In this document: positions 1 to 64,000 of the stretch, one piece after another | Position numbering within the stretch: the first letter of the stretch is position 1 | How the letters are laid out: each line of letters begins with the position of its first letter | From: Phycisphaerales bacterium | Lineage (GTDB): Bacteria; Planctomycetota; Phycisphaerae; Phycisphaerales; SM1A02 | Length of the DNA: 64,000 nucleotides | Reading direction: 5' to 3' | NCBI GenBank assembly: GCA_022447205.1 | Contig: JAKVBQ010000001.1 | Location: 1-64,000, forward strand | Program-made: the position numbers and the translations under genes | The notes under the pieces: generated by a model | Told to the model about the DNA's origin: nothing | Seen by the model: the letters and a program-made list of their open reading frames with translations, nothing else | Databases searched by the model: none

Positions 1-1
1 G

Positions 2-1345
2 ATGATCATTAACTCCGACGAGCGGCAGTGGACCTGGATGGACGAGGGCGTCAACACCTTCGTTCAGTTCCTCGCCCAGGAGACCTGGGAGGAGGACTAT
101 CCCTCGCGTCGCGGGGAGCCGCAGTCGATCATCCCCTTCATGCTCTCCGAACGGCAGCGTTCGATCATGACCCACGGCGAGTCGATCCTCCAGCGTGGCA
201 ACAATGCCTACGCCAAGCCGGCGACCGCCCTCAACATCCTGCGTGAGACGGTGCTCGGCCGCGAGCAGTTCGACTACGCCTTCCGGGAGTACTGCCGACG
301 CTGGGCGTTCCGTCGTCCCGAACCGGCGGATCTCTTCAGGACCCTGGAGGACGCCTCAGGAACCGATCTCGACTGGTTCTGGCGAGGCTGGTTCTACGGG
401 ACCGACCACGTGGACGTCGCGGTCGAGAAGCTCTACGACTTCACGATCGATCCGCTGGATCCCGATCTCTCCAAGCCGGCCCGCAAGGCGGAGCGCGACG
501 CACAGGCCGACTCGATCACCACCGAGCGGAACGCCCCGCTCGAACGGCGAACCGATCTGCATCCCGAGCTCCTCGACTTCTACAACACCTTCGACGAACT
601 GGATGTCACGGAAGGGGATCGACGGAACTACCGCAACCTGATGCGCCGGCTTGCGTCCGATGATCGCGAACTCATCGAGCGGCTCCATGACAGACCCCTG
701 CACTTCAACGTGGTTCGTTTCCGGAATCACGGGGGGGTGGTCATGCCGCTTCCCCTCACGCTGGTCTGGGCCGATGGCTCGGTCGAGGAGCTGATGCTCC
801 CTGCAGAGATCTGGAAGCGCAATCCGGAGGTGTTCTCGAAGCTCTTCGTCTCCGATCAGTCCCTGGCCTCGGTCCGGATCGATGTGCATCGACAGATCGC
901 GGATGCGGACCGGACGAACAACGTGTATCCATCCGAGATCGTTCCCGGCCGCTTCGAGATCGACACGAGTTCACGCCGTGACCGCGGCAACCCGATGCGG
1001 ACCGCTCGTGAGGAGACCGATCGAAACACGACCCGGGAGAACGCATTCCGGATGGCTCGAGTCTGTGTCGTCACGTGGGCGGCGCTTGATGCGCCGGGAA
1101 GCCCTGCGAAGAACGCGTCCGTGTTCGCAGACGCACTCGAGGGCGTCAAGGCCGAGGATGCATGGGGACGGCGTTTCGCGATCAAGCACGGCACCAGCGC
1201 CCTCGTGGAGCAGGAGGCGGCGGACCTCCTCCTCGTCGAACTCCTGAGTTCGGGACCTGATGGTGAAGCCGGGACCGATGACGACATCGCCTTCTGGATG
1301 AACATGCTCGGGGAGTTCAACGACGGCCCGTTTCCGTCGAAGTGA
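2..1345 (+). CDS. M1-like zinc peptidase, C-terminal part (5' end outside window)
   Basis: The reading frame is open at the left edge, so this is the 3' part of a longer gene; the ATG at position 2 is probably internal. The first residues contain WMDEGVNTF, which matches the segment of gluzincin (M1 aminopeptidase family) proteins that supplies the third zinc ligand, a Glu about 18 residues after HExxH. The HExxH itself would lie just upstream of the window. The following ~150 residues are aromatic-rich and helical (FRTLEDASGTDLDWFWRGW), as expected for the M1 helical lobe. The rest, ending in an Asp-rich GTDDDIAFWMN stretch, is lineage-specific. The likely role is extracytoplasmic peptide hydrolysis. 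Its TGA stop abuts the stop codon of the convergent pseudouridine synthase gene. Family assignment is fairly safe; substrate is unknown. Confidence 0.7.
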   Translation: MIINSDERQWTWMDEGVNTFVQFLAQETWEEDYPSRRGEPQSIIPFMLSERQRSIMTHGESILQRGNNAYAKPATALNILRETVLGREQFDYAFREYCRRWAFRRPEPADLFRTLEDASGTDLDWFWRGWFYGTDHVDVAVEKLYDFTIDPLDPDLSKPARKAERDAQADSITTERNAPLERRTDLHPELLDFYNTFDELDVTEGDRRNYRNLMRRLASDDRELIERLHDRPLHFNVVRFRNHGGVVMPLPLTLVWADGSVEELMLPAEIWKRNPEVFSKLFVSDQSLASVRIDVHRQIADADRTNNVYPSEIVPGRFEIDTSSRRDRGNPMRTAREETDRNTTRENAFRMARVCVVTWAALDAPGSPAKNASVFADALEGVKAEDAWGRRFAIKHGTSALVEQEAADLLLVELLSSGPDGEAGTDDDIAFWMNMLGEFNDGPFPSK

Positions 1346-1981
1346 CTAGAAGGGGACTTCGGCCCTGAATTCAACGCGCTCTCCGCTCGCGGGGTGTGTG
1401 AACCCGAGTGCTTCCGCATGGAGCATCAGGCGGTTCCCCATTGCGACGACATCCGGCGGAGCGTAGAGATCATCACCGATGATCGCATGGCCGAGCTGGA
1501 GGGCGTGTACCCGGAGCTGGTGACTCCGGCCTGTTTCCGGTTGGAAACGGAGTCGGGTACGGACCGGTTCATCCATTCGCTCGAGCACCTGCCAGCTGGT
1601 GCGTGCCGAACGCCCGTGTTCAGGATCGATCTTCTGGCGAGGGGGGCGGTCGATGTCCTTGCGCATCGGAGCATCGATGAGTCCCTCTTCGCCGAGGACG
1701 TCACCGACGACGATCGCCTGGTACTGCTTGTCGACTTCGCGATCATGGAACTGTCTCGAGAGTTCCCGGTGTGTGTCGGCGTCTCGTGCCATCAGGATCA
1801 CCCCGGAGGTGTCCCGGTCCAGCCGGTGGACGATTCGTGCGCCATCGACCGCGGAAGCCGCTCGGCTGGCCATGCAGTCGGCCTTCTCCGGGCCGATACC
1901 CGGCACGGAGAGCAGTCCGGAAGGCTTGTCGAACAGCACGAGGTGTCGATCCATGAAAATGATGGGGAGTGCGTCGGTCAT
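1346..1981 (-). CDS. rluA: RluA-family RNA pseudouridine synthase
   Basis: The 211-residue product isomerises uridine to pseudouridine in rRNA and/or tRNA. It has the family hallmark HRLDRDTSG, whose second Asp is the catalytic nucleophile, and downstream motifs GRSHQLRVHA and GDDLY typical of RluA/RluC/RluD. There is no N-terminal S4 domain, and the length matches short RluA (about 219 residues) rather than RluC/D. N-terminal FMDRHLVLFDKPSGLLSVPG is the usual RluA opening. The target site cannot be told from sequence, so the symbol is by family only. It is divergent from the beta-propeller gene with 32 bp between start codons, in which two -10-like hexamers overlap. Confidence 0.88.
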   Translation of the reverse strand: MTDALPIIFMDRHLVLFDKPSGLLSVPGIGPEKADCMASRAASAVDGARIVHRLDRDTSGVILMARDADTHRELSRQFHDREVDKQYQAIVVGDVLGEEGLIDAPMRKDIDRPPRQKIDPEHGRSARTSWQVLERMDEPVRTRLRFQPETGRSHQLRVHALQLGHAIIGDDLYAPPDVVAMGNRLMLHAEALGFTHPASGERVEFRAEVPF

Positions 1982-1998
1982 CTGGTGTGTGGAAGGTA

Positions 1999-2004
1999 TA
2001 GAAT
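1999..2004 (+). promoter_or_regulatory. -10-like TAGAAT before the beta-propeller gene
   Basis: TAGAAT ends 9 bp before the ATG at 2014, so transcription would start almost at the start codon and give a leaderless or nearly leaderless mRNA. No clear -35 is visible. On the minus strand, TATACC at 1995-2000 overlaps it and could serve the divergent pseudouridine synthase gene. Confidence 0.4.
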
Positions 2005-2013
2005 CCTGAACCC

Positions 2014-3153
2014 ATGAACATCACCGCCGCCATTGTTTTTGCCGTTCTCTCCGCCTCGCCGGCCATCGTCAGCGACGAAGAATTCCTCGGAGCACCCCAG
2101 CAGCTCACCTTCCACGATCAGTTCGCCAAGGCGGGAGAGGCCTACTTCTCCCCCGACGGTTCGAAGGTCATCTTCCAGGCGGTGGAGCGAGTCGGAGAAG
2201 GGGAGATCGAGGATCCCTTCTACGCGATGTTCGTCGCCGACCTGGTCGACGTCGACGGCAAGTTCGAACTCCAGGACATCCGGCGGGTCTCCCCCGAAGG
2301 GACGGCCAACACCTGCGGCTGGTTCGATTCGGTGGACCCGGATCTTCTGTGGTTCGCTTCGACGGTGGTTCCCCCGACGGAGTCGAATGCACCGGGGTAC
2401 CAGCGGGGGAGCGGCCGATACCGCTGGATGTTCCCGCCCCAGATGCGCGTGGTGAAGACGAGGCTGGACGATGCCGATGGTTCGGTCGGATCGCTCGAGG
2501 TCGTGGAGGGTGATGGAACCGCCTACGTGGCGGAATGTTCGGTCTCACCGGACGGCCGTTACCTGCTCTTCTGCTCCCTCGATTCGGGGCAGGGCGACAT
2601 CTTCGTCAAGGATCTGGAGACCGATGAGATCATTCCCCTGGTCACCGCTCCCGGCTATGACGGGGGCCCGTTCTTCTCTCCTGATGGGGAACGGATCTGC
2701 TATCGATCCGACCGGCATGGCAACAATCTCCTGCAGATCTTCGTCGCGGATCTGGCGAGGGACGAGTCCGGTGAACTCACGGGAATCGAGCGGGAGTATC
2801 AGCTCACCGACAACGCCCACGTCAACTGGTGCCCCTTCTGGCATCCGGAAGGGCGGCACATCGTCTACGGGACCAGTGAGATGGGGCATCGTAACTACGA
2901 GGTCTTCATCGTGGACGCGGCTTCGGATCTGGACGCTCAGCCACCGCATGTCCGCTACGGCACTGCACGGCGGCGGGTGACCGAGGCTGATGGTGCGGAT
3001 GTCCTTCCGGTGTTCGACTCCACGGGGACGATGATGATGTGGACGGGCCAGCGTGATCCGGGCAAGACCAGCCAGCTCTGGATCGCGCCCTTCAAGATGC
3101 CCGAGTATCGACCGTCCGCGACCCCCTCCGGCGCCTATGGCAGGGGTGGATGA
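2014..3153 (+). CDS. Secreted WD40-like (PD40/TolB-type) beta-propeller protein
   Basis: 379 residues with an N-terminal signal peptide (MNITAAIVFAVLSASPAIVS). Several repeats of the form SPDG(S/R/E)-(K/Y/R)-(I/L)-x-F occur, for example YFSPDGSKVIFQA, SVSPDGRYLLFCS and FFSPDGERICYRS. They mark blades of a PD40 propeller like the TolB C-terminal domain. Such proteins are periplasmic or secreted binding scaffolds; no catalytic residues are evident. The start is set by the signal peptide and by a -10 hexamer just upstream. The stop overlaps the next ATG (ATGA), so it is probably translated together with the following lipoprotein. The ligand is unknown. Confidence 0.75.
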   Translation: MNITAAIVFAVLSASPAIVSDEEFLGAPQQLTFHDQFAKAGEAYFSPDGSKVIFQAVERVGEGEIEDPFYAMFVADLVDVDGKFELQDIRRVSPEGTANTCGWFDSVDPDLLWFASTVVPPTESNAPGYQRGSGRYRWMFPPQMRVVKTRLDDADGSVGSLEVVEGDGTAYVAECSVSPDGRYLLFCSLDSGQGDIFVKDLETDEIIPLVTAPGYDGGPFFSPDGERICYRSDRHGNNLLQIFVADLARDESGELTGIEREYQLTDNAHVNWCPFWHPEGRHIVYGTSEMGHRNYEVFIVDAASDLDAQPPHVRYGTARRRVTEADGADVLPVFDSTGTMMMWTGQRDPGKTSQLWIAPFKMPEYRPSATPSGAYGRGG

Positions 3154-3794
3154 ACATGCGGACCGGCCTGCATCATGGTCTTCATGCGGGTGTGGTCCTC
3201 CTCGTTCTGGGTACGGTGGGATGCACCCCCTACCGAATCGAATACCACAAGCGCCCCGCCTTCTACAAGGAGGCCTCGGAGCAGGAACTCCTTGACGAGG
3301 TGACGCTCGATAATGGAACCGTGGTCCGGTTTCTCGACCAGGACCCCTTTGCCACGGCCTCGCCCGGTGAGAACGGCGAGGCTCAGGCGACCTCTGCTGA
3401 CACCAACATTCGCGTCGAATCAACTGACGGCAGTGTCGTGCTGCGCACGGCGGCGCCGGAGCATGTGCTGGCTCATGCCAAGCGATGCATACGCCAGCGC
3501 GAATACCAGTTGATCTGGGATCAACTTCTGGCCACGAGAACCCGTTCTGCCTACGAACGAGAGGGCAGGAGCTTCGACGACTTCGCCACCTTCTGCGAGG
3601 AGAATCGTCCTGCGATGATGGAGACCTTCAATCGCATGGGGTTCGCGCTCTACAGCTCGGACGTCGTCCAGGAGGCGATCCCTTCCAACGGCGTCCGCTA
3701 CCGAATGCACCCTCGACTCAGTGAACAGTTCATCTTCACCGAGTTCGACGTGGTTCGTGAGTCATCTGGTTTCAAGTGGCTGATGATCCGATAG
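3150..3794 (+). CDS. Predicted outer-membrane or periplasmic lipoprotein, unknown function
   Basis: 214 residues. The N-terminus has a signal sequence ending in the lipobox LGTVGC, so the mature protein begins at a lipidated Cys around residue 26. I do not recognise a family for the rest. It is mixed hydrophilic with a helical centre (HAKRCIRQREYQLIWDQLLATRTR) and a C-terminal part (FIFTEFDVVRESSGFKWLMIR) that could be a small alpha/beta fold of the kind seen in import-related or NTF2-like lipoproteins. Its ATG overlaps the stop of the beta-propeller gene, suggesting joint function at the envelope. It is followed by a GC-rich hairpin between convergent genes. Confidence 0.6.
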   Translation: MNMRTGLHHGLHAGVVLLVLGTVGCTPYRIEYHKRPAFYKEASEQELLDEVTLDNGTVVRFLDQDPFATASPGENGEAQATSADTNIRVESTDGSVVLRTAAPEHVLAHAKRCIRQREYQLIWDQLLATRTRSAYEREGRSFDDFATFCEENRPAMMETFNRMGFALYSSDVVQEAIPSNGVRYRMHPRLSEQFIFTEFDVVRESSGFKWLMIR

Positions 3795-3801
3795 CCCGGC
3801 A

Positions 3802-3827
3802 GGCTCTCCCCCCGAGGGAGGAGAGCC
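3802..3827. terminator. Hairpin between convergent genes, possible bidirectional terminator
   Basis: An 8-bp stem (GGCTCTCC paired with GGAGAGCC) lies in the 42-bp gap between a rightward lipoprotein gene and the leftward M48-type gene. There is no T-run on either side, so a Rho-independent role is only suggested by position. Confidence 0.4.
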
Positions 3828-3836
3828 CGGGGGGCA

Positions 3837-6575
3837 TCAGTCTTCGATCGGCTCGCTGAGGATGAGCCAGCCAACGATCGCATTGGGAGTCGTGTTCACC
3901 ATCTCGAGGGAGGTGTCCTCCTCATGGATCTGGCTTGCCTCTCCGTAGCGACTGACCTTCTTCTGTTTCACGCCATTCCGACATGACCAGAGGGAGAGCC
4001 TGTGGGTGTCGGGGATCAGCAGGACTTCGGCACCAACCTCGAACGGACCCTTGATCGGCAGTTCCTGGTGGGCAGGGATCTCGAACCGGACGAATCGCAT
4101 GGTGTGCCCTGTACGACGTTCCGCGAAGGAGTCGTAGTAGGAGCGCTCGCCCTCGTCTGCCTGCCTGCCGAAGTCCAGGCCGCTGACTTCCTTCATCCAG
4201 TGGAAGGAGATCGGCAGGAGGGGGGCAGGTTCAACCTCGGGTTCGGGTTCCGGAGTGGGTTCGGGCTCGGGTTCTGGCGCAGGCTCGGGTTCCGGCGCGG
4301 GTTCGGGTTCCGGCGCGGGTTCGGGTTCCGGTGCGGGCTCAGGAGCCGGTTCGGGCTCGACTGCGGAATCGGAGTCCGTCGTCTCGTCCATGGCAACCTG
4401 GGTTTCCGTTGCAGGCTCGGGGTCCGATGCAGGTTCTGCGTCGGTGTCAGAGCCCTCTTCAGCAACCACGACGATGGCGCCTCCGGTCTCTTCGGTCGTC
4501 TCTTCGGTATCGGCATCATCAGTCATGCCATCTTCGGACATGCCGTCTTCGGAAGCGACTTCGATCGACTCCTCTTCCATGTCCGACATCTCGGGATCGA
4601 CTTCGGGTTCAGGCATCGCAAGAACGATTGAACTGATCGGTTCTGCTGCGGTTTCTCGTGGCTCGGATGGAATGAACGGTGCGTTTCCACCTGCGCTGAG
4701 GAGCATGACCCGACTGTCCGTAAGGGTCGGTTGTGCCCGGTCGAACACGTTGGCATGCGTTTCCTGGTCCTGCAGGCAGGCAAGTACCCGGTTTCCAGGT
4801 GCTCGGTTCGTGGTTGGCAGGTAGGAGACGAGCTGGTCAGCGTCCGTGTAGCGTTCCTCTGAGTAGACCACGCCACCGTAGGAGCCAGTGGCCCGGCTGA
4901 TTCTGGCGAGCACGTTGAGCAGTGCGTTGGGGTCGTACCCCGCTGCGGAGGCGAGCGACATGCCACGGATGTCCGCTGCAGTTTCGCTGGCCAGGTTCGG
5001 CCCACGCATGCTCACTTCGATGACTGCTTCGACGACAGCCTTGAAACCATCGTTCGCGGCGGTTTCGACCTGCGCCATCGCCTCATCACGCGCCATCACC
5101 TTCATGTCGTCCGGAATGTCGACGTCGGCGAGCATGCTCGCGATGACGTCCGGGAGAAGGCCGTCGCTCATCAGCTCGAAAATCCGGCGGTACGCGGGGA
5201 AGTCGTCGTAGCCGGCTTCGATCGCGGCCTTGATGCAGTGTCGTTCCTCGACGTGCGCGATCTCGTGTCCGATGATCACTGCGAGTTCGTCGTCCGATTC
5301 CACGAAGTCGAGCAGGCCGGTGGTCAGGAAGATCATGCCACCCGGGGTCGCCATCGCATTGATCGTTTCATCATCATCCTGGACGGTGAAGATGTAGCCT
5401 GCGAGCGGATAGGGCATCGTTGAGTGGCGTGACAATTCGTGGCCGACCGCGCCGACGATGATGCTTCGTGGGTCGTCTGCGGCGAGGGCTGGTGCGGAGC
5501 CGAGGATGTAGGCGGCCGCTTCTCGGCCCAGCAGGAATTCATCGAGAGGGGTTGGCTGACTGGATTCGAGCAGCTCCTGCACGACGCCATCGATCGCTGC
5601 CGACATCTTGGCGTTATCGCTGAGCACCACTTCCAACAATTCGTCGAGCATGTCCGTTGCTGCAGCGCTGTCTTCTTCTGCAGCCGCGTCTTCTGTAGCC
5701 GCATCGTCTGTAGCCGCATCGTCTGCAGTCGCGTCATCTGTGGCTGCGTCATCTTCAGTCGCGTCTTCTGTGGCCGCGTCATCTGTGGCCGCGTCATCTG
5801 CAGCTTCGTCATCTGCAGCTGCGTCTTCTGTCACGGCTTCTTCTGGAGCCATGGCCGCTGCAATCAGGGCGGCTACGAGGGCGGGATCATGATCTTCGAG
5901 GTCGACGCTTGCGAGATCGAGTGTGTCCTCGTTCATCGTGTAGGGGTCGGCATCGAGAATGACGATGTCTGACTGGCGATAACCGGTCGCCGGGTGACCA
6001 GCGTTGGCAAGCAGGCCTTCGATCGCCTCATAGTCCGCGCCATCGAGGCGCGGCGAGCCTGCAAGGCCCTTGGCAGCGACACGCTTGTTGCTGTCCTTCG
6101 TGAATCCCTTGTCGGTGTCTTCGTCAGCCGACATGAGGACTTGAGGCGCGACCAGGCTTCGAGCACCCACGTAGCCGGAGACTTTGCTGTTCTCGACATA
6201 TGCCCAGGTAGGAGCGAATTCGCCATCGCCATGTTCGTTCATGAGCGAAGTGCTCGGGATGCGGTAGAAACGTGACCACTCCAGGACGGTGATCGCGTCG
6301 CCCTGATCGAGTGTGCCGACCACCGGTGACTGAACATTCGGTTCGGCGTGGACCGGGACGCGGAGGGCGGAAATCTGCATCGTCACGCTGGCCGGGAGCG
6401 GCGCGTGATCGAGGATCCTTGCGGCATTGCCGGATCGACTCGGTCCATCGACATCGGCGATGTACGGATCCGATGACCAGTGCTTCGTGGTTTCGCTCAC
6501 GATCTTGCTGCTGCTGGAGCAGCCAGAAAGGACGGTCATGGCAAGGCCGGATACGAGCAGGACTCGTGCGAACAT
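3837..6575 (-). CDS. M48-type metalloprotease lipoprotein with SH3-like domain and low-complexity linkers
   Basis: 912 residues. The signal peptide ends in lipobox LSGC (Cys19). Residues about 65-145 look like a bacterial SH3 domain ([17 protein letters not shown]). Residues about 245-305 are an acidic Ala/Asp/Thr repeat (TDDAATDD). The peptidase core holds [11 protein letters not shown] (His437, Glu438, His441) and a downstream ETAADIRG that supplies the third ligand Glu531, the M48/BepA arrangement. A long Pro/Glu linker (about 739-784) leads to a C-terminal domain of about 115 residues that I do not recognise. The likely role is outer-membrane or periplasmic protein quality control. A Shine-Dalgarno-like GAGGAG precedes the ATG. 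Both low-complexity blocks are encoded by repetitive DNA and may vary in length between strains. Confidence 0.75.
4215..4375 (-). repeat. Hexanucleotide-like repeat encoding the Pro/Glu linker
   Basis: On the plus strand the unit reads as alternating GGTTCG and GGTTCC/GGCTCG with GGCGCG interruptions, so the encoded linker alternates Pro-Glu and Pro-Ala. Such tracts are prone to slippage in multiples of 6 bp, which keeps frame. Confidence 0.6.
5670..5845 (-). repeat. About 15-bp minisatellite encoding Ala/Asp/Thr repeats
   Basis: Roughly a dozen imperfect 15-bp units (GCxGCGTCATCTGTG-like on the plus strand) encode ATDDA-type pentapeptides in the M48-type lipoprotein. The unit length is a multiple of three, so copy-number change would not break the frame. 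Confidence 0.6.
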
Positions 6576-6619
6576 GGGTGTCTCCTCTGACGGTCACTCA
6601 AACGATGATTCGAACGGTG

Positions 6620-6648
6620 AGTGTACTCAAGATCAGCTCTTCGGTCAG
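6620..6648 (-). promoter_or_regulatory. Promoter-like CTGACC-N17-TACACT for the M48-type gene
   Basis: Read on the minus strand, CTGACC (plus coordinates 6643-6648) and TACACT (6620-6625) are 17 bp apart, and the -10 lies 44 bp before the ATG. This is the best-spaced -35/-10 pair among the TACACT sites in the window. Confidence 0.45.
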
Positions 6649-6897
6649 CAGGGGAGGGCATTTGCGAGGCTCGATCCTGCAAATCCCGGGTCATTTCCGA
6701 TTGTGGGGCCAGCTGCAGGCATTGGCAGAGGGCCTCACGTGCTCCAGCAGGGTTGTCTTGCATGAGTTTGAAGTTGCGATGTTCGGTGTGAATCTGTGCG
6801 GAAAAGTCCAGTCCTGGGTGCTTCATCGGCGGGCTGCGCCATTCGTGTCGGCCTCTCTTTTTGCGGAAGGAACAACCGTTGCTGCTGCATGAAATGA

Positions 6898-6931
6898 ACA
6901 GGGAGGCATGCCTTGCAGCATGCCTCCCTGT
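6898..6931 (-). terminator. Intrinsic terminator of clpC
   Basis: A perfect 14-bp stem (ACAGGGAGGCATGC with its complement) around a 6-nt loop lies 25 bp beyond the clpC stop. It is followed on the minus strand by the T-rich TCATTTCATG. Confidence 0.75.
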
Positions 6932-6956
6932 GGGGTGATTCTGAATATCGCCTTGC

Positions 6957-9482
<2,526 letters not shown>

Positions 9483-9532
9483 GCCTCACTCCTTAAATCC
9501 ACGCCGAAGGGCGCTTGAATCACGATCCGTAC

Positions 9533-9538
9533 AGTGTA
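9533..9538 (-). promoter_or_regulatory. -10-like TACACT upstream of clpC
   Basis: TACACT on the minus strand, 50 bp before the clpC ATG, within GTACACTGTAC. No canonical -35 is seen at the expected distance. Confidence 0.35.
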
Positions 9539-9674
9539 CCCACCTCGTGTCGTGCACCACGGAGGGTGCCACTGGGTCCGGCCTCTCCTCGATAACCGAG
9601 GTGTCGGCCGGAATTTTCATGGGAACCTCCCCCGTAAAGCAGGGCGGCTCCATGGATCTGTACGATCTTCTGCC

Positions 9675-9680
9675 TAGACT
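9675..9680 (+). promoter_or_regulatory. -10-like TAGACT at the start of the secreted HExxH gene
   Basis: TAGACT ends 9 bp before the ATG at 9690, which would give a nearly leaderless transcript. No clear -35 was found. Confidence 0.3.
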
Positions 9681-9689
9681 GGATCGGCG

Positions 9690-11054
9690 ATGGTACCACC
9701 TGACTTGATACATGCTTCCCGACTGGCCTTGATCTCTTGTGTTCTCGGGGCCGGGATGCCCGTACAGGCTCAGGAGGGGGGGTCCGGAGTCCAGGTGCTC
9801 GATCCGGAAATCCTGGTCGATTTTCGCCTGGAGGGTGCTCCGGAGCTCATCAGGGGGCGTCTGCGATCCTGGGATTCCCACGGGATCGTCGGATCCTTCG
9901 GAACCCATGCCTGGGAGGAGCTTGATCTCCGGTCCCTGAATCAAGTCTGCTTCGAGCTGATCGATGCCAGGGTGGCTGCCGATCTGGTCTTCCTTGGGGA
10001 GCTCCAGCTGCGTCGTGTCGACCCTGAGGCCGATCATCGTGCGGAGCAGACCTTCAGGCGCGCCCTCGCCCTTGATCCGGCAAGCCGTCCCCTGATTGAA
10101 GCTGCTCGCGAGCGTGCTGCTGCTTTCGAACGTGCCCAGGCGGAGGCTGAACGGCTTCGAGCAGCGCAACGACTCCAGGAGTCAATGCCCGAGGGGAAGG
10201 CCTGGGCGGCCTCTCCATGGCCTGTACAGACCGATGCAGAGCAGGCCCAGGCGGTCCTGGATCTCCGTGAGGAGACCGCGGCACTCCTCAGTGACGCTGG
10301 GCTTCCCGAGACGGAGCCGATCGAGACCGACTACTTCCTCGTCTACCTGGTGAATGCTCCGGGCGATCCAAGGGGAGTCATCAGGGATCTCGACCAGATG
10401 TATCGCAAGATCGCGACGTTGCTCGACCTCCCCGAGGTGCAGGGGCGCCCGATCAACCTGTTCTGGGGCAAGGCCGTCGTCATCATCGCCGGCGAGGAGG
10501 GTCAGTTCCGACTCATCGAGGCCCATGGCTTCAACCAGAAGGTACCTGCCGGGGTGGTGGGACTGTGTCACAGCATCGGGCCCAAGGTCTTCGTGAACAC
10601 CTATCGCACTCCGGATGACTTCCTGTTCGCATCGGTTCTCGTTCATGAGGCGGTGCACGGGATGATGCATCGTTTCGTGACTCCGAAGCGCCTTCCGACC
10701 TGGGCCAACGAAGGTCTTGCCGACTGGGCGGCCGACAACATCGTCCCCGGCAGGACCCTGGATGCCGCACGAAGAAGACAGGGACTCGACTTCATTCGTG
10801 GTGGTGGTCGGCTCGAGGCCATCATGGAGATGAACTACGAAGACGGGTCCTGGCCCGGCCCGGACGGCGTTGGATACGGTGCGAGTTACCTGCTGGTCCA
10901 CTACATGATCGACCAGAACCGATACGGCTTCGCGGACTGGGTGCGGGAGGTCAAGGCAGGCGGAGACTGGCGGGAAGCCATGGTCTCGGAGTACGGCGCA
11001 AGTGCCGACAGGCTCGTTCGCTTCGCACGTGAGTGGCATCTGACCAACGACTGA
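9690..11054 (+). CDS. Secreted gluzincin-like metalloprotease, unknown substrate
   Basis: 454 residues with a signal peptide (hydrophobic RLALISCVLGAGMPVQA, predicted cut after AQA or QAQ). The C-terminal half carries VHEAVHGMMH (His319, Glu320, His323) and, about 18 residues on, WANEGLADW with Glu341 as candidate third zinc ligand. That is the gluzincin layout found in several planctomycetal secreted peptidase-like families. Residues about 100-200 are helical and charged, perhaps a coiled coil or TPR-like spacer. Upstream there is no strong ribosome-binding site; a TAGACT hexamer 9 bp before the ATG suggests a leaderless mRNA. The substrate cannot be predicted. Confidence 0.65.
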   Translation: MVPPDLIHASRLALISCVLGAGMPVQAQEGGSGVQVLDPEILVDFRLEGAPELIRGRLRSWDSHGIVGSFGTHAWEELDLRSLNQVCFELIDARVAADLVFLGELQLRRVDPEADHRAEQTFRRALALDPASRPLIEAARERAAAFERAQAEAERLRAAQRLQESMPEGKAWAASPWPVQTDAEQAQAVLDLREETAALLSDAGLPETEPIETDYFLVYLVNAPGDPRGVIRDLDQMYRKIATLLDLPEVQGRPINLFWGKAVVIIAGEEGQFRLIEAHGFNQKVPAGVVGLCHSIGPKVFVNTYRTPDDFLFASVLVHEAVHGMMHRFVTPKRLPTWANEGLADWAADNIVPGRTLDAARRRQGLDFIRGGGRLEAIMEMNYEDGSWPGPDGVGYGASYLLVHYMIDQNRYGFADWVREVKAGGDWREAMVSEYGASADRLVRFAREWHLTND

Positions 11055-11122
11055 ACGGCCCGGCCACACATCCTGCCCGTGGCCACCGGGATGATTCGCA
11101 AACATGAGTCCCGGATATGGAA

Positions 11123-11165
11123 ACCGGCTGGGATCGATGCGCGATGCGCACCGATCCCAGCCGGT
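11123..11165. terminator. Long perfect hairpin between convergent genes
   Basis: A 14-bp perfect stem (ACCGGCTGGGATCG with its complement) with a 15-nt loop sits between the rightward metalloprotease gene and the leftward beta-helix gene. It lacks a T-run on either strand but is well placed to end both transcripts. Confidence 0.5.
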
Positions 11166-11198
11166 AGTGGCTGACTCAGGGGCGGGGCCCCGTGTCGG

Positions 11199-14100
11199 TC
11201 AGGGGCAGATGCCCCATGTGCCGAGCAGGATCGACAGGTCGAGGCCGTCGACGATGCCGTCGCCGTTGAGGTCGAAGTCGGGTTCTCCCCAACTGCCGAG
11301 CAGTGCGGAGAGGTCGGCGCCATTGACCAGGCCGTCGAAGTTCACGTCACCAATGCATTCGCATTCGTCCGGGATACCATTCTCGTCCTGGTCGGAGGAA
11401 CCTCCGCCTTCCTGGATATCGCATTCATCCGGAACCAGGTTCTCGTTGCAGTCCTCTGCGGTTCCATCTGCGAGATCGCAGTCATCAGGAATCTCGTTGA
11501 GGTTGCAGTCGATGCTGGTGCCGTCTGCGATATCGCAGTCATCGGGCGCGTTGTTTCCGTTGCAGTCGGGGCTGGTGCCGTCTGCGACGTCGCATTCATC
11601 CGGCGTCTTGTTGCCGTTGCAGTCGAGGCTGAAGTCGCCTGCGATGTCACAGTCATCCGGACGTCCGTTGTCGTTGCAGTCGGAAACGCTTCCGTCCGCC
11701 ACTTCGCACTCGTCGGGTCTGGTGTTCCCGTTGCAGTCTTCACTGAAGCCGCTGGCGATGTCGCATGCGTCGGGGATTTCGTTCCCGTTGCAGTCAGGCG
11801 CGCTGCCGTCGGCAAGCTCACACTCGTCGGGGATGTTGTTGGCATTGCAGTCGAGGCTGAAGCCATCCGCGATGTCGCAGGAGTCCGGGTCACCGTTTCC
11901 ATTGCAGTCCTCGGCAGTGCCGCCTTCGGCGAGATCGCACTCGTCCGGCACGCCGTTCTCATCGCAGTCTTCGCTTTCGCCGCTGGCGATATCACAGGAA
12001 TCCGGGATGTCGTTGTTGTTGCAATCCTGTTCCTTGCCGGAACCGATCTCAACGCTGTCCGGGATGCCGTCGCCGTCGCAGTCGCCGTCGACGCATTCGT
12101 CGGGAACGCCGTTGCCGTCGGCATCACCACTGGTGCCGTCGGCGATGTCGCAGTCATCGGGGATTCCGTTGACGTTGCAGTCCGCCTTGAGGCCCGCGAT
12201 GATCTCGAACTCGTCGAAGCAGCCGTTCTGGTTGCAGTCCAGCGCACCGTCCTCGACTTCTTCGATTCGGTTCCCGCACTTCTCGGGGACACCGTTGCAG
12301 TCGTCGACGTTGCCCTGGTCGTCATTGAAGTTGTTGGGGTTGTTGTCGCTGAAATTGTTGCTTTCGATTCGCAGCCCAGCACCCTCGAAGATGCTGCCAC
12401 CGTTCACGAAGAAACCACCACCATCATTGGTCGCGCTGTTGCAGACCAGGGTGCAGTCATTCACCAGGATGCTCTGGCCATCGGCCATTTCGGTGTAGAA
12501 GCCGCCGCCGAGATCCCCGGCGGAGTTGGCTCCGAAAGCGGTCTGGCTGATGACGTAGTTGCTTGAGACGCCTCCGATGTTGATTCCGCCACCGTTGCCG
12601 TTCAAGGTCGAGTTTCGCCTGAAGTAGCAGTCGTTGATGGCCAGGTCAACGGCGCTCTCGATGTTGATCGCTCCGCCATTGTCTGCAGCGCTGTTGTCAT
12701 CGAAAGTCGAGTCGATGATCATCGCGATGCCGATGTTGGAGGCATCGATCGCGCCACCCGAGGCATCAGCGCTGGTGTACTGGATCGTGGTTCGGTCGAT
12801 CATGATGTCGGCGGGATCCTCGTCCTCCGGGCCACTGACCCAGACGCAACCACCGAATCCAAGCACGAAGTCACGCTTGAAGTCGCAGTTGTCGAGGTTG
12901 AGGGAGCCTTCTGATGCGATCGAACCGCCCACTGGACCTGCGATGATTGCCGGGGGCAAATCATCATTCGCATCGACGTCCCCAGTGGCGCTGTTCAGAT
13001 AGAAGGAGGAGTCCGTGGCCGAGACGCCCATGCCGAAGATCGCGCCACCGGCTGCCGAACCGCCGGGGTACTGACCGAAGGCGCCGAGAGCCCAGCTCTT
13101 CCGGAATTCGCAGTTGGTCACGGAGACCGAGCCTCCTGCGCACAGGGTGCCGCCCAGAGAGGCCCCAAGGGGGTTGCTCACAAGATTGCCTTCGAACAGG
13201 CTGTTGCTGATGACCATGTCACCGCCTGCAGTGATCGCTCCGCCTGAGATGTCGATCAACTGGCTTTCCGGAGCAGACTGCGGCTGAGCGACGTTCGAAA
13301 CCGCGGTCACGTTGTTCGCGGTGATACCGCCCACAGCGTAGATGCCTCCGCCTCGTCGGCCGCCGTTGGCATCGAGTTCGATCTGGTTCATCACGATCGA
13401 ACCACTGGTCGTCAGTGCGCCTCCGCCTCCTTCGAACCAGGTGTCTTCGTCGACCGGGTCAGGCCTGAAGACATCGCCCTGCGAGAAGTTGGCCTGGAAT
13501 TCGCAGTTGAACAGCTCGACGTTCGGTTCGGAGGGATCGTCATCATTCCACACGTAGACAGCGCCGCCCATGCCCAGTCCGGGTCGGGGTTCGCCTGACA
13601 GCGGGTCAAGCAGGCAGCAGACACCGATGGGGAACTCAGGATCAGTTGCAGGAATGTCGTTCAGGATGAAATCCGTGTTGTTGGCATTCAGGCTGCCACA
13701 GTAGATGCCACCGCCATTGTGGTTGGTTCTGCAGAGGGAGATCTCTGCGCCGTCGGTGACGACTCCGGCGTCACCGGCATAGATGCCGCCGCCACCGATC
13801 GGGTTCTGCGGGATGCCGTTGCCATCTGCGTCGTCGACGGGGTTGGGGAATGAGTAGAAGCGCACGATCTCGTTGGTCGAAACGGCAACGCACGCATGGA
13901 CGCGGCACTCGGCACCGTCCTCGATCGATTCAACGATCAGGTCGACTCCGCCCAGCGCGTAGATACCGCCGCCAGCCGCGTCGGTGATCGCCTGTGCTGA
14001 ACAGCCGAATGCGGTGGGGACACCGTCTCCGAATTCATTTTCTCGGAATCCGACGATCGAGTTGTAGAGCGAGACTCGACCTTCCGTCCAGATCGCGCCG

Positions 14101-15599
14101 CCCTGGGCGTAGCCCTCCCAGTGAAACTCTTCGCACGGTTCTGGTTCCTCTGACCCACTGGGCTGGAGGGGTTCAACGACAGCGCCGTTGGCCCTGCAGT
14201 CGTTCATGGTCGTGTTGTAGAGGGTGATGTTGCCGGTGCCGGCCCAGATGCCGCCGCCTTCTGCACCCAGGCTGCCCTGTGCGGTCCCTCCGGCACTCAG
14301 TCCGCCGGCAAGCGGTGGAGGCTCGTGGAAGGTGGAGTGGTAGACCAGCAAGTCGCCACAGACTCTGATGTTGCCGCCTTGTGCAATGCCGTCGGGGAAG
14401 AGGCATTCCAAATTAGGATCTCCGAACGCAGCCTGGCCATCTTCGCCGTAGGCACTGCCGGCAATGTTGCCGGCAAAGCTGCATCCCTTGACGGTCAGTC
14501 CGAGGCCGGGGTCGCAACTCAGCGGTTCGTCGTCCTTGCCCCCTGGGGCGGCGTAGATTCCGAAGCAGATTGCACCACCGGTACCGACACCATCTGTTTC
14601 AGGGATGCCGTCGCCATCAAGGTCGCCGCCAACCGACACTGCTGAACAACCGGTGAACGAGCATCCGATGGGGACCGTGTTTCCGAGGCCGGTGTCAGAG
14701 AAGAGTCCGCCGCCTGCTGAGAGGCCTTGGGCCGAAGCGTTGCAGCCAGTGAAGGTGGTGCTCTCGAGGGCACCGAGCGTTGAGCCGATGAGCGCAATGC
14801 CACCGCCGGTGGCCAGAGCGGCGCCCTGAACGGCACAGCCCTGGAAGCTGCAACTCGTGATGGTGGATACGGTGCTGTTGCTGGCATACAAGCCACCGCC
14901 TGAGCCGTTGGCGATCGCGCCGATGAACGGGATTCCGCTTGGGTTGTTGCCGAAGGTCACGTTGTCAAGGCTGACCGATGAGTTGATGGCAGCGACCGCG
15001 CCACCAGGTCCTGACGAGAGTCCTTCGAAGAAGGAGTTCTCGATGTCGACGTTCGACTCGTACGCGCAGAGTCCGCCACCCGGCGCGCCGAACTGGGTCT
15101 GACCGATTGCGAAGGTGTTCTCGATCTTGGCGCATCCGAACTCGACGCAGATTGCGCCGCCGCGCAGACGTGCTGTTCCCTGGACGGTGCAGTTCTTGAT
15201 GGTGGCACAGGAGTTCGAAACCTTGATACCGCCACCGATCGGGCCTTCGCCACCGATGATCGTGAAGTTGTCGATCGTCGATGAGAGGCTCTCGCCGTCG
15301 ACGAAGCGAACGACTGCGGTGGTCGAGTTGATCTGGGGCGGTCCACCAAGGTTGTTGCTGACACCCTGGACGGTGATGGCCTTGCCGTAGAAACGAATGG
15401 GTCCGTCGTAGGTTCCGGGGTCGACCAGAACCTTGTCACCATCTGATGCGGCATCGATGCCGGCCTGGATCGTCGGGTACTCACTCGGCACCCTGAGAAT
15501 GTCCGCTGCTGCCTCTCCCCCGGAGAGCATGGCGATGATTCCCGCACATACAGAACTCATGATGGTCACTGCTGCGCCATCGCACCTGTCTTTAATCAT
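11199..15599 (-). CDS. Giant secreted parallel beta-helix protein with Cys/Asp repeats and C-terminal dockerin
   Basis: 1466 residues. A signal peptide (IIAMLSGGEAAA) is followed by about 1100 residues of Gly/Asn-rich right-handed beta-helix built from repeats such as GGGIYA..., ITNCTF-like and GNIxxGxxxGGGI. The opening (ILRVPSEYPTIQAGIDAASDGD) is the classic start of pectate-lyase-like or polymorphic outer membrane beta-helices. Next come about 15 units of DCNxNxxPDxCDxADGTS, each about 18 residues with paired Cys and Asp/Asn ladders, resembling calcium-binding thrombospondin type 3 repeats. The end holds two dockerin-type loops (DVNFDGLVNGADL and DLNGDGIVDGLDL), each followed by LLGxWG. 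No carbohydrate-active residues stand out. The likely role is cell-surface adhesion or matrix; it may be anchored through its dockerin. Confidence 0.8.
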   Translation of the reverse strand: MIKDRCDGAAVTIMSSVCAGIIAMLSGGEAAADILRVPSEYPTIQAGIDAASDGDKVLVDPGTYDGPIRFYGKAITVQGVSNNLGGPPQINSTTAVVRFVDGESLSSTIDNFTIIGGEGPIGGGIKVSNSCATIKNCTVQGTARLRGGAICVEFGCAKIENTFAIGQTQFGAPGGGLCAYESNVDIENSFFEGLSSGPGGAVAAINSSVSLDNVTFGNNPSGIPFIGAIANGSGGGLYASNSTVSTITSCSFQGCAVQGAALATGGGIALIGSTLGALESTTFTGCNASAQGLSAGGGLFSDTGLGNTVPIGCSFTGCSAVSVGGDLDGDGIPETDGVGTGGAICFGIYAAPGGKDDEPLSCDPGLGLTVKGCSFAGNIAGSAYGEDGQAAFGDPNLECLFPDGIAQGGNIRVCGDLLVYHSTFHEPPPLAGGLSAGGTAQGSLGAEGGGIWAGTGNITLYNTTMNDCRANGAVVEPLQPSGSEEPEPCEEFHWEGYAQGGAIWTEGRVSLYNSIVGFRENEFGDGVPTAFGCSAQAITDAAGGGIYALGGVDLIVESIEDGAECRVHACVAVSTNEIVRFYSFPNPVDDADGNGIPQNPIGGGGIYAGDAGVVTDGAEISLCRTNHNGGGIYCGSLNANNTDFILNDIPATDPEFPIGVCCLLDPLSGEPRPGLGMGGAVYVWNDDDPSEPNVELFNCEFQANFSQGDVFRPDPVDEDTWFEGGGGALTTSGSIVMNQIELDANGGRRGGGIYAVGGITANNVTAVSNVAQPQSAPESQLIDISGGAITAGGDMVISNSLFEGNLVSNPLGASLGGTLCAGGSVSVTNCEFRKSWALGAFGQYPGGSAAGGAIFGMGVSATDSSFYLNSATGDVDANDDLPPAIIAGPVGGSIASEGSLNLDNCDFKRDFVLGFGGCVWVSGPEDEDPADIMIDRTTIQYTSADASGGAIDASNIGIAMIIDSTFDDNSAADNGGAINIESAVDLAINDCYFRRNSTLNGNGGGINIGGVSSNYVISQTAFGANSAGDLGGGFYTEMADGQSILVNDCTLVCNSATNDGGGFFVNGGSIFEGAGLRIESNNFSDNNPNNFNDDQGNVDDCNGVPEKCGNRIEEVEDGALDCNQNGCFDEFEIIAGLKADCNVNGIPDDCDIADGTSGDADGNGVPDECVDGDCDGDGIPDSVEIGSGKEQDCNNNDIPDSCDIASGESEDCDENGVPDECDLAEGGTAEDCNGNGDPDSCDIADGFSLDCNANNIPDECELADGSAPDCNGNEIPDACDIASGFSEDCNGNTRPDECEVADGSVSDCNDNGRPDDCDIAGDFSLDCNGNKTPDECDVADGTSPDCNGNNAPDDCDIADGTSIDCNLNEIPDDCDLADGTAEDCNENLVPDECDIQEGGGSSDQDENGIPDECECIGDVNFDGLVNGADLSALLGSWGEPDFDLNGDGIVDGLDLSILLGTWGICP
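11370..12310 (-). repeat. 54-bp tandem repeats encoding calcium-binding-like Cys/Asp units
   Basis: About 15 imperfect in-frame copies, usually 54 bp, read on the plus strand as GTTGCAGTC...GCGATGTCGCA...TCGTCGGG. They encode the DCNxNxxPDxCD repeats of the beta-helix protein. Similarity between copies makes recombination-driven copy change plausible. Confidence 0.75.
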
Positions 15600-15865
15600 T
15601 ATTTTCGCCCCTTCTAGCAGCCGGAAACAGACTTATCTCTAGGTTGCCACACCGGCCATTCCCGGCGGGATGGCGTCATATTCAACATATGACCCCAAAA
15701 GCGCGTGGCGAAACGCTTAGGCGAAAGATACGCACAATTTATGATTGAAACCACACCTATTTGGTTCAAAAAATCGTTCGAGACGGAAACCACCGGTATT
15801 CAGTGGCCGGGAATCTTGCTCGTTCTCGGTCGTTTTGGCCTGTAAAATGGGCGTTCTATCGCGGC
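15600..15865. other. AT-richer promoter region upstream of the beta-helix gene
   Basis: 266 bp, visibly richer in A/T than the surroundings. It must contain the promoter of the beta-helix gene: minus-strand TAGAGA and GATAAG stretches near 15637-15645 are candidates. It also holds the 3' flank of the ABC ATPase gene. I see no gene and no strong terminator. Confidence 0.5.
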
Positions 15866-16801
15866 TCAGGTCCGAATACATCCGTCTTCCAGCTCCACGA
15901 TCCGGTCCGCATAGGCCGCGACCTTGGGGTCATGGGTGACCATGATGATCGTCAGACCCGCTTCATGGCGCTCTTTGAGGAGATCCAGGATTTCGCGCCC
16001 GGTCTGGGCGTCCAGATTGCCCGTCGGTTCGTCGGCAAGCAGGACGTCCGGGGCGTTGCCCAGGGCACGGGCGATCGCCACGCGCTGGCGCTCCCCTCCG
16101 GACAGCTCTCTGGGGCGATGGTGCAGCCTGTGACCGAGGCCGAATTCTTCGAGGGTGGTCTTCGCCGCCGTGGCGACGCCCGAGGAACGACTCCGTTGCT
16201 TGATGGCCAGGACCTGAGCAAGTTGAACCAGGGCGATCAGGGTGGCGCTTCCGAGGACCATGCCCGTCAGGGCAAGGATCAGGGACCGCATGTCCGTCTG
16301 TTCCTCGACCGGAAGGAGGCCGAACCCTTCGAATGAGCCGGCACCCGCGGCGATCGCTCCAAGGCCCGCGCCGAGCAGCCCGCCGACCAACACCACCATC
16401 AGGAGGAAGAGGCCGCTGGCACCGGTTCTCGGAATGAGCTTCGCGAGGACCGCGTTCTCGAGAACATCGAGTTCGGGAAGGAGGTGGTAGAACTGGAACA
16501 CGAACCCGATCGAACGATTTCGATATTCATTCGTGGTCCGCCCACGGTCGAGTTCGACACGAGTGCCCTTGAACATCACGTCACCACCGTCGGTGTCCGG
16601 TCGGTCGAGTCCTCCGAGGATGTGCAGCAGGGTGCTCTTGCCGGAACCGCTCGCTCCGAGGATCGCGACCCATTCCCTGGGCTTGATCGAGATCGACGCG
16701 CCATGCAGCACCGGTACCCGGACTCGTCCCAGTTGATAGGTCTTGCGCAGGTTCACGCCTTCGATGATCGGAGCTTCACTGTCCGGCATGAGGTCGCTCA
16801 T
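15866..16801 (-). CDS. LolD-like ABC ATPase with an inserted transmembrane hairpin
   Basis: 311 residues against about 230 for ordinary LolD. The nucleotide-binding domain is complete: Walker A GASGSGKST (49-57), Q-loop Gln103 in VFQFYHLLPE, signature LSGGE (233-237), Walker B with ADEPTGNLD, H-loop His290. Between the Q-loop region and the signature, at about 125-208, is an extra block with two long hydrophobic stretches (about 130-153 and 173-199) joined by a polar loop (SFEGFGLLPVEEQTD). On either side the sequence matches LolD closely (LLPELDVLENAVLAKLI and LEEFGLGHRLHHRPRELSGGE). The domain should drive release or extrusion of envelope lipids or lipoproteins with the adjacent permease, but here the ATPase itself looks membrane-anchored. 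Its ATG overlaps the permease stop (ATGA). Confidence 0.85.
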   Translation of the reverse strand: MSDLMPDSEAPIIEGVNLRKTYQLGRVRVPVLHGASISIKPREWVAILGASGSGKSTLLHILGGLDRPDTDGGDVMFKGTRVELDRGRTTNEYRNRSIGFVFQFYHLLPELDVLENAVLAKLIPRTGASGLFLLMVVLVGGLLGAGLGAIAAGAGSFEGFGLLPVEEQTDMRSLILALTGMVLGSATLIALVQLAQVLAIKQRSRSSGVATAAKTTLEEFGLGHRLHHRPRELSGGERQRVAIARALGNAPDVLLADEPTGNLDAQTGREILDLLKERHEAGLTIIMVTHDPKVAAYADRIVELEDGCIRT

Positions 16802-18447
16802 TCGTAACGCAGTGCCTTGATGGGGTCGGTGTCGGCGGCGCGGGCGGCGGGGATCGCCGCACCGATCACGCTGAAGAGGATCGCACCGGCCATGGTGAGC
16901 AGGGCGGTGAACCAGTCGGTGCTGTTGGGGATCTCATTGAAGTAGTAGACGCTCGGGTCCCAGACCAGGAACCCCTGGTGCAGCAGGAGAGCGACTCCCG
17001 TCACGCTGAGGATCAGGCAGGCGATCACGCCAAGCAGCCATTTCAGGATCGAGCCCCGGATGGCGCAGGTGATGGCGATCAGCAGCATGACCAGCGCGAG
17101 GGCGAAGGTCGTGAGCGTCAACCAGAGCGGTGCGGGCTGGCCGAGGGCATGGTGGATCCCGTTGATGTTGGACACCACCAGCCAGCCCAGCAGCGCACCG
17201 ATGAGCGAGCCGAGCAGTCCGATCACCAGGCCGTAGACCAGGAAGATCCCGAGGATGCCGGGGCGTGAGGCACCGGTGGAACGGAGGATCCCGATGTCAC
17301 GAGTCTTCTCATGGACGATCGCCCAGAAGATCGAGAGGACCAGCCCCGCGCAGACGATGTAGACGATCGAGAAGAGGATGCGCATCAATTCGCGTTCCTT
17401 CTCGACGGGAGCGATCACATCGCGGAGCTGCTGCTCCCAGGTGCGGATCGTGGTACGCAACGGGTCGGGCGGTTTGCGGATGAGCGAGGTGTCGTTCGCG
17501 CAGCGTTCCCAGAACGCCGTGTACGTCGCGGCCGCGGCTTCGCGGAGTTCGTTCGGTGTCACGCCTGCGGCCGCTCGGACCAGGATCTGGGTCACGCGAG
17601 CGGGACTTTCCCCGATCACGCGTGGCAGCCCGGTCTCCGGGTCGAGCGCACCGCTTCGGTCGTAGAGCACACCCTTCCCGAGTCGCAGCATCTCCTGCGC
17701 ATCGGCGAGTGAGATCAGGACGCGGTTCTTGTCGATCTGGAAGACACCGGACTGGAATTCGTTCACGACCGTGAACCGTCGCGATTCCGGTTCGAGCGAG
17801 AGGCGCCCGCCCTTGATGGGCACCAGCGTCAGCATGACGTTGTTGCCCGGCATCCAGGCATTGGCCGGGCTGAAGCCGTAGCTTCCATCGGACCGGCGTT
17901 CATTGAACTGGGACACGTGCATGCCGAAGACGATGCCCGGTTCCCCGGTCCAGTCGTCACGCATCGCCATGGCCTCGTCGAGTCGATCACGATCCGTGTC
18001 CAGGCGCGGGTCATCGGATGCCAGCGTCACGGCGACTTCCTCGGAAGGCGTCTGCCACCAGAGGATGTCCTTGAAGTCGCTGACTCGCCCGAAGGAATCG
18101 GGTTCGATGCCCCAGACCTGGACGGTCTCGATGAGGTTGCCGTCCTCGTTGCCGTAGGGCATCTCCAGGAGTCCGAAGGTGTCGATGGTGGGGGCGGCGC
18201 CATCCGCCTCCGGCATCGCCTCGAGATCCGCGATCAATTGTTCGTAGTAGGGGATCCCGGTGATCGGATACGTGATCACCACGTCGCCCATCATGGTCCG
18301 GCCCGAGGTCTTGAGCATGTCCAGGAAACCGGTCATGACGCTGACCACGATGATCACCAGCGCCACGCACAGCGCGACCGCCGCCACTGCGATCAGTGGG
18401 ATGATGCGACTGGTCAGGTAGCGGTTGGCGAGCAGGGCTGCATACAT
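16798..18447 (-). CDS. LolC/LolE-like (FtsX-type) ABC permease with extra membrane segments
   Basis: 549 residues against about 400 for LolC/E. An N-terminal membrane helix (about 14-38) is followed by a large periplasmic domain (about 45-350) and the FtsX core (about 357-545), ending in the typical AARAADTDPIKALRYE. The block at about 437-492 (LWLTLTTFALALVMLLIAIT and ILKWLLGVIACLILSVTGVA) adds two hydrophobic helices before the conserved DPSVYYFNEIP segment; LolC/E proteins usually lack these. It forms a transporter with the downstream ATPase and is probably a homodimer, since no second permease gene is adjacent. The role by family is lipoprotein release or MacB-like extrusion. A -10-like TATGAT lies 11 bp before the ATG. 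Confidence 0.82.
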   Translation of the reverse strand: MYAALLANRYLTSRIIPLIAVAAVALCVALVIIVVSVMTGFLDMLKTSGRTMMGDVVITYPITGIPYYEQLIADLEAMPEADGAAPTIDTFGLLEMPYGNEDGNLIETVQVWGIEPDSFGRVSDFKDILWWQTPSEEVAVTLASDDPRLDTDRDRLDEAMAMRDDWTGEPGIVFGMHVSQFNERRSDGSYGFSPANAWMPGNNVMLTLVPIKGGRLSLEPESRRFTVVNEFQSGVFQIDKNRVLISLADAQEMLRLGKGVLYDRSGALDPETGLPRVIGESPARVTQILVRAAAGVTPNELREAAAATYTAFWERCANDTSLIRKPPDPLRTTIRTWEQQLRDVIAPVEKERELMRILFSIVYIVCAGLVLSIFWAIVHEKTRDIGILRSTGASRPGILGIFLVYGLVIGLLGSLIGALLGWLVVSNINGIHHALGQPAPLWLTLTTFALALVMLLIAITCAIRGSILKWLLGVIACLILSVTGVALLLHQGFLVWDPSVYYFNEIPNSTDWFTALLTMAGAILFSVIGAAIPAARAADTDPIKALRYE

Positions 18448-18458
18448 GGTGCGGACGG

Positions 18459-18464
18459 ATCATA
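18459..18464 (-). promoter_or_regulatory. -10-like TATGAT before the FtsX-type permease gene
   Basis: TATGAT on the minus strand, 11 bp before the ATG at 18447, implying a leader of only a few nucleotides. Confidence 0.3.
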
Positions 18465-18473
18465 TGGCCGTCG

Positions 18474-19154
18474 TCAGTTCGATGTGCGGATTCCGAAACG
18501 GGGGAGGAGTGAATCCGGGGTTCCGATGCCCACGACATCGATCCTGCCGCACCAGATGGCCGCATCCGGCCGGGCCATGCCGAGCTTCGGGGCCACGAAG
18601 GTGACGGTCCTGGCGGCCTTGACCACCGGTCCGGTGGGCATGCCACTGTTCGCATCCAGGCCTGAAGGCAGATCGACCGAGAGGATCGACGGGTGACGAA
18701 CCTGCTCGAGCAGTGCCAGCCACTCCGCGGCCATGCCTTCGATGGGACGATCAAGCCCGGTGCCGAAGAGTGCGTCGACGACGAGAGCCGCGTGTTCGAT
18801 CGTGGTTCGATCAAGATCCATGCCGACACTGATGCCGAGGTTGCGGGCCCTGGCCTCGTTCACTTCCGCGTCCGAACCCGATCGACATGAGCCGAGTGAT
18901 CGCACCTCGACCGGATGCCCCGCTTCCTGAAGTTGGCGTGCCATCGCCCAGCCGTCCCCGCCGTTGTTGCCCCTCCCGACGAGGATGAGGATGGCATCTC
19001 CCGGATCGGTCATCGAGCGGACATGGTCGGTGCAGCCACGGGCGGCCTGCTCCATCAGTTCGATACCCGGGATGCCGTATTCGGTGATCGCCGCGTGATC
19101 GAGCGCACGGGCTCCAGATCGATCCAGCAGATGCTCGTTCCCGACTCCGGTCAT
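18474..19154 (-). CDS. nnrE: NAD(P)H-hydrate epimerase (YjeF N-terminal domain)
   Basis: 226 residues. It repairs damaged NAD(P)HX by epimerising the R form to the S form used by the dehydratase NnrD. The family motifs are present: GNNGGDG in LVGRGNNGGDGWAMARQL, VVDALFGTGLDRPI, and SVDLPSGLDANSG. The C-terminal NnrD kinase-like domain is absent, so this is a stand-alone epimerase. The frame stays open far upstream, antisense to the GT2 gene, but homology begins near residue 10. The ATG at 19154 is preferred: a TACCAT hexamer at 19162-19167 overlaps the other candidate ATG (19163) and would make the mRNA nearly leaderless. Confidence 0.88.
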   Translation of the reverse strand: MTGVGNEHLLDRSGARALDHAAITEYGIPGIELMEQAARGCTDHVRSMTDPGDAILILVGRGNNGGDGWAMARQLQEAGHPVEVRSLGSCRSGSDAEVNEARARNLGISVGMDLDRTTIEHAALVVDALFGTGLDRPIEGMAAEWLALLEQVRHPSILSVDLPSGLDANSGMPTGPVVKAARTVTFVAPKLGMARPDAAIWCGRIDVVGIGTPDSLLPRFGIRTSN

Positions 19155-19161
19155 GCGATGC

Positions 19162-19167
19162 ATGGTA
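19162..19167 (-). promoter_or_regulatory. -10-like TACCAT before nnrE
   Basis: TACCAT on the minus strand ends 7 bp before the preferred ATG of nnrE. It overlaps the alternative ATG at 19163 and so favours the shorter protein. Confidence 0.3.
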
Positions 19168-19220
19168 GGGTGCCGTGACCGGATCCACCTGGTTCCCTCC
19201 ACGGGCATCGACACCTCCTG

Positions 19221-20429
19221 ATGACCACGCTCGAGCTCATCATCATCCCCTGCCTTGCAGTGTCCATCGCTGCCGTGGGGTTGTGGCTCGTCACCATGAT
19301 CAGGGTGCGCCGCTGCGTCGACGCCTCGATCTCGATGCGCGAAGGGGTCGGCCTGCCGGAACCACCGGGCGGCTGGCCTTCGGTCTCCGTCGTGATCCCC
19401 GCCCATGACGAGGAGGACGTGATCGAGCGCTGTGCTCGCGGCCTCCTGGCGCAGGACTATCCGAACCTGGAGGTCGTCTTCGCCCTCGATCGATGCACCG
19501 ACCGGACCGAGGAGCTGCTCAGGAAGGTCGTGGGTGACGACCCTCGTTTCACGATCGTCACCATCGACAGCTGTCCCGATGACTGGGCAGGCAAGTGCAA
19601 TGCCGCCGCCACGGGTGTTCGCCATGCCGGCGGCGACCAGCTGGTCTTCACCGATGCCGACACCGATTTCCACCCCGATCTCATCCGTGCGTCGGTGGCA
19701 TTGCGTCTTCGGGAGGATGTCGATCTGCTCAGCGTGCTCAGCACCCTCTCGATGACCCGATGGGATGAATGGTGCGCCCAGCCCGTCGCCACCCTGAACC
19801 TCATCCGGATGCACCCCCTCGACCAGGTCAACCGACGGGAACGACCTCGTGCGTTCGCCAATGGTCAGTTCATGCTCTTCACCAGCGAGATGTACCACCG
19901 CCTGGGCGGGCATGAGCAGGTTCGTGACGACCTCCTCGAGGACATCGCCTTCGCGCGTGCGGTTCGCAGCAACGAGGGGCATGCCGTGATCGTCAACGCT
20001 GATCACATGCTGAACGTCTCGATGTACGACTCCCTGAAGGATTTCTGCGAGGGTTGGAAGCGGATCTTCATCGAGGTCGCCCGCCGCCGTCCCCGCCGCC
20101 TCGTGGGCTGGGGGATTCGTGCCTTCACCGGAGGTGTCGTGGCGCCGCTCATCCAGGTGCTCTCGATCGTGGTGGGCATCATGCTCGCCATGCAGGGGAA
20201 CGTCCTGGCGTCGACCCTGGGCATCGCGCCCGCATCCGCCGGTCTCGTGCTGCAGGCGATCGCGCTCGCCTGGATCTATCGTCTCGGACAGGCCCCGGTC
20301 AGCGGCATCATCGGATTCCCGGTCGGTTCCGCGATCCTGACCTGGGTCATGTTCGATGGTGCGCGTGACCTGATCTCCGGACGCCCCATACGCTGGGGTG
20401 GACGGGACTACGTCCTCAAGTCGAATTGA
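19221..20429 (+). CDS. Membrane-bound family 2 glycosyltransferase
   Basis: 402 residues: one N-terminal membrane helix (about 4-27), a cytoplasmic GT-A catalytic domain and about three C-terminal membrane helices (about 305-385). The GT2 signs are SVVIPAHDEEDVIERC, the DxD metal site Asp145-Ala-Asp147 in FTDADTDF, LLEDIAFAR (catalytic acidic ED) and a GWKRIF segment in the place of QxxRW. Layout resembles HpnB-type hopanoid-associated and carotenoid glycosyltransferases, but sugar and acceptor cannot be assigned. SurE follows 32 bp downstream on the same strand, so the two are probably co-transcribed. Confidence 0.8.
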   Translation: MTTLELIIIPCLAVSIAAVGLWLVTMIRVRRCVDASISMREGVGLPEPPGGWPSVSVVIPAHDEEDVIERCARGLLAQDYPNLEVVFALDRCTDRTEELLRKVVGDDPRFTIVTIDSCPDDWAGKCNAAATGVRHAGGDQLVFTDADTDFHPDLIRASVALRLREDVDLLSVLSTLSMTRWDEWCAQPVATLNLIRMHPLDQVNRRERPRAFANGQFMLFTSEMYHRLGGHEQVRDDLLEDIAFARAVRSNEGHAVIVNADHMLNVSMYDSLKDFCEGWKRIFIEVARRRPRRLVGWGIRAFTGGVVAPLIQVLSIVVGIMLAMQGNVLASTLGIAPASAGLVLQAIALAWIYRLGQAPVSGIIGFPVGSAILTWVMFDGARDLISGRPIRWGGRDYVLKSN

Positions 20430-20461
20430 AACCCCACCCTCCGATGGAATGAACGAGAACG

Positions 20462-21247
20462 ATGCGAATCCTGCTCACCAATGACGACGGCATCCACGCT
20501 CCCGGGATCGAGGCGATGCACGCCGCACTCCAGGGACTCGGCGAGATCATGACCGTGGCCCCGCTGACCGTGCAGTCCGCGACGAGTCACGGCATCACCT
20601 TCCACGAGCCGCTCATGGCGGACGAGGTGACGGTCAACGAGTCGATGAGCGGGATCGCCGTCGACGGCCGTCCTGCGGACTGCGTGAAGGTCGCGCTTCG
20701 CACGCTCTGGGCGCGTCGGTTCGGGGAGGGCACGCGACCGGATCTCGTGGTCAGCGGGATGAACTCCGGTGCCAATGTGGGCATCAACGTGATCTACAGC
20801 GGCACCGTCGCGGCTGCGATCGAAGCGGCCTTCCTCGGGGTGCCGGCCATCGCGGTGAGTCTCCATATCGGCGATCGTTCCTCGATCCGCTACGGTCGGG
20901 CCGCCGAGATCGCACGCACGGTGATCGACCGGATCCTCGAGCATCCGATCGATCCTCATTCCGTGATCAACGTGAACGTGCCGCGCACCGAGACCGACGA
21001 TGCCCCGATGCCGCCGATTCGCGTCGTCGAGATGAACACCGCGGCGGGCGCCTCCTCCTTCGAGGAACGGTCCAGCCCAGACGGTCGTGTCTACTACTGG
21101 GCGTGTGGAAGCGGACTCGCCTTCGAAAACACCACCCCCGGCAGCGACGTGGAGACCCTGCTCGAGCGGTCGGTCACGGTGACGCCGCTGAACTACGACC
21201 TGACGGACCACGGCCGGATGAACACCTGGCGGGAACGTCTCCAGTAG
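20462..21247 (+). CDS. surE: 5'/3'-nucleotidase SurE
   Basis: 261 residues, normal SurE length. It removes phosphate from nucleoside monophosphates and is linked to stationary-phase survival. The N-terminal MRILLTNDDGI holds the metal-binding Asp8-Asp9, with further ligands expected at Ser39 (SATSHGI) and in the MNSGANVG loop. The motif YSGTVAAAIE is also conserved. The ATG at 20462 is preceded by a GAACGAGAACG stretch without a strong Shine-Dalgarno. It lies downstream of the GT2 gene and converges on the TonB-like gene. Confidence 0.94.
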   Translation: MRILLTNDDGIHAPGIEAMHAALQGLGEIMTVAPLTVQSATSHGITFHEPLMADEVTVNESMSGIAVDGRPADCVKVALRTLWARRFGEGTRPDLVVSGMNSGANVGINVIYSGTVAAAIEAAFLGVPAIAVSLHIGDRSSIRYGRAAEIARTVIDRILEHPIDPHSVINVNVPRTETDDAPMPPIRVVEMNTAAGASSFEERSSPDGRVYYWACGSGLAFENTTPGSDVETLLERSVTVTPLNYDLTDHGRMNTWRERLQ

Positions 21248-21261
21248 GGGGCTTCCGGAAT

Positions 21262-22290
21262 CTACCGAAGGATGATTCGGAGCCTGATGTCGACCGTCTT
21301 GTCGCCTTCAAGCTCCTTCAAGCGGTCACCGGTCGCACGCCATCGATAGAGCGAGTCCAGGATCGGTTCATCGACCCGACGGTCCCGACTTGATTCGAGG
21401 ATCACCGCGGAGCGCGGCCTGCCATCGCGTCCGAATCGGATCTCGACGAGCGGGTTGCTGAACTGGGCGGTGAGCGTCGTCAGTTCGGTGAAGACCGGTC
21501 GCCTCGTCTTGAGTTCCAGTCCTCCTGCCGCCAGTGGCTTCCCGGCGCGCCACGTGCTCGGGGGCACCTCGATCACGCTGGTCGCATCGGATTCCTTCTC
21601 CGCGGCATCACCGTCCGCGGGTTCGCCGTCACCCTCGCCGGGGCCCGTGTTCGGGCTGGGCGTTGGGGTTGGTGCAGGCTTGGGGTCGCTTTCCGGTTGC
21701 GGAGGCTGCTCGGGAACCGGTTCCGTCTGCGGCTCGGTCTCAGGTGCCTCCGGTGCGGGCTCGGTGGTCGGTGCAACGGGTTGCTCTCCGGGGGCCTCTT
21801 TGGGATCGACCGGAGCGGTCTTCTCGACGGTGGTTGCTTCGGCAGGCTCCGGTGCATCAGGTGCACGCGGCGTGTTCCGTTCCTTCGTCATCGGGGCGGT
21901 CACCGATGGCTTGGAGCCTTCCGGACTGCGCTCGGATGCGGGAACGGTCCGCTCGACGGGCGGTCGTGTCGTCTCCGGGACGGGTGGTGGTGCGCCTCCG
22001 CCCGCGGACGGGTTCATCTTGAACGCCGCCTGATCGGTTTCCGCCAGGCGAGCCAGGTGTTCCTCGTATTCCTCGTAGCCGATCCAGTTCATGGTCTTCG
22101 CCATCGAGTCATCGATGCCGAGGACGGTCTCGTTCTCCTCCGGTGCCGGCGGTTCGATCGCGCTCGCGAGGTCGACGATGCCGCGAGCCTCCGAGGCATT
22201 CGAGATCCGTTCAAGCAGCGGGATCACCACCATGCCGTGGAAGGCGAGGCTGACGAGGAAGCCGAGCAGGATGCAGCGTCGTTCGTTCAT
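21262..22290 (-). CDS. TonB-like energy-transducer protein with Pro-rich spacer
   Basis: About 342 residues from the ATG at 22290. A short cytoplasmic start is followed by one membrane helix (ILLGFLVSLAFHGMVVIPLL, with the in-helix His typical of TonB). Then come an acidic, Pro/Glu/Thr-rich spacer of about 160 residues and a C-terminal domain (VEIRFGRDGRPRSAVILESS...RRVDEPILDSLYRWRATG) that resembles the TonB C-terminal fold. It would couple the proton motive force to outer-membrane transport through the adjacent ExbD. The longer frame starting at 22320 is rejected because a TACACT hexamer (22310-22315) lies between. No ExbB-like gene is in the window. Confidence 0.7.
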   Translation of the reverse strand: MNERRCILLGFLVSLAFHGMVVIPLLERISNASEARGIVDLASAIEPPAPEENETVLGIDDSMAKTMNWIGYEEYEEHLARLAETDQAAFKMNPSAGGGAPPPVPETTRPPVERTVPASERSPEGSKPSVTAPMTKERNTPRAPDAPEPAEATTVEKTAPVDPKEAPGEQPVAPTTEPAPEAPETEPQTEPVPEQPPQPESDPKPAPTPTPSPNTGPGEGDGEPADGDAAEKESDATSVIEVPPSTWRAGKPLAAGGLELKTRRPVFTELTTLTAQFSNPLVEIRFGRDGRPRSAVILESSRDRRVDEPILDSLYRWRATGDRLKELEGDKTVDIRLRIILR

Positions 22291-22309
22291 GGTGGTGGGT
22301 GTCGGGGAC

Positions 22310-22315
22310 AGTGTA
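22310..22315 (-). promoter_or_regulatory. -10-like TACACT before the TonB-like gene
   Basis: CTACACTG on the minus strand, 19 bp before the chosen ATG. It indicates that the TonB-like gene can be transcribed separately from exbD. Confidence 0.35.
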
Positions 22316-22362
22316 GGCAACCGATCGCATCAAGGACATCGGCAAGGGGCCTGTCGGCCGGC

Positions 22363-22809
22363 TCACTCGGGTGAGGAAGCTGTCGCCGCACCGTCCTCGC
22401 GGGGCCTGCCCACGAGGTTGATCGTGATTCCGGTCGGTCGGAGCCGGTCCCAGACATCCTGGAGAAGCGGGGCCCGGTCCACGCTGCCCTGACCCTCCGC
22501 GACCGCGAGGTAGACCACGGTTTCGGGATCGAGGGTCACTCGTTCGAGGATCAGGTCCGGCAACGCCTCGAGTTCGACCTGGGTTCGATCAAGAAAGACA
22601 CCACCATCGAGATCGATGGAGATCGTGGCTGCCGGTGCGGGTTCCGCGGGCTGCCCGGTCTCGAAGCTGTGGAGTTCCATCGGGACCAGGTCGACCCGGG
22701 TCATGAGCACCATGGCGTAGATGAAGAACACGAGGAGCAGGAAGATCACGTCGATCATCGGCGTGATCTCGATCCTCGTCTCGATCTGGCTTCTTCGAAG
22801 GGTGGCCAT
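22363..22809 (-). CDS. exbD: ExbD/TolR-family proton-channel subunit
   Basis: 148 residues. A short basic cytoplasmic N-terminus leads into a single membrane helix with the family motif TPMIDVIFLLLVFFI; Asp20 is the proton-path residue of ExbD/TolR. The periplasmic domain (about 45-140) has the expected alpha/beta pattern (ISIDLDGGVFLDRTQV..., VYLAVAEGQGSV). It works with an ExbB/TolQ partner that is not encoded nearby and, by position, with the TonB-like gene downstream. It sits 21 bp after the STAS gene in the same direction. ExbD versus TolR cannot be separated by sequence alone; the TonB neighbour favours ExbD. Confidence 0.85.
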   Translation of the reverse strand: MATLRRSQIETRIEITPMIDVIFLLLVFFIYAMVLMTRVDLVPMELHSFETGQPAEPAPAATISIDLDGGVFLDRTQVELEALPDLILERVTLDPETVVYLAVAEGQGSVDRAPLLQDVWDRLRPTGITINLVGRPREDGAATASSPE

Positions 22810-22830
22810 TCCTTGCGAACTTCGACCTGC

Positions 22831-23172
22831 TCAGTCGTTCAACTGCAGGGAGGCGAGCGCGGTCGTCACGTCCTCCGTGAAGTCGAAGATCTTGTCGAGC
22901 CCGGTGATCATCAGCACGCCCCAGACCTGGTCGTCGACGGAGCAGATGCGCATGTTTCGTCCCGCGGTGTTGAGCCGCTTCCGGACCCGCAGCATCTGGG
23001 CGATGTTCGAGGAGTTGAGGTAGGAGACGTTCGCGAGATTGAGGATCACGTCCGGGACGGCGTCGCCAAGGTCCTCCATGCGCTGCATGAGCGATGACAT
23101 CTCCTCGGAGAAGGCGGGTTCATCCGCGAGTTCCGCGATCGTGATCTGTTCTGACCAGGCTTCGATTGGCAT
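22831..23172 (-). CDS. STAS-domain protein (anti-sigma factor antagonist-like)
   Basis: 113 residues, a single STAS domain. VILNLANVSYLNSSNIAQMLRVRKRL corresponds to the beta-strand and phosphorylation-loop region of SpoIIAA-like proteins; one of the two Ser in NSSN would be the phosphorylation site. Such proteins capture an anti-sigma kinase when unphosphorylated and so free a sigma factor, or act as scaffold parts of other signalling complexes. No RsbW-like kinase, PP2C phosphatase or sigma gene is adjacent. It is first in a leftward group with exbD. Confidence 0.82.
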   Translation of the reverse strand: MPIEAWSEQITIAELADEPAFSEEMSSLMQRMEDLGDAVPDVILNLANVSYLNSSNIAQMLRVRKRLNTAGRNMRICSVDDQVWGVLMITGLDKIFDFTEDVTTALASLQLND

Positions 23173-23200
23173 GTCTTGTGCTCTCCCGTCGAGGTGATCG

Positions 23201-23206
23201 ACTCTA
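23201..23206 (-). promoter_or_regulatory. -10-like TAGAGT before the STAS gene
   Basis: TAGAGT on the minus strand, 28 bp before the ATG, located between the gyrA stop and the STAS gene. Confidence 0.25.
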
Positions 23207-23244
23207 CCACGCCTGAGTCGGTCTGGGGTGGTGAATCATCTTGA

Positions 23245-25881
23245 TCAGTCGTCAGTGGGGACTCGCGCCATGGATACCAGTGAATCCGTGTCCCGGAGAC
23301 GAACCACCCGCACGCCCTGCGTGTTGCGCCCCATCTTCGAGATCTGGTCGACGTCGGTCCTGATGAGCTGTCCGTTGAGGGTGACGAAGACCACGCCCTC
23401 GCCTTCGACGACCGGTCGGATGGACACGACCTGACCGTTGCGGTCCGTGGTCTTGATGTCGATCCGTCCCTTGCCGCCTCGTCCCTGGGGACGGGTCGAG
23501 CCGTCTTCGGCATGCACGAGGTACTCGCTGAGCGGAGTGCGCTTGCCGTAGCCGTTCCGTGTCACGGTCAGCAGGTCAGCGTCATCGTCGCATCGAACCA
23601 GTCCGACGACCTGGTCGTCCTTGCCGATCTCGATGCCCTTGACGCCGGCCGCGGCACGGCCCATCACCCTGGCATCATCCTCGTTGAACCGGATCGCCAT
23701 GCCGCTGGAGGTCGCGAGCAGGACGTGGCTCTCTCCGGTGGTCTGGACGACGCCGATCAGCTGGTCGCCCTCGTTGAGGTTGACCGCGATGATGCCGGAG
23801 CGGTTGACGTTTCGGTAGTCCTTCAGTGCGGTGCGCTTCACCTTGCCCTGGGCCATGGCGAAGAACAGGTAGTCCTCGGACTTCTCGAAATCCGCAATGG
23901 GTAGGAAGAATCGAGCGGTCTCTCCATCTCGGAGATCGATGAGATTCTGGATTGGGCGACCTCGCGAGGTCCTGCTCATCTCCGGGATCTGCCAGACCTT
24001 CATGCGGAACACCCGGCCGGTGCTCGTGAAGCAGAGGAGGTCGGTGTGGGTGGTCGAGACGAAGACGTGTTCGACGAAGTCGCCGTCCTTCGTCTGGCTT
24101 CCCTTGATGCCGGTGCCGCCTCGGCCCTGTGACCGGTAGGTGTCGACCGGGAGACGCTTGACGTAGCCCTCGTGGCTGATCGTGACGACGACATCGTGTT
24201 CCTGGATGAGGGACTCGATCTCGAGGTCGTCGGCATCGCCTTCCTCGATCTGGGTGCGACGTTCATCGCCGAAGCGCTCGACGATGTCGTTGCAGTCGTC
24301 CACGATGATCTGCCGGACTCGTTCGGGGCTGGCGAGAATCGATTCGTAGTCCTCGATCTCGTCGTGGAGCTTGCGCAGTTCCGCGGCGAGTTCCTCGATC
24401 TCGAGTCCGACGAGCTGGATCAGGCGCAGCGCGCCGATCGCTTCCGCCTGGACCCGGGTCAGCGTGACACCATCACCGGCCTGGGAACGTTCGAGCAGCG
24501 CCTTCGGCACCAGCTCGGCGTATTGATGGTCGGGGGCGATCTGGAACGCGCGTTCCTGCAGGCGCTCGATCGCCTCTTCCCGGGTCTTGCTCGAGCGGAT
24601 CAGCTTGATGACCTCGTCGATGTCGCAGACCGCGTAGATCTTGCCCTCGAGCTTGTGTGCGTCCTGGCGGGCGCGTCGCAGGAGGAATTCGGTGCGACGT
24701 CGGATGACTTCCTTGCGATGGTCGATCCAGCACTGGACCAGCTGCTTGAAGGAGAGCGTTCTCGGTCGGTTGTTGACCAGCGCGATGTTGATGATCGAGA
24801 AGGTCGACTGGAGCGGCGTGTAGCGGTAGATCTGCTTCTCGACCACGAACGGGTCCGCGCCGCGCTTGAGCTCGACCAGGATCCTGGTCTGGGCGTTGCG
24901 GCCGGAGTGGTTGTGGATGTTCGCGATGTCGGGGATCCGACCGTCCTTGCCGGCTTCGATGGCAAGCTTCTCGAGGAGGTTCGACTGGACGACCTGGTAG
25001 GGGATCTCCTCGATCACCAGGTAGTCACGGCCCTTGCGTTCCTCGTGGCGGACCTTGCCCCGGACCACGACCCGCCCGCGACCTGTCGCGTAGGCCTCGA
25101 CGATCCCGCGTCGGCCGACGATCGTGCCGCCGGTCGGGAAGTCCGGTCCCGGGACCAGTTCGAGCAGGTCGGCCAGTTCGATGTCGGGGTTCTCCATCAC
25201 CGCGTTGATCGCCTTGCAGATCTCGGTGATGTTGTGGGGCGGCATGCTCGATGCCATGCCGACCGCGATGCCGCTGGAACCATTGACCAGGAGGTTCGGG
25301 ATCTTCGCGGGAAGCACGATCGGTTCAGTGAGTCGGTCGTCGTAGTTCGGTCGGTAGTCGACGGTGTCGAACTTGATGTCGTCCATCATCGCGACCGTCG
25401 CTGCGGTCATGCGCGCTTCGGTGTATCGCATCGCGGCGGGGGGGTCGCCTTCGATCGAACCGAAGTTGCCCTGCTTGTCGACCAGCAGGTAGCGGGTCTT
25501 CCAGGACTGACCCATGTTCACGAGCGTCGGGTAGATCACGCTTTCGCCGTGCGGGTGGTAGTTGCCCGAGGTGTCACCGGCGATCTTCGCGCACTTGATG
25601 TGCTTGCGGCCGGGGGTCAGGTTGAGGTCGTGCATCGCGACGAGGATGCGTCGCTGGGACGGCTTGAGACCGTCGCGGACGTCGGGCAGCGCCCGGTCCA
25701 TGATGGTGCTCATCGCGTAGGTCAGGTACGAGTCGTGAAGTTCCCGATCGATCTCGAGTTCGACGATCCGATCGCGTGGAGCTTCGGCGACGGAGCCCTC
25801 GTTCGCGTCTTCGGGTGGTGTCTGGTCGTGCTCGTCTGACATCTCGGGATCTGGTCCACGTACCGGGGGTGAGTGCGTCAT
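23245..25881 (-). CDS. gyrA: DNA gyrase subunit A
   Basis: 878 residues. The catalytic tyrosine is Tyr153 in AAMRYTEARM. The gyrase-specific box reads QGRGGTG at about 585-591, so this is GyrA rather than ParC, although the second box residue is Gly instead of the common Arg. The quinolone region reads HPHGESVIYPT: Ser114 matches E. coli Ser83, but the position of Asp87 is Pro118. C-terminal beta-pinwheel blades follow. The ATG at 25881 is drawn as start; the alternative ATG at 25842 (MSDEHD) must be considered because an 11-bp hairpin abuts the first ATG. A -10-like TAGAAT lies 36 bp upstream. gyrB is not in the window. Confidence 0.95.
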   Translation of the reverse strand: MTHSPPVRGPDPEMSDEHDQTPPEDANEGSVAEAPRDRIVELEIDRELHDSYLTYAMSTIMDRALPDVRDGLKPSQRRILVAMHDLNLTPGRKHIKCAKIAGDTSGNYHPHGESVIYPTLVNMGQSWKTRYLLVDKQGNFGSIEGDPPAAMRYTEARMTAATVAMMDDIKFDTVDYRPNYDDRLTEPIVLPAKIPNLLVNGSSGIAVGMASSMPPHNITEICKAINAVMENPDIELADLLELVPGPDFPTGGTIVGRRGIVEAYATGRGRVVVRGKVRHEERKGRDYLVIEEIPYQVVQSNLLEKLAIEAGKDGRIPDIANIHNHSGRNAQTRILVELKRGADPFVVEKQIYRYTPLQSTFSIINIALVNNRPRTLSFKQLVQCWIDHRKEVIRRRTEFLLRRARQDAHKLEGKIYAVCDIDEVIKLIRSSKTREEAIERLQERAFQIAPDHQYAELVPKALLERSQAGDGVTLTRVQAEAIGALRLIQLVGLEIEELAAELRKLHDEIEDYESILASPERVRQIIVDDCNDIVERFGDERRTQIEEGDADDLEIESLIQEHDVVVTISHEGYVKRLPVDTYRSQGRGGTGIKGSQTKDGDFVEHVFVSTTHTDLLCFTSTGRVFRMKVWQIPEMSRTSRGRPIQNLIDLRDGETARFFLPIADFEKSEDYLFFAMAQGKVKRTALKDYRNVNRSGIIAVNLNEGDQLIGVVQTTGESHVLLATSSGMAIRFNEDDARVMGRAAAGVKGIEIGKDDQVVGLVRCDDDADLLTVTRNGYGKRTPLSEYLVHAEDGSTRPQGRGGKGRIDIKTTDRNGQVVSIRPVVEGEGVVFVTLNGQLIRTDVDQISKMGRNTQGVRVVRLRDTDSLVSMARVPTDD

Positions 25882-25906
25882 CCGCCGGCGGTGAAACCAC
25901 CGGCGG
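25882..25906 (-). promoter_or_regulatory. Leader hairpin abutting the gyrA start codon
   Basis: On the minus strand the RNA can form an 11-bp stem (CCGCCGGUGGU with ACCGCCGGCGG, one G-U pair) with a 3-nt loop. It ends directly at the first gyrA ATG and fills nearly the whole predicted leader. It has no T-run, so it is more likely a translational element than a terminator of the upstream gene. Confidence 0.5.
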
Positions 25907-25917
25907 GAGGATCATTC

Positions 25918-25923
25918 ATTCTA
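25918..25923 (-). promoter_or_regulatory. -10-like TAGAAT before gyrA
   Basis: TAGAAT on the minus strand, 36 bp before the first gyrA ATG. A transcript starting about 7 bp downstream would begin with the hairpin at 25882-25906. Confidence 0.4.
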
Positions 25924-25974
25924 CTCGAAACCAAGCGGAATCGCTGGCTTTCCGGGTGGTCGATCTTCCCGTTT

Positions 25975-26604
25975 TCACGCAGGATCCGAGGGGGTGATCA
26001 GTGCGAGGAACTCCACGTTTCCGGGGACACCCTTCCGGCGGCTGCTCTTGCCTCCCACCAGAGGGGATCTGGTGGTCGCCTCGGTGTTGAATCCCAGTGT
26101 GGACAGTTCGTTGACGACTTCCTCGAGCACCTCCTCGGCATGTTCCGGAGGGAGAAAACCGTCGTTGAGGAGCTGCTTTCGCTCGCCCTGGAGTTCGTAG
26201 TGCGGCTTCACGAGCGACACCACCCGACCGCCGGGTTTCAGCCATGATCGTGCGGCGGGGAGGGCGAGGCGCTGGGGGGTCCAGGCCAGATCGAGGACCA
26301 CCAGGTCGACGGGCTCCGGTTCGGCATGCAGTGCGTTGGTGCGTTCCCGAACCGTGACCCGGTCGTCGTTGCGCAGCTTCCAGGCGAGCACTCCGTACCC
26401 GGTGTCGATCGCGGTCACGTGCGAGGCGCCCCGGGAGAGGAGGCAGTCCGTGAATCCGCCGACATTGCATCCGAAGTCCGCGCAGTTCAAGCCCGTGACG
26501 TCCAGTTCGAACGTCTCGAGGGCATGGTCGAGCTTGTCGCCCGCCCTTGACACGAAGCGTCGCTCAGCCACCGGTTGTTCCGGGGCGCGTGGAGAGTGCG
26601 GCAT
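25975..26604 (-). CDS. TlyA-like FtsJ-fold RNA methyltransferase lacking the S4 domain
   Basis: 209 residues. FVSRAGDKLDHALETF and NCADFGCNVGGFTDCLLSRGA correspond to the TlyA/hemolysin-A family linker and S-adenosylmethionine-binding motif I (normally DVGASTGGFTDCLLQ). VVLDLAWTPQRLALP, LVKPHYEL and RKGVPGNVEFLALI are the later motifs. TlyA enzymes 2'-O-methylate rRNA and carry an N-terminal S4 RNA-binding domain of about 60 residues; here only about 15 residues precede the VSRAG motif, so S4 is missing. Substrate choice may therefore differ. The start overlaps the end of lpxI by 41 bp, so the two genes are co-transcribed. Confidence 0.78.
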   Translation of the reverse strand: MPHSPRAPEQPVAERRFVSRAGDKLDHALETFELDVTGLNCADFGCNVGGFTDCLLSRGASHVTAIDTGYGVLAWKLRNDDRVTVRERTNALHAEPEPVDLVVLDLAWTPQRLALPAARSWLKPGGRVVSLVKPHYELQGERKQLLNDGFLPPEHAEEVLEEVVNELSTLGFNTEATTRSPLVGGKSSRRKGVPGNVEFLALITPSDPA

Positions 26605-27439
26605 CGGGTCCGGATGCGCCGACCCCGACGATCGCGATTCCCGCCCGTTCCGCGGCTTCGATCACCTTCGGGCGATCCAGCAGGATGGTCCTGCCCGCAC
26701 CGACAGCGAGGCAGTTCGCTCCGTGACGTGCCAGCATCTCGATGGTGTTCAGTCCGATGGTCGGGACGTCCGCTCGCATGTCGTGCTCGCGGCTTGCGGT
26801 CTTGAGCAGCGTCCAGCCACCTCTCGGGCAGAGTCCGCCGCTTCGCTCGATGAGGCGGTCCGTTCCCTCGATCGCCTCGACACCGATCACGTCCAGTTCG
26901 CGGACGGTGATCGCCTGGCCGATCTCCCATTCGACCGACTGCTCGAGGATGCCCCATCCGAAGACGATGTCTCCCGGGTGGGCGGGCTCGTTCCTGGTCA
27001 TCACGCCTTCGAGCGCAAGGTGGTCCGGGATGTACTTCGTTGAATCGATGAGTTCGACCCCGCTCCGTGTCAGTTCGTCCGCAACCGTCCGGAGGAGGAT
27101 CGAGGACCGCTTGTCGTGTCGGAGACGACGATACCAGATGTCGATCGTGCGCCAGTCGGGGATGTTCCTGAGTACACGCCACGGGTCGTGCATGCGCACC
27201 TTCTCGACGGTGCCTGCGAGCACCGCCTGTCGTGCACCATGCCGTCGACAGAGTCGGATCCACCGCCCGATCTGCAGCACGCCCGCCTCCTTGAAGTCGT
27301 CACAGGCCTCGCGGAACTCCGGATCGTGGCAGTCCTTGAGTCCGACCCCGCACACGCGATGCCCTGCCGCGCGCATGCCTTCCGCGATCACGACGGGAAG
27401 TCGTCCCTTGCCTGCGATGATTCCGAGTGTCTCGGCCAT
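26564..27439 (-). CDS. lpxI: UDP-2,3-diacylglucosamine pyrophosphatase LpxI
   Basis: 291 residues. It cleaves UDP-2,3-diacylglucosamine to lipid X and UMP, the fourth step of lipid A synthesis, replacing LpxH. N-terminal LGIIAGKGRLPVVIAEGMRAAGHRV is the LpxI opening. HDMRADVPTIGLNT contains the conserved Asp region essential in LpxI, and CLAVGAGRTILLDRPKVIEAAERAGI is the family C-terminus. Its presence implies that the organism makes lipid A. Other lpx genes are not in the window. The stop lies within the TlyA-like gene. Confidence 0.9.
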   Translation of the reverse strand: MAETLGIIAGKGRLPVVIAEGMRAAGHRVCGVGLKDCHDPEFREACDDFKEAGVLQIGRWIRLCRRHGARQAVLAGTVEKVRMHDPWRVLRNIPDWRTIDIWYRRLRHDKRSSILLRTVADELTRSGVELIDSTKYIPDHLALEGVMTRNEPAHPGDIVFGWGILEQSVEWEIGQAITVRELDVIGVEAIEGTDRLIERSGGLCPRGGWTLLKTASREHDMRADVPTIGLNTIEMLARHGANCLAVGAGRTILLDRPKVIEAAERAGIAIVGVGASGPDAALSTRPGTTGG

Positions 27440-27467
27440 GTGCGGAGGATACCGCAGGCGGTCCCGC

Positions 27468-28055
27468 TCAAGTGCTTCGGGCCGGGTAGAAACGATCCGG
27501 ATCGATCTCGACCCGCTCCGCCTGGAGCAGGGTGTCGATCAGGGCGACCGGATCGCTTCCGAAATGGACGAGACCGAGGGTGGGGGCCGAGATGAAACGA
27601 TGCTCTATCCCGTGCTCGAGGATCGCACGAAGCGGAGCGAAGTAGTCCTGGTCGTTGAGGATTCCGATCGGGAACTCGTGCTCCTCGAGCAGGCGACCCA
27701 CGAGCACCTCGAAGAACTCCTCGTAGGTGCCGATGCCGCCGGGCAGGACGAGGAAGCCCTCCGCGCGCTCCATCATCAACCGCTTCCGCTCGCGCATCGA
27801 CTCGACGACCATGAGCTCGTCGCAGCCGGCCCAGCCCTGTTCCATGGTCATCAGGTGCTCGGTGATCACTCCGGTCACCCGGCCGCCGGCTGCCTTGCAG
27901 CTTCGGGCCGCCGCGCCCATCAGGCCCACGCCACCCCCTCCGTAGACCATCTCGATGCCTCGCTCGGCGAGGGTTCGGCCGACGACTTCCGCGGTCTGGT
28001 AGTACCCGGGATCGAGGCTGGAGGACGCTGAACAGTAGACGGTGATCGATTTCAT
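27468..28055 (-). CDS. LOG-family nucleoside 5'-monophosphate phosphoribohydrolase
   Basis: 195 residues from the ATG at 28055 (MKSITVYCSAS), which is favoured by homology over the upstream alternative at 28073. The lysine-decarboxylase-like LOG signature PGGIGTYEEFFEV is intact, along with VYGGGGVGLMGAAA for nucleotide binding and the conserved RERKRLM arginines. LOG enzymes split ribose 5-phosphate from nucleoside monophosphates; in plants and some bacteria this releases cytokinins, but in most bacteria the role is housekeeping nucleotide turnover. It is divergent from the WecA-like gene. Confidence 0.88.
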   Translation of the reverse strand: MKSITVYCSASSSLDPGYYQTAEVVGRTLAERGIEMVYGGGGVGLMGAAARSCKAAGGRVTGVITEHLMTMEQGWAGCDELMVVESMRERKRLMMERAEGFLVLPGGIGTYEEFFEVLVGRLLEEHEFPIGILNDQDYFAPLRAILEHGIEHRFISAPTLGLVHFGSDPVALIDTLLQAERVEIDPDRFYPARST

Positions 28056-28163
28056 CAGGCGACACGGTAGCACTACCGGGCGTTGAAGGCCGGGGGCGCG
28101 TACCCTTTACCCGGAAGGTCGCGCCACGGTTCCCGTCGTGGGAGGCTCCGGGCGCGCTCAGGC

Positions 28164-29294
28164 ATGACGTATCTCGTACCACTCGCACTCTTCGTCGGCT
28201 TCGTCATCTCGCTGGTGATGGTGGCGCTGCTCGTACGAGCGGGCCGCCGGGCGGGCATGCTCGATTCCAGTGGAAGCGAGGGGCACCACAAGCAGCTGCG
28301 CTCGATTCCCAACATCGGTGGGATCGGGATCTTCCTCGGAGCGGTCGTGCCACTGGGAATCGGTCTCGGTCTGCTCTCCCTCAGCGAGTCGGTCTGGTCG
28401 CTCCTTCCCGGTTCGATCCGGCCACCTGACGACCTCGTCGCCCAGTCACTGCCGACCTGGGTCGCGATCGTCGCCGCTGCACTGGTGCTGCACGTCGTCG
28501 GCCTGGTCGATGATCGAAGGCCGCTCGGTGCCGGCCTCAAGCTCCTGGTCCAGGCGGTCATGGCGGCTTCGTTGGTGCTGCTGTTCGACGTCCGTTTCCT
28601 CCATGTCCTCGATGACTTCGGTGGCATCGGATGGTCGATCTCCGTCGTTGGGACGATCCTCTGGATCCTCGTCATCACCAACGCGATCAACTTCCTCGAC
28701 AACATGGACGGACTTGCGGCCGGTGTCGCGGTGGTCGCGTCGACGATCATGATGATCGCGACCCTGATGAACGCGCAGTGGTTCATCGCGTTGTCGCTCG
28801 CACTCCTGATCGGTTCCCTGCTGGGCTTCCTCGTCTTCAACTTTCCCGTCGCCCGGATCTTCATGGGAGACGGCGGTTCCCTGGTGGTCGGATGGCTGTT
28901 GGCGATCGCCACGGTCCGGATCACCTTCGTCGACACCGGCGACCCGGACTACGCACTCGGTTCCGCCTGGTACGGCGTGCTCATGCCGCTGGTGGTCCTT
29001 GCAGTCCCGCTCTACGACTTCACCAGCGTGGTGGTGATACGCACCCTCCAGGGACGGAGTCCGTTCGTCGGTGATCAGCAGCACTTCTCGCATCGCCTCG
29101 TGGCACGCGGGCTCTCCTCAACCCGCGCGGTGCTCGTGATCTGGCTGGTCGCGATCGTGACCGGGGTCGGTGGCATCTTCCTCGGCTCCGTCGCTCCCTG
29201 GATCGCGATCCTGATCGGTGTCCAGACGTTGCTCCTGCTCTGCATGCTCGCGGTGCTCGAACATGGGACGCGGTCGGAGGGTGGTCGTGGCTGA
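28164..29294 (+). CDS. WecA-like polyprenyl-phosphate sugar-1-phosphate transferase
   Basis: About 376 residues and ten or eleven membrane helices. It transfers a sugar 1-phosphate (GlcNAc or similar) from a UDP-sugar to undecaprenyl phosphate, starting glycan assembly on the inner membrane. Signs of the MraY/WecA superfamily are RSIPNIGGIGIF, the Mg-binding VDDRRPLG, NAINFLDNMDGLAAG, FMGDGGSLVVGW and a late HFSHRL. The usable start is the ATG at 28164, where the first membrane segment begins; the upstream extension is Arg-rich and unlikely to be translated. Its stop lies inside the start of the ligase gene, so the pair act together in polysaccharide or O-antigen synthesis. Confidence 0.88.
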   Translation: MTYLVPLALFVGFVISLVMVALLVRAGRRAGMLDSSGSEGHHKQLRSIPNIGGIGIFLGAVVPLGIGLGLLSLSESVWSLLPGSIRPPDDLVAQSLPTWVAIVAAALVLHVVGLVDDRRPLGAGLKLLVQAVMAASLVLLFDVRFLHVLDDFGGIGWSISVVGTILWILVITNAINFLDNMDGLAAGVAVVASTIMMIATLMNAQWFIALSLALLIGSLLGFLVFNFPVARIFMGDGGSLVVGWLLAIATVRITFVDTGDPDYALGSAWYGVLMPLVVLAVPLYDFTSVVVIRTLQGRSPFVGDQQHFSHRLVARGLSSTRAVLVIWLVAIVTGVGGIFLGSVAPWIAILIGVQTLLLLCMLAVLEHGTRSEGGRG

Positions 29295-31668
29295 CTCCCG
29301 GATCGAGTCCGAACAGACCCACTCCTACACCATGCTCGGCGTGGCCTTCCTGGTCGCGCTGGTCGCCGCGCGGTGCCTCATCGGCATCACGTCTGATCCT
29401 CATTTCGACGTCGATCCCCTCCAGAACCCGCTGCCCTGGTTCGGCATCGGTCCCGCCGGGGTGCTGCTCTTCTCGGTGCTTGCCCTGCTCGCAGGGACGC
29501 TCATCCTTCTGGGTGAACGTGCGTCCGGGCGAGGATTCGACCGGGTGCTGTTCCTTGCCGCGATGCTGCCCCTGGTCGCGATCGTCATCCATGGCAGTCG
29601 GGATGCAGCTGATCTCTGGCGCGGCATCGACTGGTTCACGGCGGCCTTCTCCGCGGTGGCGCTCGCCCATGCGATGCGTGCGCCGGGAATCCGTGCAACG
29701 GTGCTGGGGGGGTTGCTCGGGGTCGTCGCCCTCCTCTCGGTCCAGGGTGCGTACGAACTGCTCGTGGAACATCCCGCGATGGTCGCCTTCTTCGAGGGCA
29801 ATCGTGATGCGATGCTCCGGTCGTTCGGATGGGAGCCCGGCTCGGTCCAGGCCGCGCTCTACGAACGTCGCCTCCAGCAACCCGAGGCGTCGGGGTGGTT
29901 CGGCCTCGCGAATCTCTTCAGTGCGTTGATGGTGGTGGGCTTGGTCGCGCTCCTGGGATGCCTGAATCGAAGGACATCGAGCGGCGGCACGATGTTGATG
30001 GTCCTGGTCGCGATCGGACTGGCCGGTCTGGTGGCCCTGAACGGATCGAAGGGCGCCCTGGTCGCGGCGGTGATCGGGATCCTCATGATCTGTGCGCCGG
30101 CCTGCGTGTCCGGCCTGAAGGCCTCCTGGCGCACGCTCCCGGGAAGGCTCGCGGTCGGGATGCTCCTCCTCGTCTTGCTCGTGGTCGTGGTCCGCGGGCA
30201 GTCGGGTGATGCCTTCCTCGGTGATGAACGGAGCCTGCTCTTTCGCTGGCACTACCTCCTCGGAGCGGTGCGGATGGTCACGCATCATCCATGGCTCGGG
30301 GTCGGGCCCGACGGGTTCCAGGAGGCCTACCTGCTGCTGAAACCGGAACTCAGCCCGGAGGATCCGGTCAGCGCCCACAACATGCTGCTCGACTGGCTCG
30401 CTGCATTCGGCGTCTTCGGGGTCTCCTGGATCTTCCTGCTGGCGATGCTCGCCCTGCGCGGTGGTCGTACCGAGGAGGATGGCGTCGGGGCAACGGACTC
30501 AGCCGGTGCCACATGGCTGATGCCGGTCGGTCTCGCCGTCGCCTGTGGCTTCGGTGTGCTGGTGGAACTGCCGACCCTCTCGCCGCTCGCGATCGTCATA
30601 CGCACGATCGGGCTGGCCCTTGCGGTGACGATCGCGGTTGTCGTGCGCGACGCCATGCTCCGACTCCCGTCCTGGAGACAGGGGTGGTGTCTCGGTGCGA
30701 TCCTCGCGGTCCTGCTTGCGCTCGGCTCGATCGACATGCTCTTCATGCAGGCGGGAACCGTTGCGATCGCCTGGGCGTTCGTCGGGGCGTGTGCCACGGC
30801 GGGGCGCTGCCGACCCAGACGATTCGATCCGGTGATCGTGATGCTGCCGGCGGCGCTCGCCGTCTGGGTGGTGTTCGCGGCGCTGATCCCGGAGCAGCGG
30901 GTCGCTGCACGCACCGGGCAGGCCGCCATGACGCTCCGGGTCCTGGGTGCTCTTCCCGAGGAGGTCGCCGAGGTGCCTGCGGGACTCGCTCCCTGGTCGC
31001 GTGCGGATGCCCTTGCCTCGGTGCGGGAGGCCTCGCTTCGTGCGGCATCCAGGCTGCCCGAGGACGCTCCGCTGAAGTCCGCCATGGTGGACTTCGACTA
31101 CGACCGGCTTGCGTCGGGATCGAACGATCCGAGATTGATCACTTCGGATCTCGTCCGCACGTTGCTGCCGGTGGCTCGATCCACCGCGGTGGCCGAACTC
31201 GATGCCGCCTCCGACATCGACGATCGGAACCTTCGTCCGGTCTGGGCGATGATCGAGCAGCTCCGACGTCTCGCTCTGGCCGTCGACGAGCGTTCCGGAC
31301 GTGCCAGCCTGCTCAAGGCGGTCGTGCGCCTGGATGATGCGATGGATCGCAATCCCTCCGCCCGTTCGGCGATCGCAGCGGCCTGGGTGCTCGCCGACAG
31401 TGCATCGATCGAGAACGCACCCGACCACGATCAGGTGATCGAGGCGTTTCGTGTCGCACTCTCCCTGAGTCCCCACGACCCCGAGCTCCTCGTCGGACTC
31501 GCGGATGCGGCGCGACTCGGCGGTGATCGCGAACTCGAACAGGACGCCCTTCAAGCCGCGCTTCTGAAGGATGACGCGAGGGCCCTCGATCCACTCGTGC
31601 AGTTTCCGCCTGCAAGGCGAGCGGAACTCGAGGCTCGACTTCAATCGATGAATGACCCTGCCGGCTAG
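29287..31668 (+). CDS. O-antigen ligase/polymerase-like membrane protein with TPR-like tail
   Basis: About 793 residues. GTG at 29287 is chosen because GGAGG lies 6 nt upstream; it overlaps the WecA-like stop by 8 bp. Ten or more membrane helices span about 15-560. The Wzy_C/WaaL region is clear: VALNGSKGALVAAVIGIL, then FRWHYLLGAVRMVTHHPWLGVGPDGF and SAHNMLLDWLAAFGV, with the catalytically implicated Arg and His. The soluble C-terminal part (about 570-793) has helical repeats that look TPR-like. It would join or polymerise polyprenyl-linked glycans made with the WecA-like enzyme. The stop codon shares the palindrome CTAG with the convergent dsbD stop. Confidence 0.82.
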   Translation: MADSRIESEQTHSYTMLGVAFLVALVAARCLIGITSDPHFDVDPLQNPLPWFGIGPAGVLLFSVLALLAGTLILLGERASGRGFDRVLFLAAMLPLVAIVIHGSRDAADLWRGIDWFTAAFSAVALAHAMRAPGIRATVLGGLLGVVALLSVQGAYELLVEHPAMVAFFEGNRDAMLRSFGWEPGSVQAALYERRLQQPEASGWFGLANLFSALMVVGLVALLGCLNRRTSSGGTMLMVLVAIGLAGLVALNGSKGALVAAVIGILMICAPACVSGLKASWRTLPGRLAVGMLLLVLLVVVVRGQSGDAFLGDERSLLFRWHYLLGAVRMVTHHPWLGVGPDGFQEAYLLLKPELSPEDPVSAHNMLLDWLAAFGVFGVSWIFLLAMLALRGGRTEEDGVGATDSAGATWLMPVGLAVACGFGVLVELPTLSPLAIVIRTIGLALAVTIAVVVRDAMLRLPSWRQGWCLGAILAVLLALGSIDMLFMQAGTVAIAWAFVGACATAGRCRPRRFDPVIVMLPAALAVWVVFAALIPEQRVAARTGQAAMTLRVLGALPEEVAEVPAGLAPWSRADALASVREASLRAASRLPEDAPLKSAMVDFDYDRLASGSNDPRLITSDLVRTLLPVARSTAVAELDAASDIDDRNLRPVWAMIEQLRRLALAVDERSGRASLLKAVVRLDDAMDRNPSARSAIAAAWVLADSASIENAPDHDQVIEAFRVALSLSPHDPELLVGLADAARLGGDRELEQDALQAALLKDDARALDPLVQFPPARRAELEARLQSMNDPAG

Positions 31669-33767
31669 CGGGCTTCCCTGGCCTTGATCGCATCAAGGAC
31701 CTGTGACGCGGTGTAGGCGTTCGACTGCCAGGGGCCGAGCATGTCGTCCTCCGGTCCCCAGATCGCGAGCAGTGGAATGCCCGTCTGCCCGAGGTCCTTC
31801 ATCAGCGCCCAGCCGGGTGCGTTCCGCGAGGTGTTGTCCGCGGTGAGGGTCACGATGTCGGGGTCATCGGTCAGCCTGCTCTTCACGGGATCCACGTCGA
31901 GGACCGCGGCCTTCAGCGCCTTGCAGTTCAGGCACCATTCCGCGGTGAAGTCGACGACCACGATCTTGCCGTCCGCGCGTGCGGCCTCGAGGCGTTCCGG
32001 GGTGTATGGGTTCCAGACCCGGGTCGAGTAGCTCTTCGCATCACCGGAACGAAGTCCATCGAGTTCAAGCCAGATGGCGTGTGCCTTCTCGCTGGTCTGC
32101 ATCGCGAACAACGTCGGAAAGATCGCCATGAAGAGCGCGGCCAGCGTCCAGACGAGTCTCGGTCCCGGTCGCTTCGTGATCTGGAAGGTGCGCAGTGCAA
32201 GCCAGCCACCGGCGACGATCATCGCAACGGCGATCGCCCACCAGTGGATCTGCCTGGCCATCCAGGGCATCTCCGCGGTCAGGGCGATCAGGCCCGCACC
32301 GATGAAGTAGGCGGCCGCCGCGAGGAGCAGGAGCCCCATCATCTGCTTGACCAGTTCACTTGCCGGTCCGGTCCTCGGGATCTTCTCGACGAGCGAGGGG
32401 CGTGCAGAGAGCACCAGGTACGGCAGCGCCATGCCCGCTCCGATCGAACCGAAGATCACCAGGGTGATCCAGGCCGGAAGGGTCGCGGTCCCTGCAAGCA
32501 GTGCCCCGGCGACGAAACCGAAGCAGGGAAGGCCGAGGACGGCGGTCATCACCCCGAAAAGGAAGGAGCCGCCGGCGTTGTCCGCCTTGGGGTTGACCAT
32601 GTAGACCGACTGCGGGAGCTGCAGGGTGAAGAGGCCCATGATCCCGATGCCCATGAGACCGATGAGGAGTCCGATCGCCAGGGTCACCCACCAGATGCCG
32701 AAGATGGCCGAGGGGTCGGTGAACGTGGTCAGAAATGCCACCGGCAGGCCGATCGCGAGCCAGAAGGCGAAGACGCCGAATGCCATCCAGAGCCCGAGCG
32801 AGAGTGCATGTCCTCCCGAGCCGGCATGCTGGCTGATCGTCATGATCTTGATGGGGATGACCGGCAGCACGCAGGGGGTGAGATTCAGGATGAACCCTCC
32901 CGCGATCGACATCAGGATCAGGATGAGGAGGCCGAGTCCACCATCGGTCTTGGGGATCCTGAAGCCGAAGAAGGACGAGCCGGCTGCGGTCTCCGGAGTT
33001 GCTGCGACCGTCGTCGTGTCCTCTGTTTCATCGACTTCCGAGTCTGTTTCAGCGATTCGAACCTCGCTGTCGACGGGTTCGCTTTCGGTCGTCGTTGTCG
33101 GAACCGACGGTGCGTCCTTCGAGCCCGGATCGCTCCGACCGCCCCGGTCGTTCGAGGTCGATCGACTGCCACCACTTCGGCTCGAGCCTGCGGGAAGGAC
33201 GTTGAGTTCGATGGTCCCCGTCGGTCGGTCGAACGTCGGCATCAGACAGGTCGAGTCATCACAGGCCTGGAACATGGCGGAGATCGTGCATGTGAGCTTG
33301 CCGGACGGAGCATCACCTGGGATCCGCAGGTTCACGACGGCAACCGCCTTGCCATCGAAGACCGCGTAGTCCTCGGGGCCGAACCCGAGATCCGCCTTGA
33401 CGAGGTGGGCTTCCGGCCAGGTCACCTCGAACTCGAGTGGCGCCTCCGAATCAAGCCCGATCTCCGTCCAGATGGCACCGTCGAAGGCGGTCACGCCTTC
33501 CGGCACGCCGTCTTCGTTCGTCCAGATGTGCCAGCCGGGCTTGATGTCGAAGGTGACCTCGATCGGCACGATCGTTCCCGGGACTGCCTGGTCCTTCGTC
33601 GCGACGAAGCTCGTTCCAACCACGTCTCGACTGTCGCCGAAGCTCTCCTGACCGGTGGCTCCCTCATCGAAGAGACCGCCGCCGAACGGGTTGGTCCCAT
33701 CCTGCGCGTGGGCTGCCGGGGCAAGCCCTGCAACCATGCAGAGCAGGAATGCCTTGAGGTGATGCAT
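31665..33767 (-). CDS. dsbD: Thiol:disulfide interchange protein DsbD
   Basis: About 700 residues from the ATG at 33767, which opens a signal peptide (FLLCMVAGLAPAAHA). The periplasmic alpha domain (about 45-195) carries the pair Cys169/Cys174 (QACDDSTC). A Ser/Asp/Thr-rich linker follows, then eight membrane helices with the paired cysteines Cys299 (NLTPCVLPV) and Cys415 (GLPCFGFVAG). The C-terminal thioredoxin-like domain has AEWCLNCK. Electrons pass from cytoplasmic thioredoxin through the membrane to periplasmic proteins. The gene follows a membrane-anchored extracytoplasmic protein in the same direction. Confidence 0.93.
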   Translation of the reverse strand: MHHLKAFLLCMVAGLAPAAHAQDGTNPFGGGLFDEGATGQESFGDSRDVVGTSFVATKDQAVPGTIVPIEVTFDIKPGWHIWTNEDGVPEGVTAFDGAIWTEIGLDSEAPLEFEVTWPEAHLVKADLGFGPEDYAVFDGKAVAVVNLRIPGDAPSGKLTCTISAMFQACDDSTCLMPTFDRPTGTIELNVLPAGSSRSGGSRSTSNDRGGRSDPGSKDAPSVPTTTTESEPVDSEVRIAETDSEVDETEDTTTVAATPETAAGSSFFGFRIPKTDGGLGLLILILMSIAGGFILNLTPCVLPVIPIKIMTISQHAGSGGHALSLGLWMAFGVFAFWLAIGLPVAFLTTFTDPSAIFGIWWVTLAIGLLIGLMGIGIMGLFTLQLPQSVYMVNPKADNAGGSFLFGVMTAVLGLPCFGFVAGALLAGTATLPAWITLVIFGSIGAGMALPYLVLSARPSLVEKIPRTGPASELVKQMMGLLLLAAAAYFIGAGLIALTAEMPWMARQIHWWAIAVAMIVAGGWLALRTFQITKRPGPRLVWTLAALFMAIFPTLFAMQTSEKAHAIWLELDGLRSGDAKSYSTRVWNPYTPERLEAARADGKIVVVDFTAEWCLNCKALKAAVLDVDPVKSRLTDDPDIVTLTADNTSRNAPGWALMKDLGQTGIPLLAIWGPEDDMLGPWQSNAYTASQVLDAIKAREAR

Positions 33768-33834
33768 GAACAGGTTCCATTGCGAGGGCGTGGTTGACGG
33801 GTAGAGACGATACCGGATGTCCGGAAGCGGGTTG

Positions 33835-34575
33835 CTACATTCGTTTCGTGGCAAAGGCCCAGGTCAAGGCGCAACCGACCGCGACGACGGGCACCACGAA
33901 GAGCATCCAGGCGAGGAGTGGGGCGGGGCGCTTGGGGCGCTGCTCCCTGGTGTCCTGAACCGACCAGTCGGGGAGGTCACCCATCCAGTCGAAGAAGAGG
34001 CTGGGATCCTCCAGCGAGAGATCCGTCGCATCCGGATCGGTCGGGTGCACGATCTCAAGGCTGACCTCCCGTTCGAAATCAACCGGGGTGAACGAGACGG
34101 CCTCTCCGGTGCCGGTGATCATGGAGCCCTTGAGCCGGAATGTCAGTTGCGCAGGTCCGACCGTGGCCTTCGAGATCGCCTTGATCGGCACGTAGACCTT
34201 CAACGGCAGGGTGAGGGAGGGGGTGTCTGACTCCGATTCGCTCACCGTTCGCGGCCACTGCATCGAAGTCAGGTCGGGCACCAGGCGGAATTCATCGTCA
34301 TCCTCGGTGACCCAACTCAGCCTCGTGTCCCGTTCCTCGGCTCCCTCGAGCGGCTTCAGGCCGTCATCGGGTGGGCCGAGCCGGGCCGGTTCTCCGGTGG
34401 TCGTCTCCACGACGAACACGATCGGAAACCATTCTCCAGGTCGCACCAAGGGTCTCGAGGACACCAGCCGTGCGGTGAGTTCCAGGGTCTGGGCGACGTC
34501 GTCCGGGGGCGCCGCGTCCTGCGGGGTGGCGGCCATCAGGCTGCAGGAGAGGGCAAGAAGGGGGATGGCGGTCAT
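33835..34575 (-). CDS. Extracytoplasmic protein with C-terminal membrane anchor, unknown function
   Basis: 246 residues: a signal peptide (ALSCSLMAATPQDAAP), a beta-rich domain of about 160 residues (LELTARLVSSRPLVRPGEWFPIVF...), and a C-terminal membrane helix (LLAWMLFVVPVVAVGCALTWAF) ending in a basic tail. The beta domain has the look of an immunoglobulin-like or BatD-like module but lacks any motif I can name. It lies 67 bp upstream of dsbD in the same direction, so it may help or respond to periplasmic redox work; that is only inferred from position. A TACACT hexamer is 6 bp from its ATG. Confidence 0.6.
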   Translation of the reverse strand: MTAIPLLALSCSLMAATPQDAAPPDDVAQTLELTARLVSSRPLVRPGEWFPIVFVVETTTGEPARLGPPDDGLKPLEGAEERDTRLSWVTEDDDEFRLVPDLTSMQWPRTVSESESDTPSLTLPLKVYVPIKAISKATVGPAQLTFRLKGSMITGTGEAVSFTPVDFEREVSLEIVHPTDPDATDLSLEDPSLFFDWMGDLPDWSVQDTREQRPKRPAPLLAWMLFVVPVVAVGCALTWAFATKRM

Positions 34576-34581
34576 TTCCCC

Positions 34582-34587
34582 AGTGTA
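34582..34587 (-). promoter_or_regulatory. -10-like TACACT for the gene upstream of dsbD
   Basis: CTACACTGG on the minus strand ends 6 bp before the ATG at 34575, so any mRNA from it would be leaderless. Confidence 0.35.
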
Positions 34588-34591
34588 GACC

Positions 34592-34679
34592 GTGCCGGGA
34601 GGACATGAGGGCTTCGGAAGCCGGTTCGTTCGACTTGGGCGAACGAGATGCCCATCCGGTGCCTTGTCCTCCCGGGCAC
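34592..34679. other. Possible multibranched structured RNA element upstream of fliM
   Basis: 88 nt that fold into an outer 14-bp stem with one bulge (GTGCCGGGAGGACA with TGTCCTCCCGGGCAC). It encloses a 5-bp hairpin (34610-34622) and a 7-bp hairpin (34626-34646, TCGTTCG/CGAACGA). No known riboswitch consensus is recognised. It lies in the divergent gap before fliM and could be transcribed either way. Confidence 0.4.
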
Positions 34680-34704
34680 CATCCGAGGGAGCTCCACAGA
34701 GTGC

Positions 34705-34733
34705 TCAAGGCTGGGCATCAGGTGTTCCGATAA
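34705..34733 (+). promoter_or_regulatory. Weak FliA (sigma-28)-like promoter before fliM
   Basis: TCCGATAA (34726-34733) matches seven of eight bases of the FliA -10 consensus GCCGATAA. TCAA at 34705 is a candidate -35 core, but the spacing of 17 bp exceeds the usual 15. It is 56 bp before the fliM ATG. Confidence 0.3.
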
Positions 34734-34789
34734 AGACTTCGGCCCCGTGGGCAGTCGCCCACCCACCACGATCGAACGAGCGGAGGCTC

Positions 34790-35902
34790 ATGGACGAGAA
34801 TCAGGATCGACATCTGGTCAACGCCGACGTGGTCGGAGGGGCCGATTCCGCCTTCGGCGAGGCCCGTCCCACGGAGATCTTCTCCCGTCATCGACGCGGG
34901 CAGGACGCCATCGAGATTCGACCGTACGACTTCCGCCGCCCCGAGCGCATCAGCAAGGACCAGATGAGGGCCCTTCAGACGCTGCACGATGCCTTCGCCC
35001 GGAACTTCGGTGCGTCGCTCTCCGGATTCCTCCGGACGATCATCGAGGTCAACGTGGACCAGGCCGAGCAGATGACCTATTCCGAGTTCCTCGGGAGCCT
35101 GGCGAATCCGACCTGCTTCAGCCTGATTTCAGGGGAGCCCCTTGAGGGTCAGTTCTGCCTTGAGATCAGCCCGCTGATCATCTACCCGATCATCGATCGG
35201 CTGATGGGTGGCAACACCCGGGATCTCTTCGTTCCGCAGCGCCCCATGACCATGATCGAGATGCGGCTGGTACGAAGGATCCTCGAGCGTGGCATGCATG
35301 CGCTCGTGGAGGCCTGGGGTTCGATCGGCAAGTTCGACTTCCAGCTCGGTGAGATGGAATCGAATCCCCAGCTGGTCCAGATCGTGCCTCCCAACGAGGT
35401 GGTGGTCGTGATCGGTTTCGAGGTGCGCATGGGTGAGCGGACCGGGACCATGAAGCTCTGTCTTCCGTACAACGTGATCGAACCGGTGATCGAGGATCTC
35501 AATGCCCAGAACTGGTTCGTGACAGGCCGTCGAGACGAGCAGGCCGCTCGTCGTGCCGTCATCGAGCAGGGGCTGTCGGAGGCCCCCCTCGAATTGGAAG
35601 TCGTCCTGGCGGAGTCTTCCATCACCTTCGATGAACTGCAGTCGCTCAGGGTCGGGGACCTCATCACCACTCCGAAGCCCGCCAAGGAGCCCGTCGTGGT
35701 CTCCGTGGGTGGGAGCCCCAAGTTCGATGCCCTCCTCGGGACGTTCCGAGGGAATCGAGCGGTTCGGATCAGCGAGCGACATGGCGAGTCAGCCACCGAC
35801 CAGACCTCTGGAAACCTTGATTCCACGCTGCAGGGGGGGGTCGAGCCACAGGATTCATCTCCTGGGGCCGCTCAGGGTGGTGTGGTTGATGCCTCGGGCT
35901 GA
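34790..35902 (+). CDS. fliM: Flagellar motor switch protein FliM
   Basis: 370 residues. The middle CheC-like domain contains FARNFGASLSGFLRTIIEVNV, the typical FliM segment, and IYPIIDRLMGG. The C-terminal SpoA domain (about 265-325) has the FliN-like pattern (LELEVVLAESSITFDELQSLRVGDLI). The N-terminus lacks the LSQxEIDALL segment by which FliM normally binds phosphorylated CheY. A Gly/Ser/Asp-rich tail of about 50 residues follows the SpoA domain. GGAGG precedes the ATG by 3 nt. It stands alone, with no other flagellar gene in the window, and ends in its own intrinsic terminator. Confidence 0.88.
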   Translation: MDENQDRHLVNADVVGGADSAFGEARPTEIFSRHRRGQDAIEIRPYDFRRPERISKDQMRALQTLHDAFARNFGASLSGFLRTIIEVNVDQAEQMTYSEFLGSLANPTCFSLISGEPLEGQFCLEISPLIIYPIIDRLMGGNTRDLFVPQRPMTMIEMRLVRRILERGMHALVEAWGSIGKFDFQLGEMESNPQLVQIVPPNEVVVVIGFEVRMGERTGTMKLCLPYNVIEPVIEDLNAQNWFVTGRRDEQAARRAVIEQGLSEAPLELEVVLAESSITFDELQSLRVGDLITTPKPAKEPVVVSVGGSPKFDALLGTFRGNRAVRISERHGESATDQTSGNLDSTLQGGVEPQDSSPGAAQGGVVDASG

Positions 35903-35914
35903 GGCCCGTTTTTT
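35895..35914 (+). terminator. Intrinsic terminator overlapping the fliM stop
   Basis: CGGGC-TGAG-GCCCG followed by six T. The fliM TGA stop codon starts the loop, so the terminator begins inside the coding sequence. Confidence 0.75.
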
Positions 35915-35941
35915 GCTGCAAGCGCATCCTTAGACTAGAAT
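35913..35941 (+). promoter_or_regulatory. Promoter-like TTGCTG-N17-TAGAAT for the nusA operon
   Basis: TTGCTG at 35913-35918 and TAGAAT at 35936-35941 are 17 bp apart. Transcription would begin near 35948 and read a leader of about 410 nt before nusA. The -35 overlaps the T-run of the fliM terminator. Confidence 0.5.
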
Positions 35942-35949
35942 GGCGCGTT

Positions 35950-35973
35950 CGGGGCTCGTCCCCGTTTGTTCTT
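35950..35973 (+). promoter_or_regulatory. Hairpin at the predicted 5' end of the nusA transcript
   Basis: CGGGG-CTCGT-CCCCG followed by TTTGTTCTT. It starts 9 bp after the -10 hexamer. The stem plus T-rich tail resembles a weak attenuator or an RNA 5'-end stabiliser. Confidence 0.35.
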
Positions 35974-36187
35974 CGTTCGTCCCGGTTTCACCGAGAGGAT
36001 GTCAAAGCCAGATGATCCGGATCAAGACATACCGGTACCAAAAGGCTGTGACGACTCCCGGTACTCGACTGACATGAGTGCTTCAGGCCACATGTCTCCC
36101 TCGGGTATCGGAGAGGACCAGCAGGTCATGACCCTGTCGAGGTTGTCGTCCATGATGTGACGCACCCCGACAGGTTGATTGGTCTTG

Positions 36188-36298
36188 GTCCCTCGACTTC
36201 GGGACGGGCGAGCCACGAGCGTCTGATGCGTTCGTGGCTTGCGGCATTCTCCGGGGCTTCCAGTTCCGGGCGGGGCGGGCTTCTTGATGATGCCCGCC
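36188..36298 (+). promoter_or_regulatory. Three consecutive hairpins in the nusA leader
   Basis: 36188-36205: 5-bp GTCCC/GGGAC. 36208-36242: a 14-bp stem with two G-U pairs and a 7-nt loop. 36274-36298: 7-bp GGCGGGC/GCCCGCC. They could mediate autoregulation by NusA, as is known for nusA operons in other bacteria; that role is inferred. Confidence 0.4.
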
Positions 36299-36361
36299 GC
36301 GGACACAACACGGTATTTCAACAACTCGACAACTCAACACACGCAGCAGAAACCAGGACCA

Positions 36362-37783
36362 ATGAATTCAGACACCCTTCGAATCCTCGACTCGATCGCC
36401 CGCGACCGCAACGTCGATCGCGAGCTGCTCATCTCCGATCTCGAGCAGGCCATGGTCAGTGCCGCTCGCAAGCACTTCAACTCCCTCGATACCGAGGAGT
36501 TCGGGTGTTCGATGGACCGGTTGAGCGGTGAGATCTCGATCTGGCGCAACATCGACGAGGATGAAGTCGAACAGATCCCGCTCGAGAGCCTCGGAAGAAT
36601 CCCTGCCCAGACTGCCAAGCAGGTCATGATCCAGAAGTTCCGCGAGGACGAGCGAAACAGCCTCCTCGATGAATTCGCGAAGCGTCAGGGCGAGATCGTC
36701 ACCGGCGTCGCCCAGCGCTACGAGGGTGGCGCCCTGGTGGTGCAGGTCGATCGTGCCGAGGGCTTCATGCCCCGATCCGAACAGATCCCAGGCGAGCAGT
36801 TCCATGCCGGTGATCGGGTCCGCTGCCTCATTCTCGACGTCCGGGATGCGGGGAACCAGGTCAAGATCGTCATGAGCCGGGGCAATCCCGAGTTCATCCG
36901 TCGGCTCTTCGAGGCAGAGGTGCCCGAAGTCTCCGAGCGTGTCATCGAGATCAAGGCCATGGCGCGCGAGCCGGGATTCCGGACGAAGCTCGCCGTCAGC
37001 TCGATCGACTCGAAGGTCGATGCCGTCGGCGCATGCGTCGGCGTGCGTGGCAGTCGGATCAGGAACATCGTCGATGAGCTCGGTGGCGAGAAGATCGACA
37101 TCGTCCGGTGGAACGAGTCCAGCCAGATCCTGATCGCGAACGCACTGAAGCCCGCGGAAGTCGAGGAGGTCAGTCTCTGCTTCGAGCTCGGCCGTGCGAC
37201 GATCATCGTCAGGGACGACCAGCTCTCCCTCGCAATCGGCCGACGTGGACAGAACGTCCGTCTCGCCGCGAGGTTGACCGGTTGGGACATCGACATTCTC
37301 ACCCCGGTCGAGTTCCAGAAGGGACTGGACATCCTCGAGAGCACCGTGCGTCCCATCGAGGGCATCACCGACGAGATGCTCGACAAGATGGGGGCGCTGG
37401 GCATGATCAGTGTCTTCGACGTCGAGGAGATCGGCGAAGAGGCGCTCCAGGCCGAGCTGGAGATGAGTGCCGAACTCGCTGCGACCGTGGTCGATTCCGC
37501 GGCACTCAAGGCGAAGGAGGTCGCCGAACAGCAGGAACGGGATCGCGAGGAAGAGGAACGTCGTCGGGTCGAAGAGGAGGCAGCTGCTTCCGCCCTGCTC
37601 GACGGAGATGGGGGCGGTTCCACCGAGGACGACTCCCGTGCAGCAGCGATTCTCGGCGGAGGTCCCTTGCCGGATTCGACCGATGCCGCTCAGGAACAGG
37701 AAGACCAGGTCGACGGTGACGCTGATTCGGCGGATCCGGATGTGCCGACACCAGAAGCAACGGAACAGCCGACGAGCGACTGA
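36362..37783 (+). CDS. nusA: Transcription termination/antitermination factor NusA
   Basis: 473 residues. N-terminal RNA-polymerase-binding domain (about 1-125), S1 domain (about 128-200, GEIVTGVAQRYEGGALVVQV), and two KH domains (about 205-345) with VGACVGVRGSRIRNIVDELGGEKIDIVRW and LAIGRRGQNVRLAARLTGWDIDI. It binds RNA polymerase and nascent RNA, modulating pausing and termination. After the KH domains a helical segment and an acidic Glu/Asp-rich tail of about 80 residues replace the E. coli AR repeats. The ATG at 36362 gives the normal N-terminus; an AGGA lies just upstream. First gene of an operon with infB, rbfA and further genes. Confidence 0.94.
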   Translation: MNSDTLRILDSIARDRNVDRELLISDLEQAMVSAARKHFNSLDTEEFGCSMDRLSGEISIWRNIDEDEVEQIPLESLGRIPAQTAKQVMIQKFREDERNSLLDEFAKRQGEIVTGVAQRYEGGALVVQVDRAEGFMPRSEQIPGEQFHAGDRVRCLILDVRDAGNQVKIVMSRGNPEFIRRLFEAEVPEVSERVIEIKAMAREPGFRTKLAVSSIDSKVDAVGACVGVRGSRIRNIVDELGGEKIDIVRWNESSQILIANALKPAEVEEVSLCFELGRATIIVRDDQLSLAIGRRGQNVRLAARLTGWDIDILTPVEFQKGLDILESTVRPIEGITDEMLDKMGALGMISVFDVEEIGEEALQAELEMSAELAATVVDSAALKAKEVAEQQERDREEEERRRVEEEAAASALLDGDGGGSTEDDSRAAAILGGGPLPDSTDAAQEQEDQVDGDADSADPDVPTPEATEQPTSD

Positions 37784-37826
37784 TTCCTTCTAGAACCGGC
37801 GCTTGACGCGCCCGAGGAGATTCCAC

Positions 37827-40616
37827 TTGGCAAAGAAGACCGCGGTCATGCGGGTGCACCAGTTGGCGAAGGAGCTCGGTGTTTCGAGCAAGGATGTCGT
37901 TGCGAAGTGTCAGGCAGAGGACATTCCCGACATCACCAACCACATGTCGGCGATCTCCGTCGGCCTGTCCGTCACCGTTCGTGAATGGTTCGGTGGTGGT
38001 TCCGGCGCGTCCACTGCAGTCGAGACCGCAGCTCCGGTCGATCTGGAGAAGGTCCGAAAGAAGACACCGTCCAAGAAGAAGAAGAAGGTCGCCAAGAAGC
38101 CAGCCGCTGCGAGTCAGGCTGATGTCACAAGCTCCGAGGGCGCCGAGATTCCGACCGCCCCCGTGACCGTTCCCGTCGAGACCGTGACCGAGCCGGAGGT
38201 GCCCTCCAACGATTCCGATGTCGACACCGAACCGGCCGTGGCTGCCGAAGCGCCTCCTCCCGTCGATGGTGACCAGGGAGATGCTCCTGGAGAACTCGGA
38301 CCCGACGGCTCGACCGAGACGCCGGTCATGAACGTGCCGAGTCGACCGGATGTCGTCTCGCCTGCCGGTGAGCAGCTCACTGAGAAGAAGAAGGTGAAGC
38401 TTTCAGGACCGGTCGTGGTCAGGGTCGAACAGCCGGATGTCATGCCTGAGCCGCGACAGCCGCGTCAGGACCGGCGTTCCGACATGCCGCAGAGGAGTGC
38501 CCCGCGTACCGGCGGAGGCGTTCGTGGCGTCGAATATCCCGTCGAGATGCCCCCTGGCCAGGCAGGTGGTCGAGGTACAGGAGGCAAGGACAGGGGTGGG
38601 GATCGGCGCCAGCGTGGCGGTGACCGACGTCGAGGTGGCGAAGGTGGCGGTCGTTCAAGCCGTTCCTTCGGTCAGGGAAATCAGGGCGGCGGTCACGGTG
38701 GTGGCCGGAATACATGGCGTGACCAGGACCTGCTCGAGCGGGATCGGCGGCTCAATGCCGCAGGTGGCTTCTTCAAGCGACACCGTCAGGATCGTTCGAA
38801 GCGGCGTGGTTCAAGGCAGGTCGTTCATCAGCGACCCGAGGGCCCCGTCAAGGTGGTCGAGCCGATCATGATCAAGGAACTTTCCGCCGCGACCGGAGTC
38901 AAGGCGAACGACATCCTCAAGCAGCTCTTCATGCAGGGCGTGATGACCAACATCAACGCCACGATCGAGACGGAACAGGCGATCGAGGTGATGGCCGAAT
39001 ACGACATCGAGCTTGAGGTGGTCGAGTACAAGACCGCAGCCGAGCAGATCGAGCAGCAGTTCGAGGATCGAGACCGTGAGGATGAGGGACCTCGTGCTCC
39101 CATCGTCACGATCCTCGGCCATGTCGACCATGGCAAGACCTCCCTGCTGGATTGCATCCGGCAGGCGAACGTCGCCGAAGGCGAGGCGGGCGGCATCACC
39201 CAGGCCACGAGTGCCTTCCGGGTCCCGGTCAAGGCCGGTGACGGTGATCGCGTGGTCACCTTCATCGATACTCCGGGTCACGAGGCGTTCACCGAGATGC
39301 GTGCCCGTGGTGCGAAGGTCACGGACATCGTGGTCCTCGTCGTGGCCGCGGATGACGGCGTGATGCCTCAGACGATCGAGTCGATCAACCACTCCAAGGC
39401 CGCCGGCGTTCCGATCGTCGTCGCCCTCAACAAGATCGATCGCCCGGACGCCACGGAAGCGAACATTCAGAGGATTCTCGGTCAGCTGGCCGAGCACGAG
39501 TTGAACCCCGTGGAATGGGGCGGCTCCACCGAGGTCGTGAAGACGAGCGCGATCAAGGGTGAAGGTATCCAGGACCTGCTCGACACCCTCGATTTCCAGG
39601 CGGAGCTTCTCGAACTGAAGGCTGATTTCGCCGGCAATTCCGAAGGCACGGTGCTCGAGGCCCAGGTCGAGGAGGGCCGGGGTTCCGTTGCTCGTGTCCT
39701 CGTCCAGGAGGGGCAGCTGCGCAAGGGTGACTTCATCGTCGCGGGCCGTGCTTTCGGGCGCGTTCGTGACATCGTGGACGACCGAGGGAAGCGGATCGAC
39801 GAGGCTGGCCCATCGACTCCGATCGCTCTGTCCGGTATCGATGAAGTCCCCAATGCGGGTGACAAGTTCTATGTGGTCGACAGCCTGAAGGCTGCGGAGA
39901 GTGCGGCCGAGGAGACCAGACTCGCCGATCGTGAACGTGACCTCGCCCAGCCGAAGGTCACGCTCGACAACATCTTCGATCGCATGAAGGACTCCGGTGC
40001 CAAGGAACTTCCGCTGGTCGTCAAGGGCGATGTGCAGGGATCGGTCGAGACCCTGCGTACCGTGCTCGGCAAGATCGGAAGCGACGAGGTTCGTGTGTCG
40101 ATCAAGCATGCTGCAGTCGGCGGGATCAGCGAGAGCGATGTGATGCTCGCGAATGCAACCGGTGCGATCGTGATCGGGTTCAACGTGACGACCACGCCCA
40201 AGGCTCGCGCCGTCGCAGAGCAGCGTGGCGTCGACATTCGTCTCTACGACGTCATCTACGACATCACTGACGACGTGACCAAGGCCGCTGCGGGGCTGCT
40301 TGCCCCGGAGCTCAAGCTCGAGGTCCTCGGGCATGCAGAGGTCCGCGACGTCTTCCGGGTCTCCAAGGTCGGAATGGTCGCCGGGTGCTACATCACCGAC
40401 GGTTTCGTCGAGCGAAACTCCCAGATCCGCGTCACTCGCGATGGCATCGTCATCGAGAATGACCGCCGTCTCGAGCAGCTCAAGCGATTCAAGGATGACG
40501 TCAAGGAAGTGAAGTCGGGCATGGAATGTGGCATGAAGATCGACGGCTACGACGACATCAAGGCCGGCGACGTGCTTGAGTGTTACAAGACGATCGAGAT
40601 CGCCAGGACGCTCTGA
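37827..40616 (+). CDS. infB: Translation initiation factor IF-2
   Basis: About 929 residues. A TTG start at 37827 is chosen: GAGGAG lies 8 nt upstream and the product then begins [18 protein letters not shown], the standard IF-2 start. The N-terminal IF2_N segment is followed by a long low-complexity region (Lys-rich, then Pro/Val/Glu, then Gly/Arg-rich about 210-310). The G domain has [20 protein letters not shown] and NKID. Domains II to IV complete the factor, with [10 protein letters not shown] and a C-terminal initiator-tRNA-binding domain. IF-2 delivers formyl-Met-tRNA to the 30S subunit. It lies 43 bp after nusA. Confidence 0.96.
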
Positions 40617-40645
40617 GCGAATCATTCCATGGGCGTGAGCATGCC

Positions 40646-41083
40646 ATGAAGGCACGAAACTCCAATCATGAGGATGGATCGACCTCCACTCGCGTCGCGA
40701 GGGTCGAGTCGAGCATCTGCAAGGCGATACAGGTTTCCCTGGCCAGGGGGCTGGGTGATCCGCGTATCTGCGGCCTGGTCTCGGTCATCGGAGTCGACGT
40801 GTCGCCCGATCTTTCCGGTGCTCGGGTGAGGGTGTCCGTCGTGCCGGAGAAGTATGAACCACGCGTCCTGAGCGGACTTCAGTCCGCCTCGGGAAAGTTG
40901 CGCGGTGAGATCGGTCACCATGCAAGGCTTCGCAAGGTGCCGAGGCTCACATTTGAAATCGACAGGTCAATCAAGCGGCAGGCCGAACTGGAAGCCCTGG
41001 TTCGGTCGGAAGAACCGCATCTCGATCCCGAGGCACCCATGGGGGATGCGCCGGCGATCGACAAGGAGGCGAACGGAACGTGA
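40646..41083 (+). CDS. rbfA: Ribosome-binding factor A
   Basis: 145 residues from the ATG at 40646, with a KH-like fold needed for late 16S rRNA processing and 30S maturation. STRVARVESSICKAIQVSLARGLGDPRI, VSVIGVDVSPDLSGARVRVSV and LRKVPRLTFEIDRSIKRQAELEAL are the family landmarks (RVAxxIxxxLaxxLxDPRI, ...VPxLxFxxDxS). The position after infB is the conserved one. The stop overlaps the next GTG start (GTGA). The C-terminal 20 residues are an acidic extension. Confidence 0.9.
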   Translation: MKARNSNHEDGSTSTRVARVESSICKAIQVSLARGLGDPRICGLVSVIGVDVSPDLSGARVRVSVVPEKYEPRVLSGLQSASGKLRGEIGHHARLRKVPRLTFEIDRSIKRQAELEALVRSEEPHLDPEAPMGDAPAIDKEANGT

Positions 41084-42051
41084 AGAGCGGAGTTGCAGAT
41101 CCTGCCAAGCTGAAGACCTTGCTCAAGAAGCTTGGGTCGCATGAACCAGTCCCGTCCGCCGGTGAAGGTGAGACCGGCTACGACGATCCCATCGCGGTCA
41201 TCGTGTTCAGCTTCCTCCTCTGGGAATCGACGACCCAGCAGGCGAGGGATGCCATGAACAAGATCGTGGAGTCGGTCGTCGACTTCAACGATCTTCGAGT
41301 CTGTCTCCCCGGCGAGGTTGTCGCGAAGATCGGCGCACGCTATCCCAATGGGATCGAACGCGCCCAGCGCCTGAAGGACACCCTTCATTCGATCTACCTT
41401 GCGCATCATGCGGTGTCTCTGGACTCCCTCCAGTCCGCCGGCAAGCGTGAGGTCAGATCCTTTGTTGAAGGATTGAAGGGCATCCCTCCCTTCGTCTCCT
41501 CCTGGGTGCTCCAGCGCTGCTACGAGGTTCACACCATTCCGGTCGATGACCGCCTGGTGGATCTGCTGGTGGAGAAGGGTGTCCTGACGGAGGTCGCTGA
41601 TCCGTCCGAGGTCGGAAAGTGGCTCGCACGCCAGGTGAAGAGCAGCGATGGCAGGAAGGTTGAAGCCGCATTGCGTGCTTTCGTGGATTCCTCTCCGAAG
41701 CCGACTCGCAAGTCGCCTGGCAAGTCGAAGGCCACTGGCAAGAAGGCTGCTGCCAAGAAGACTGCCAAGAAGGCTCCGGAGAAGAAGGCCGCCAAGAAGA
41801 AGGCGCCTGCGAAGAAGACCACCAAGAAGGCTCCGGCCAAGAAGAAGGCACCTGTGAAGAAGGCCGCCAAGAAGGTCGCCAAGAAGGCTCCAGCCAAGAA
41901 GAAGGCTGCCAAGAAGGCTGCCAAGAAGGCTGCCAAGAAGACCGCCAAGAAGACCGCCAAGAAGGCCGCCAAGAAGACCGCCAAGAAGGCCGCGAAGAAG
42001 ACCACCAAGAAGACTGCAAAGAAGAAGACCGCGAAGAAGTCAGGCCGTTGA
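41080..42051 (+). CDS. HhH/endonuclease-III-like protein with histone-H1-like Lys/Ala tail
   Basis: 323 residues. The GTG start at 41080 overlaps the rbfA stop (GTGA) and AAGGAGG lies about 10 nt upstream. Residues about 35-200 resemble the HhH-GPD fold: FSFLLWESTTQQARDAM for the first helices, LKGIPPFVSSWVLQRC (132-147) for the helix-hairpin-helix and IPVDDRLVDLL, in which Asp156 aligns with the catalytic Asp of endonuclease III. The catalytic Lys position of GVGRKTA is not Lys here, and no iron-sulfur Cys cluster is present. Residues about 205-323 are almost wholly Lys, Ala, Thr and Pro in KKAAKKTAKK units like histone H1 or HctB tails. DNA binding is near certain; base-excision activity is doubtful. 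Confidence 0.75.
   Translation: MKSGVADPAKLKTLLKKLGSHEPVPSAGEGETGYDDPIAVIVFSFLLWESTTQQARDAMNKIVESVVDFNDLRVCLPGEVVAKIGARYPNGIERAQRLKDTLHSIYLAHHAVSLDSLQSAGKREVRSFVEGLKGIPPFVSSWVLQRCYEVHTIPVDDRLVDLLVEKGVLTEVADPSEVGKWLARQVKSSDGRKVEAALRAFVDSSPKPTRKSPGKSKATGKKAAAKKTAKKAPEKKAAKKKAPAKKTTKKAPAKKKAPVKKAAKKVAKKAPAKKKAAKKAAKKAAKKTAKKTAKKAAKKTAKKAAKKTTKKTAKKKTAKKSGR
41715..42045 (+). repeat. Low-complexity AAGAAG-rich repeats encoding the Lys/Ala tail
   Basis: Imperfect 12-15 bp units of GCCAAGAAG-type sequence run for about 330 bp, encoding KKAAKK. The purine-biased tract is distinctive against the surrounding sequence and is prone to in-frame expansion or contraction. Confidence 0.75.
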
Positions 42052-42125
42052 TCGCGGGTCTGCGCTAAGGGACAACACTTCCATCAGGAGTGTCATCCGG
42101 TTCCTGGTCATCAGGAGGACAGAAC

Positions 42126-42872
42126 ATGGCCGGCCACAGCAAATGGGCGAACATCAAGCACCGCAAGGGAAGGCAGGATGCGCGGCGTGCCAAGATCTGG
42201 TCGCGTTGTTCCAGGGCGATCATCGTCGCTGCTCAGCAGGGTGGAGCTGATCCCGAATTCAACGTGACACTTCGCTATGCGATCGAGGCAGCCAAGGCTG
42301 CCAACATGCCCAAGGACAACATCGCCAAGGCGATCAAGAAGGGTTCCGGCCAGGATGGAACCGCGGAGCGGTTCGAAGAGGTTCGCTACGAGGGCTATGG
42401 TGCTGGTGGCGTTGCAGTCCTCGTCGACACCTTGATCTCGAATCCCCAGAAGACCGCACCCGAGATTCGATCCCTCTTCGACAAGAACGTGGGCAAACTC
42501 GGTCAGTCCGGATCCGTCTCCTTCGGCTTCACCCACCAGGGCCTTCTCTTCATCGATGGAACCAGGATCACCGAGGAGGCCCTCATGGAGCTCGCCCTTG
42601 AGGCTGGTGCAGAGGACATTTCCGAGGATGGGGGACTGCTGCAGGTGACCACCGCACCCGCGGATTACCTCACCGTGAAGGCTGCTCTCGAGGCAGCGGA
42701 TCTGGAGTTCGAGAGCGCCGAACTGACCTGGACGCCCCAGATGACGGTCGCCTGCGACATGAAGCTGGGGCAACAGGTGATGCGTCTTGTCGATGCACTG
42801 GATGATCACGATGACGTCCAGGCCGTCTACCACAATGCCGAACTCCCGGACGAGCTGCTCAGCCAGGGCTGA
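42126..42872 (+). CDS. yebC: YebC/PmpR-family protein
   Basis: 248 residues. Begins MAGHSKWANIKHRKGRQDARRAKIWS, the invariant YebC N-terminus, and later has GYGAGGVAVLVDTLISNPQKTAPEIRSLFDKN and GSVSFGF. YebC proteins were annotated as transcription regulators; more recent work links several of them to translation of difficult, for example proline-rich, sequences. AGGAGG precedes the ATG by 7 nt. It follows the HhH/H1-like gene and precedes acylphosphatase, probably in the same transcript as nusA-infB-rbfA. Confidence 0.94.
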   Translation: MAGHSKWANIKHRKGRQDARRAKIWSRCSRAIIVAAQQGGADPEFNVTLRYAIEAAKAANMPKDNIAKAIKKGSGQDGTAERFEEVRYEGYGAGGVAVLVDTLISNPQKTAPEIRSLFDKNVGKLGQSGSVSFGFTHQGLLFIDGTRITEEALMELALEAGAEDISEDGGLLQVTTAPADYLTVKAALEAADLEFESAELTWTPQMTVACDMKLGQQVMRLVDALDDHDDVQAVYHNAELPDELLSQG

Positions 42873-42889
42873 TCGGCCCCCTTCACCTC

Positions 42890-43168
42890 ATGTCACGAGT
42901 CCTTGCCGAGATCCTCTTCCATGGTCACGTTCAGGGAGTCGGGTTTCGATGGACCGTGGCTCGTCAAGCAGAGTCACTCGGGATCGATGGCTGGGTCCGG
43001 AATGAATCGGATGGGACGGTTCGTCTGGTCGCGGAATGCCCACGAGAGGCACTAGAAGCCCTTCTGGACGGGATCGAGCGGCATCTTCCGGGGCATGTCA
43101 GCCATCAGGATCGTGATTTCTCTTCTCCACGAGGTGAGTTCTCGGGATTTCGCATTCTCAAGGGGTGA
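42890..43168 (+). CDS. acyP: Acylphosphatase
   Basis: 92 residues, the normal size. It hydrolyses acyl phosphates such as carbamoyl or acetyl phosphate. The phosphate-binding motif GHVQGVGFRWTV contains the catalytic Arg, and the catalytic Asn lies in GWVRNESDGTVRLVAEC. It is 17 bp downstream of yebC on the same strand. The ATG at 42890 gives the usual short N-terminus. Confidence 0.93.
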   Translation: MSRVLAEILFHGHVQGVGFRWTVARQAESLGIDGWVRNESDGTVRLVAECPREALEALLDGIERHLPGHVSHQDRDFSSPRGEFSGFRILKG

Positions 43169-43243
43169 TCTCACCGATAGAAAGGGATCTCACGGTTCTT
43201 TCTCCTGTCCCGGAACGAGCCGGCAGGACCCTGGAGTCATTCG

Positions 43244-43675
43244 ATGATGTCACGAAGTCACACCCTCGCACTGCTCGGTTGCCTTGCACTCCTTGTCGGG
43301 TGCACCAGCAGGTCGGAAGTCTTCGACGGACGTTCGCCCGAACAGGTCTGGACTGCCATGGTGACGGTTGCAGAGGAACCTCGTTACGAGAAGTGGATCG
43401 TCGTCGAGAACAACGTCTGGGTGGACGCCGTGTTCGACAGAGTGGAGATCCAGAGAACCCTCAAGCGTGACCACCACAGCCACGGTTCCGGCGCCGTGCG
43501 TGAGACTCAGGATCTCGAGATGCAGGTGGTTCTCGAGAGAACCGAGCCACCGGCAGTCACCGTGACTGTTCGCAATGCCATGATTCGAGGCAAGGGCATC
43601 ATGGCGATCGACCACTTCATGATGGAGCTCCGTGATCTTCTCGGGCCACGGGAGACTGTTTCAGCTGGTGGCTGA
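43244..43675 (+). CDS. Small predicted lipoprotein, unknown function
   Basis: 143 residues. The signal peptide ends in lipobox LLVGC (Cys20). The mature part is a single small domain (SPEQVWTAMVTVAEEPRYEKWIVVENNVWVDAVFDRVEIQR...) that alternates strands and helices; I do not recognise the family. Two adjacent ATG codons (43244, 43247) are both possible starts. It lies between acyP and the VTT-domain gene with short gaps, so it may belong to the same transcript. Confidence 0.6.
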   Translation: MMSRSHTLALLGCLALLVGCTSRSEVFDGRSPEQVWTAMVTVAEEPRYEKWIVVENNVWVDAVFDRVEIQRTLKRDHHSHGSGAVRETQDLEMQVVLERTEPPAVTVTVRNAMIRGKGIMAIDHFMMELRDLLGPRETVSAGG

Positions 43676-43712
43676 CTCCTCCAGACCGGGATGAAGAGGC
43701 GAGCCTTGAGCG

Positions 43713-44525
43713 ATGTCCGATCTGAACGATGTGAACCAACCGAAGCATTCCGATGACACTCGAGCTGTCGAGGCAGCCACCGAGGAGCGGTCGGTGCGCG
43801 TCGTGCTCTCCACGGTGCTGGGAATCTCCTTCGTCGTGTTTCCGGTCTTTCTCGGGTTCTGGCTGCTTGCGAACATCAAGGGCATCGGGGCGAGCCTGCT
43901 GATGCTTCCCGGTCCCCAGATGATCGAGATTCCCCTGCTCGGTCTTCTCGTCTACATCGTGGGCTTCGCCCTGACGAGCGGTCTCGGTATTCTTCCCACG
44001 TACGCCCAGTCGATCTTCGGGGGATGGATCTTCGGTTTCTCACTCGGTGTTCCGGCGGCGCTCCTGGGATTCACCGGCGGGGCACTGCTCGGCTGGATGA
44101 TCTGCCGGGTCGTGTCCAGTGACGCTGTCACCCGAAGGATCGATCGGAATCCCCGATGGAGAGTCATCCGTCGCGCATTCGTGGATGAGAGCCCGATGCG
44201 CACCCTGGGGCTCGTGACGCTCGTTCGTTTTCCTCCGAACTCGCCGTTCGCACTCACCAACCTCGCTCTAGCCGTCAGTGGCGTCCGGATCCTTCCCTAC
44301 GCCATCGGCACGTTCGTTGGGATGGCACCGAGGACGATCGTGGCATGCGTTCTTGCCGCCAGTGCAGCCGAGACCGGTGCCGTTGACATCCAGACCTTCA
44401 TCAAGGACAAGGGGACATGGCCTCTTGTGATCGGAGTTGTCGTCATGATCCTGGCGCTGGCGATCCTCAGCAAGATCGGCAATGCGGCCATTGCCAGGGC
44501 ATTTCCGGGAGTCGAGACATCATGA
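43713..44525 (+). CDS. VTT-domain (TVP38/TMEM64, DedA-like) membrane protein
   Basis: 270 residues with about six membrane helices. The VTT/SNARE-associated region contains IFGGWIFGFSLGVPAALLGFTGGALLGWMICRVV, and VTLVRFPPNSPFALTNLALAVSGVRILPYAIGTFVGMAPRTI, which matches the conserved F/YxxR...PxxP-F-x-x-x-N-x-x-x-G pattern. DedA-type proteins are implicated in lipid-carrier or phospholipid flipping. Its stop overlaps the following glycosyltransferase ATG (ATGA), which suggests a shared envelope-glycan or lipid role. Confidence 0.82.
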   Translation: MSDLNDVNQPKHSDDTRAVEAATEERSVRVVLSTVLGISFVVFPVFLGFWLLANIKGIGASLLMLPGPQMIEIPLLGLLVYIVGFALTSGLGILPTYAQSIFGGWIFGFSLGVPAALLGFTGGALLGWMICRVVSSDAVTRRIDRNPRWRVIRRAFVDESPMRTLGLVTLVRFPPNSPFALTNLALAVSGVRILPYAIGTFVGMAPRTIVACVLAASAAETGAVDIQTFIKDKGTWPLVIGVVVMILALAILSKIGNAAIARAFPGVETS

Positions 44526-45646
44526 AGATCGTCATCTCCTGCGGAACACCGGAATTCCTGCTCGCACGGCAGAACTGGCTTCTTGCCGAGGAGCTCCAGA
44601 CACGGGGTCATGACGTGACCTTGATCTCGGGCGGTGCTCGATTCGACCTGATCGGTGAATGGAAGAAGTGCGCAGTCACCACCTGGCCGTCATACCAGCC
44701 TTGTCACCTCAGGGACTTCCGATTCGGCGTGAAGCTCTTCAGGAAGCTGAAGCCGGACGTCGTCGTCGCCAACTGGATGAGCGTGAACGTCGCCATGCCC
44801 ACGGCGAGATTCACCCGGGTCCCGGTCAGGATCGCCTGGTACAGGCACTGCTGGCCGGAGAACGACGCGGACATGAAGCGAAACTTCTTCGTCAAGAACT
44901 ACATCAAGTTCGGGAAGCGATTCGCACTCTCCTGCGCCACGCACCTCGCCCCTGTCTCCGAGGTGGCGAAGGTCGACGCACAGACCGTCTTCGGGGTCTC
45001 CGAGCGGAAGTGCAGGGTCTTCAACACCTGCCGCCTCGACCCCATGGATTCGATCACCGGGGAACTTCCGGCCAAGCCGAAGGACCATGTCCGCATCATC
45101 TGCGTCGCACGACTTGTCGACATCAAGGGGCAGGATCTGCTGATCAAGGCGGCCGCCCTGATGAAGAAGAGCCATCCAGACCTGCCGTTCAAGTTCCAGA
45201 TCGTGGGAGGGGGTCCCCGACTCCACGACTACACCGCACTGATCGAGGAGTTGGGTGTTGGTGACGTAGTCGATCTTGTCGGCCACGTCGGACATGAAGA
45301 GGTCTACGAACGCATGGCGGCCTCGCACGTCTTCGCCCTCGCCACCAGGTGGGATGCCGGTCCCGGGGTGGTCGGTGAAGCGCTCGGCATGGGGCTGCCG
45401 GTGATGATCGCGGAGTGGGACGAGAACATCCGCTCCCTGCTCGGAGGCACCGACGCGATCCGTCTCCTGCCTGTGGAGTCTCCGGAAGCCTTTGCCAGGA
45501 ACCTGATCGAGTTCGTCTCCGATCCGGAGATTCGCCAGAGGATGACCACCCCGGCACGACAGATCTTCCGTGAGCGTTTCGACCTCAAGGTCTGGATTCA
45601 GAATGCCGCGAACTGGTTCGAGGAGCTGCACGAAGCGTCGAGCTGA
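44522..45646 (+). CDS. Family 4 glycosyltransferase (GT-B fold)
   Basis: 374 residues from the ATG at 44522, which overlaps the preceding stop by 4 bp. The N-terminal half binds the acceptor (LARQNWLLAEELQTRGHDVTLISGG). The C-terminal half is a GT4/Glycos_transf_1 domain: RIICVARLVDIKGQDLLIKAAALM, FQIVGGGPRLHDYTALIEELG, VVDLVGHVGHEEVYERMAASHVFALATRWDAGPGVVGEALGMGLPVM, where the Glu of GEALGMG contacts the nucleotide-sugar. The exact donor is unknown. Pairing with a VTT protein suggests cell-surface glycan or glycolipid synthesis. It converges on efp. Confidence 0.85.
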   Translation: MKIVISCGTPEFLLARQNWLLAEELQTRGHDVTLISGGARFDLIGEWKKCAVTTWPSYQPCHLRDFRFGVKLFRKLKPDVVVANWMSVNVAMPTARFTRVPVRIAWYRHCWPENDADMKRNFFVKNYIKFGKRFALSCATHLAPVSEVAKVDAQTVFGVSERKCRVFNTCRLDPMDSITGELPAKPKDHVRIICVARLVDIKGQDLLIKAAALMKKSHPDLPFKFQIVGGGPRLHDYTALIEELGVGDVVDLVGHVGHEEVYERMAASHVFALATRWDAGPGVVGEALGMGLPVMIAEWDENIRSLLGGTDAIRLLPVESPEAFARNLIEFVSDPEIRQRMTTPARQIFRERFDLKVWIQNAANWFEELHEASS

Positions 45647-45658
45647 GCCTCGGGTGCG

Positions 45659-46222
45659 CTACTCGTTGACCCGCTGGCTGTAGGTTCCGTCGTCCGTCGA
45701 GACTCTGACGATGTCACCGATGTTGATGAAGGGTGGGACCTTGGTCCTCAGACCCGTCTCGAGGGTCGCTTCCTTGAGCTGGTTGGTCGCCGTGGCGTTC
45801 TTGATCCCGGGAGGTGTGTCGCTGACCTCGAGATCCACGGCCTTCGGAAGCTCCACGCTCACCGGCCGACCCTCGCAGAAGAGCACGGTGATCTCGGTAT
45901 TCGGTTTCACGAAGGGCATCTGGGTGCCGACAAGCTCCTCGAACAGGGTCACCTGGTCGTAGGTTTCACCATCCATGAAGACGAATCCCGAACCGTCGTT
46001 GTACAGGTACTCCATCTGGCGCCGGTCGAGATCGACCTGGTCCACGTCCTCCACCGAGCGAAGACGCTTCTCGATCACCGATCCGGACTCGATGTTCTTG
46101 AGCTTCACCTGGACATAGGCCGGGCCTTTTCCGGGCTTGACGTGCTCCGTGTTCAGGATCACGTTGACCTGGTTGTCGACCTTCATGGCCATGCCGTTTC
46201 TGAGATCACTTGCCTTCATCAT
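45659..46222 (-). CDS. efp: Translation elongation factor P
   Basis: 187 residues, three-domain EF-P. It relieves ribosomes stalled at consecutive prolines. The modification loop reads HVKPGKGPA; the central Lys (equivalent to E. coli Lys34) is present, so lysylation or another lysine modification is possible, but no EpmA/EpmB or EarP gene lies in the window. The N-terminus MMKASDLRNGMAMKV is typical; two adjacent ATGs at 46222 and 46219 are both possible. The C-terminal GDIVRVSTDDGTYSQRV is the conserved domain III end. It appears monocistronic. Confidence 0.94.
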   Translation of the reverse strand: MMKASDLRNGMAMKVDNQVNVILNTEHVKPGKGPAYVQVKLKNIESGSVIEKRLRSVEDVDQVDLDRRQMEYLYNDGSGFVFMDGETYDQVTLFEELVGTQMPFVKPNTEITVLFCEGRPVSVELPKAVDLEVSDTPPGIKNATATNQLKEATLETGLRTKVPPFINIGDIVRVSTDDGTYSQRVNE

Positions 46223-46251
46223 GGCTCCCTGATGTTGGGTTCAAGAAGGAA

Positions 46252-46257
46252 ATGGTA
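46252..46257 (-). promoter_or_regulatory. -10-like TACCAT before efp
   Basis: TACCAT on the minus strand, 29 bp before the efp ATG at 46222. AGGGAG lies just before the start codon. Confidence 0.25.
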
Positions 46258-46500
46258 CGAGCCAGCCGGATCCTGCGCCACTCCCGATCAATCAGGAGGC
46301 CAGCGTGGCGGTCATTGACCGGTTTTCGTAGCATGGAGCCGCTTCGATGACCCGGAGGTCATGGAACAGAATCTGGTTCCTGGATGATGGAACTCTGGGA
46401 TGACTCGACGGCATGCGGATCATGACACGCGGCTACCTGCATCGGGCGGGCTCATGATCGTGAAGTTCGCTGGAGCCTCCGTCATTCGGAAATCCAATGG

Positions 46501-47091
46501 ATGCGTGATATGAGCGATGACAGGAAGAAGGCGTGTTGTCACTGCTGGATCCCGGTGATGGGTGCCCTGCTCATCGTGATCTCCATAGCGGATTGTGGCC
46601 TTGCAGTCGTGCTCGGGTCGCTTGCAGAGGTGGTTCACCAGCTCGACAGGCAGGTCGATTCGCACACCACCGGCATGAAGGTGGCCGGCTTCTTCCATGG
46701 GCTCACCGGCGGTCTGGTGAATCTTGGAGACAGCCAGACCGGTGTCCGGATCCGATCTCTTGTCGATGAACTGCCTACGTACTGGGTGATGGCCACGTTG
46801 GCCTGGGGCCGTGTGTTCATCTGCATCCTGGGCTTCATCCTGGGCTGGCTCCTGGTCTGGCGGTTCAGGTTCGTGCCTTTCACCCTGATCGCCTGGGGGG
46901 TCTTCTCCCTCGTCTGGGGGCTTCTCTCGGTCAGTGAGGCAAGGGTGATCTTTCGTTCCCTTGTCATCGAGGATCTCACCATGGTGGGGGTCCTGTTGAG
47001 CTGCCTGGCCTTCTTGCTGCACCTCCTGTGGCCTTTCTACGTTGTGGTTCGGATGTTCAAGGGGATTCGAGCCGGCGACTTTTCCCGTTGA
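46501..47091 (+). CDS. Four-helix membrane protein, unknown function
   Basis: 196 residues with about four hydrophobic helices (WIPVMGALLIVISIADCGLAVV, VFICILGFILGWLLVW, FTLIAWGVFSLVWGLLSV, VGVLLSCLAFLLHLLWPFYVVV). A soluble loop of about 50 residues lies between helices one and two. The N-terminus has a KKACCHC cluster before the first helix. I do not recognise a family. ATG at 46501 or 46510 may start it; neither has a strong ribosome-binding site. No partner gene is adjacent. Confidence 0.55.
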   Translation: MRDMSDDRKKACCHCWIPVMGALLIVISIADCGLAVVLGSLAEVVHQLDRQVDSHTTGMKVAGFFHGLTGGLVNLGDSQTGVRIRSLVDELPTYWVMATLAWGRVFICILGFILGWLLVWRFRFVPFTLIAWGVFSLVWGLLSVSEARVIFRSLVIEDLTMVGVLLSCLAFLLHLLWPFYVVVRMFKGIRAGDFSR

Positions 47092-47228
47092 TGCACCTTG
47101 GGTGACCGTGTGCTGATCCTGAAGGGGTGCCTGCTCGGCGGGGGGTGTCGAATGCCACCTGCTCAGACTGGCGTGGCAACCTGCAAGTGCCCTCTGGCCG
47201 CGGCTGTTCACTCTTCAGATGGGGATGC

Positions 47229-47260
47229 AAAAAAAAAGACCCCCGGCACAAGGCCGGGGG
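47229..47260 (-). terminator. Orphan intrinsic terminator on the minus strand
   Basis: An 8-bp all-GC stem (GCCCCCGG-type, loop of 5 nt) is followed on the minus strand by TC and nine T. The nearest leftward protein gene upstream ends at 48791, 1.5 kb away and beyond a rightward gene. Confidence 0.8.
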
Positions 47261-47505
47261 CGGAGGGAGGGAAAAGGGTTCGTGATCCGACCAGATCTCT
47301 GGTCGGGGCAGTCAAAGGTGCTCGTGATCTCCCTCAAAGGGACAACGAAAATGCCTTCTCATGCCAGTCGTTTGGGGGTTGGGAGTCTTCCTTCCGTCTC
47401 CGTGTGGAGCGCCTTTTTCCAAGTCCGACCCTGAAAGCCGATTCAGGGCATGAGGCTCTCATTCCTCAGGTCTGATCGTACATCAGAAACACCTGATGGG
47501 AAGTG
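47261..47505 (-). ncRNA. Candidate small RNA ending at the orphan terminator
   Basis: The terminator at 47229-47260 implies a leftward transcript. The region contains several short stems (47287-47306; 47431-47448 CCTGAA/TTCAGG; 47481-47498 CATCAG/CTGATG) and no good minus-strand open frame. The 5' end is a guess based on TACCAG at 47512-47517. No match to tmRNA, RNase P RNA, SRP RNA or 6S consensus was recognised. Confidence 0.35.
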
Positions 47506-47624
47506 GAAAGGCTGGTAGGAAACCACATTTTTTCCGGTTCGAACGGTTTTTACGCCAGTAAACCCCCTTGTCGGGCCGAGATTGCCACTTTCAGCCTTGC
47601 TTTCCGTACTCGAGGGCTTCTTCC

Positions 47625-48767
47625 ATGACCATTCGATTCGCGTCCGTCTTGCTTTGCTCGTCACTGATCCTGGTGGGTTGTGACCGTGATTCCGGCTCGT
47701 CGGAAGCGGCGTCCCAGAACGGAGATCAGCAGTCAGGGTCTTCCCTGACTGCGACCTCGCCGGAGGGTGGCGGTGGGCTCCTGACCCCGGGTGTTGATAT
47801 GTCACCCATCGCACCGATTCGAGTTGTTCCGGACATTCTCGACTGGGGACTGATCGCGCCCTATCAGGAAGCGACGGCTTCCGTCCGTCTGGAGAATGTC
47901 TCCGATCAGCCCATGAAGATCCTCACCGTCCAGCCAAGCTGCAAGTGCACGACGGTCGACAGTCTCGAAGGCCAGGTGATTCCTCCCAAGGGCTTCGTCG
48001 AACTGGAGGCGGTGCTTGATCCGCAAACGAACACCGGGACACGCAAGACCGTGATCAGGGTCCTGATAGACGGATACTCGAACGTGCTCAGCATCAACGC
48101 ACAGGCGGAGATCTCACGTCCGATCCGGGCCACGCCCACCTTCATCAATGCCGTCGATGCGGGAGAGGGTGGTGCCGTTCGGAACATGACAGGCACCGTT
48201 CAGATCGCCTCTCTCGACGGTAGTCCGTTCCGCATCAGATCCGTGCATGGCATGGCACCCGATCATGCAGGGGAATTCGACCCGGAGAATCCGAAGAACA
48301 GCTACACCCTGAACTACGACCTGGAGAACTTCCTCCAGCCTGACGGCAGGTATCCCCGTTACCTCATCTTCGAGACGGATCGAGCGGATTCACCGCTCGT
48401 CGAGGTCATGGTCAGGCACCGAATGAGCTCGCCCCAGCTGAACCGGAACTTCAAGCTGACCGATTACAAGATGAATCTCGGACGAGTGGCCCCTGGCGGA
48501 TCCGTCGAGGCGGCCCTCGGGGTTCACGAGGCGACCACTACCGGCGATCTCATTCAGATCACGAACGAACTCGGGTACCTGATCGAGCTCCTTGACCAGA
48601 GCGTGGATGAGGAATCGGATGATCTTCAGGTCCAGATCAGGGTCACCGTTCCAGAGGATGCCGAGCCCGGCTTCCACTACTTTCCGCTCCAGCTTTACGC
48701 CTCGAACCAGTCCCAGATCTCGATCCCCGCGTTCATCAGGGTCGATCCCGCTTCAGCTGCACCCTGA
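47625..48767 (+). CDS. DUF1573-type lipoprotein
   Basis: About 380 residues from the ATG at 47625, which opens a signal peptide ending in lipobox LILVGC. The mature region begins with a Ser/Gly-rich linker, then a DUF1573 domain: VVPDILDWGLIAPYQEATASVRLENVSDQPMKI followed by the characteristic CKCTT and ETxAxLDP-type strand. These immunoglobulin-like domains are abundant in planctomycetes and Bacteroidetes, with unknown function, probably in surface protein interaction. The second half (about 190-380) carries two further beta-sandwich-like segments. The gene has no same-strand partner nearby. Confidence 0.78.
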   Translation: MTIRFASVLLCSSLILVGCDRDSGSSEAASQNGDQQSGSSLTATSPEGGGGLLTPGVDMSPIAPIRVVPDILDWGLIAPYQEATASVRLENVSDQPMKILTVQPSCKCTTVDSLEGQVIPPKGFVELEAVLDPQTNTGTRKTVIRVLIDGYSNVLSINAQAEISRPIRATPTFINAVDAGEGGAVRNMTGTVQIASLDGSPFRIRSVHGMAPDHAGEFDPENPKNSYTLNYDLENFLQPDGRYPRYLIFETDRADSPLVEVMVRHRMSSPQLNRNFKLTDYKMNLGRVAPGGSVEAALGVHEATTTGDLIQITNELGYLIELLDQSVDEESDDLQVQIRVTVPEDAEPGFHYFPLQLYASNQSQISIPAFIRVDPASAAP

Positions 48768-48790
48768 AGTCGACCTTCGCCGGAAGTGAT

Positions 48791-49702
48791 TCACGGTGCC
48801 TTCTGGGCAGCTGTTTCGTTGGAGGCTTCCACGCCCACGGCCGGTGTCTCGGTCGTGTCCTGTGCGTCTTCCACTGCAGTGGTCGTCATCCAGGCCATGC
48901 GGCCCGCCGCGACGATGACGAGGATCGCGAAGACCACCTTGATGCTCGAGATCGGGAGCCGATGGTTCAGCCCTGCTCCGAGGAAGCTGCCGATGAATGC
49001 CGGCGGGACCATCGCCCCTGCAATGAGGAGGCTCTCACTGACCAGGAGCGGGGACCCGTCGGGAGCCACAAGTCCCGGCAGGCTGAAGTTCTTGTAGACC
49101 GCGCCGACCGTGGCGGTGACCAGCATGGTCGCCGAGCTTGCGGCAATGGCTGTTCTCATCTCCAGGTGACAGAATCGCCTGAGCAATGGAATGAGGATCA
49201 CGCCGCCACCGATGCCGAGAAGTCCGGCGACAAGGCCGTTGCCGCCGCCGATCGTCGCGATCCTTCTCCGTCCGCTCTGCAGCTGTTCATCCGTCAGGTG
49301 CGTGGTGTCCTTTTCCCCTGCGTTCCTGCTCTTGTGCAGCATGCGCACAAGCTCACTGACTCCCACGTAGGCGAGGAACACCGAAAACACCACCTGGAGC
49401 CACAGGGTCGGTATCCAGTTGCTCAACGCGACACCGGCCAGGATCCCGATCAGTGCCATCGGAAGCAGCTTCTTGACCACGCCCGATTCAATGACACCCT
49501 TGCGTGCATGCTTCAGCGTCGCGCTCGCTGAAACCGGAATGTTCACGATCATCGCCGCAGCCTGGTAGAGCTGCTGGTTGGGACCGTGGACGATCGTCAG
49601 CAGGGGGATCATGATGATCGAGCCGCCTATCCCAAGCAGGCCGCCGAAGATGCCACTCACGAATCCGATGGCAGCCGTGATGAGGAGAAAGTGCCACTCC
49701 AT
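48791..49702 (-). CDS. TauE/SafE-family membrane transporter
   Basis: 303 residues with about eight membrane helices in two inverted halves. Each half opens with the family repeat: FGGLLGIGGSIIMIPLLTIVHG (about 19-40) and AGLLGIGGGVILIPLLRRF (about 160-178). Members export sulfite, sulfoacetate or other small organosulfur anions, or import related compounds; the substrate here is unknown. The C-terminal 25 residues are a hydrophilic Thr/Glu tail. A TACACT hexamer ends 7 bp before the ATG, pointing to a leaderless mRNA. Confidence 0.9.
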   Translation of the reverse strand: MEWHFLLITAAIGFVSGIFGGLLGIGGSIIMIPLLTIVHGPNQQLYQAAAMIVNIPVSASATLKHARKGVIESGVVKKLLPMALIGILAGVALSNWIPTLWLQVVFSVFLAYVGVSELVRMLHKSRNAGEKDTTHLTDEQLQSGRRRIATIGGGNGLVAGLLGIGGGVILIPLLRRFCHLEMRTAIAASSATMLVTATVGAVYKNFSLPGLVAPDGSPLLVSESLLIAGAMVPPAFIGSFLGAGLNHRLPISSIKVVFAILVIVAAGRMAWMTTTAVEDAQDTTETPAVGVEASNETAAQKAP

Positions 49703-49709
49703 GCCCGCG

Positions 49710-49715
49710 AGTGTA
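49710..49715 (-). promoter_or_regulatory. -10-like TACACT for the TauE/SafE gene
   Basis: GCTACACTC on the minus strand ends 7 bp before the ATG at 49702, which would give a leaderless mRNA. Confidence 0.4.
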
Positions 49716-49782
49716 GCGAAGCATTGGCGTGGTGCCCGTCAGCTCCCGGTTGTCGTCATTTCGCAGGGGCCCGAAGGCGCGG

Positions 49783-51714
49783 TCAATTCGACCAGTTGCC
49801 CAGCAGGATCAGAAGGTCCGACCCGTCGATGGTTCCGTCCATGTCCAGGTCCCCGGGCGGCCAGCTCGTGTCCCACCAGGCGAGCAGCTGGGTCAGGTCG
49901 GCACCATCGACGATGCCATCGCCGTCGAGGTCCCCGACCGGCGGGTCCTGGTCGCAGTCATCGATTCGCCCGTCGAGATCGGCATCCTCCGAATCACCGC
50001 GTGCGATCTGGACCGCATCGATGATCCCGTCTCCATCGCAATCCTCGAGCGGACCTTCGTAGACCTCCAGGAAGGCGTCGAGGTCGCTCTCCTCGAGCCT
50101 GAAGTTGCCGTCGAAGTCCAGGACTTCCCAGCCCTTCTGGAAGTCCGGAGCGTCGAGTCTGCCGATGAACGACGAAAGGTCGGTGGGGTCGACGTCACCA
50201 TCCTCATCGACGTCCCCGAGGAGTGCCATCGGAAGGATCGTCCAGGTCTCGTTGGCGGGGATCTGGCTGAAGACCCTGGTGCCCGTCCTCGTGAAACGGA
50301 CCCGGAGTTCCTCCAGCTGTTCAGCCTCGCCGAGGCCGAAGTGCTGGATGTAGTCGTTCGAACTCTTGTACGAACTGCCCGCGGTGATCTCATGGAGGGT
50401 TTCGTGCCCATCCACTGTCGCCGTGAGGCTCGTCCCGACCGCGAACTTGTTCTTGTCGACGCCCCTGACCTTGAACTTGACCCAGTTCCTCTTCTCTCCC
50501 TCGGTGTTGATGAAGAGCTTGATCAACTCGAGGTGGTTCTGGACGACGATGTCGAGATCCCCGTCGAGATCCACGTCACCGATCGCCATGCAGTAGGAGT
50601 CCCCGAGGCATTGGACCCCGCAGTAGGGAGCCATGTCGGTCAAGGGGAATTCCCTGTCGTTCACGTAGAGCCTGTTGAGGCCGTCACTCATGTTGCAGAC
50701 GTAGAGGTCATCGTCCGCATCATTGTCGAAGTCGAAGAAATGGGCTCCCCAGCCGGTGGCGAAGGAGCCGGTCTCGGTCTCCTGGGTCATGTCCTTGAAG
50801 GTGCCATCACCCTCGTTCATCAGCATCGCGTTTCCGGCGGGGATGTTCGTGCAGTAGAGGTCCAGGTAGCCGTTCGAATCGAGGTCCCCGAGTCCGACAC
50901 CCATCGAGTCGAATGCGACGTTCGCACGGCTCTCATCGCTGACCTCCGTGAACTGCCCCAGGTCGTTCCTGAACAGTCGATTCGATGACCCGTTGCTGCC
51001 CCCCTTGTCCGTCGAGAGGTAGAGATCCGGATCGCCATCCAGGTCGTAGTCGAACCAGACCGGCTGCATGGTGGCGAAGAGGTCGTCCAGACCATGCTGT
51101 GCGGCAATGTCCGTGAAGGTGCCGTCGCCATGGTTCAGCCAGAACTGGTTCGGGGTCCAGTTGCTCTCCGAACCAGTACGGTTGGCGACGTAGAGATCCA
51201 GGTCGCCGTCAAGGTCGAAATCACTCCAGGCCGCACCGGTTCCGGGCCCTTTCGCTCCGCTCATCCCGGCTTCGGACGTGACGTCCGTGAAGAGGAGGGT
51301 CTCGCCCGAGGAATCGTTCCGGTAGAGCAGGTCCGGCATGTGCCAGCAGGTGAAATGAAGATCCAGATCACCATCGCCGTCGTAGTCCGCGGCGGTGACA
51401 CCCGACGCCTCATTGAGATCCGGAAGACCGGCGGTGATGACTCTCGTGAAGTGTCCCGCCCCGTCATTCACGAACAGGCCGGTCCGTCCGTTGCTTGCGC
51501 CCACGCAGACGAGATCGGGATCATCATCATTGTCCAGGTCCGCAAGGGAGACGCCGCAGCCGAACTGTCCGCTGCCGTCGAATTCACCCTGCATGACGAG
51601 GTAGAGCACGCCCCGCTGGATCGCCTCCTCGTAGAAGGGCGCAGGGATATCAGTTGCATACATCGTGCCGCATGCCAGTCCACTCAGGATGTAGGTAAGT
51701 CTTTCTCGCAGCAA
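49783..51714 (-). CDS. Secreted FG-GAP/ASPIC (CRTAC1-like) propeller protein with dockerin-type C-terminus
   Basis: 643 residues. A TTG start is used because no ATG or GTG lies between an in-frame stop upstream and the signal peptide (YILSGLACGTMYA). At least six FG-GAP/VCBS blades follow, each with Asp-rich calcium loops such as DLDNDDDPDLVC, DYDGDGDLDLHF and DFDLDGDLDLYV. An ASPIC/UnbV domain lies at about 405-480 (NWVKFKVRGVDKNKFAVGTSLTATVDG). The C-terminal 150 residues hold dockerin-type loops (GDVDEDGDVDPTDLSSF; GDLDGDGIVDGADLTQLLAWW; GDLDMDGTIDGSDLLILLGNW). It is likely a surface or secreted binding protein and shares its tail type with the beta-helix protein 34 kb away. Confidence 0.8.
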   Translation of the reverse strand: MLRERLTYILSGLACGTMYATDIPAPFYEEAIQRGVLYLVMQGEFDGSGQFGCGVSLADLDNDDDPDLVCVGASNGRTGLFVNDGAGHFTRVITAGLPDLNEASGVTAADYDGDGDLDLHFTCWHMPDLLYRNDSSGETLLFTDVTSEAGMSGAKGPGTGAAWSDFDLDGDLDLYVANRTGSESNWTPNQFWLNHGDGTFTDIAAQHGLDDLFATMQPVWFDYDLDGDPDLYLSTDKGGSNGSSNRLFRNDLGQFTEVSDESRANVAFDSMGVGLGDLDSNGYLDLYCTNIPAGNAMLMNEGDGTFKDMTQETETGSFATGWGAHFFDFDNDADDDLYVCNMSDGLNRLYVNDREFPLTDMAPYCGVQCLGDSYCMAIGDVDLDGDLDIVVQNHLELIKLFINTEGEKRNWVKFKVRGVDKNKFAVGTSLTATVDGHETLHEITAGSSYKSSNDYIQHFGLGEAEQLEELRVRFTRTGTRVFSQIPANETWTILPMALLGDVDEDGDVDPTDLSSFIGRLDAPDFQKGWEVLDFDGNFRLEESDLDAFLEVYEGPLEDCDGDGIIDAVQIARGDSEDADLDGRIDDCDQDPPVGDLDGDGIVDGADLTQLLAWWDTSWPPGDLDMDGTIDGSDLLILLGNWSN

Positions 51715-51882
51715 GTCTGTGCCCCATGCAGATCCGACCGCTCCTCCTGGAGTCGAGTTATGGTTCTATTATGAACGCTTGTATTGTGCTTGGTAGGGCA
51801 ATCTGAGCAGATCCCCGACAATTCGAGGAACCGATCGATTGTTTGGGGTCGTGGGGCCGGCTGAACGCTGTTTATCCGGTTC

Positions 51883-54800
51883 TCAGAGCCCCGGGGCGAA
51901 ACCGCGGCGCATCGCATTTTCCGAGCAGGCCCTCGGCTCGACGAACTGCAGGAGGTAGTCTGCGCCGCCGGCCTTGCTGCCCACCCCGCTCATGCCGAAT
52001 CCCCCGAACGGCTGTCGGCCCACGAGTGCGCCGGTGATCCCGCGGTTGAGGTAGAGGTTGCCCACCCTGAATTCCCGGCGTGCCTTCTCGAGGTTGGACG
52101 GTTTCCGGCTGAACACGCCGCCGGTCAGCTTGTAGTCCGTCATGTTGGCGACCTGCAACGCCTGGTCGAAGTCCTTGACCTTGATGACGGCAAGCACCGG
52201 CCCGAAGATCTCCTCGCGGGCGAGTCGGTCGTCCGGTGTGATGCCACTGATCACAGTCGGCCCCACGTACGGCTTGCCCACCCGGTCCTCGAGGCCTTCG
52301 GGGACCTTGGTGCTGCACTCGATGGTGCCTTCGGTCGCGCCGAGCTCGATGTAGGAGCGGATCTTCCCGGCCGCTTCCTCGTCGATCACGGGGCCGATGT
52401 CGGTACCGGGTTCCATGGGGTCCCCGATGTGCAGTGACTTCGTGCTTTCGACCAGCCGCTTCAGGAAGACGTCGTGTGCACTCTCGACGACGATCACCCG
52501 GCTGCATGCGGAGCACTTCTGCCCACTGAATCCGAATGCGGACTGTCGAACACCCAGGACCGCTTCATCAAGATCGGCGGAGGCGTCGATGATGATCGCA
52601 TTCTTGCCGCCCATCTCGCAGACGACCTTCTTGACCTGGGCCTGCTGCTCCGTGGTCCGGCCTGAAGCCTCGATGATGTCGAGTCCGACCGCCTTGGAAC
52701 CAGTGAAGGCGATCAGGGCGACTCTCGGATCACGGACGATCGCGGCCCCGACGGTCTCGCCGATCCCCGGCAGGAAGGCGAGCGCCTTCCCGGGCAGTCC
52801 TGCTTCGCGAAGGATGTCCACGAAGACGGCTGCAATCCCAGGCGTCTGCTCCGCCGGCTTGAGGATGACGACGTTCCCCGTGACGAGGGCGGCGGAGGTC
52901 ATGCCCGCGCAGATCGCAAGGGGGAAGTTCCATGGACTGATGACGGCTGCAACACCCCTCGGCTGGAACCAGGTCTCGTCGATCTCGCCGATGAAGCGCC
53001 CGAGGCGTCTCGGCTCGAAGAGGGCCGCGCCTTCACGTGCGTAGTATTCACAGAAGTCGATCGCTTCACAGACATCCGCGTCCGCATCCCGCCATGGCTT
53101 GCCGTTCTCACGGATGATCATGCCCGCGAGTTCATCGCGTCGCTCACGCATGATCGCTGCCGCACGGACCAGGACCTCCGCCCGGTCTCGGTAGGGGGTG
53201 TCACGCCAGGTCGGGAAGAACGACTCCAGCTCGCCGAGTGCACTCGCGGCCTGTTCGACCGTCGCGTCGTTTGCGATCGCCGGGACCCTCGCTTCGGAGA
53301 TCGACTGCCCGAACTGGTCACGATGCGACTTGATCGCGAAGTCCCGCATCGGCTCGGTGAAGAAGGGCCTGCCGTCCCCGATTCCCTCGACCTGGCTGGA
53401 CAGCTGGTGACGTTCCGGAGCCTGTTCGATGCGATCGATGCCGGGGTCGTGCGCGTACTTGCGGTGGGGGGACGCGATGAGCGTGTCCTCGGAGACATCA
53501 TCGAGGAAGCCTGCCTTCAGCCAGGACTCGTTCGAGGTGTTCTCCAGCAGCCTGCGCACGAGGTACGCCATCCCGGGGATCATCTCTCCGACCGGGACGT
53601 ATTCACGGAGCCGCAATCCCATGTCCACGGCTGCCGCCTTCAGTTCCGCTCCCATCCCGTAGAGCATCTGGAGTTCGATCGCGTTCGTCGGCAGCCCGTT
53701 GCGTTCAAGTCCGGCGAGCGCCGCTCCGATCGAACGGGCATTGTGCGAGCCGAGCGCAAGCTTGACTCCGCCCTCGCCCGTCTTGCGGGGGGTCGCCTGG
53801 ATGAAGGCATCGCTCATGCGTTCGAAACAGGCGTCGGTGTCCGGCTTGTGGCTCCAGACCGGTACCGGCCAGCCTTCCTGCTCGGCGGAGATGGTCTCGA
53901 AGTCCCAGTAGGCTCCCTTGACCAGTCGGACCGACACCTGTCTCCCCGTCCTTCTCGTCCATTCGATGATTCGCCGGGCATCCTCGTCGCCGGAGCGGAG
54001 GTACGCCTGCATCGCTATGCCCGCGTGGAAATCGACTTCCTCGCAGCATCGCATGAACAACTCGAGTGTCAGGTCCTTGAGAGCGAACTGCTCCATGTCG
54101 AAGTTCACGAAGACATTGTTCCTTCGTGCCGCCTCGAGCAGGGGCAGGATCGAATCCATCAGTCCCGCGATCGAGTTCTCCATGTCGATCGCATCGGTTC
54201 GTGCGTAGAGCGAGGAGATCTTGATCGAGACGTTCGTCCTGGGGATCGGGCCCAGGTGGTCCTCCTCAAGCAGGGGATTCGCGCGCCATTCCGCGACCTG
54301 GCCCTGGATGTTCTCGATCAGGTCCATGTACTTCGCCTGGTACATGGTGGCTTCGGCATCACTGACGCATGCCTCGCCCAGGAGGTCGACGGAGAAGGCC
54401 ATCCCGTTCTTCCAGAGCTTCTCGAGCTGTGGCAGTGCGCTTGCCGCGTCGGTTCCGGCGATGAACTTCTTTGCCATCGATGTGATCTGGTTCGAGAAGG
54501 TCTTCGTCAGCAGGCCCTTGGCGAGTCCGCCGGCCTTGATGCCGACACCGAAACCGGGAGGTGGCGTCACACCCGGCTGCGAGAGGTAGTCGACGAGGTG
54601 ATCATGGACCTGTTCCGGCGTGCGCAGCATCGGAAAGGCGTCCACGAACCGGAACAACTGGACCTTGAATGCCTCGTCCTTCATGGACCAGTCCATCAGC
54701 TTGTCCGACCAGAACCCTCCGCTCAGCATCGAGGATCTGTTCACACGCGCCTTCGCGAGGAATTCCCTGCTCCGAGTCAGGATCAACTGCTCGTGTGCCT

Positions 54801-54915
54801 TGTCCGAAGGCTCGATGGGCGTGCCATCAGGATCAGCCTGACCGGATGGGGTGGTCTGGGTCGGCTTCGTGTCCGAGTGTGCAGTTCGACTTTTCTGCTT
54901 GAAGAACAACGCCAT
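51883..54915 (-). CDS. putA: Bifunctional proline dehydrogenase / delta-1-pyrroline-5-carboxylate dehydrogenase
   Basis: About 1010 residues. It oxidises proline to glutamate in two steps, passing electrons to quinone through FAD and to NAD. The proline dehydrogenase barrel spans about 90-480 (YLRSGDEDARRII, VRLVKGAYWD, LGSHNARSI, YLVRRLLENTSNESWL). The aldehyde dehydrogenase domain (about 530-990) has WNFPLA (Asn663), CEMGGKN (Glu767) and GQKCSACSR with catalytic Cys801. There is no N-terminal ribbon-helix-helix repressor domain, so it is a short-type PutA without autoregulation. The ATG at 54915 is favoured. A TACACT lies about 60 bp upstream, inside the end of the preceding glycosyltransferase gene's flank. 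Confidence 0.93.
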   Translation of the reverse strand: MALFFKQKSRTAHSDTKPTQTTPSGQADPDGTPIEPSDKAHEQLILTRSREFLAKARVNRSSMLSGGFWSDKLMDWSMKDEAFKVQLFRFVDAFPMLRTPEQVHDHLVDYLSQPGVTPPPGFGVGIKAGGLAKGLLTKTFSNQITSMAKKFIAGTDAASALPQLEKLWKNGMAFSVDLLGEACVSDAEATMYQAKYMDLIENIQGQVAEWRANPLLEEDHLGPIPRTNVSIKISSLYARTDAIDMENSIAGLMDSILPLLEAARRNNVFVNFDMEQFALKDLTLELFMRCCEEVDFHAGIAMQAYLRSGDEDARRIIEWTRRTGRQVSVRLVKGAYWDFETISAEQEGWPVPVWSHKPDTDACFERMSDAFIQATPRKTGEGGVKLALGSHNARSIGAALAGLERNGLPTNAIELQMLYGMGAELKAAAVDMGLRLREYVPVGEMIPGMAYLVRRLLENTSNESWLKAGFLDDVSEDTLIASPHRKYAHDPGIDRIEQAPERHQLSSQVEGIGDGRPFFTEPMRDFAIKSHRDQFGQSISEARVPAIANDATVEQAASALGELESFFPTWRDTPYRDRAEVLVRAAAIMRERRDELAGMIIRENGKPWRDADADVCEAIDFCEYYAREGAALFEPRRLGRFIGEIDETWFQPRGVAAVISPWNFPLAICAGMTSAALVTGNVVILKPAEQTPGIAAVFVDILREAGLPGKALAFLPGIGETVGAAIVRDPRVALIAFTGSKAVGLDIIEASGRTTEQQAQVKKVVCEMGGKNAIIIDASADLDEAVLGVRQSAFGFSGQKCSACSRVIVVESAHDVFLKRLVESTKSLHIGDPMEPGTDIGPVIDEEAAGKIRSYIELGATEGTIECSTKVPEGLEDRVGKPYVGPTVISGITPDDRLAREEIFGPVLAVIKVKDFDQALQVANMTDYKLTGGVFSRKPSNLEKARREFRVGNLYLNRGITGALVGRQPFGGFGMSGVGSKAGGADYLLQFVEPRACSENAMRRGFAPGL

Positions 54916-54975
54916 TGGACTGAAACGGCTCCTGCAGGATGCGTGGTCACCCACCCTGGTGGGCGGGGGGATCCC

Positions 54976-54981
54976 AGTGTA
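54976..54981 (-). promoter_or_regulatory. -10-like TACACT before putA
   Basis: GCTACACTGG on the minus strand, 60 bp before the putA ATG, in the gap after the GT4 stop. No canonical -35 was found. It would allow putA to be transcribed separately from the GT4 gene. Confidence 0.35.
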
Positions 54982-55002
54982 GCGAGGGGGGGAGCGGGAG
55001 GC

Positions 55003-56562
55003 TCAGACCGGTGATTCCGCCACCATCTCCTCGTAGACTCGTGCGCATTTTTCAGCGGCGCCGTCCCAGGTGATCCTCCGGAGCTCGAACCTGCCGCCAT
55101 CCCGCAGGGCGTGGCTGAGCGGTGAGTGCCTGAGGACCGCGATGATCTTGTTCGCCATCTCGTCGACATCCCAGAAGTCGCATTTCAGGGCGTGGGTGAG
55201 GACCTCGCTGACCCCCGAATTCCGACTGATCAGGACCGGCACGTCATGGCTCATGGCCTCCAGCGGTGCGATGCCGAACGGTTCGGAAACGCTTGGCATC
55301 ACGTAGAGGTCGGCAAGCTTGAAGACCCGCTCGATGTCCTTCCCCCGCAGGAATCCGGTGAAGAGCACCTTGTGGCCGATGCCGAGCTCCGCGGCCATGC
55401 GGATCATGCGTTCTGCCAGGTCGCCCGAGCCGGCCACGACGAATTTCACGTCCGGCATGATCTCGAGCACCCTCTTCGCGGCCGCGATGAAGAACTCCGG
55501 ACCCTTCTGGAGGGTGATCCGCCCGAAGTACAGGACGAGCTTGTCCTTCGATTCGATGCGTCCCGCACTTTCACTGCCCGGAGTGAGATCGACGCCGTTC
55601 CAGACCACGGTCACCTTGTTCGGGTCGATCCCGTAGCGGTTGACGACGATGTTCTTGGTCAGGTGACTGACGGCGATGACGCGTGTCGCGCCATGCATGC
55701 CCCGACGTTCGATGTTGTAGACCCGCTGGTTCACATGCTCCCCTGACCGGTCGAACTCCGTGGAGTGCACATGGACCACCAGTGGCTTGCCGGTGAGCCT
55801 CGAGACGGCGAGTCCGGCGGGGTAGGTGAGCCAGTCATGGGCGTGGATCACGTCGAAGTCGACCGAACGTGCGATGGAAGAGCAGAAACGTGCGTACTGC
55901 TCGGCCTGGGTGACCAGATCCCCGGAATAGTCGGCGCTCTGCGCGGATCGTTCCTGCATCTCGTCGATGTCCTCGTGGCGGGGAGGGCCTGCCTCCGGAA
56001 GGACGGAAAAGAGGGTCAGGTCGATGTCATCGAGCTTCGAGGTCTCTGGGTCGAGTTCCAACGCGCCTGACTTCGCCAGGACATGGAGTCGTTCGATGTC
56101 CAGGCCGGACCGTTCGATCACGGCCCTGATCTCCGGAGCCAGGGCGTCATAGACGCTTGCTCCCGCCTCAGGGCCACCTTCGATGAACCGCACATGCTCG
56201 AGCTGCTTCCGGATCACCTCCACCTGGCGGATCTGTTCCGCTGGTGCCTGTGGAGTCGGCGCAGGCTCCTTCGCTCCAGCCTCCTCGATGGGGCGGGCTG
56301 CTTCGGGTGTGGTGGGAGGGGTTGATGAGGTCGGCCCTCCCGCCTGCGGCTGGCCTTGTCGTATCAGCCCCTGGGCCTTCTCTCCCGGGCTGATGAGTGT
56401 GACATGACCTCCGTCATCTTCCGGAGTGGTCTTCGGCAGGACGAAGGTGGTGTTCACACCGAGGCGATCGAGCGCCTTGGTGAGGCCAAGGCATGCCGTG
56501 CCGAGGCCGCCCGTGATGAATGGCGGGAATTCCCATCCCAGCATCAGCACCCGTGGTGGCAT
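55003..56562 (-). CDS. Glycogen-synthase-like family 4 glycosyltransferase with a long inserted linker
   Basis: About 519 residues. The start MPPRVLMLGWEFPPFITGGLGTACLGLTKAL is the typical opening of glycogen/starch synthase-like GT4 and GT5 enzymes (GGLGTACL). The GT-B C-terminal half has LVLYFGRITLQKGPEFFIAAA, KFVVAGSGDLAERMIRMA and MPSVSEPFGIAPLEAMSHDVPVL, where the Glu-x7-Glu pair binds donor sugar. Residues about 60-205 are an insertion: a Pro/Thr/Ala-rich stretch then a helical acidic segment. The ATG at 56562 has GAAGGAG upstream; a GTG at 56580 overlapping the preceding stop is an alternative. Product could be alpha-glucan or trehalose-type glycan; unproven. Confidence 0.8.
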   Translation of the reverse strand: MPPRVLMLGWEFPPFITGGLGTACLGLTKALDRLGVNTTFVLPKTTPEDDGGHVTLISPGEKAQGLIRQGQPQAGGPTSSTPPTTPEAARPIEEAGAKEPAPTPQAPAEQIRQVEVIRKQLEHVRFIEGGPEAGASVYDALAPEIRAVIERSGLDIERLHVLAKSGALELDPETSKLDDIDLTLFSVLPEAGPPRHEDIDEMQERSAQSADYSGDLVTQAEQYARFCSSIARSVDFDVIHAHDWLTYPAGLAVSRLTGKPLVVHVHSTEFDRSGEHVNQRVYNIERRGMHGATRVIAVSHLTKNIVVNRYGIDPNKVTVVWNGVDLTPGSESAGRIESKDKLVLYFGRITLQKGPEFFIAAAKRVLEIMPDVKFVVAGSGDLAERMIRMAAELGIGHKVLFTGFLRGKDIERVFKLADLYVMPSVSEPFGIAPLEAMSHDVPVLISRNSGVSEVLTHALKCDFWDVDEMANKIIAVLRHSPLSHALRDGGRFELRRITWDGAAEKCARVYEEMVAESPV

Positions 56563-56576
56563 GCCTTCTCCTTCAT

Positions 56577-57035
56577 TCACTCATCGGGCTCGGCGGTCAT
56601 GTCGCCGAGTTCCCGGAACGCCGCCTCGTAGGCCAGAAGCCAGATCGCCGCTTCCTCGACGGATGTTTCCGCAGGGAGAGGGGTCCGGAACGTGTAGAGC
56701 ATCTCCTCGCTGCGGAAATGCTCGACCTTGGGCGTGCAGGAATCCAGCCCCAGCTCGATCAGCTCCTCCTCGATCAGCTCCTCGATCGAATCGCCAAGGT
56801 GCATCAGGTCGGATTCGACCGATTCACTGAGCCAGCGGTCAGGCGTGACGAGGGCCACGAACCACGTTCCGGAGTCCATGAAGGCCTGGTACGTCGCCTC
56901 ACCACCGGCATCACGAGGCGTGCAGGCGAGTACCTGCCCGCCCTCGTCGATGGACGTCGCAGCGAAGACGTCCGCCTCCGTGGCCTTGTCCTTCAGGGTC
57001 TGCAGCATTGTCTGGATCGAGTCGGTCTGGCTCAT
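56577..57035 (-). CDS. Small acidic cytoplasmic protein, unknown function
   Basis: 152 residues from the ATG at 57035 with GAGGAA at suitable spacing. It is acidic and mainly helical, without signal or membrane segments (LQTLKDKATEADVFAATSIDEGGQVLACTPRDAGGEATYQAFMDSGTWFVALVTPDRWLSESVESDL). The pattern recalls small alpha/beta domains of the SUKH or YbjN kind, but I cannot assign a family. Its stop codon overlaps a GTG that could start the glycosyltransferase gene, so the pair are co-transcribed and may be functionally tied. Confidence 0.55.
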   Translation of the reverse strand: MSQTDSIQTMLQTLKDKATEADVFAATSIDEGGQVLACTPRDAGGEATYQAFMDSGTWFVALVTPDRWLSESVESDLMHLGDSIEELIEEELIELGLDSCTPKVEHFRSEEMLYTFRTPLPAETSVEEAAIWLLAYEAAFRELGDMTAEPDE

Positions 57036-57061
57036 GTATTCATTCCTCGTGGGTCGAGGCC

Positions 57062-57067
57062 ATGATA
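57062..57067 (-). promoter_or_regulatory. -10-like TATCAT for the small gene before GT4
   Basis: TATCAT on the minus strand, 26 bp before the ATG at 57035, in the 63-bp divergent gap before prmC. Confidence 0.3.
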
Positions 57068-57098
57068 GCCTTCGAGTCCTGCTTCGGGGGTTGGTACC

Positions 57099-58217
57099 AT
57101 GTCGGTCTCGATGACCAGATCCACACCCTCCGAACCCGTGACTTCCGATGCACCCTGGACCACCCGGCGCCTGCTTCGGTGGATCCAGGATCATCTCGAT
57201 GACAAGGACGTCGATGCCCCGAGGGTCTGTGCGGAGCTTCTCGTGGGCCACTCGATCGGCTCGGAACGGCTGAAGCTCTACATGGAGCCGGATCGGGTCG
57301 CTTCCGATTCCGAACTCACCTCCCTGCGCGGCCTGGTCGCCCGGGCCGCCCGCCACGAGCCGGTCCAGTACCTCGTTGGAAGCTGGCCGTTCTTCGGCCG
57401 GGAGTTCGAGGTCTCGCCCTGCACCCTCATTCCCCGGCCGGCCACCGAGACGCTGGTGGAAGCCGCCATGGACTTCATTGCGGCGCGCGGTGTTCACGAG
57501 CGATGGCGGATCCTCGATCTCTGCACCGGCACCGGCTGTATCGCGGTCAGCGTCGCCGCTTCCCTCGCCGCCTTGCGCGCCGGTCCCGTCTCGGAGCGGT
57601 TCCAGGCCAAGGCCGGAGTCGAGTCCGGGCTCCCCGATGACCTGACCACCATGACCGAGTCGGTTCCGACCATCGACCTTGAACATCGTCCGGTTGCGCC
57701 TGATCCCGTCGAGGACGCTGCCTTGACGCCTGAGGACCGACCGCCGATTTCCCGGGAGTCCGGACCCCTGGCGGTGATCGCGACCGACATCGTGGAGGAT
57801 GCGCTTGCATTGCTTCATCGAAATGCCGCTCGCCACGGGGTGGATGGTCTGATCGAGACGCGATGCGGTTCTCTTTTCGATGCCCTCGATGGTGAGGAGG
57901 GGCCGTTCGATCTGATCTGCGCCAACCCTCCCTACGTCAGCGATGCCGAGTACGAGGAGCTTGATGCGAACGTGCGTGACTACGAGCCTGCGACCGCACT
58001 TCGCGGCGGGCCTCATGGTCTCGACTTCGTTCGCCCGATCCTGGAGGAGGCTCCGCGGCGACTGGTTCCCGGCGGGCTGCTGCTCGTCGAGATCGCGGAT
58101 GCCGGTCGTGACGCGGTCCTCGAGATCGCCCGGGCCGTTCCGGGGCTCCATCAAGAGCGAATCCTGACCGACCACGAGGGCTACTCGAGGGTGCTCGTGG
58201 CGCATGCCACGACCTGA
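57099..58217 (+). CDS. prmC: Peptide chain release factor N5-glutamine methyltransferase PrmC with an insertion
   Basis: 372 residues against about 280 for typical PrmC. It methylates the Gln of the GGQ motif in release factors RF1/RF2. The N-terminal helical domain (about 20-110) includes EPVQYLVGSWPFFGREFEVSP. The methyltransferase has motif I ILDLCTGTGCIAVSVAASLAALRAG and the substrate-binding NPPY at 276-279 in DLICANPPYV, with EPATALRGGPHGLDFVRPI. Between motif I and motif II (AVIATDIVEDAL) lies an insertion of about 60 residues (161-222) that is polar and Pro/Glu/Asp-rich. A 20-residue N-terminal extension precedes the core. prfA is not adjacent. Confidence 0.88.
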   Translation: MSVSMTRSTPSEPVTSDAPWTTRRLLRWIQDHLDDKDVDAPRVCAELLVGHSIGSERLKLYMEPDRVASDSELTSLRGLVARAARHEPVQYLVGSWPFFGREFEVSPCTLIPRPATETLVEAAMDFIAARGVHERWRILDLCTGTGCIAVSVAASLAALRAGPVSERFQAKAGVESGLPDDLTTMTESVPTIDLEHRPVAPDPVEDAALTPEDRPPISRESGPLAVIATDIVEDALALLHRNAARHGVDGLIETRCGSLFDALDGEEGPFDLICANPPYVSDAEYEELDANVRDYEPATALRGGPHGLDFVRPILEEAPRRLVPGGLLLVEIADAGRDAVLEIARAVPGLHQERILTDHEGYSRVLVAHATT

Positions 58218-58297
58218 ACACCCGCATCCGGACTTCCGGGTGGATGGACCTGGTTCGAATCGACGAGGGACTCAACGGGGGGCGAAGCTTCGACCGA

Positions 58298-59659
58298 TCA
58301 GTCGGCGCATTCGATCACGAGTGCCTTGTAGACCTCTTCGAGCAGTTGCTCGACCTGGAACGGCTTGAAGAGGAAGCAGTGGAGGCCCTCCTGACTCGAT
58401 CGGACGATCGAGTGGTGGGGGTCGTAGCCGAAACCGGTCATGAGGATCACCGGAATCTCGGCGTTGACGTCCTTCGCGGCACGAAAGACCTCGTAGCCAT
58501 TGCGGTCAGGCATCCGGACATCGGAGATGACGAGATCGAACCTCGCCTTCGCCTTGTCGGAGGATTCGAGCTGCATGATCGCGGAGGTGCCGTCGACGCA
58601 GACCTCGACCGCGCAGCCTCGTTGCTCGAGCACGGCGCAGATCGTCTGGCGGATGACCGGTTCGTCATCGGCGACCAGGACTCGCTTGCCTTCGAGAACC
58701 GGTTCGAGCTCCTCCTGGTGGAGGACACCCTCCGCGCCGAGGATCGTCTGCGGTCCGGCGGTGCAGCTCCTGATCCTCGCGCGCATCGACGCCACGGATT
58801 CGATGATCTGCTCGAGGCCTTCGAGCATGCGCGCATCGCCCACGTAGGTCTTCATCATTTCCTCGGCCTTGGACTCGATCTGCTTCACCGGGTTCTCGAG
58901 CTCGGCGATCACGTTGTTGGAGAGTCTTCGGTTGGTGGTGTATCGCTCGACGATGAGCATGTCGAGGATGTTCACCGCCATGGCCACGTAGCGACCGTAG
59001 AGCTCGAGAAGCAGGCGACCCTCCTCGTCGAACTGTTCGATCTTGTCTGATTCGACGTTGAGCACGCCGATGACCCGATCATGGAGTCGAAGCGGAATGG
59101 TCAGGCTGCTTCGTGCACCTTCGAGACCACCCATGTATCGGGGGTCGATCGCGCAGTCCCTGCAGATGTAGCTCTTGCCGGTCGCCGCCACCCAGCCGGA
59201 GATGCCGTTGTCCTCCGGTTCCGCGGAGATGGTGTGCCCGATCGACAGTGGCTCTATGCCGTTCGCAATGACCAGCTCCAGTCGCTTGGATTCACGATCG
59301 AGGAGTCGGACCTCGAAGTGCCGCCATCCGAAGAGCTGCAGGAGCGCTTCCGCGACCCGTGATTCGAGCAGGTGCAGTCGCTCCGCGAGATTGAGTGGTG
59401 TGACGATCTCTGCATCGAGGTCGAGTATGTCCCCGCCGGCGTCGTCGATCTCGTCGATGCGGGTCTGCAGGCGCCTCGCCCGATCGCCATCCTGCTCGTC
59501 CTGGTACTCGTCCTCGTTGACGGACTCCTGCAGGAGGAGTTCGATCACGTCATCCGCATTCCGGGTCTCGATGACGTCGAAACGGTCGGAGAGACGATCG
59601 CGTTCGGCCTCGGGGAGGTCCTGGCCGATCACTATGATCCGGGGCCGTGGTTCCGACAT
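58298..59659 (-). CDS. GAF-response-regulator protein with histidine-less DHp-like segment
   Basis: 453 residues. Residues 1-45 resemble the start of a receiver domain without phosphorylation site. A GAF-like sensor domain covers about 80-235 (VAEALLQLFGWRHFEVRLLD..., GISGWVAATGKSYICRDCAIDPRY..., IPLRLHDRVIGVLNVES). Residues about 240-298 (NVIAELENPVKQIESKAEEMM) align with the histidine-kinase DHp motif HELRNPL, but Ala replaces the phosphorylated His, and no HATPase domain follows. The C-terminal receiver (about 325-450) is complete: DDEP, phosphoacceptor Asp380 in VISDVRMP, TG and conserved Lys in FLFKPFQ. It likely receives phosphate from a separate kinase. A TACACT lies 31 bp before the ATG. 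Confidence 0.78.
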   Translation of the reverse strand: MSEPRPRIIVIGQDLPEAERDRLSDRFDVIETRNADDVIELLLQESVNEDEYQDEQDGDRARRLQTRIDEIDDAGGDILDLDAEIVTPLNLAERLHLLESRVAEALLQLFGWRHFEVRLLDRESKRLELVIANGIEPLSIGHTISAEPEDNGISGWVAATGKSYICRDCAIDPRYMGGLEGARSSLTIPLRLHDRVIGVLNVESDKIEQFDEEGRLLLELYGRYVAMAVNILDMLIVERYTTNRRLSNNVIAELENPVKQIESKAEEMMKTYVGDARMLEGLEQIIESVASMRARIRSCTAGPQTILGAEGVLHQEELEPVLEGKRVLVADDEPVIRQTICAVLEQRGCAVEVCVDGTSAIMQLESSDKAKARFDLVISDVRMPDRNGYEVFRAAKDVNAEIPVILMTGFGYDPHHSIVRSSQEGLHCFLFKPFQVEQLLEEVYKALVIECAD

Positions 59660-59690
59660 GTTCTCTTCGCTTGCGAGAGGTGAAGATCAC

Positions 59691-59696
59691 AGTGTA
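59691..59696 (-). promoter_or_regulatory. -10-like TACACT for the GAF-receiver gene
   Basis: CTACACTGTG on the minus strand, 31 bp before the ATG at 59659. TTGCGA is found 18 bp upstream of it as a candidate -35. Confidence 0.4.
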
Positions 59697-59748
59697 GGGA
59701 AGGGACGTCATTCCTCGCAAGATGAGCACGCCGCTTCCTCGAGGGTGC

Positions 59749-59754
59749 TAGACT
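59749..59754 (+). promoter_or_regulatory. -10-like TAGACT for the Gld-type ABC operon
   Basis: TAGACT in GCTAGACTCC, 40 bp before the ATG at 59795. No -35 consensus at 16-18 bp. Confidence 0.35.
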
Positions 59755-59794
59755 CCGCCTGCGGTTCCAGCTTCCCCCGGATCGAGCGAAGTCC

Positions 59795-60778
59795 ATGATC
59801 GAGGCCACAGAACTCACCCGAACCTATGGTCCGCTCCGTGCGGTGGACGGACTCTCGTTCTCCGTCCCGAAGGGAGCGGTCTGCGGCTTCCTGGGCCCGA
59901 ACGGGGCCGGCAAGAGCACGACGATCAGGATGATCGCCGGTCTGTTTCCTCCGGATTCCGGTCAACTGAGCGTCGGGGGGGTGGATGTGGCGGCCGACCC
60001 GATGGGGGTCCGCTCCCAGATCGGCTACCTCCCCGAGTCCAATCCGCTCGACACCGAGCTCCGGGTCGAGGAGTACCTTCGATTTCGCGGGCGCCTTGTC
60101 GGTCTTCACGGCAGACCCCTCACTGATGCCATCAGCCGCTCCCTCGGACTCTGTGGACTGGAGGAGGTCTCCCGACGACTCCTTGGTGCGCTGAGCAAGG
60201 GCTATCGCCAACGAGCCGGCCTCGCGGCAGCTCTGCTGGGCGATCCACCGCTGTTGGTCCTCGATGAACCCACCGTCGGTCTCGATCCGGCCCAGCAGGG
60301 GACGTTCAGGACACTCCTGGCTTCTCTGGCCGGCGAACGGACGGTCTTGCTCTCAAGCCATCTTCTTGCCGAGGTCGATGCGAGTTGTTCCTGGCTCGTC
60401 ATGATCTCGGGCGGCCGTCTCGTGGCCACCGGCTCTCGGGACGAGGTGATGGCTCGCGCTTCCGGGGCACCAGTGGTCATGGAGCTCTCCGGAGACGGGC
60501 TTGCCGGGTTCGAATCCACGTTGTCGGACATGACGGGAATCGGGGAGGTGCGGACCGTCGGGGTCGGTGGTGGTTGGCACGAGCTTCGGGTCGTGCCCTC
60601 GGATGGTGCCGATCACCGTGAGGAGCTCGTCCAGCGCGCCCTCGCCGCCGGTTTCCAGCTGAGAGAAGTCCGTCGAGAACGACAGACCCTGGAGTCCGTC
60701 TTCCTGACCCTTGCCGGCGCGACCGCCCCGGACTGGTCGGGTGCTGACGACGATGAAACCGGGGGGCAGTCGAGTTGA
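59795..60778 (+). CDS. ABC transporter ATPase, GldA/NatA-like
   Basis: 327 residues. Walker A GPNGAGKST, Q-loop in IGYLPESNPL, a signature that reads LSKGYRQR instead of LSGGQ (common in this subfamily), Walker B LLVLDEPTVGLD, and H-loop in LSSHLLAEVD. The C-terminal about 80 residues beyond the ATPase core (VMELSGDGLAGFESTLSD...) are the accessory domain of GldA/CcmA-like ATPases. It energises the fused permease encoded next (TTGA overlap). In gliding bacteria such ATPases serve GldFG, but related systems are widespread in non-gliding bacteria. Confidence 0.88.
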   Translation: MIEATELTRTYGPLRAVDGLSFSVPKGAVCGFLGPNGAGKSTTIRMIAGLFPPDSGQLSVGGVDVAADPMGVRSQIGYLPESNPLDTELRVEEYLRFRGRLVGLHGRPLTDAISRSLGLCGLEEVSRRLLGALSKGYRQRAGLAAALLGDPPLLVLDEPTVGLDPAQQGTFRTLLASLAGERTVLLSSHLLAEVDASCSWLVMISGGRLVATGSRDEVMARASGAPVVMELSGDGLAGFESTLSDMTGIGEVRTVGVGGGWHELRVVPSDGADHREELVQRALAAGFQLREVRRERQTLESVFLTLAGATAPDWSGADDDETGGQSS

Positions 60779-63549
60779 CCGGTTTCTCAGCAGTCTTCTT
60801 CCGCGAGCTTCGTTCAGCCACCGTCACCCTGGCGAGCTGGACTGCGCTCGCCGTCGGGACAGTGCTGCTCTCGATCGTCTTCATGCTGCTCGTCATGGTT
60901 TCAGAGGGTCCGGTGACCCTGCAGCCGGTGATGGGGATCGCGGCCTGGGTCCTCTTGATCGTCGTGCCCGCCCTTGCAATGCGGAGTTTCAGTGACGAAC
61001 GACGGCAGGGGACCTGGGAGATCCTGCAAAGCGCGCCGGTGCGTCCGGGGGGGATCGTCCTCGGGAAGTTCGCGGCGATCTTCTTCCAGCTGGTGCTGCT
61101 CTGCGTTCCAATCCTTCTCCTGGGAGGAGTACTCGAGTTCTACGGGCGGCCCGACTGGGGCGAGATCCTCTGCGGGGTGCTGGGCCTGCTCCTTGCCGGG
61201 AGCTGCTGGCTCGCGCTGGGGATGCTTGCCTCGACCGCAAGTGACAGTCAGCTTGTTTCGTACCTGCTCGCCGTCTTCTGTTCACTGGCCCTGGTCCTGC
61301 TCACGCGCCTCCTGCCTTCCGTGGTGCCGGCGGACTGGGCTTCGATGCTGTTCGCGATCGACCCGACACGACGAACGGACGCCTTCGCGATCGGGCTCCT
61401 CGATACCGCGAACGTGGTCTACTTCCTCTCGGCGATTTCCGGGCTCCTCTGGCTCACCACGCTCGCTGCCGGCAGGCGGTTCGGCACCGCGGTCACGCCT
61501 GGTCGCTTCCTTCGCACCGGCCTCGAGACCGCGGGCATCCTGGTGTCGATGGCGGCCTTCGTCGCCCTCTTCGACCTTCCCGACCTGAGAAGGTCGTACG
61601 ACCTCACCCGGACCCGTGCCTATGCGCTCGACGACAGCACCGTCGAACTCCTGCAGGATCTTCCGGGAGGTGAAGGGGCCTGGTCGATTCACCTGCTTGC
61701 GGTCGAATCGGAGAATGACTCCGTCGTGCTGCGTCAGGTTGACGAAGTGCTCGACCGGTTCCAGGAGGCCTCTCCGGGCCTCGTGGCGGAGCGGATCGAT
61801 CCGCTCGATCCCGAGTCCCTCGAGTCCTTCGAGGAACTGCTGACGCGACTCCGGAGCGTCTACCAGGACGAAGTCATCACGTACGAGGAGGCGATCGGTG
61901 AGGCTCGCCGCTCCTATCAGTCCCTCGTCGACTTCGCGATCGAGACCCTGCCCGGGATCCGAGGATTGATGGCAACCCTGCCGCCGGAAGACCCGGTGCT
62001 CGCGGAGGTGACCGAGCTGGCTCGCGCCCTGACGCGACTGCCTTCCGACAGCGGCGAACTCGAGGCGTTCATCGAGTCGGGGCTTCGCTCCGATGGTGCG
62101 AGGCCCGTGCCTGATCACGAAGGGGTTCGTGCCGCCCTCCGGACCACGCTCGAATTCTGGTCGGATCAGCTTGCCGCAACGGGGCGTCTGCTCCAGAAGT
62201 GGATGACGACGACGGAACTGAGCACCCCGGTCCGGGTCTGGGCCAAGGACACCGCTCCCGGTTTCGCCGTCATTGCAGCGAGGCTGGCGGCCTCTGCGGA
62301 CCGGTTGGACCGGCTCGCACCGCTTGCCCTGTCCGAGGCCTCTCGTGCAATCCAGGCGGGCGAGGCGGCGATCATCATCGCCCCGGAATCCGGTGCGGCG
62401 GTGGTGCCTTCCTGGCAGCTCTTCCCGCGGAAGGCACTGGATGCCGACGACGGAACCGTTCGACTCGACCGCCGCTTTCGGGGTGAGGAGGTGCTCGCTG
62501 GTGCGATTCGTTCGCTTCTCATGGATGAGCGGCCATGGGTCGTCTTCGTGCATGCCGAAGATCGTCGGTTGATGCAGCCGACCACCAATGGGAACGATGT
62601 CTTCGCGCTTGCCGATGCCCTGCGAGCCGCTCGGTTCGAGGTGACGGAATGGAACGTCTCCGCTGGTGATCGACCGATTCCTCCGGCCGGTGTCCGCCCG
62701 GTCTGGGTCGTCGTCCCTCCACTTGCACGCGAGGGCCTCGAGATCTCCGATTCGGAGAACGCGCTGCTGGAGGCGGTCGGCGAACTCATCGGGGACGGGG
62801 AGCCGATCCTGCTCTCACTCTCCAGGAGCATCCTGCCGGTCCTCGGTCGGGAGGATCCCTGGGTCGATGTCGCTCGCTCCCTCGGCGTGGAACCGGAGAC
62901 CTCACGGATCGTGCTCGAACTGGTTCCCTCGGAGGACGGCTCGCTCGCGCCACAGTCCTGGCAGAAGCTTTCGGCTCCCGCGGAGGGCGCCGACCATCCG
63001 TTGACGGATGCGGTCGGAACCCAGACGCTGATGCTCCTCGAACCGCTCGGTCTCGGGACCGACGCCGCCGAGCATGTTCGCACCCTCTGGGAGATCGAAC
63101 CATCCTCGACTCGATGGCTCGAGCAGGACTGGCGGCCCGAAGTCATCGCACGTCGCAGCGAATCGATCGACGAGCTCCGGTTCGAGGAACCGCTTCCCGT
63201 CGTCATGGCGGTCGAGTACGAACGTACCGATGACCGGAGACAGCGTGCAATCGTGGTCGGAGGCGCAGGCTGGCTTGTCAGCACGGTCGCCGATCTCTCC
63301 CGTTCCCTTGGTGGCGAACGAAGCGTGCTCGAGGCACCGGGCAATCGTGCCCTCATGCTGTCGGCAACGGCATGGCTTGCTTCGATGGACGAACTCGTTC
63401 CCAGCAGTGGATCGATTTCAGCGACCAGTCGCATCGAAGGCCTCGATCCGTTCATGCGCACGATCTGGGCGGTGCTCCTGATCGGGATGCTGCCTGCCGG
63501 GCTCTTCATCGCGGGGAATGTGATCGTGTTCACGAGGAGGCGTGGCTGA
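60775..63549 (+). CDS. Fused GldF-GldG-like ABC permease and auxiliary protein
   Basis: 924 residues. A TTG start at 60775 overlaps the ATPase stop (TTGA). The N-terminal about 1-245 is an ABC-2 permease with six membrane helices (FFRELRSATVTLASWTALAVGT, the MRSFSDERRQGTWEILQSAPV loop typical of GldF). A further helix at about 252-272 begins the GldG-like part: SYDLTRTRAYALDDSTVELLQDLP (cf. GldG TxxKxYSLSxxT), then about 500 residues of periplasmic domain, and a C-terminal helix (IWAVLLIGMLPAGLFIAGNVIVF) with a basic tail. In most genomes GldF and GldG are separate; here they form one chain. The substrate is not known. Confidence 0.82.
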   Translation: MTGFSAVFFRELRSATVTLASWTALAVGTVLLSIVFMLLVMVSEGPVTLQPVMGIAAWVLLIVVPALAMRSFSDERRQGTWEILQSAPVRPGGIVLGKFAAIFFQLVLLCVPILLLGGVLEFYGRPDWGEILCGVLGLLLAGSCWLALGMLASTASDSQLVSYLLAVFCSLALVLLTRLLPSVVPADWASMLFAIDPTRRTDAFAIGLLDTANVVYFLSAISGLLWLTTLAAGRRFGTAVTPGRFLRTGLETAGILVSMAAFVALFDLPDLRRSYDLTRTRAYALDDSTVELLQDLPGGEGAWSIHLLAVESENDSVVLRQVDEVLDRFQEASPGLVAERIDPLDPESLESFEELLTRLRSVYQDEVITYEEAIGEARRSYQSLVDFAIETLPGIRGLMATLPPEDPVLAEVTELARALTRLPSDSGELEAFIESGLRSDGARPVPDHEGVRAALRTTLEFWSDQLAATGRLLQKWMTTTELSTPVRVWAKDTAPGFAVIAARLAASADRLDRLAPLALSEASRAIQAGEAAIIIAPESGAAVVPSWQLFPRKALDADDGTVRLDRRFRGEEVLAGAIRSLLMDERPWVVFVHAEDRRLMQPTTNGNDVFALADALRAARFEVTEWNVSAGDRPIPPAGVRPVWVVVPPLAREGLEISDSENALLEAVGELIGDGEPILLSLSRSILPVLGREDPWVDVARSLGVEPETSRIVLELVPSEDGSLAPQSWQKLSAPAEGADHPLTDAVGTQTLMLLEPLGLGTDAAEHVRTLWEIEPSSTRWLEQDWRPEVIARRSESIDELRFEEPLPVVMAVEYERTDDRRQRAIVVGGAGWLVSTVADLSRSLGGERSVLEAPGNRALMLSATAWLASMDELVPSSGSISATSRIEGLDPFMRTIWAVLLIGMLPAGLFIAGNVIVFTRRRG

Positions 63550-64000
63550 TGCGGGGTCCCATCGCACGAATCGTCCTCGTCTGGATCATCGCGGCCGCTG
63601 CGACCATGGCCTGGTGGTCGTTGCGCGGCAGCCCTGGTCGTGCAGAGCGAGTCGGGATCACCCGACCTCTGGCCACGTCCCTTCCGATCGATCGCGTGCA
63701 GGAGCTGGTCATCACCCGCCCTGACGGGCGACTTCACCGCTTCGCCGACGACGGGGCCGGATGGCGTCAGGTCGAGCCGTTCGATGTCGGGCTCGATGCC
63801 TACGGGGTTCGCCAGTTCGGGACCGCAGCCCAGGCCCTGACCCGCGTCGATTCGATGCCACTCGACGATCCTGAGACCGCGGCGAGGCTCGGACTCGATC
63901 CCCCGGTCGCGACGATCACCTGGCGCTGGCCGGAGGGAGAGGAGACGGTCGAACTCGGCAATCGGACGCTCGCCGGACGTGCCTGGGTCCGTTTCACCGA
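63549..64000 (+). CDS. DUF4340-type protein of the Gld-like ABC cluster (3' end outside window)
   Basis: An ATG at 63549 overlaps the preceding stop (TGATG) and opens a frame that continues to the right edge without a stop (at least 150 residues). It begins with a membrane helix (IARIVLVWIIAAAATMAWWSL), then RPLATSLPIDRVQELVITRPDGRLHRFADDGAGWRQVEPFDVGLDAYGVRQF and LGLDPPVATITWRWPEGEE. That order (helix, short strand repeats, W-x-PxxxxxD, LGLDPP) matches the DUF4340 proteins commonly encoded next to GldG-like auxiliary proteins. It is likely a periplasmic partner of the ABC system. Confidence 0.78.
   Translation, partial: MRGPIARIVLVWIIAAAATMAWWSLRGSPGRAERVGITRPLATSLPIDRVQELVITRPDGRLHRFADDGAGWRQVEPFDVGLDAYGVRQFGTAAQALTRVDSMPLDDPETAARLGLDPPVATITWRWPEGEETVELGNRTLAGRAWVRFT

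Follow-up and report, generated by a model that had tools for sequence, protein, structure and literature searches.

What transcript ends at an intrinsic terminator that has no gene behind it? The question is raised by the minus strand of the window (the whole 64,000-nt stretch of Phycisphaerales bacterium contig JAKVBQ010000001.1 that was analysed), where positions 47260–47240 read CCCCCGGC-CTTGT-GCCGGGGG, a perfect 8-bp all-GC stem (nine pairs with the flanking G-T), directly followed on its 3' side by TC and then nine T (47237–47229). The next likely minus-strand gene upstream encodes a TauE/SafE protein (49702–48791) and is approximately 1.5 kb away, and the observation of a lone leftward terminator that started this work therefore stands. 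The original prediction was that a structured non-coding RNA of about 250–300 nt ends here, or alternatively that the transcript is antisense to the leader of the neighboring DUF1573 gene. We find that a small RNA gene is almost certainly present at the locus, with predicted expression. The support comes from comparisons between genomes, which bear on the gene as a unit and its strand, the covarying terminator, the conservation of a candidate seed, the synteny, and the independence from efp. The best reading is an autonomous small RNA gene that forms a separate new family of a known kind, apparently undescribed. The features of the locus are collected in Table 1.

Table 1. Features of the small RNA locus and its neighbors, in window coordinates
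Feature	Position	Strand	Basis
Predicted small RNA, ~239 nt, 5' end 47468, 3' end 47230	47230..47468	-	-10, 5' hairpin and terminator; folding
Candidate -10 of the RNA gene, TACGAT	47475..47480	-	By eye; hexamers at the same place in relatives
5' hairpin, UGAGG-AAUGAGAG-CCUCA	47451..47468	-	Same loop and compensatory stem AGAGG..CCUCU in L097 and L123
Second body hairpin, CCCUGAAUCGGCUUUCAGGG	47429..47448	-	Minimum-energy and centroid structures (window sequence)
Hairpin before the seed, CCGACCAG-AGAU-CUGGUCGG (8-bp palindrome)	47287..47306	-	Sequence; differing hairpins here in most relatives
Near-invariant C/U-rich stretch, candidate seed, CCCUUUUCCCUCCCUCCG	47261..47278	-	Exact in 94/181 family genomes, plus one variant
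Intrinsic terminator: 8-bp GC stem, loop CUUGU, U run	47229..47260	-	Sequence; terminator scan; covarying stem
DUF1573 gene, divergent conserved neighbor	47625..48767	+	PF07610
efp, elongation factor P, usual downstream neighbor	45659..46222	-	PF08207, PF01132, PF09285

A terminator scan ranks the minus-strand hairpin first (9 pairs, 8 of them GC). The surrounding 7-kb region contains five terminator-like sites compared with 4.2 expected in shuffled sequences, which is the chance level, and the case for the terminator consequently rests on the comparison between genomes. A scan of contigs reported 89 stretches that reduced to 80 loci, and these together with the window were analyzed. By record title the 80 loci are mostly Phycisphaerales, Phycisphaerae, Planctomycetaceae and Planctomycetota MAGs, with unrelated bacteria named in a few of them. 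Relatedness among the genomes means that the counts below do not represent independent events. The stem that follows the seed is perfect in all 78 scorable loci, with lengths of 8–11 bp and 11 different stem types, and in each of the 78 there are 6–9 T within the ten bases after the stem. The covariation was assessed in a gap-free alignment of 20 distinct rows, each having a 9-bp stem and a 5-nt loop, from which the covariance model was also built. All 180 of 180 cells are paired, four of the nine pairs are changed on both sides, and the five outer C-G pairs are the same in every row; the signal was lost when the partner was shifted by one column. Rows with other stem lengths, including the window itself, lie outside this pair count and are covered by the scoring of the 78 loci. 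Early MAFFT alignments had the wrong strand or a misaligned stem and were not used for the model; RNAalifold applied to one such misaligned set reported only three invariant pairs and no covariation. The locus thus has its own intrinsic terminator, conserved as a structure in 78 of 78 loci with covariation, as is characteristic of a small RNA gene. The hairpin could have served only the rightward membrane-protein gene, as an end point for transcription in both directions, a case that fails in that only the minus-strand side carries a T run and that the element is kept in relatives with other genes downstream.

Directly before the terminator hairpin lies the C/U-rich 18-mer. A DNA search of 60 relatives and the window's own genome found the terminator and the C/U stretch in six other genera with 90–100% identity over 47–55 bases, and an alignment extending further upstream only in G001, a genome of the same genus (69% identity). 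Allowing at most one mismatch, the 18-mer (searched as CCCTTTTCCCTCCCTCCG) occurs in 96 of 181 genomes of the same family, in 59 of the 104 better ones, and in 14 of 45 genera, usually as a single copy in each genome, compared with one match for a reversed-pattern control in the same 181 genomes. Two of the 96 (G017 and G150) have only a one-mismatch site in a different context and without a terminator, leaving the 94 counted in Table 1. The search of relatives with a covariance model, in which the terminator and the seed are both scored, brought in one further clear case within the family, genome G118, with two C-to-U changes in its seed, both compatible with pairing to G; this brings the total to 95 of 181 genomes in 14 of 45 genera. 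Model matches up to approximately 33 bits, in the family and the phylum, were treated as generic terminators, with the exception of G138 (36 bits), which is cut by a contig end, has the exact 18-mer, and was kept. The contig scan required a 22-mer, and the invariance of the seed in its 80 loci is therefore a result of selection; the 18-mer and covariance-model counts in the family are the less biased figures.

About half of the family lacks the RNA gene. In a sample of 400 genomes drawn evenly from the order, the family included, there was a single 18-mer match outside the family, with a mismatch, and in a phylum sample of 392 genomes the covariance model found nothing comparable outside the family (best score 32 bits). 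As far as sampled, the distribution appears to be limited to the family. Several related observations are recorded here separately. In genus g17, a one-mismatch copy of the 18-mer, CCCTTTTCCATCCCTCCG, occurs in conserved context in 6 of 6 genomes (L191–L196) with no terminator; these CCATCC sites, present in all six fetched genomes, were not counted as RNA genes as they lack the terminator stem. Two C-rich stretches, CCCCUCCGCCCCC in L187 (same class, other family) and CCCACCCUCC in L188 (same phylum, other family), each directly precede a minus-strand terminator hairpin and each give a 32-bit model match; they are possibly convergent or distant relatives. Genome G112 contains two differing copies of the RNA 3' end (L198 and L199), each near a contig end, from either duplication or a mixed assembly.

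We infer the ends of the RNA from the positions of the -10, the 5' hairpin and the terminator. The resulting predicted RNA agrees with the original prediction in its structured nature and its 3' end, which is conserved in 14 genera with a covarying stem, and is slightly shorter; the start is probably near 47468 rather than at 47505, the 5' end proposed originally, which appears somewhat off. The region 47468–47230 folds below shuffled sequences with z = -2.68, and the 277-nt stretch first proposed gives z = -3.48. A scan for the sigma-70 consensus found no consensus promoter for the RNA gene. By eye, relatives of the window's clade have TAGTAT, TACTAT, TATAAT or TATAGT a few bases before the 5' hairpin, and in another clade TTTACA-like and TATG-like blocks precede a hairpin GCGGA-UGAGAG-UCCGC, with the stem GCAGA..UCUGC in L110; these promoter-like blocks are conserved within clades. 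The two mutually exclusive 6-bp hairpins noted earlier (47471–47476 with 47482–47487, versus 47481–47486 with 47493–47498) are real as sequence; each overlaps the predicted -10 or is located upstream of it, and both are hence probably promoter DNA rather than RNA structure. The -10-like hexamer also sits inside a short dyad (47471–47487 in the window) whose arms vary among relatives: TCTGAT..ATCAGA in the window, CTGTA..TACAG in L097, ATGAAG..CTTCAT in L123 and TGAT..ATCA in L121. The dyad may have arisen by chance or be an operator, or it may mean that the true RNA start is located further upstream.

The 5' body of the RNA can be aligned within clades only, and its length differs between clades, the RNA being predicted to be shorter outside the window's clade. 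The 8-bp palindromic hairpin noted in the window is present, and in most loci a hairpin of varying sequence likewise precedes the A-rich linker, with a mean score of 14.4 compared to 9.8 in simple shuffles; none was found in 3 of 81 loci. In the minimum-energy fold of the window sequence some bases of the 18-mer are paired. Its conservation and place suggest that the 18-mer is likely single-stranded in the relatives. No small open reading frame is conserved across seven loci of the window's clade, where the only peptide in common is an MRAS stretch, for which the conserved hairpin codes in three of the seven.

No Rfam 15 family reached its gathering threshold in the window, and in 17 related loci the same search yielded no family for the RNA and only a tRNA elsewhere in L072, so that a scan for a known family at this locus came out negative. 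The better sub-threshold matches are small RNA families located at the terminator. The two highest, at the same place and strand, are SorX (RF02784; 24.5 bits versus a threshold of 46.6) and suhB/mmgR (RF00519; 24.6 versus 41), and the RNA is not a member of either. In a literature search that had most subscription journals outside its range, the RNA was undescribed and no trans-acting small RNA of Planctomycetota was found. The accessible part of one review lists eight small RNA families for the whole PVC group (PMC9029176).

The genomic neighborhood of the RNA gene is conserved and bears on two explanations in which the RNA would serve an adjacent gene. Where the available upstream sequence reaches 1.7 kb or more, the DUF1573 gene is divergent upstream of the RNA in 60 of 60 loci (72 of 81 loci overall); where 1.2 kb or more is available downstream, efp follows on the same strand in 48 of 60 (53 of 81 overall), with only 35–70 nt between the terminator and the efp start in the closest loci. 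This arrangement could suggest that the RNA is the leader of efp and the terminator an attenuator that controls read-through into efp. We consider this very unlikely, given that the RNA is kept without efp within 1.2 kb in 12 of the 60 informative loci and that the distance to efp is approximately 1 kb in the window, with a rightward gene in between, and about 9.5 kb in G001. Moreover, in many loci a -10-like GCTATNNT lies, by eye, between the terminator and the efp start, which suggests that efp is served by a -10 of its own, located past the terminator. In G015, finally, only a short gap without the RNA separates the divergent DUF1573 and efp genes (L155), an empty site in a genome that falls inside the carrier group of the EF-P tree. 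The persistence of the RNA where efp is distant or absent, the apparent -10 of efp and the empty site in G015 together indicate a gene independent of efp. The constant presence of DUF1573, and the overlap of the two 5' ends that would arise from a DUF1573 promoter within the RNA gene, could favor the alternative included in the original prediction, in which the transcript is a cis-antisense RNA to the DUF1573 leader or shares an overlapping 5' leader with it. However, the body varies between clades, the conserved part is the 3' seed, which is farthest from DUF1573, and in the window there are approximately 155 nt between the predicted RNA start and the DUF1573 ATG. An antisense action on this leader as the main role is not supported by these data; the leader-antisense alternative is probably wrong, and we give any role of the RNA in the DUF1573 leader hardly any credence.

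The EF-P tree (54 carriers and 28 non-carriers) places the carriers within one fully supported group of 59 rows, which includes five non-carriers. One gain with subsequent losses is the simplest reading of the history of the RNA, but the EF-P tree, which is based on one short protein, needs three changes. The protein encoded between the RNA and efp in the window (46501–47091, plus strand) is a predicted 196-aa membrane protein with no Pfam match, and a 57% relative of it is found approximately 5 kb downstream of the RNA in L097, a locus from the same genus.

The composition of the 18-mer and its placement suggest a possible function for the autonomous RNA. By sequence and conservation it is a C/U-rich candidate seed complementary to the Shine–Dalgarno sequence, with tract cores CCCUCCC and CCUCC, and the 16S end of the same genome carries GGCTGGATCACCTCCTTT, a normal anti-Shine–Dalgarno. 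In the mechanism that we propose, the RNA would be transcribed leftward from its own promoter between the divergent DUF1573 gene and (usually) efp, and would end at the intrinsic terminator. From its 5' end it would consist of a body that varies between clades, a hairpin, a short linker rich in A, the single-stranded C/U stretch and the terminator hairpin. The C/U stretch, whose core CCCUCCCUCC resembles the ribosomal anti-Shine–Dalgarno, would pair with purine-rich initiation regions of several mRNAs and lower their translation in trans. We lean towards the view that the RNA regulates mRNAs by such base pairing, and the whole explanation, an autonomous small RNA gene acting as a trans-acting anti-Shine–Dalgarno regulator, appears moderately probable. 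Translational repression in trans is favored for the reason that a C/U tract between two hairpins resembles known anti-Shine–Dalgarno seeds.

Searches for specific targets were negative. With up to three mismatches in 17, the genome of the window contains six near-full complements of the seed beyond the gene itself, the same number as a control. The surrounding sequence was read for all six places and none was convincing as a target: the place with two mismatches lies opposite a 393-codon open reading frame, the L145 place overlaps the end of an upstream reading frame, and L147 was also checked for reading frames. Duplex energies at 344 gene starts (464 kb of one genome, mechanical gene calls) were no better than those of shuffled seeds. 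The same applied to the efp start region, and efp is accordingly not a supported target. Hfq (PF17209) was found in 0 of 12 family genomes; a control search of 14 known genomes detected it in 5 of them.

The same negative target tests (complements, 344 gene starts, efp start) fit a different role for a genuine small RNA gene, in which the C/U stretch is a binding site for a protein, as in a sponge or a chaperone site, rather than a seed that pairs with mRNA. Base-pairing seeds usually need fewer than 18 invariant nucleotides, which counts against pairing, and the stretch is both longer and more invariant than a pairing seed requires; it is this long invariance that leaves room for a protein-binding role. 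We nevertheless regard it as unlikely. The only seed variant found, that of G118, retains pairing with G, and the one known candidate protein tested does not fit. CsrA binds GGA motifs and is present in 12 of 12 genomes, but the RNA is not enriched in GGA; a CsrA sponge of the CsrB/RsmY type was rejected on the same basis, with no GGA excess over dinucleotide shuffles in 18 bodies. It is also conceivable that selection acts on the DNA and that the RNA is incidental. A G-quadruplex can form from four G runs according to the rule G3+N1-7; the plus strand GGGGGCGGAGGGAGGGAAAAGGG fits this pattern, and four runs of at least three G occur on the plus strand in all carriers in which CCCCC follows the exact 18-mer. 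However, the spacers between the runs vary no more than the G runs themselves, a constraint that a quadruplex would not impose, the G118 variant loses one run, and a quadruplex would leave the covarying terminator and the promoter-like blocks unexplained. We consider this explanation highly improbable.

The proposed anti-Shine–Dalgarno regulator has parallels in other phyla, as far as described in the accessible parts of the following sources. The AbcR1/AbcR2 (alpha-r15) and NfeR1 RNAs of rhizobia have anti-Shine–Dalgarno seeds, and one AbcR seed (UUCCCCUC) is part of an ultraconserved stretch and has a stem-loop on each side (PMC8844928); the candidate seed described here matches it in position and resembles it in composition, and the differences are the phylum, the lack of any Rfam family reaching threshold, and Hfq not being found in the 12 genomes searched. 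Rhizobial small RNAs with CCUCCUCCC loops have also been described (PMC3927594). In the csRNAs of streptococci, members of the CiaR regulon, an unpaired anti-Shine–Dalgarno stretch likewise lies between two stem-loops, the second of which is the terminator (PMC3091779). The csRNAs belong to another phylum, also carry an anti-start-codon sequence and depend on CiaR, and the promoters here, as far as read, are not shared. Single-stranded C-rich regions also act at Shine–Dalgarno sites in IsrR of staphylococci and FsrA of Bacillus (PMC9410917). IsrR has three C-rich regions where the RNA described here has one long tract; a sequence relationship was compared through Rfam only.

A broader possibility is that this is an Hfq-free planctomycete riboregulator, in which an 18–23 nt anti-Shine–Dalgarno mimic competes with ribosomes at many purine-rich initiation sites. 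Selection would then act almost only on the mimic, the rest of the RNA would turn over between genera, translation would be set broadly, and the place beside the EF-P gene would reflect a shared physiological role. We regard this reading as speculative and rather improbable.

These results provide this group of bacteria with an RNA that is widespread, is mostly present in one copy and has predicted ends, a named candidate seed and fixed synteny, and a covariance model is now available for its annotation. The search of 12 genomes of this lineage yielded no Hfq, and the use of base-pairing RNAs in such bacteria can now be tested directly.
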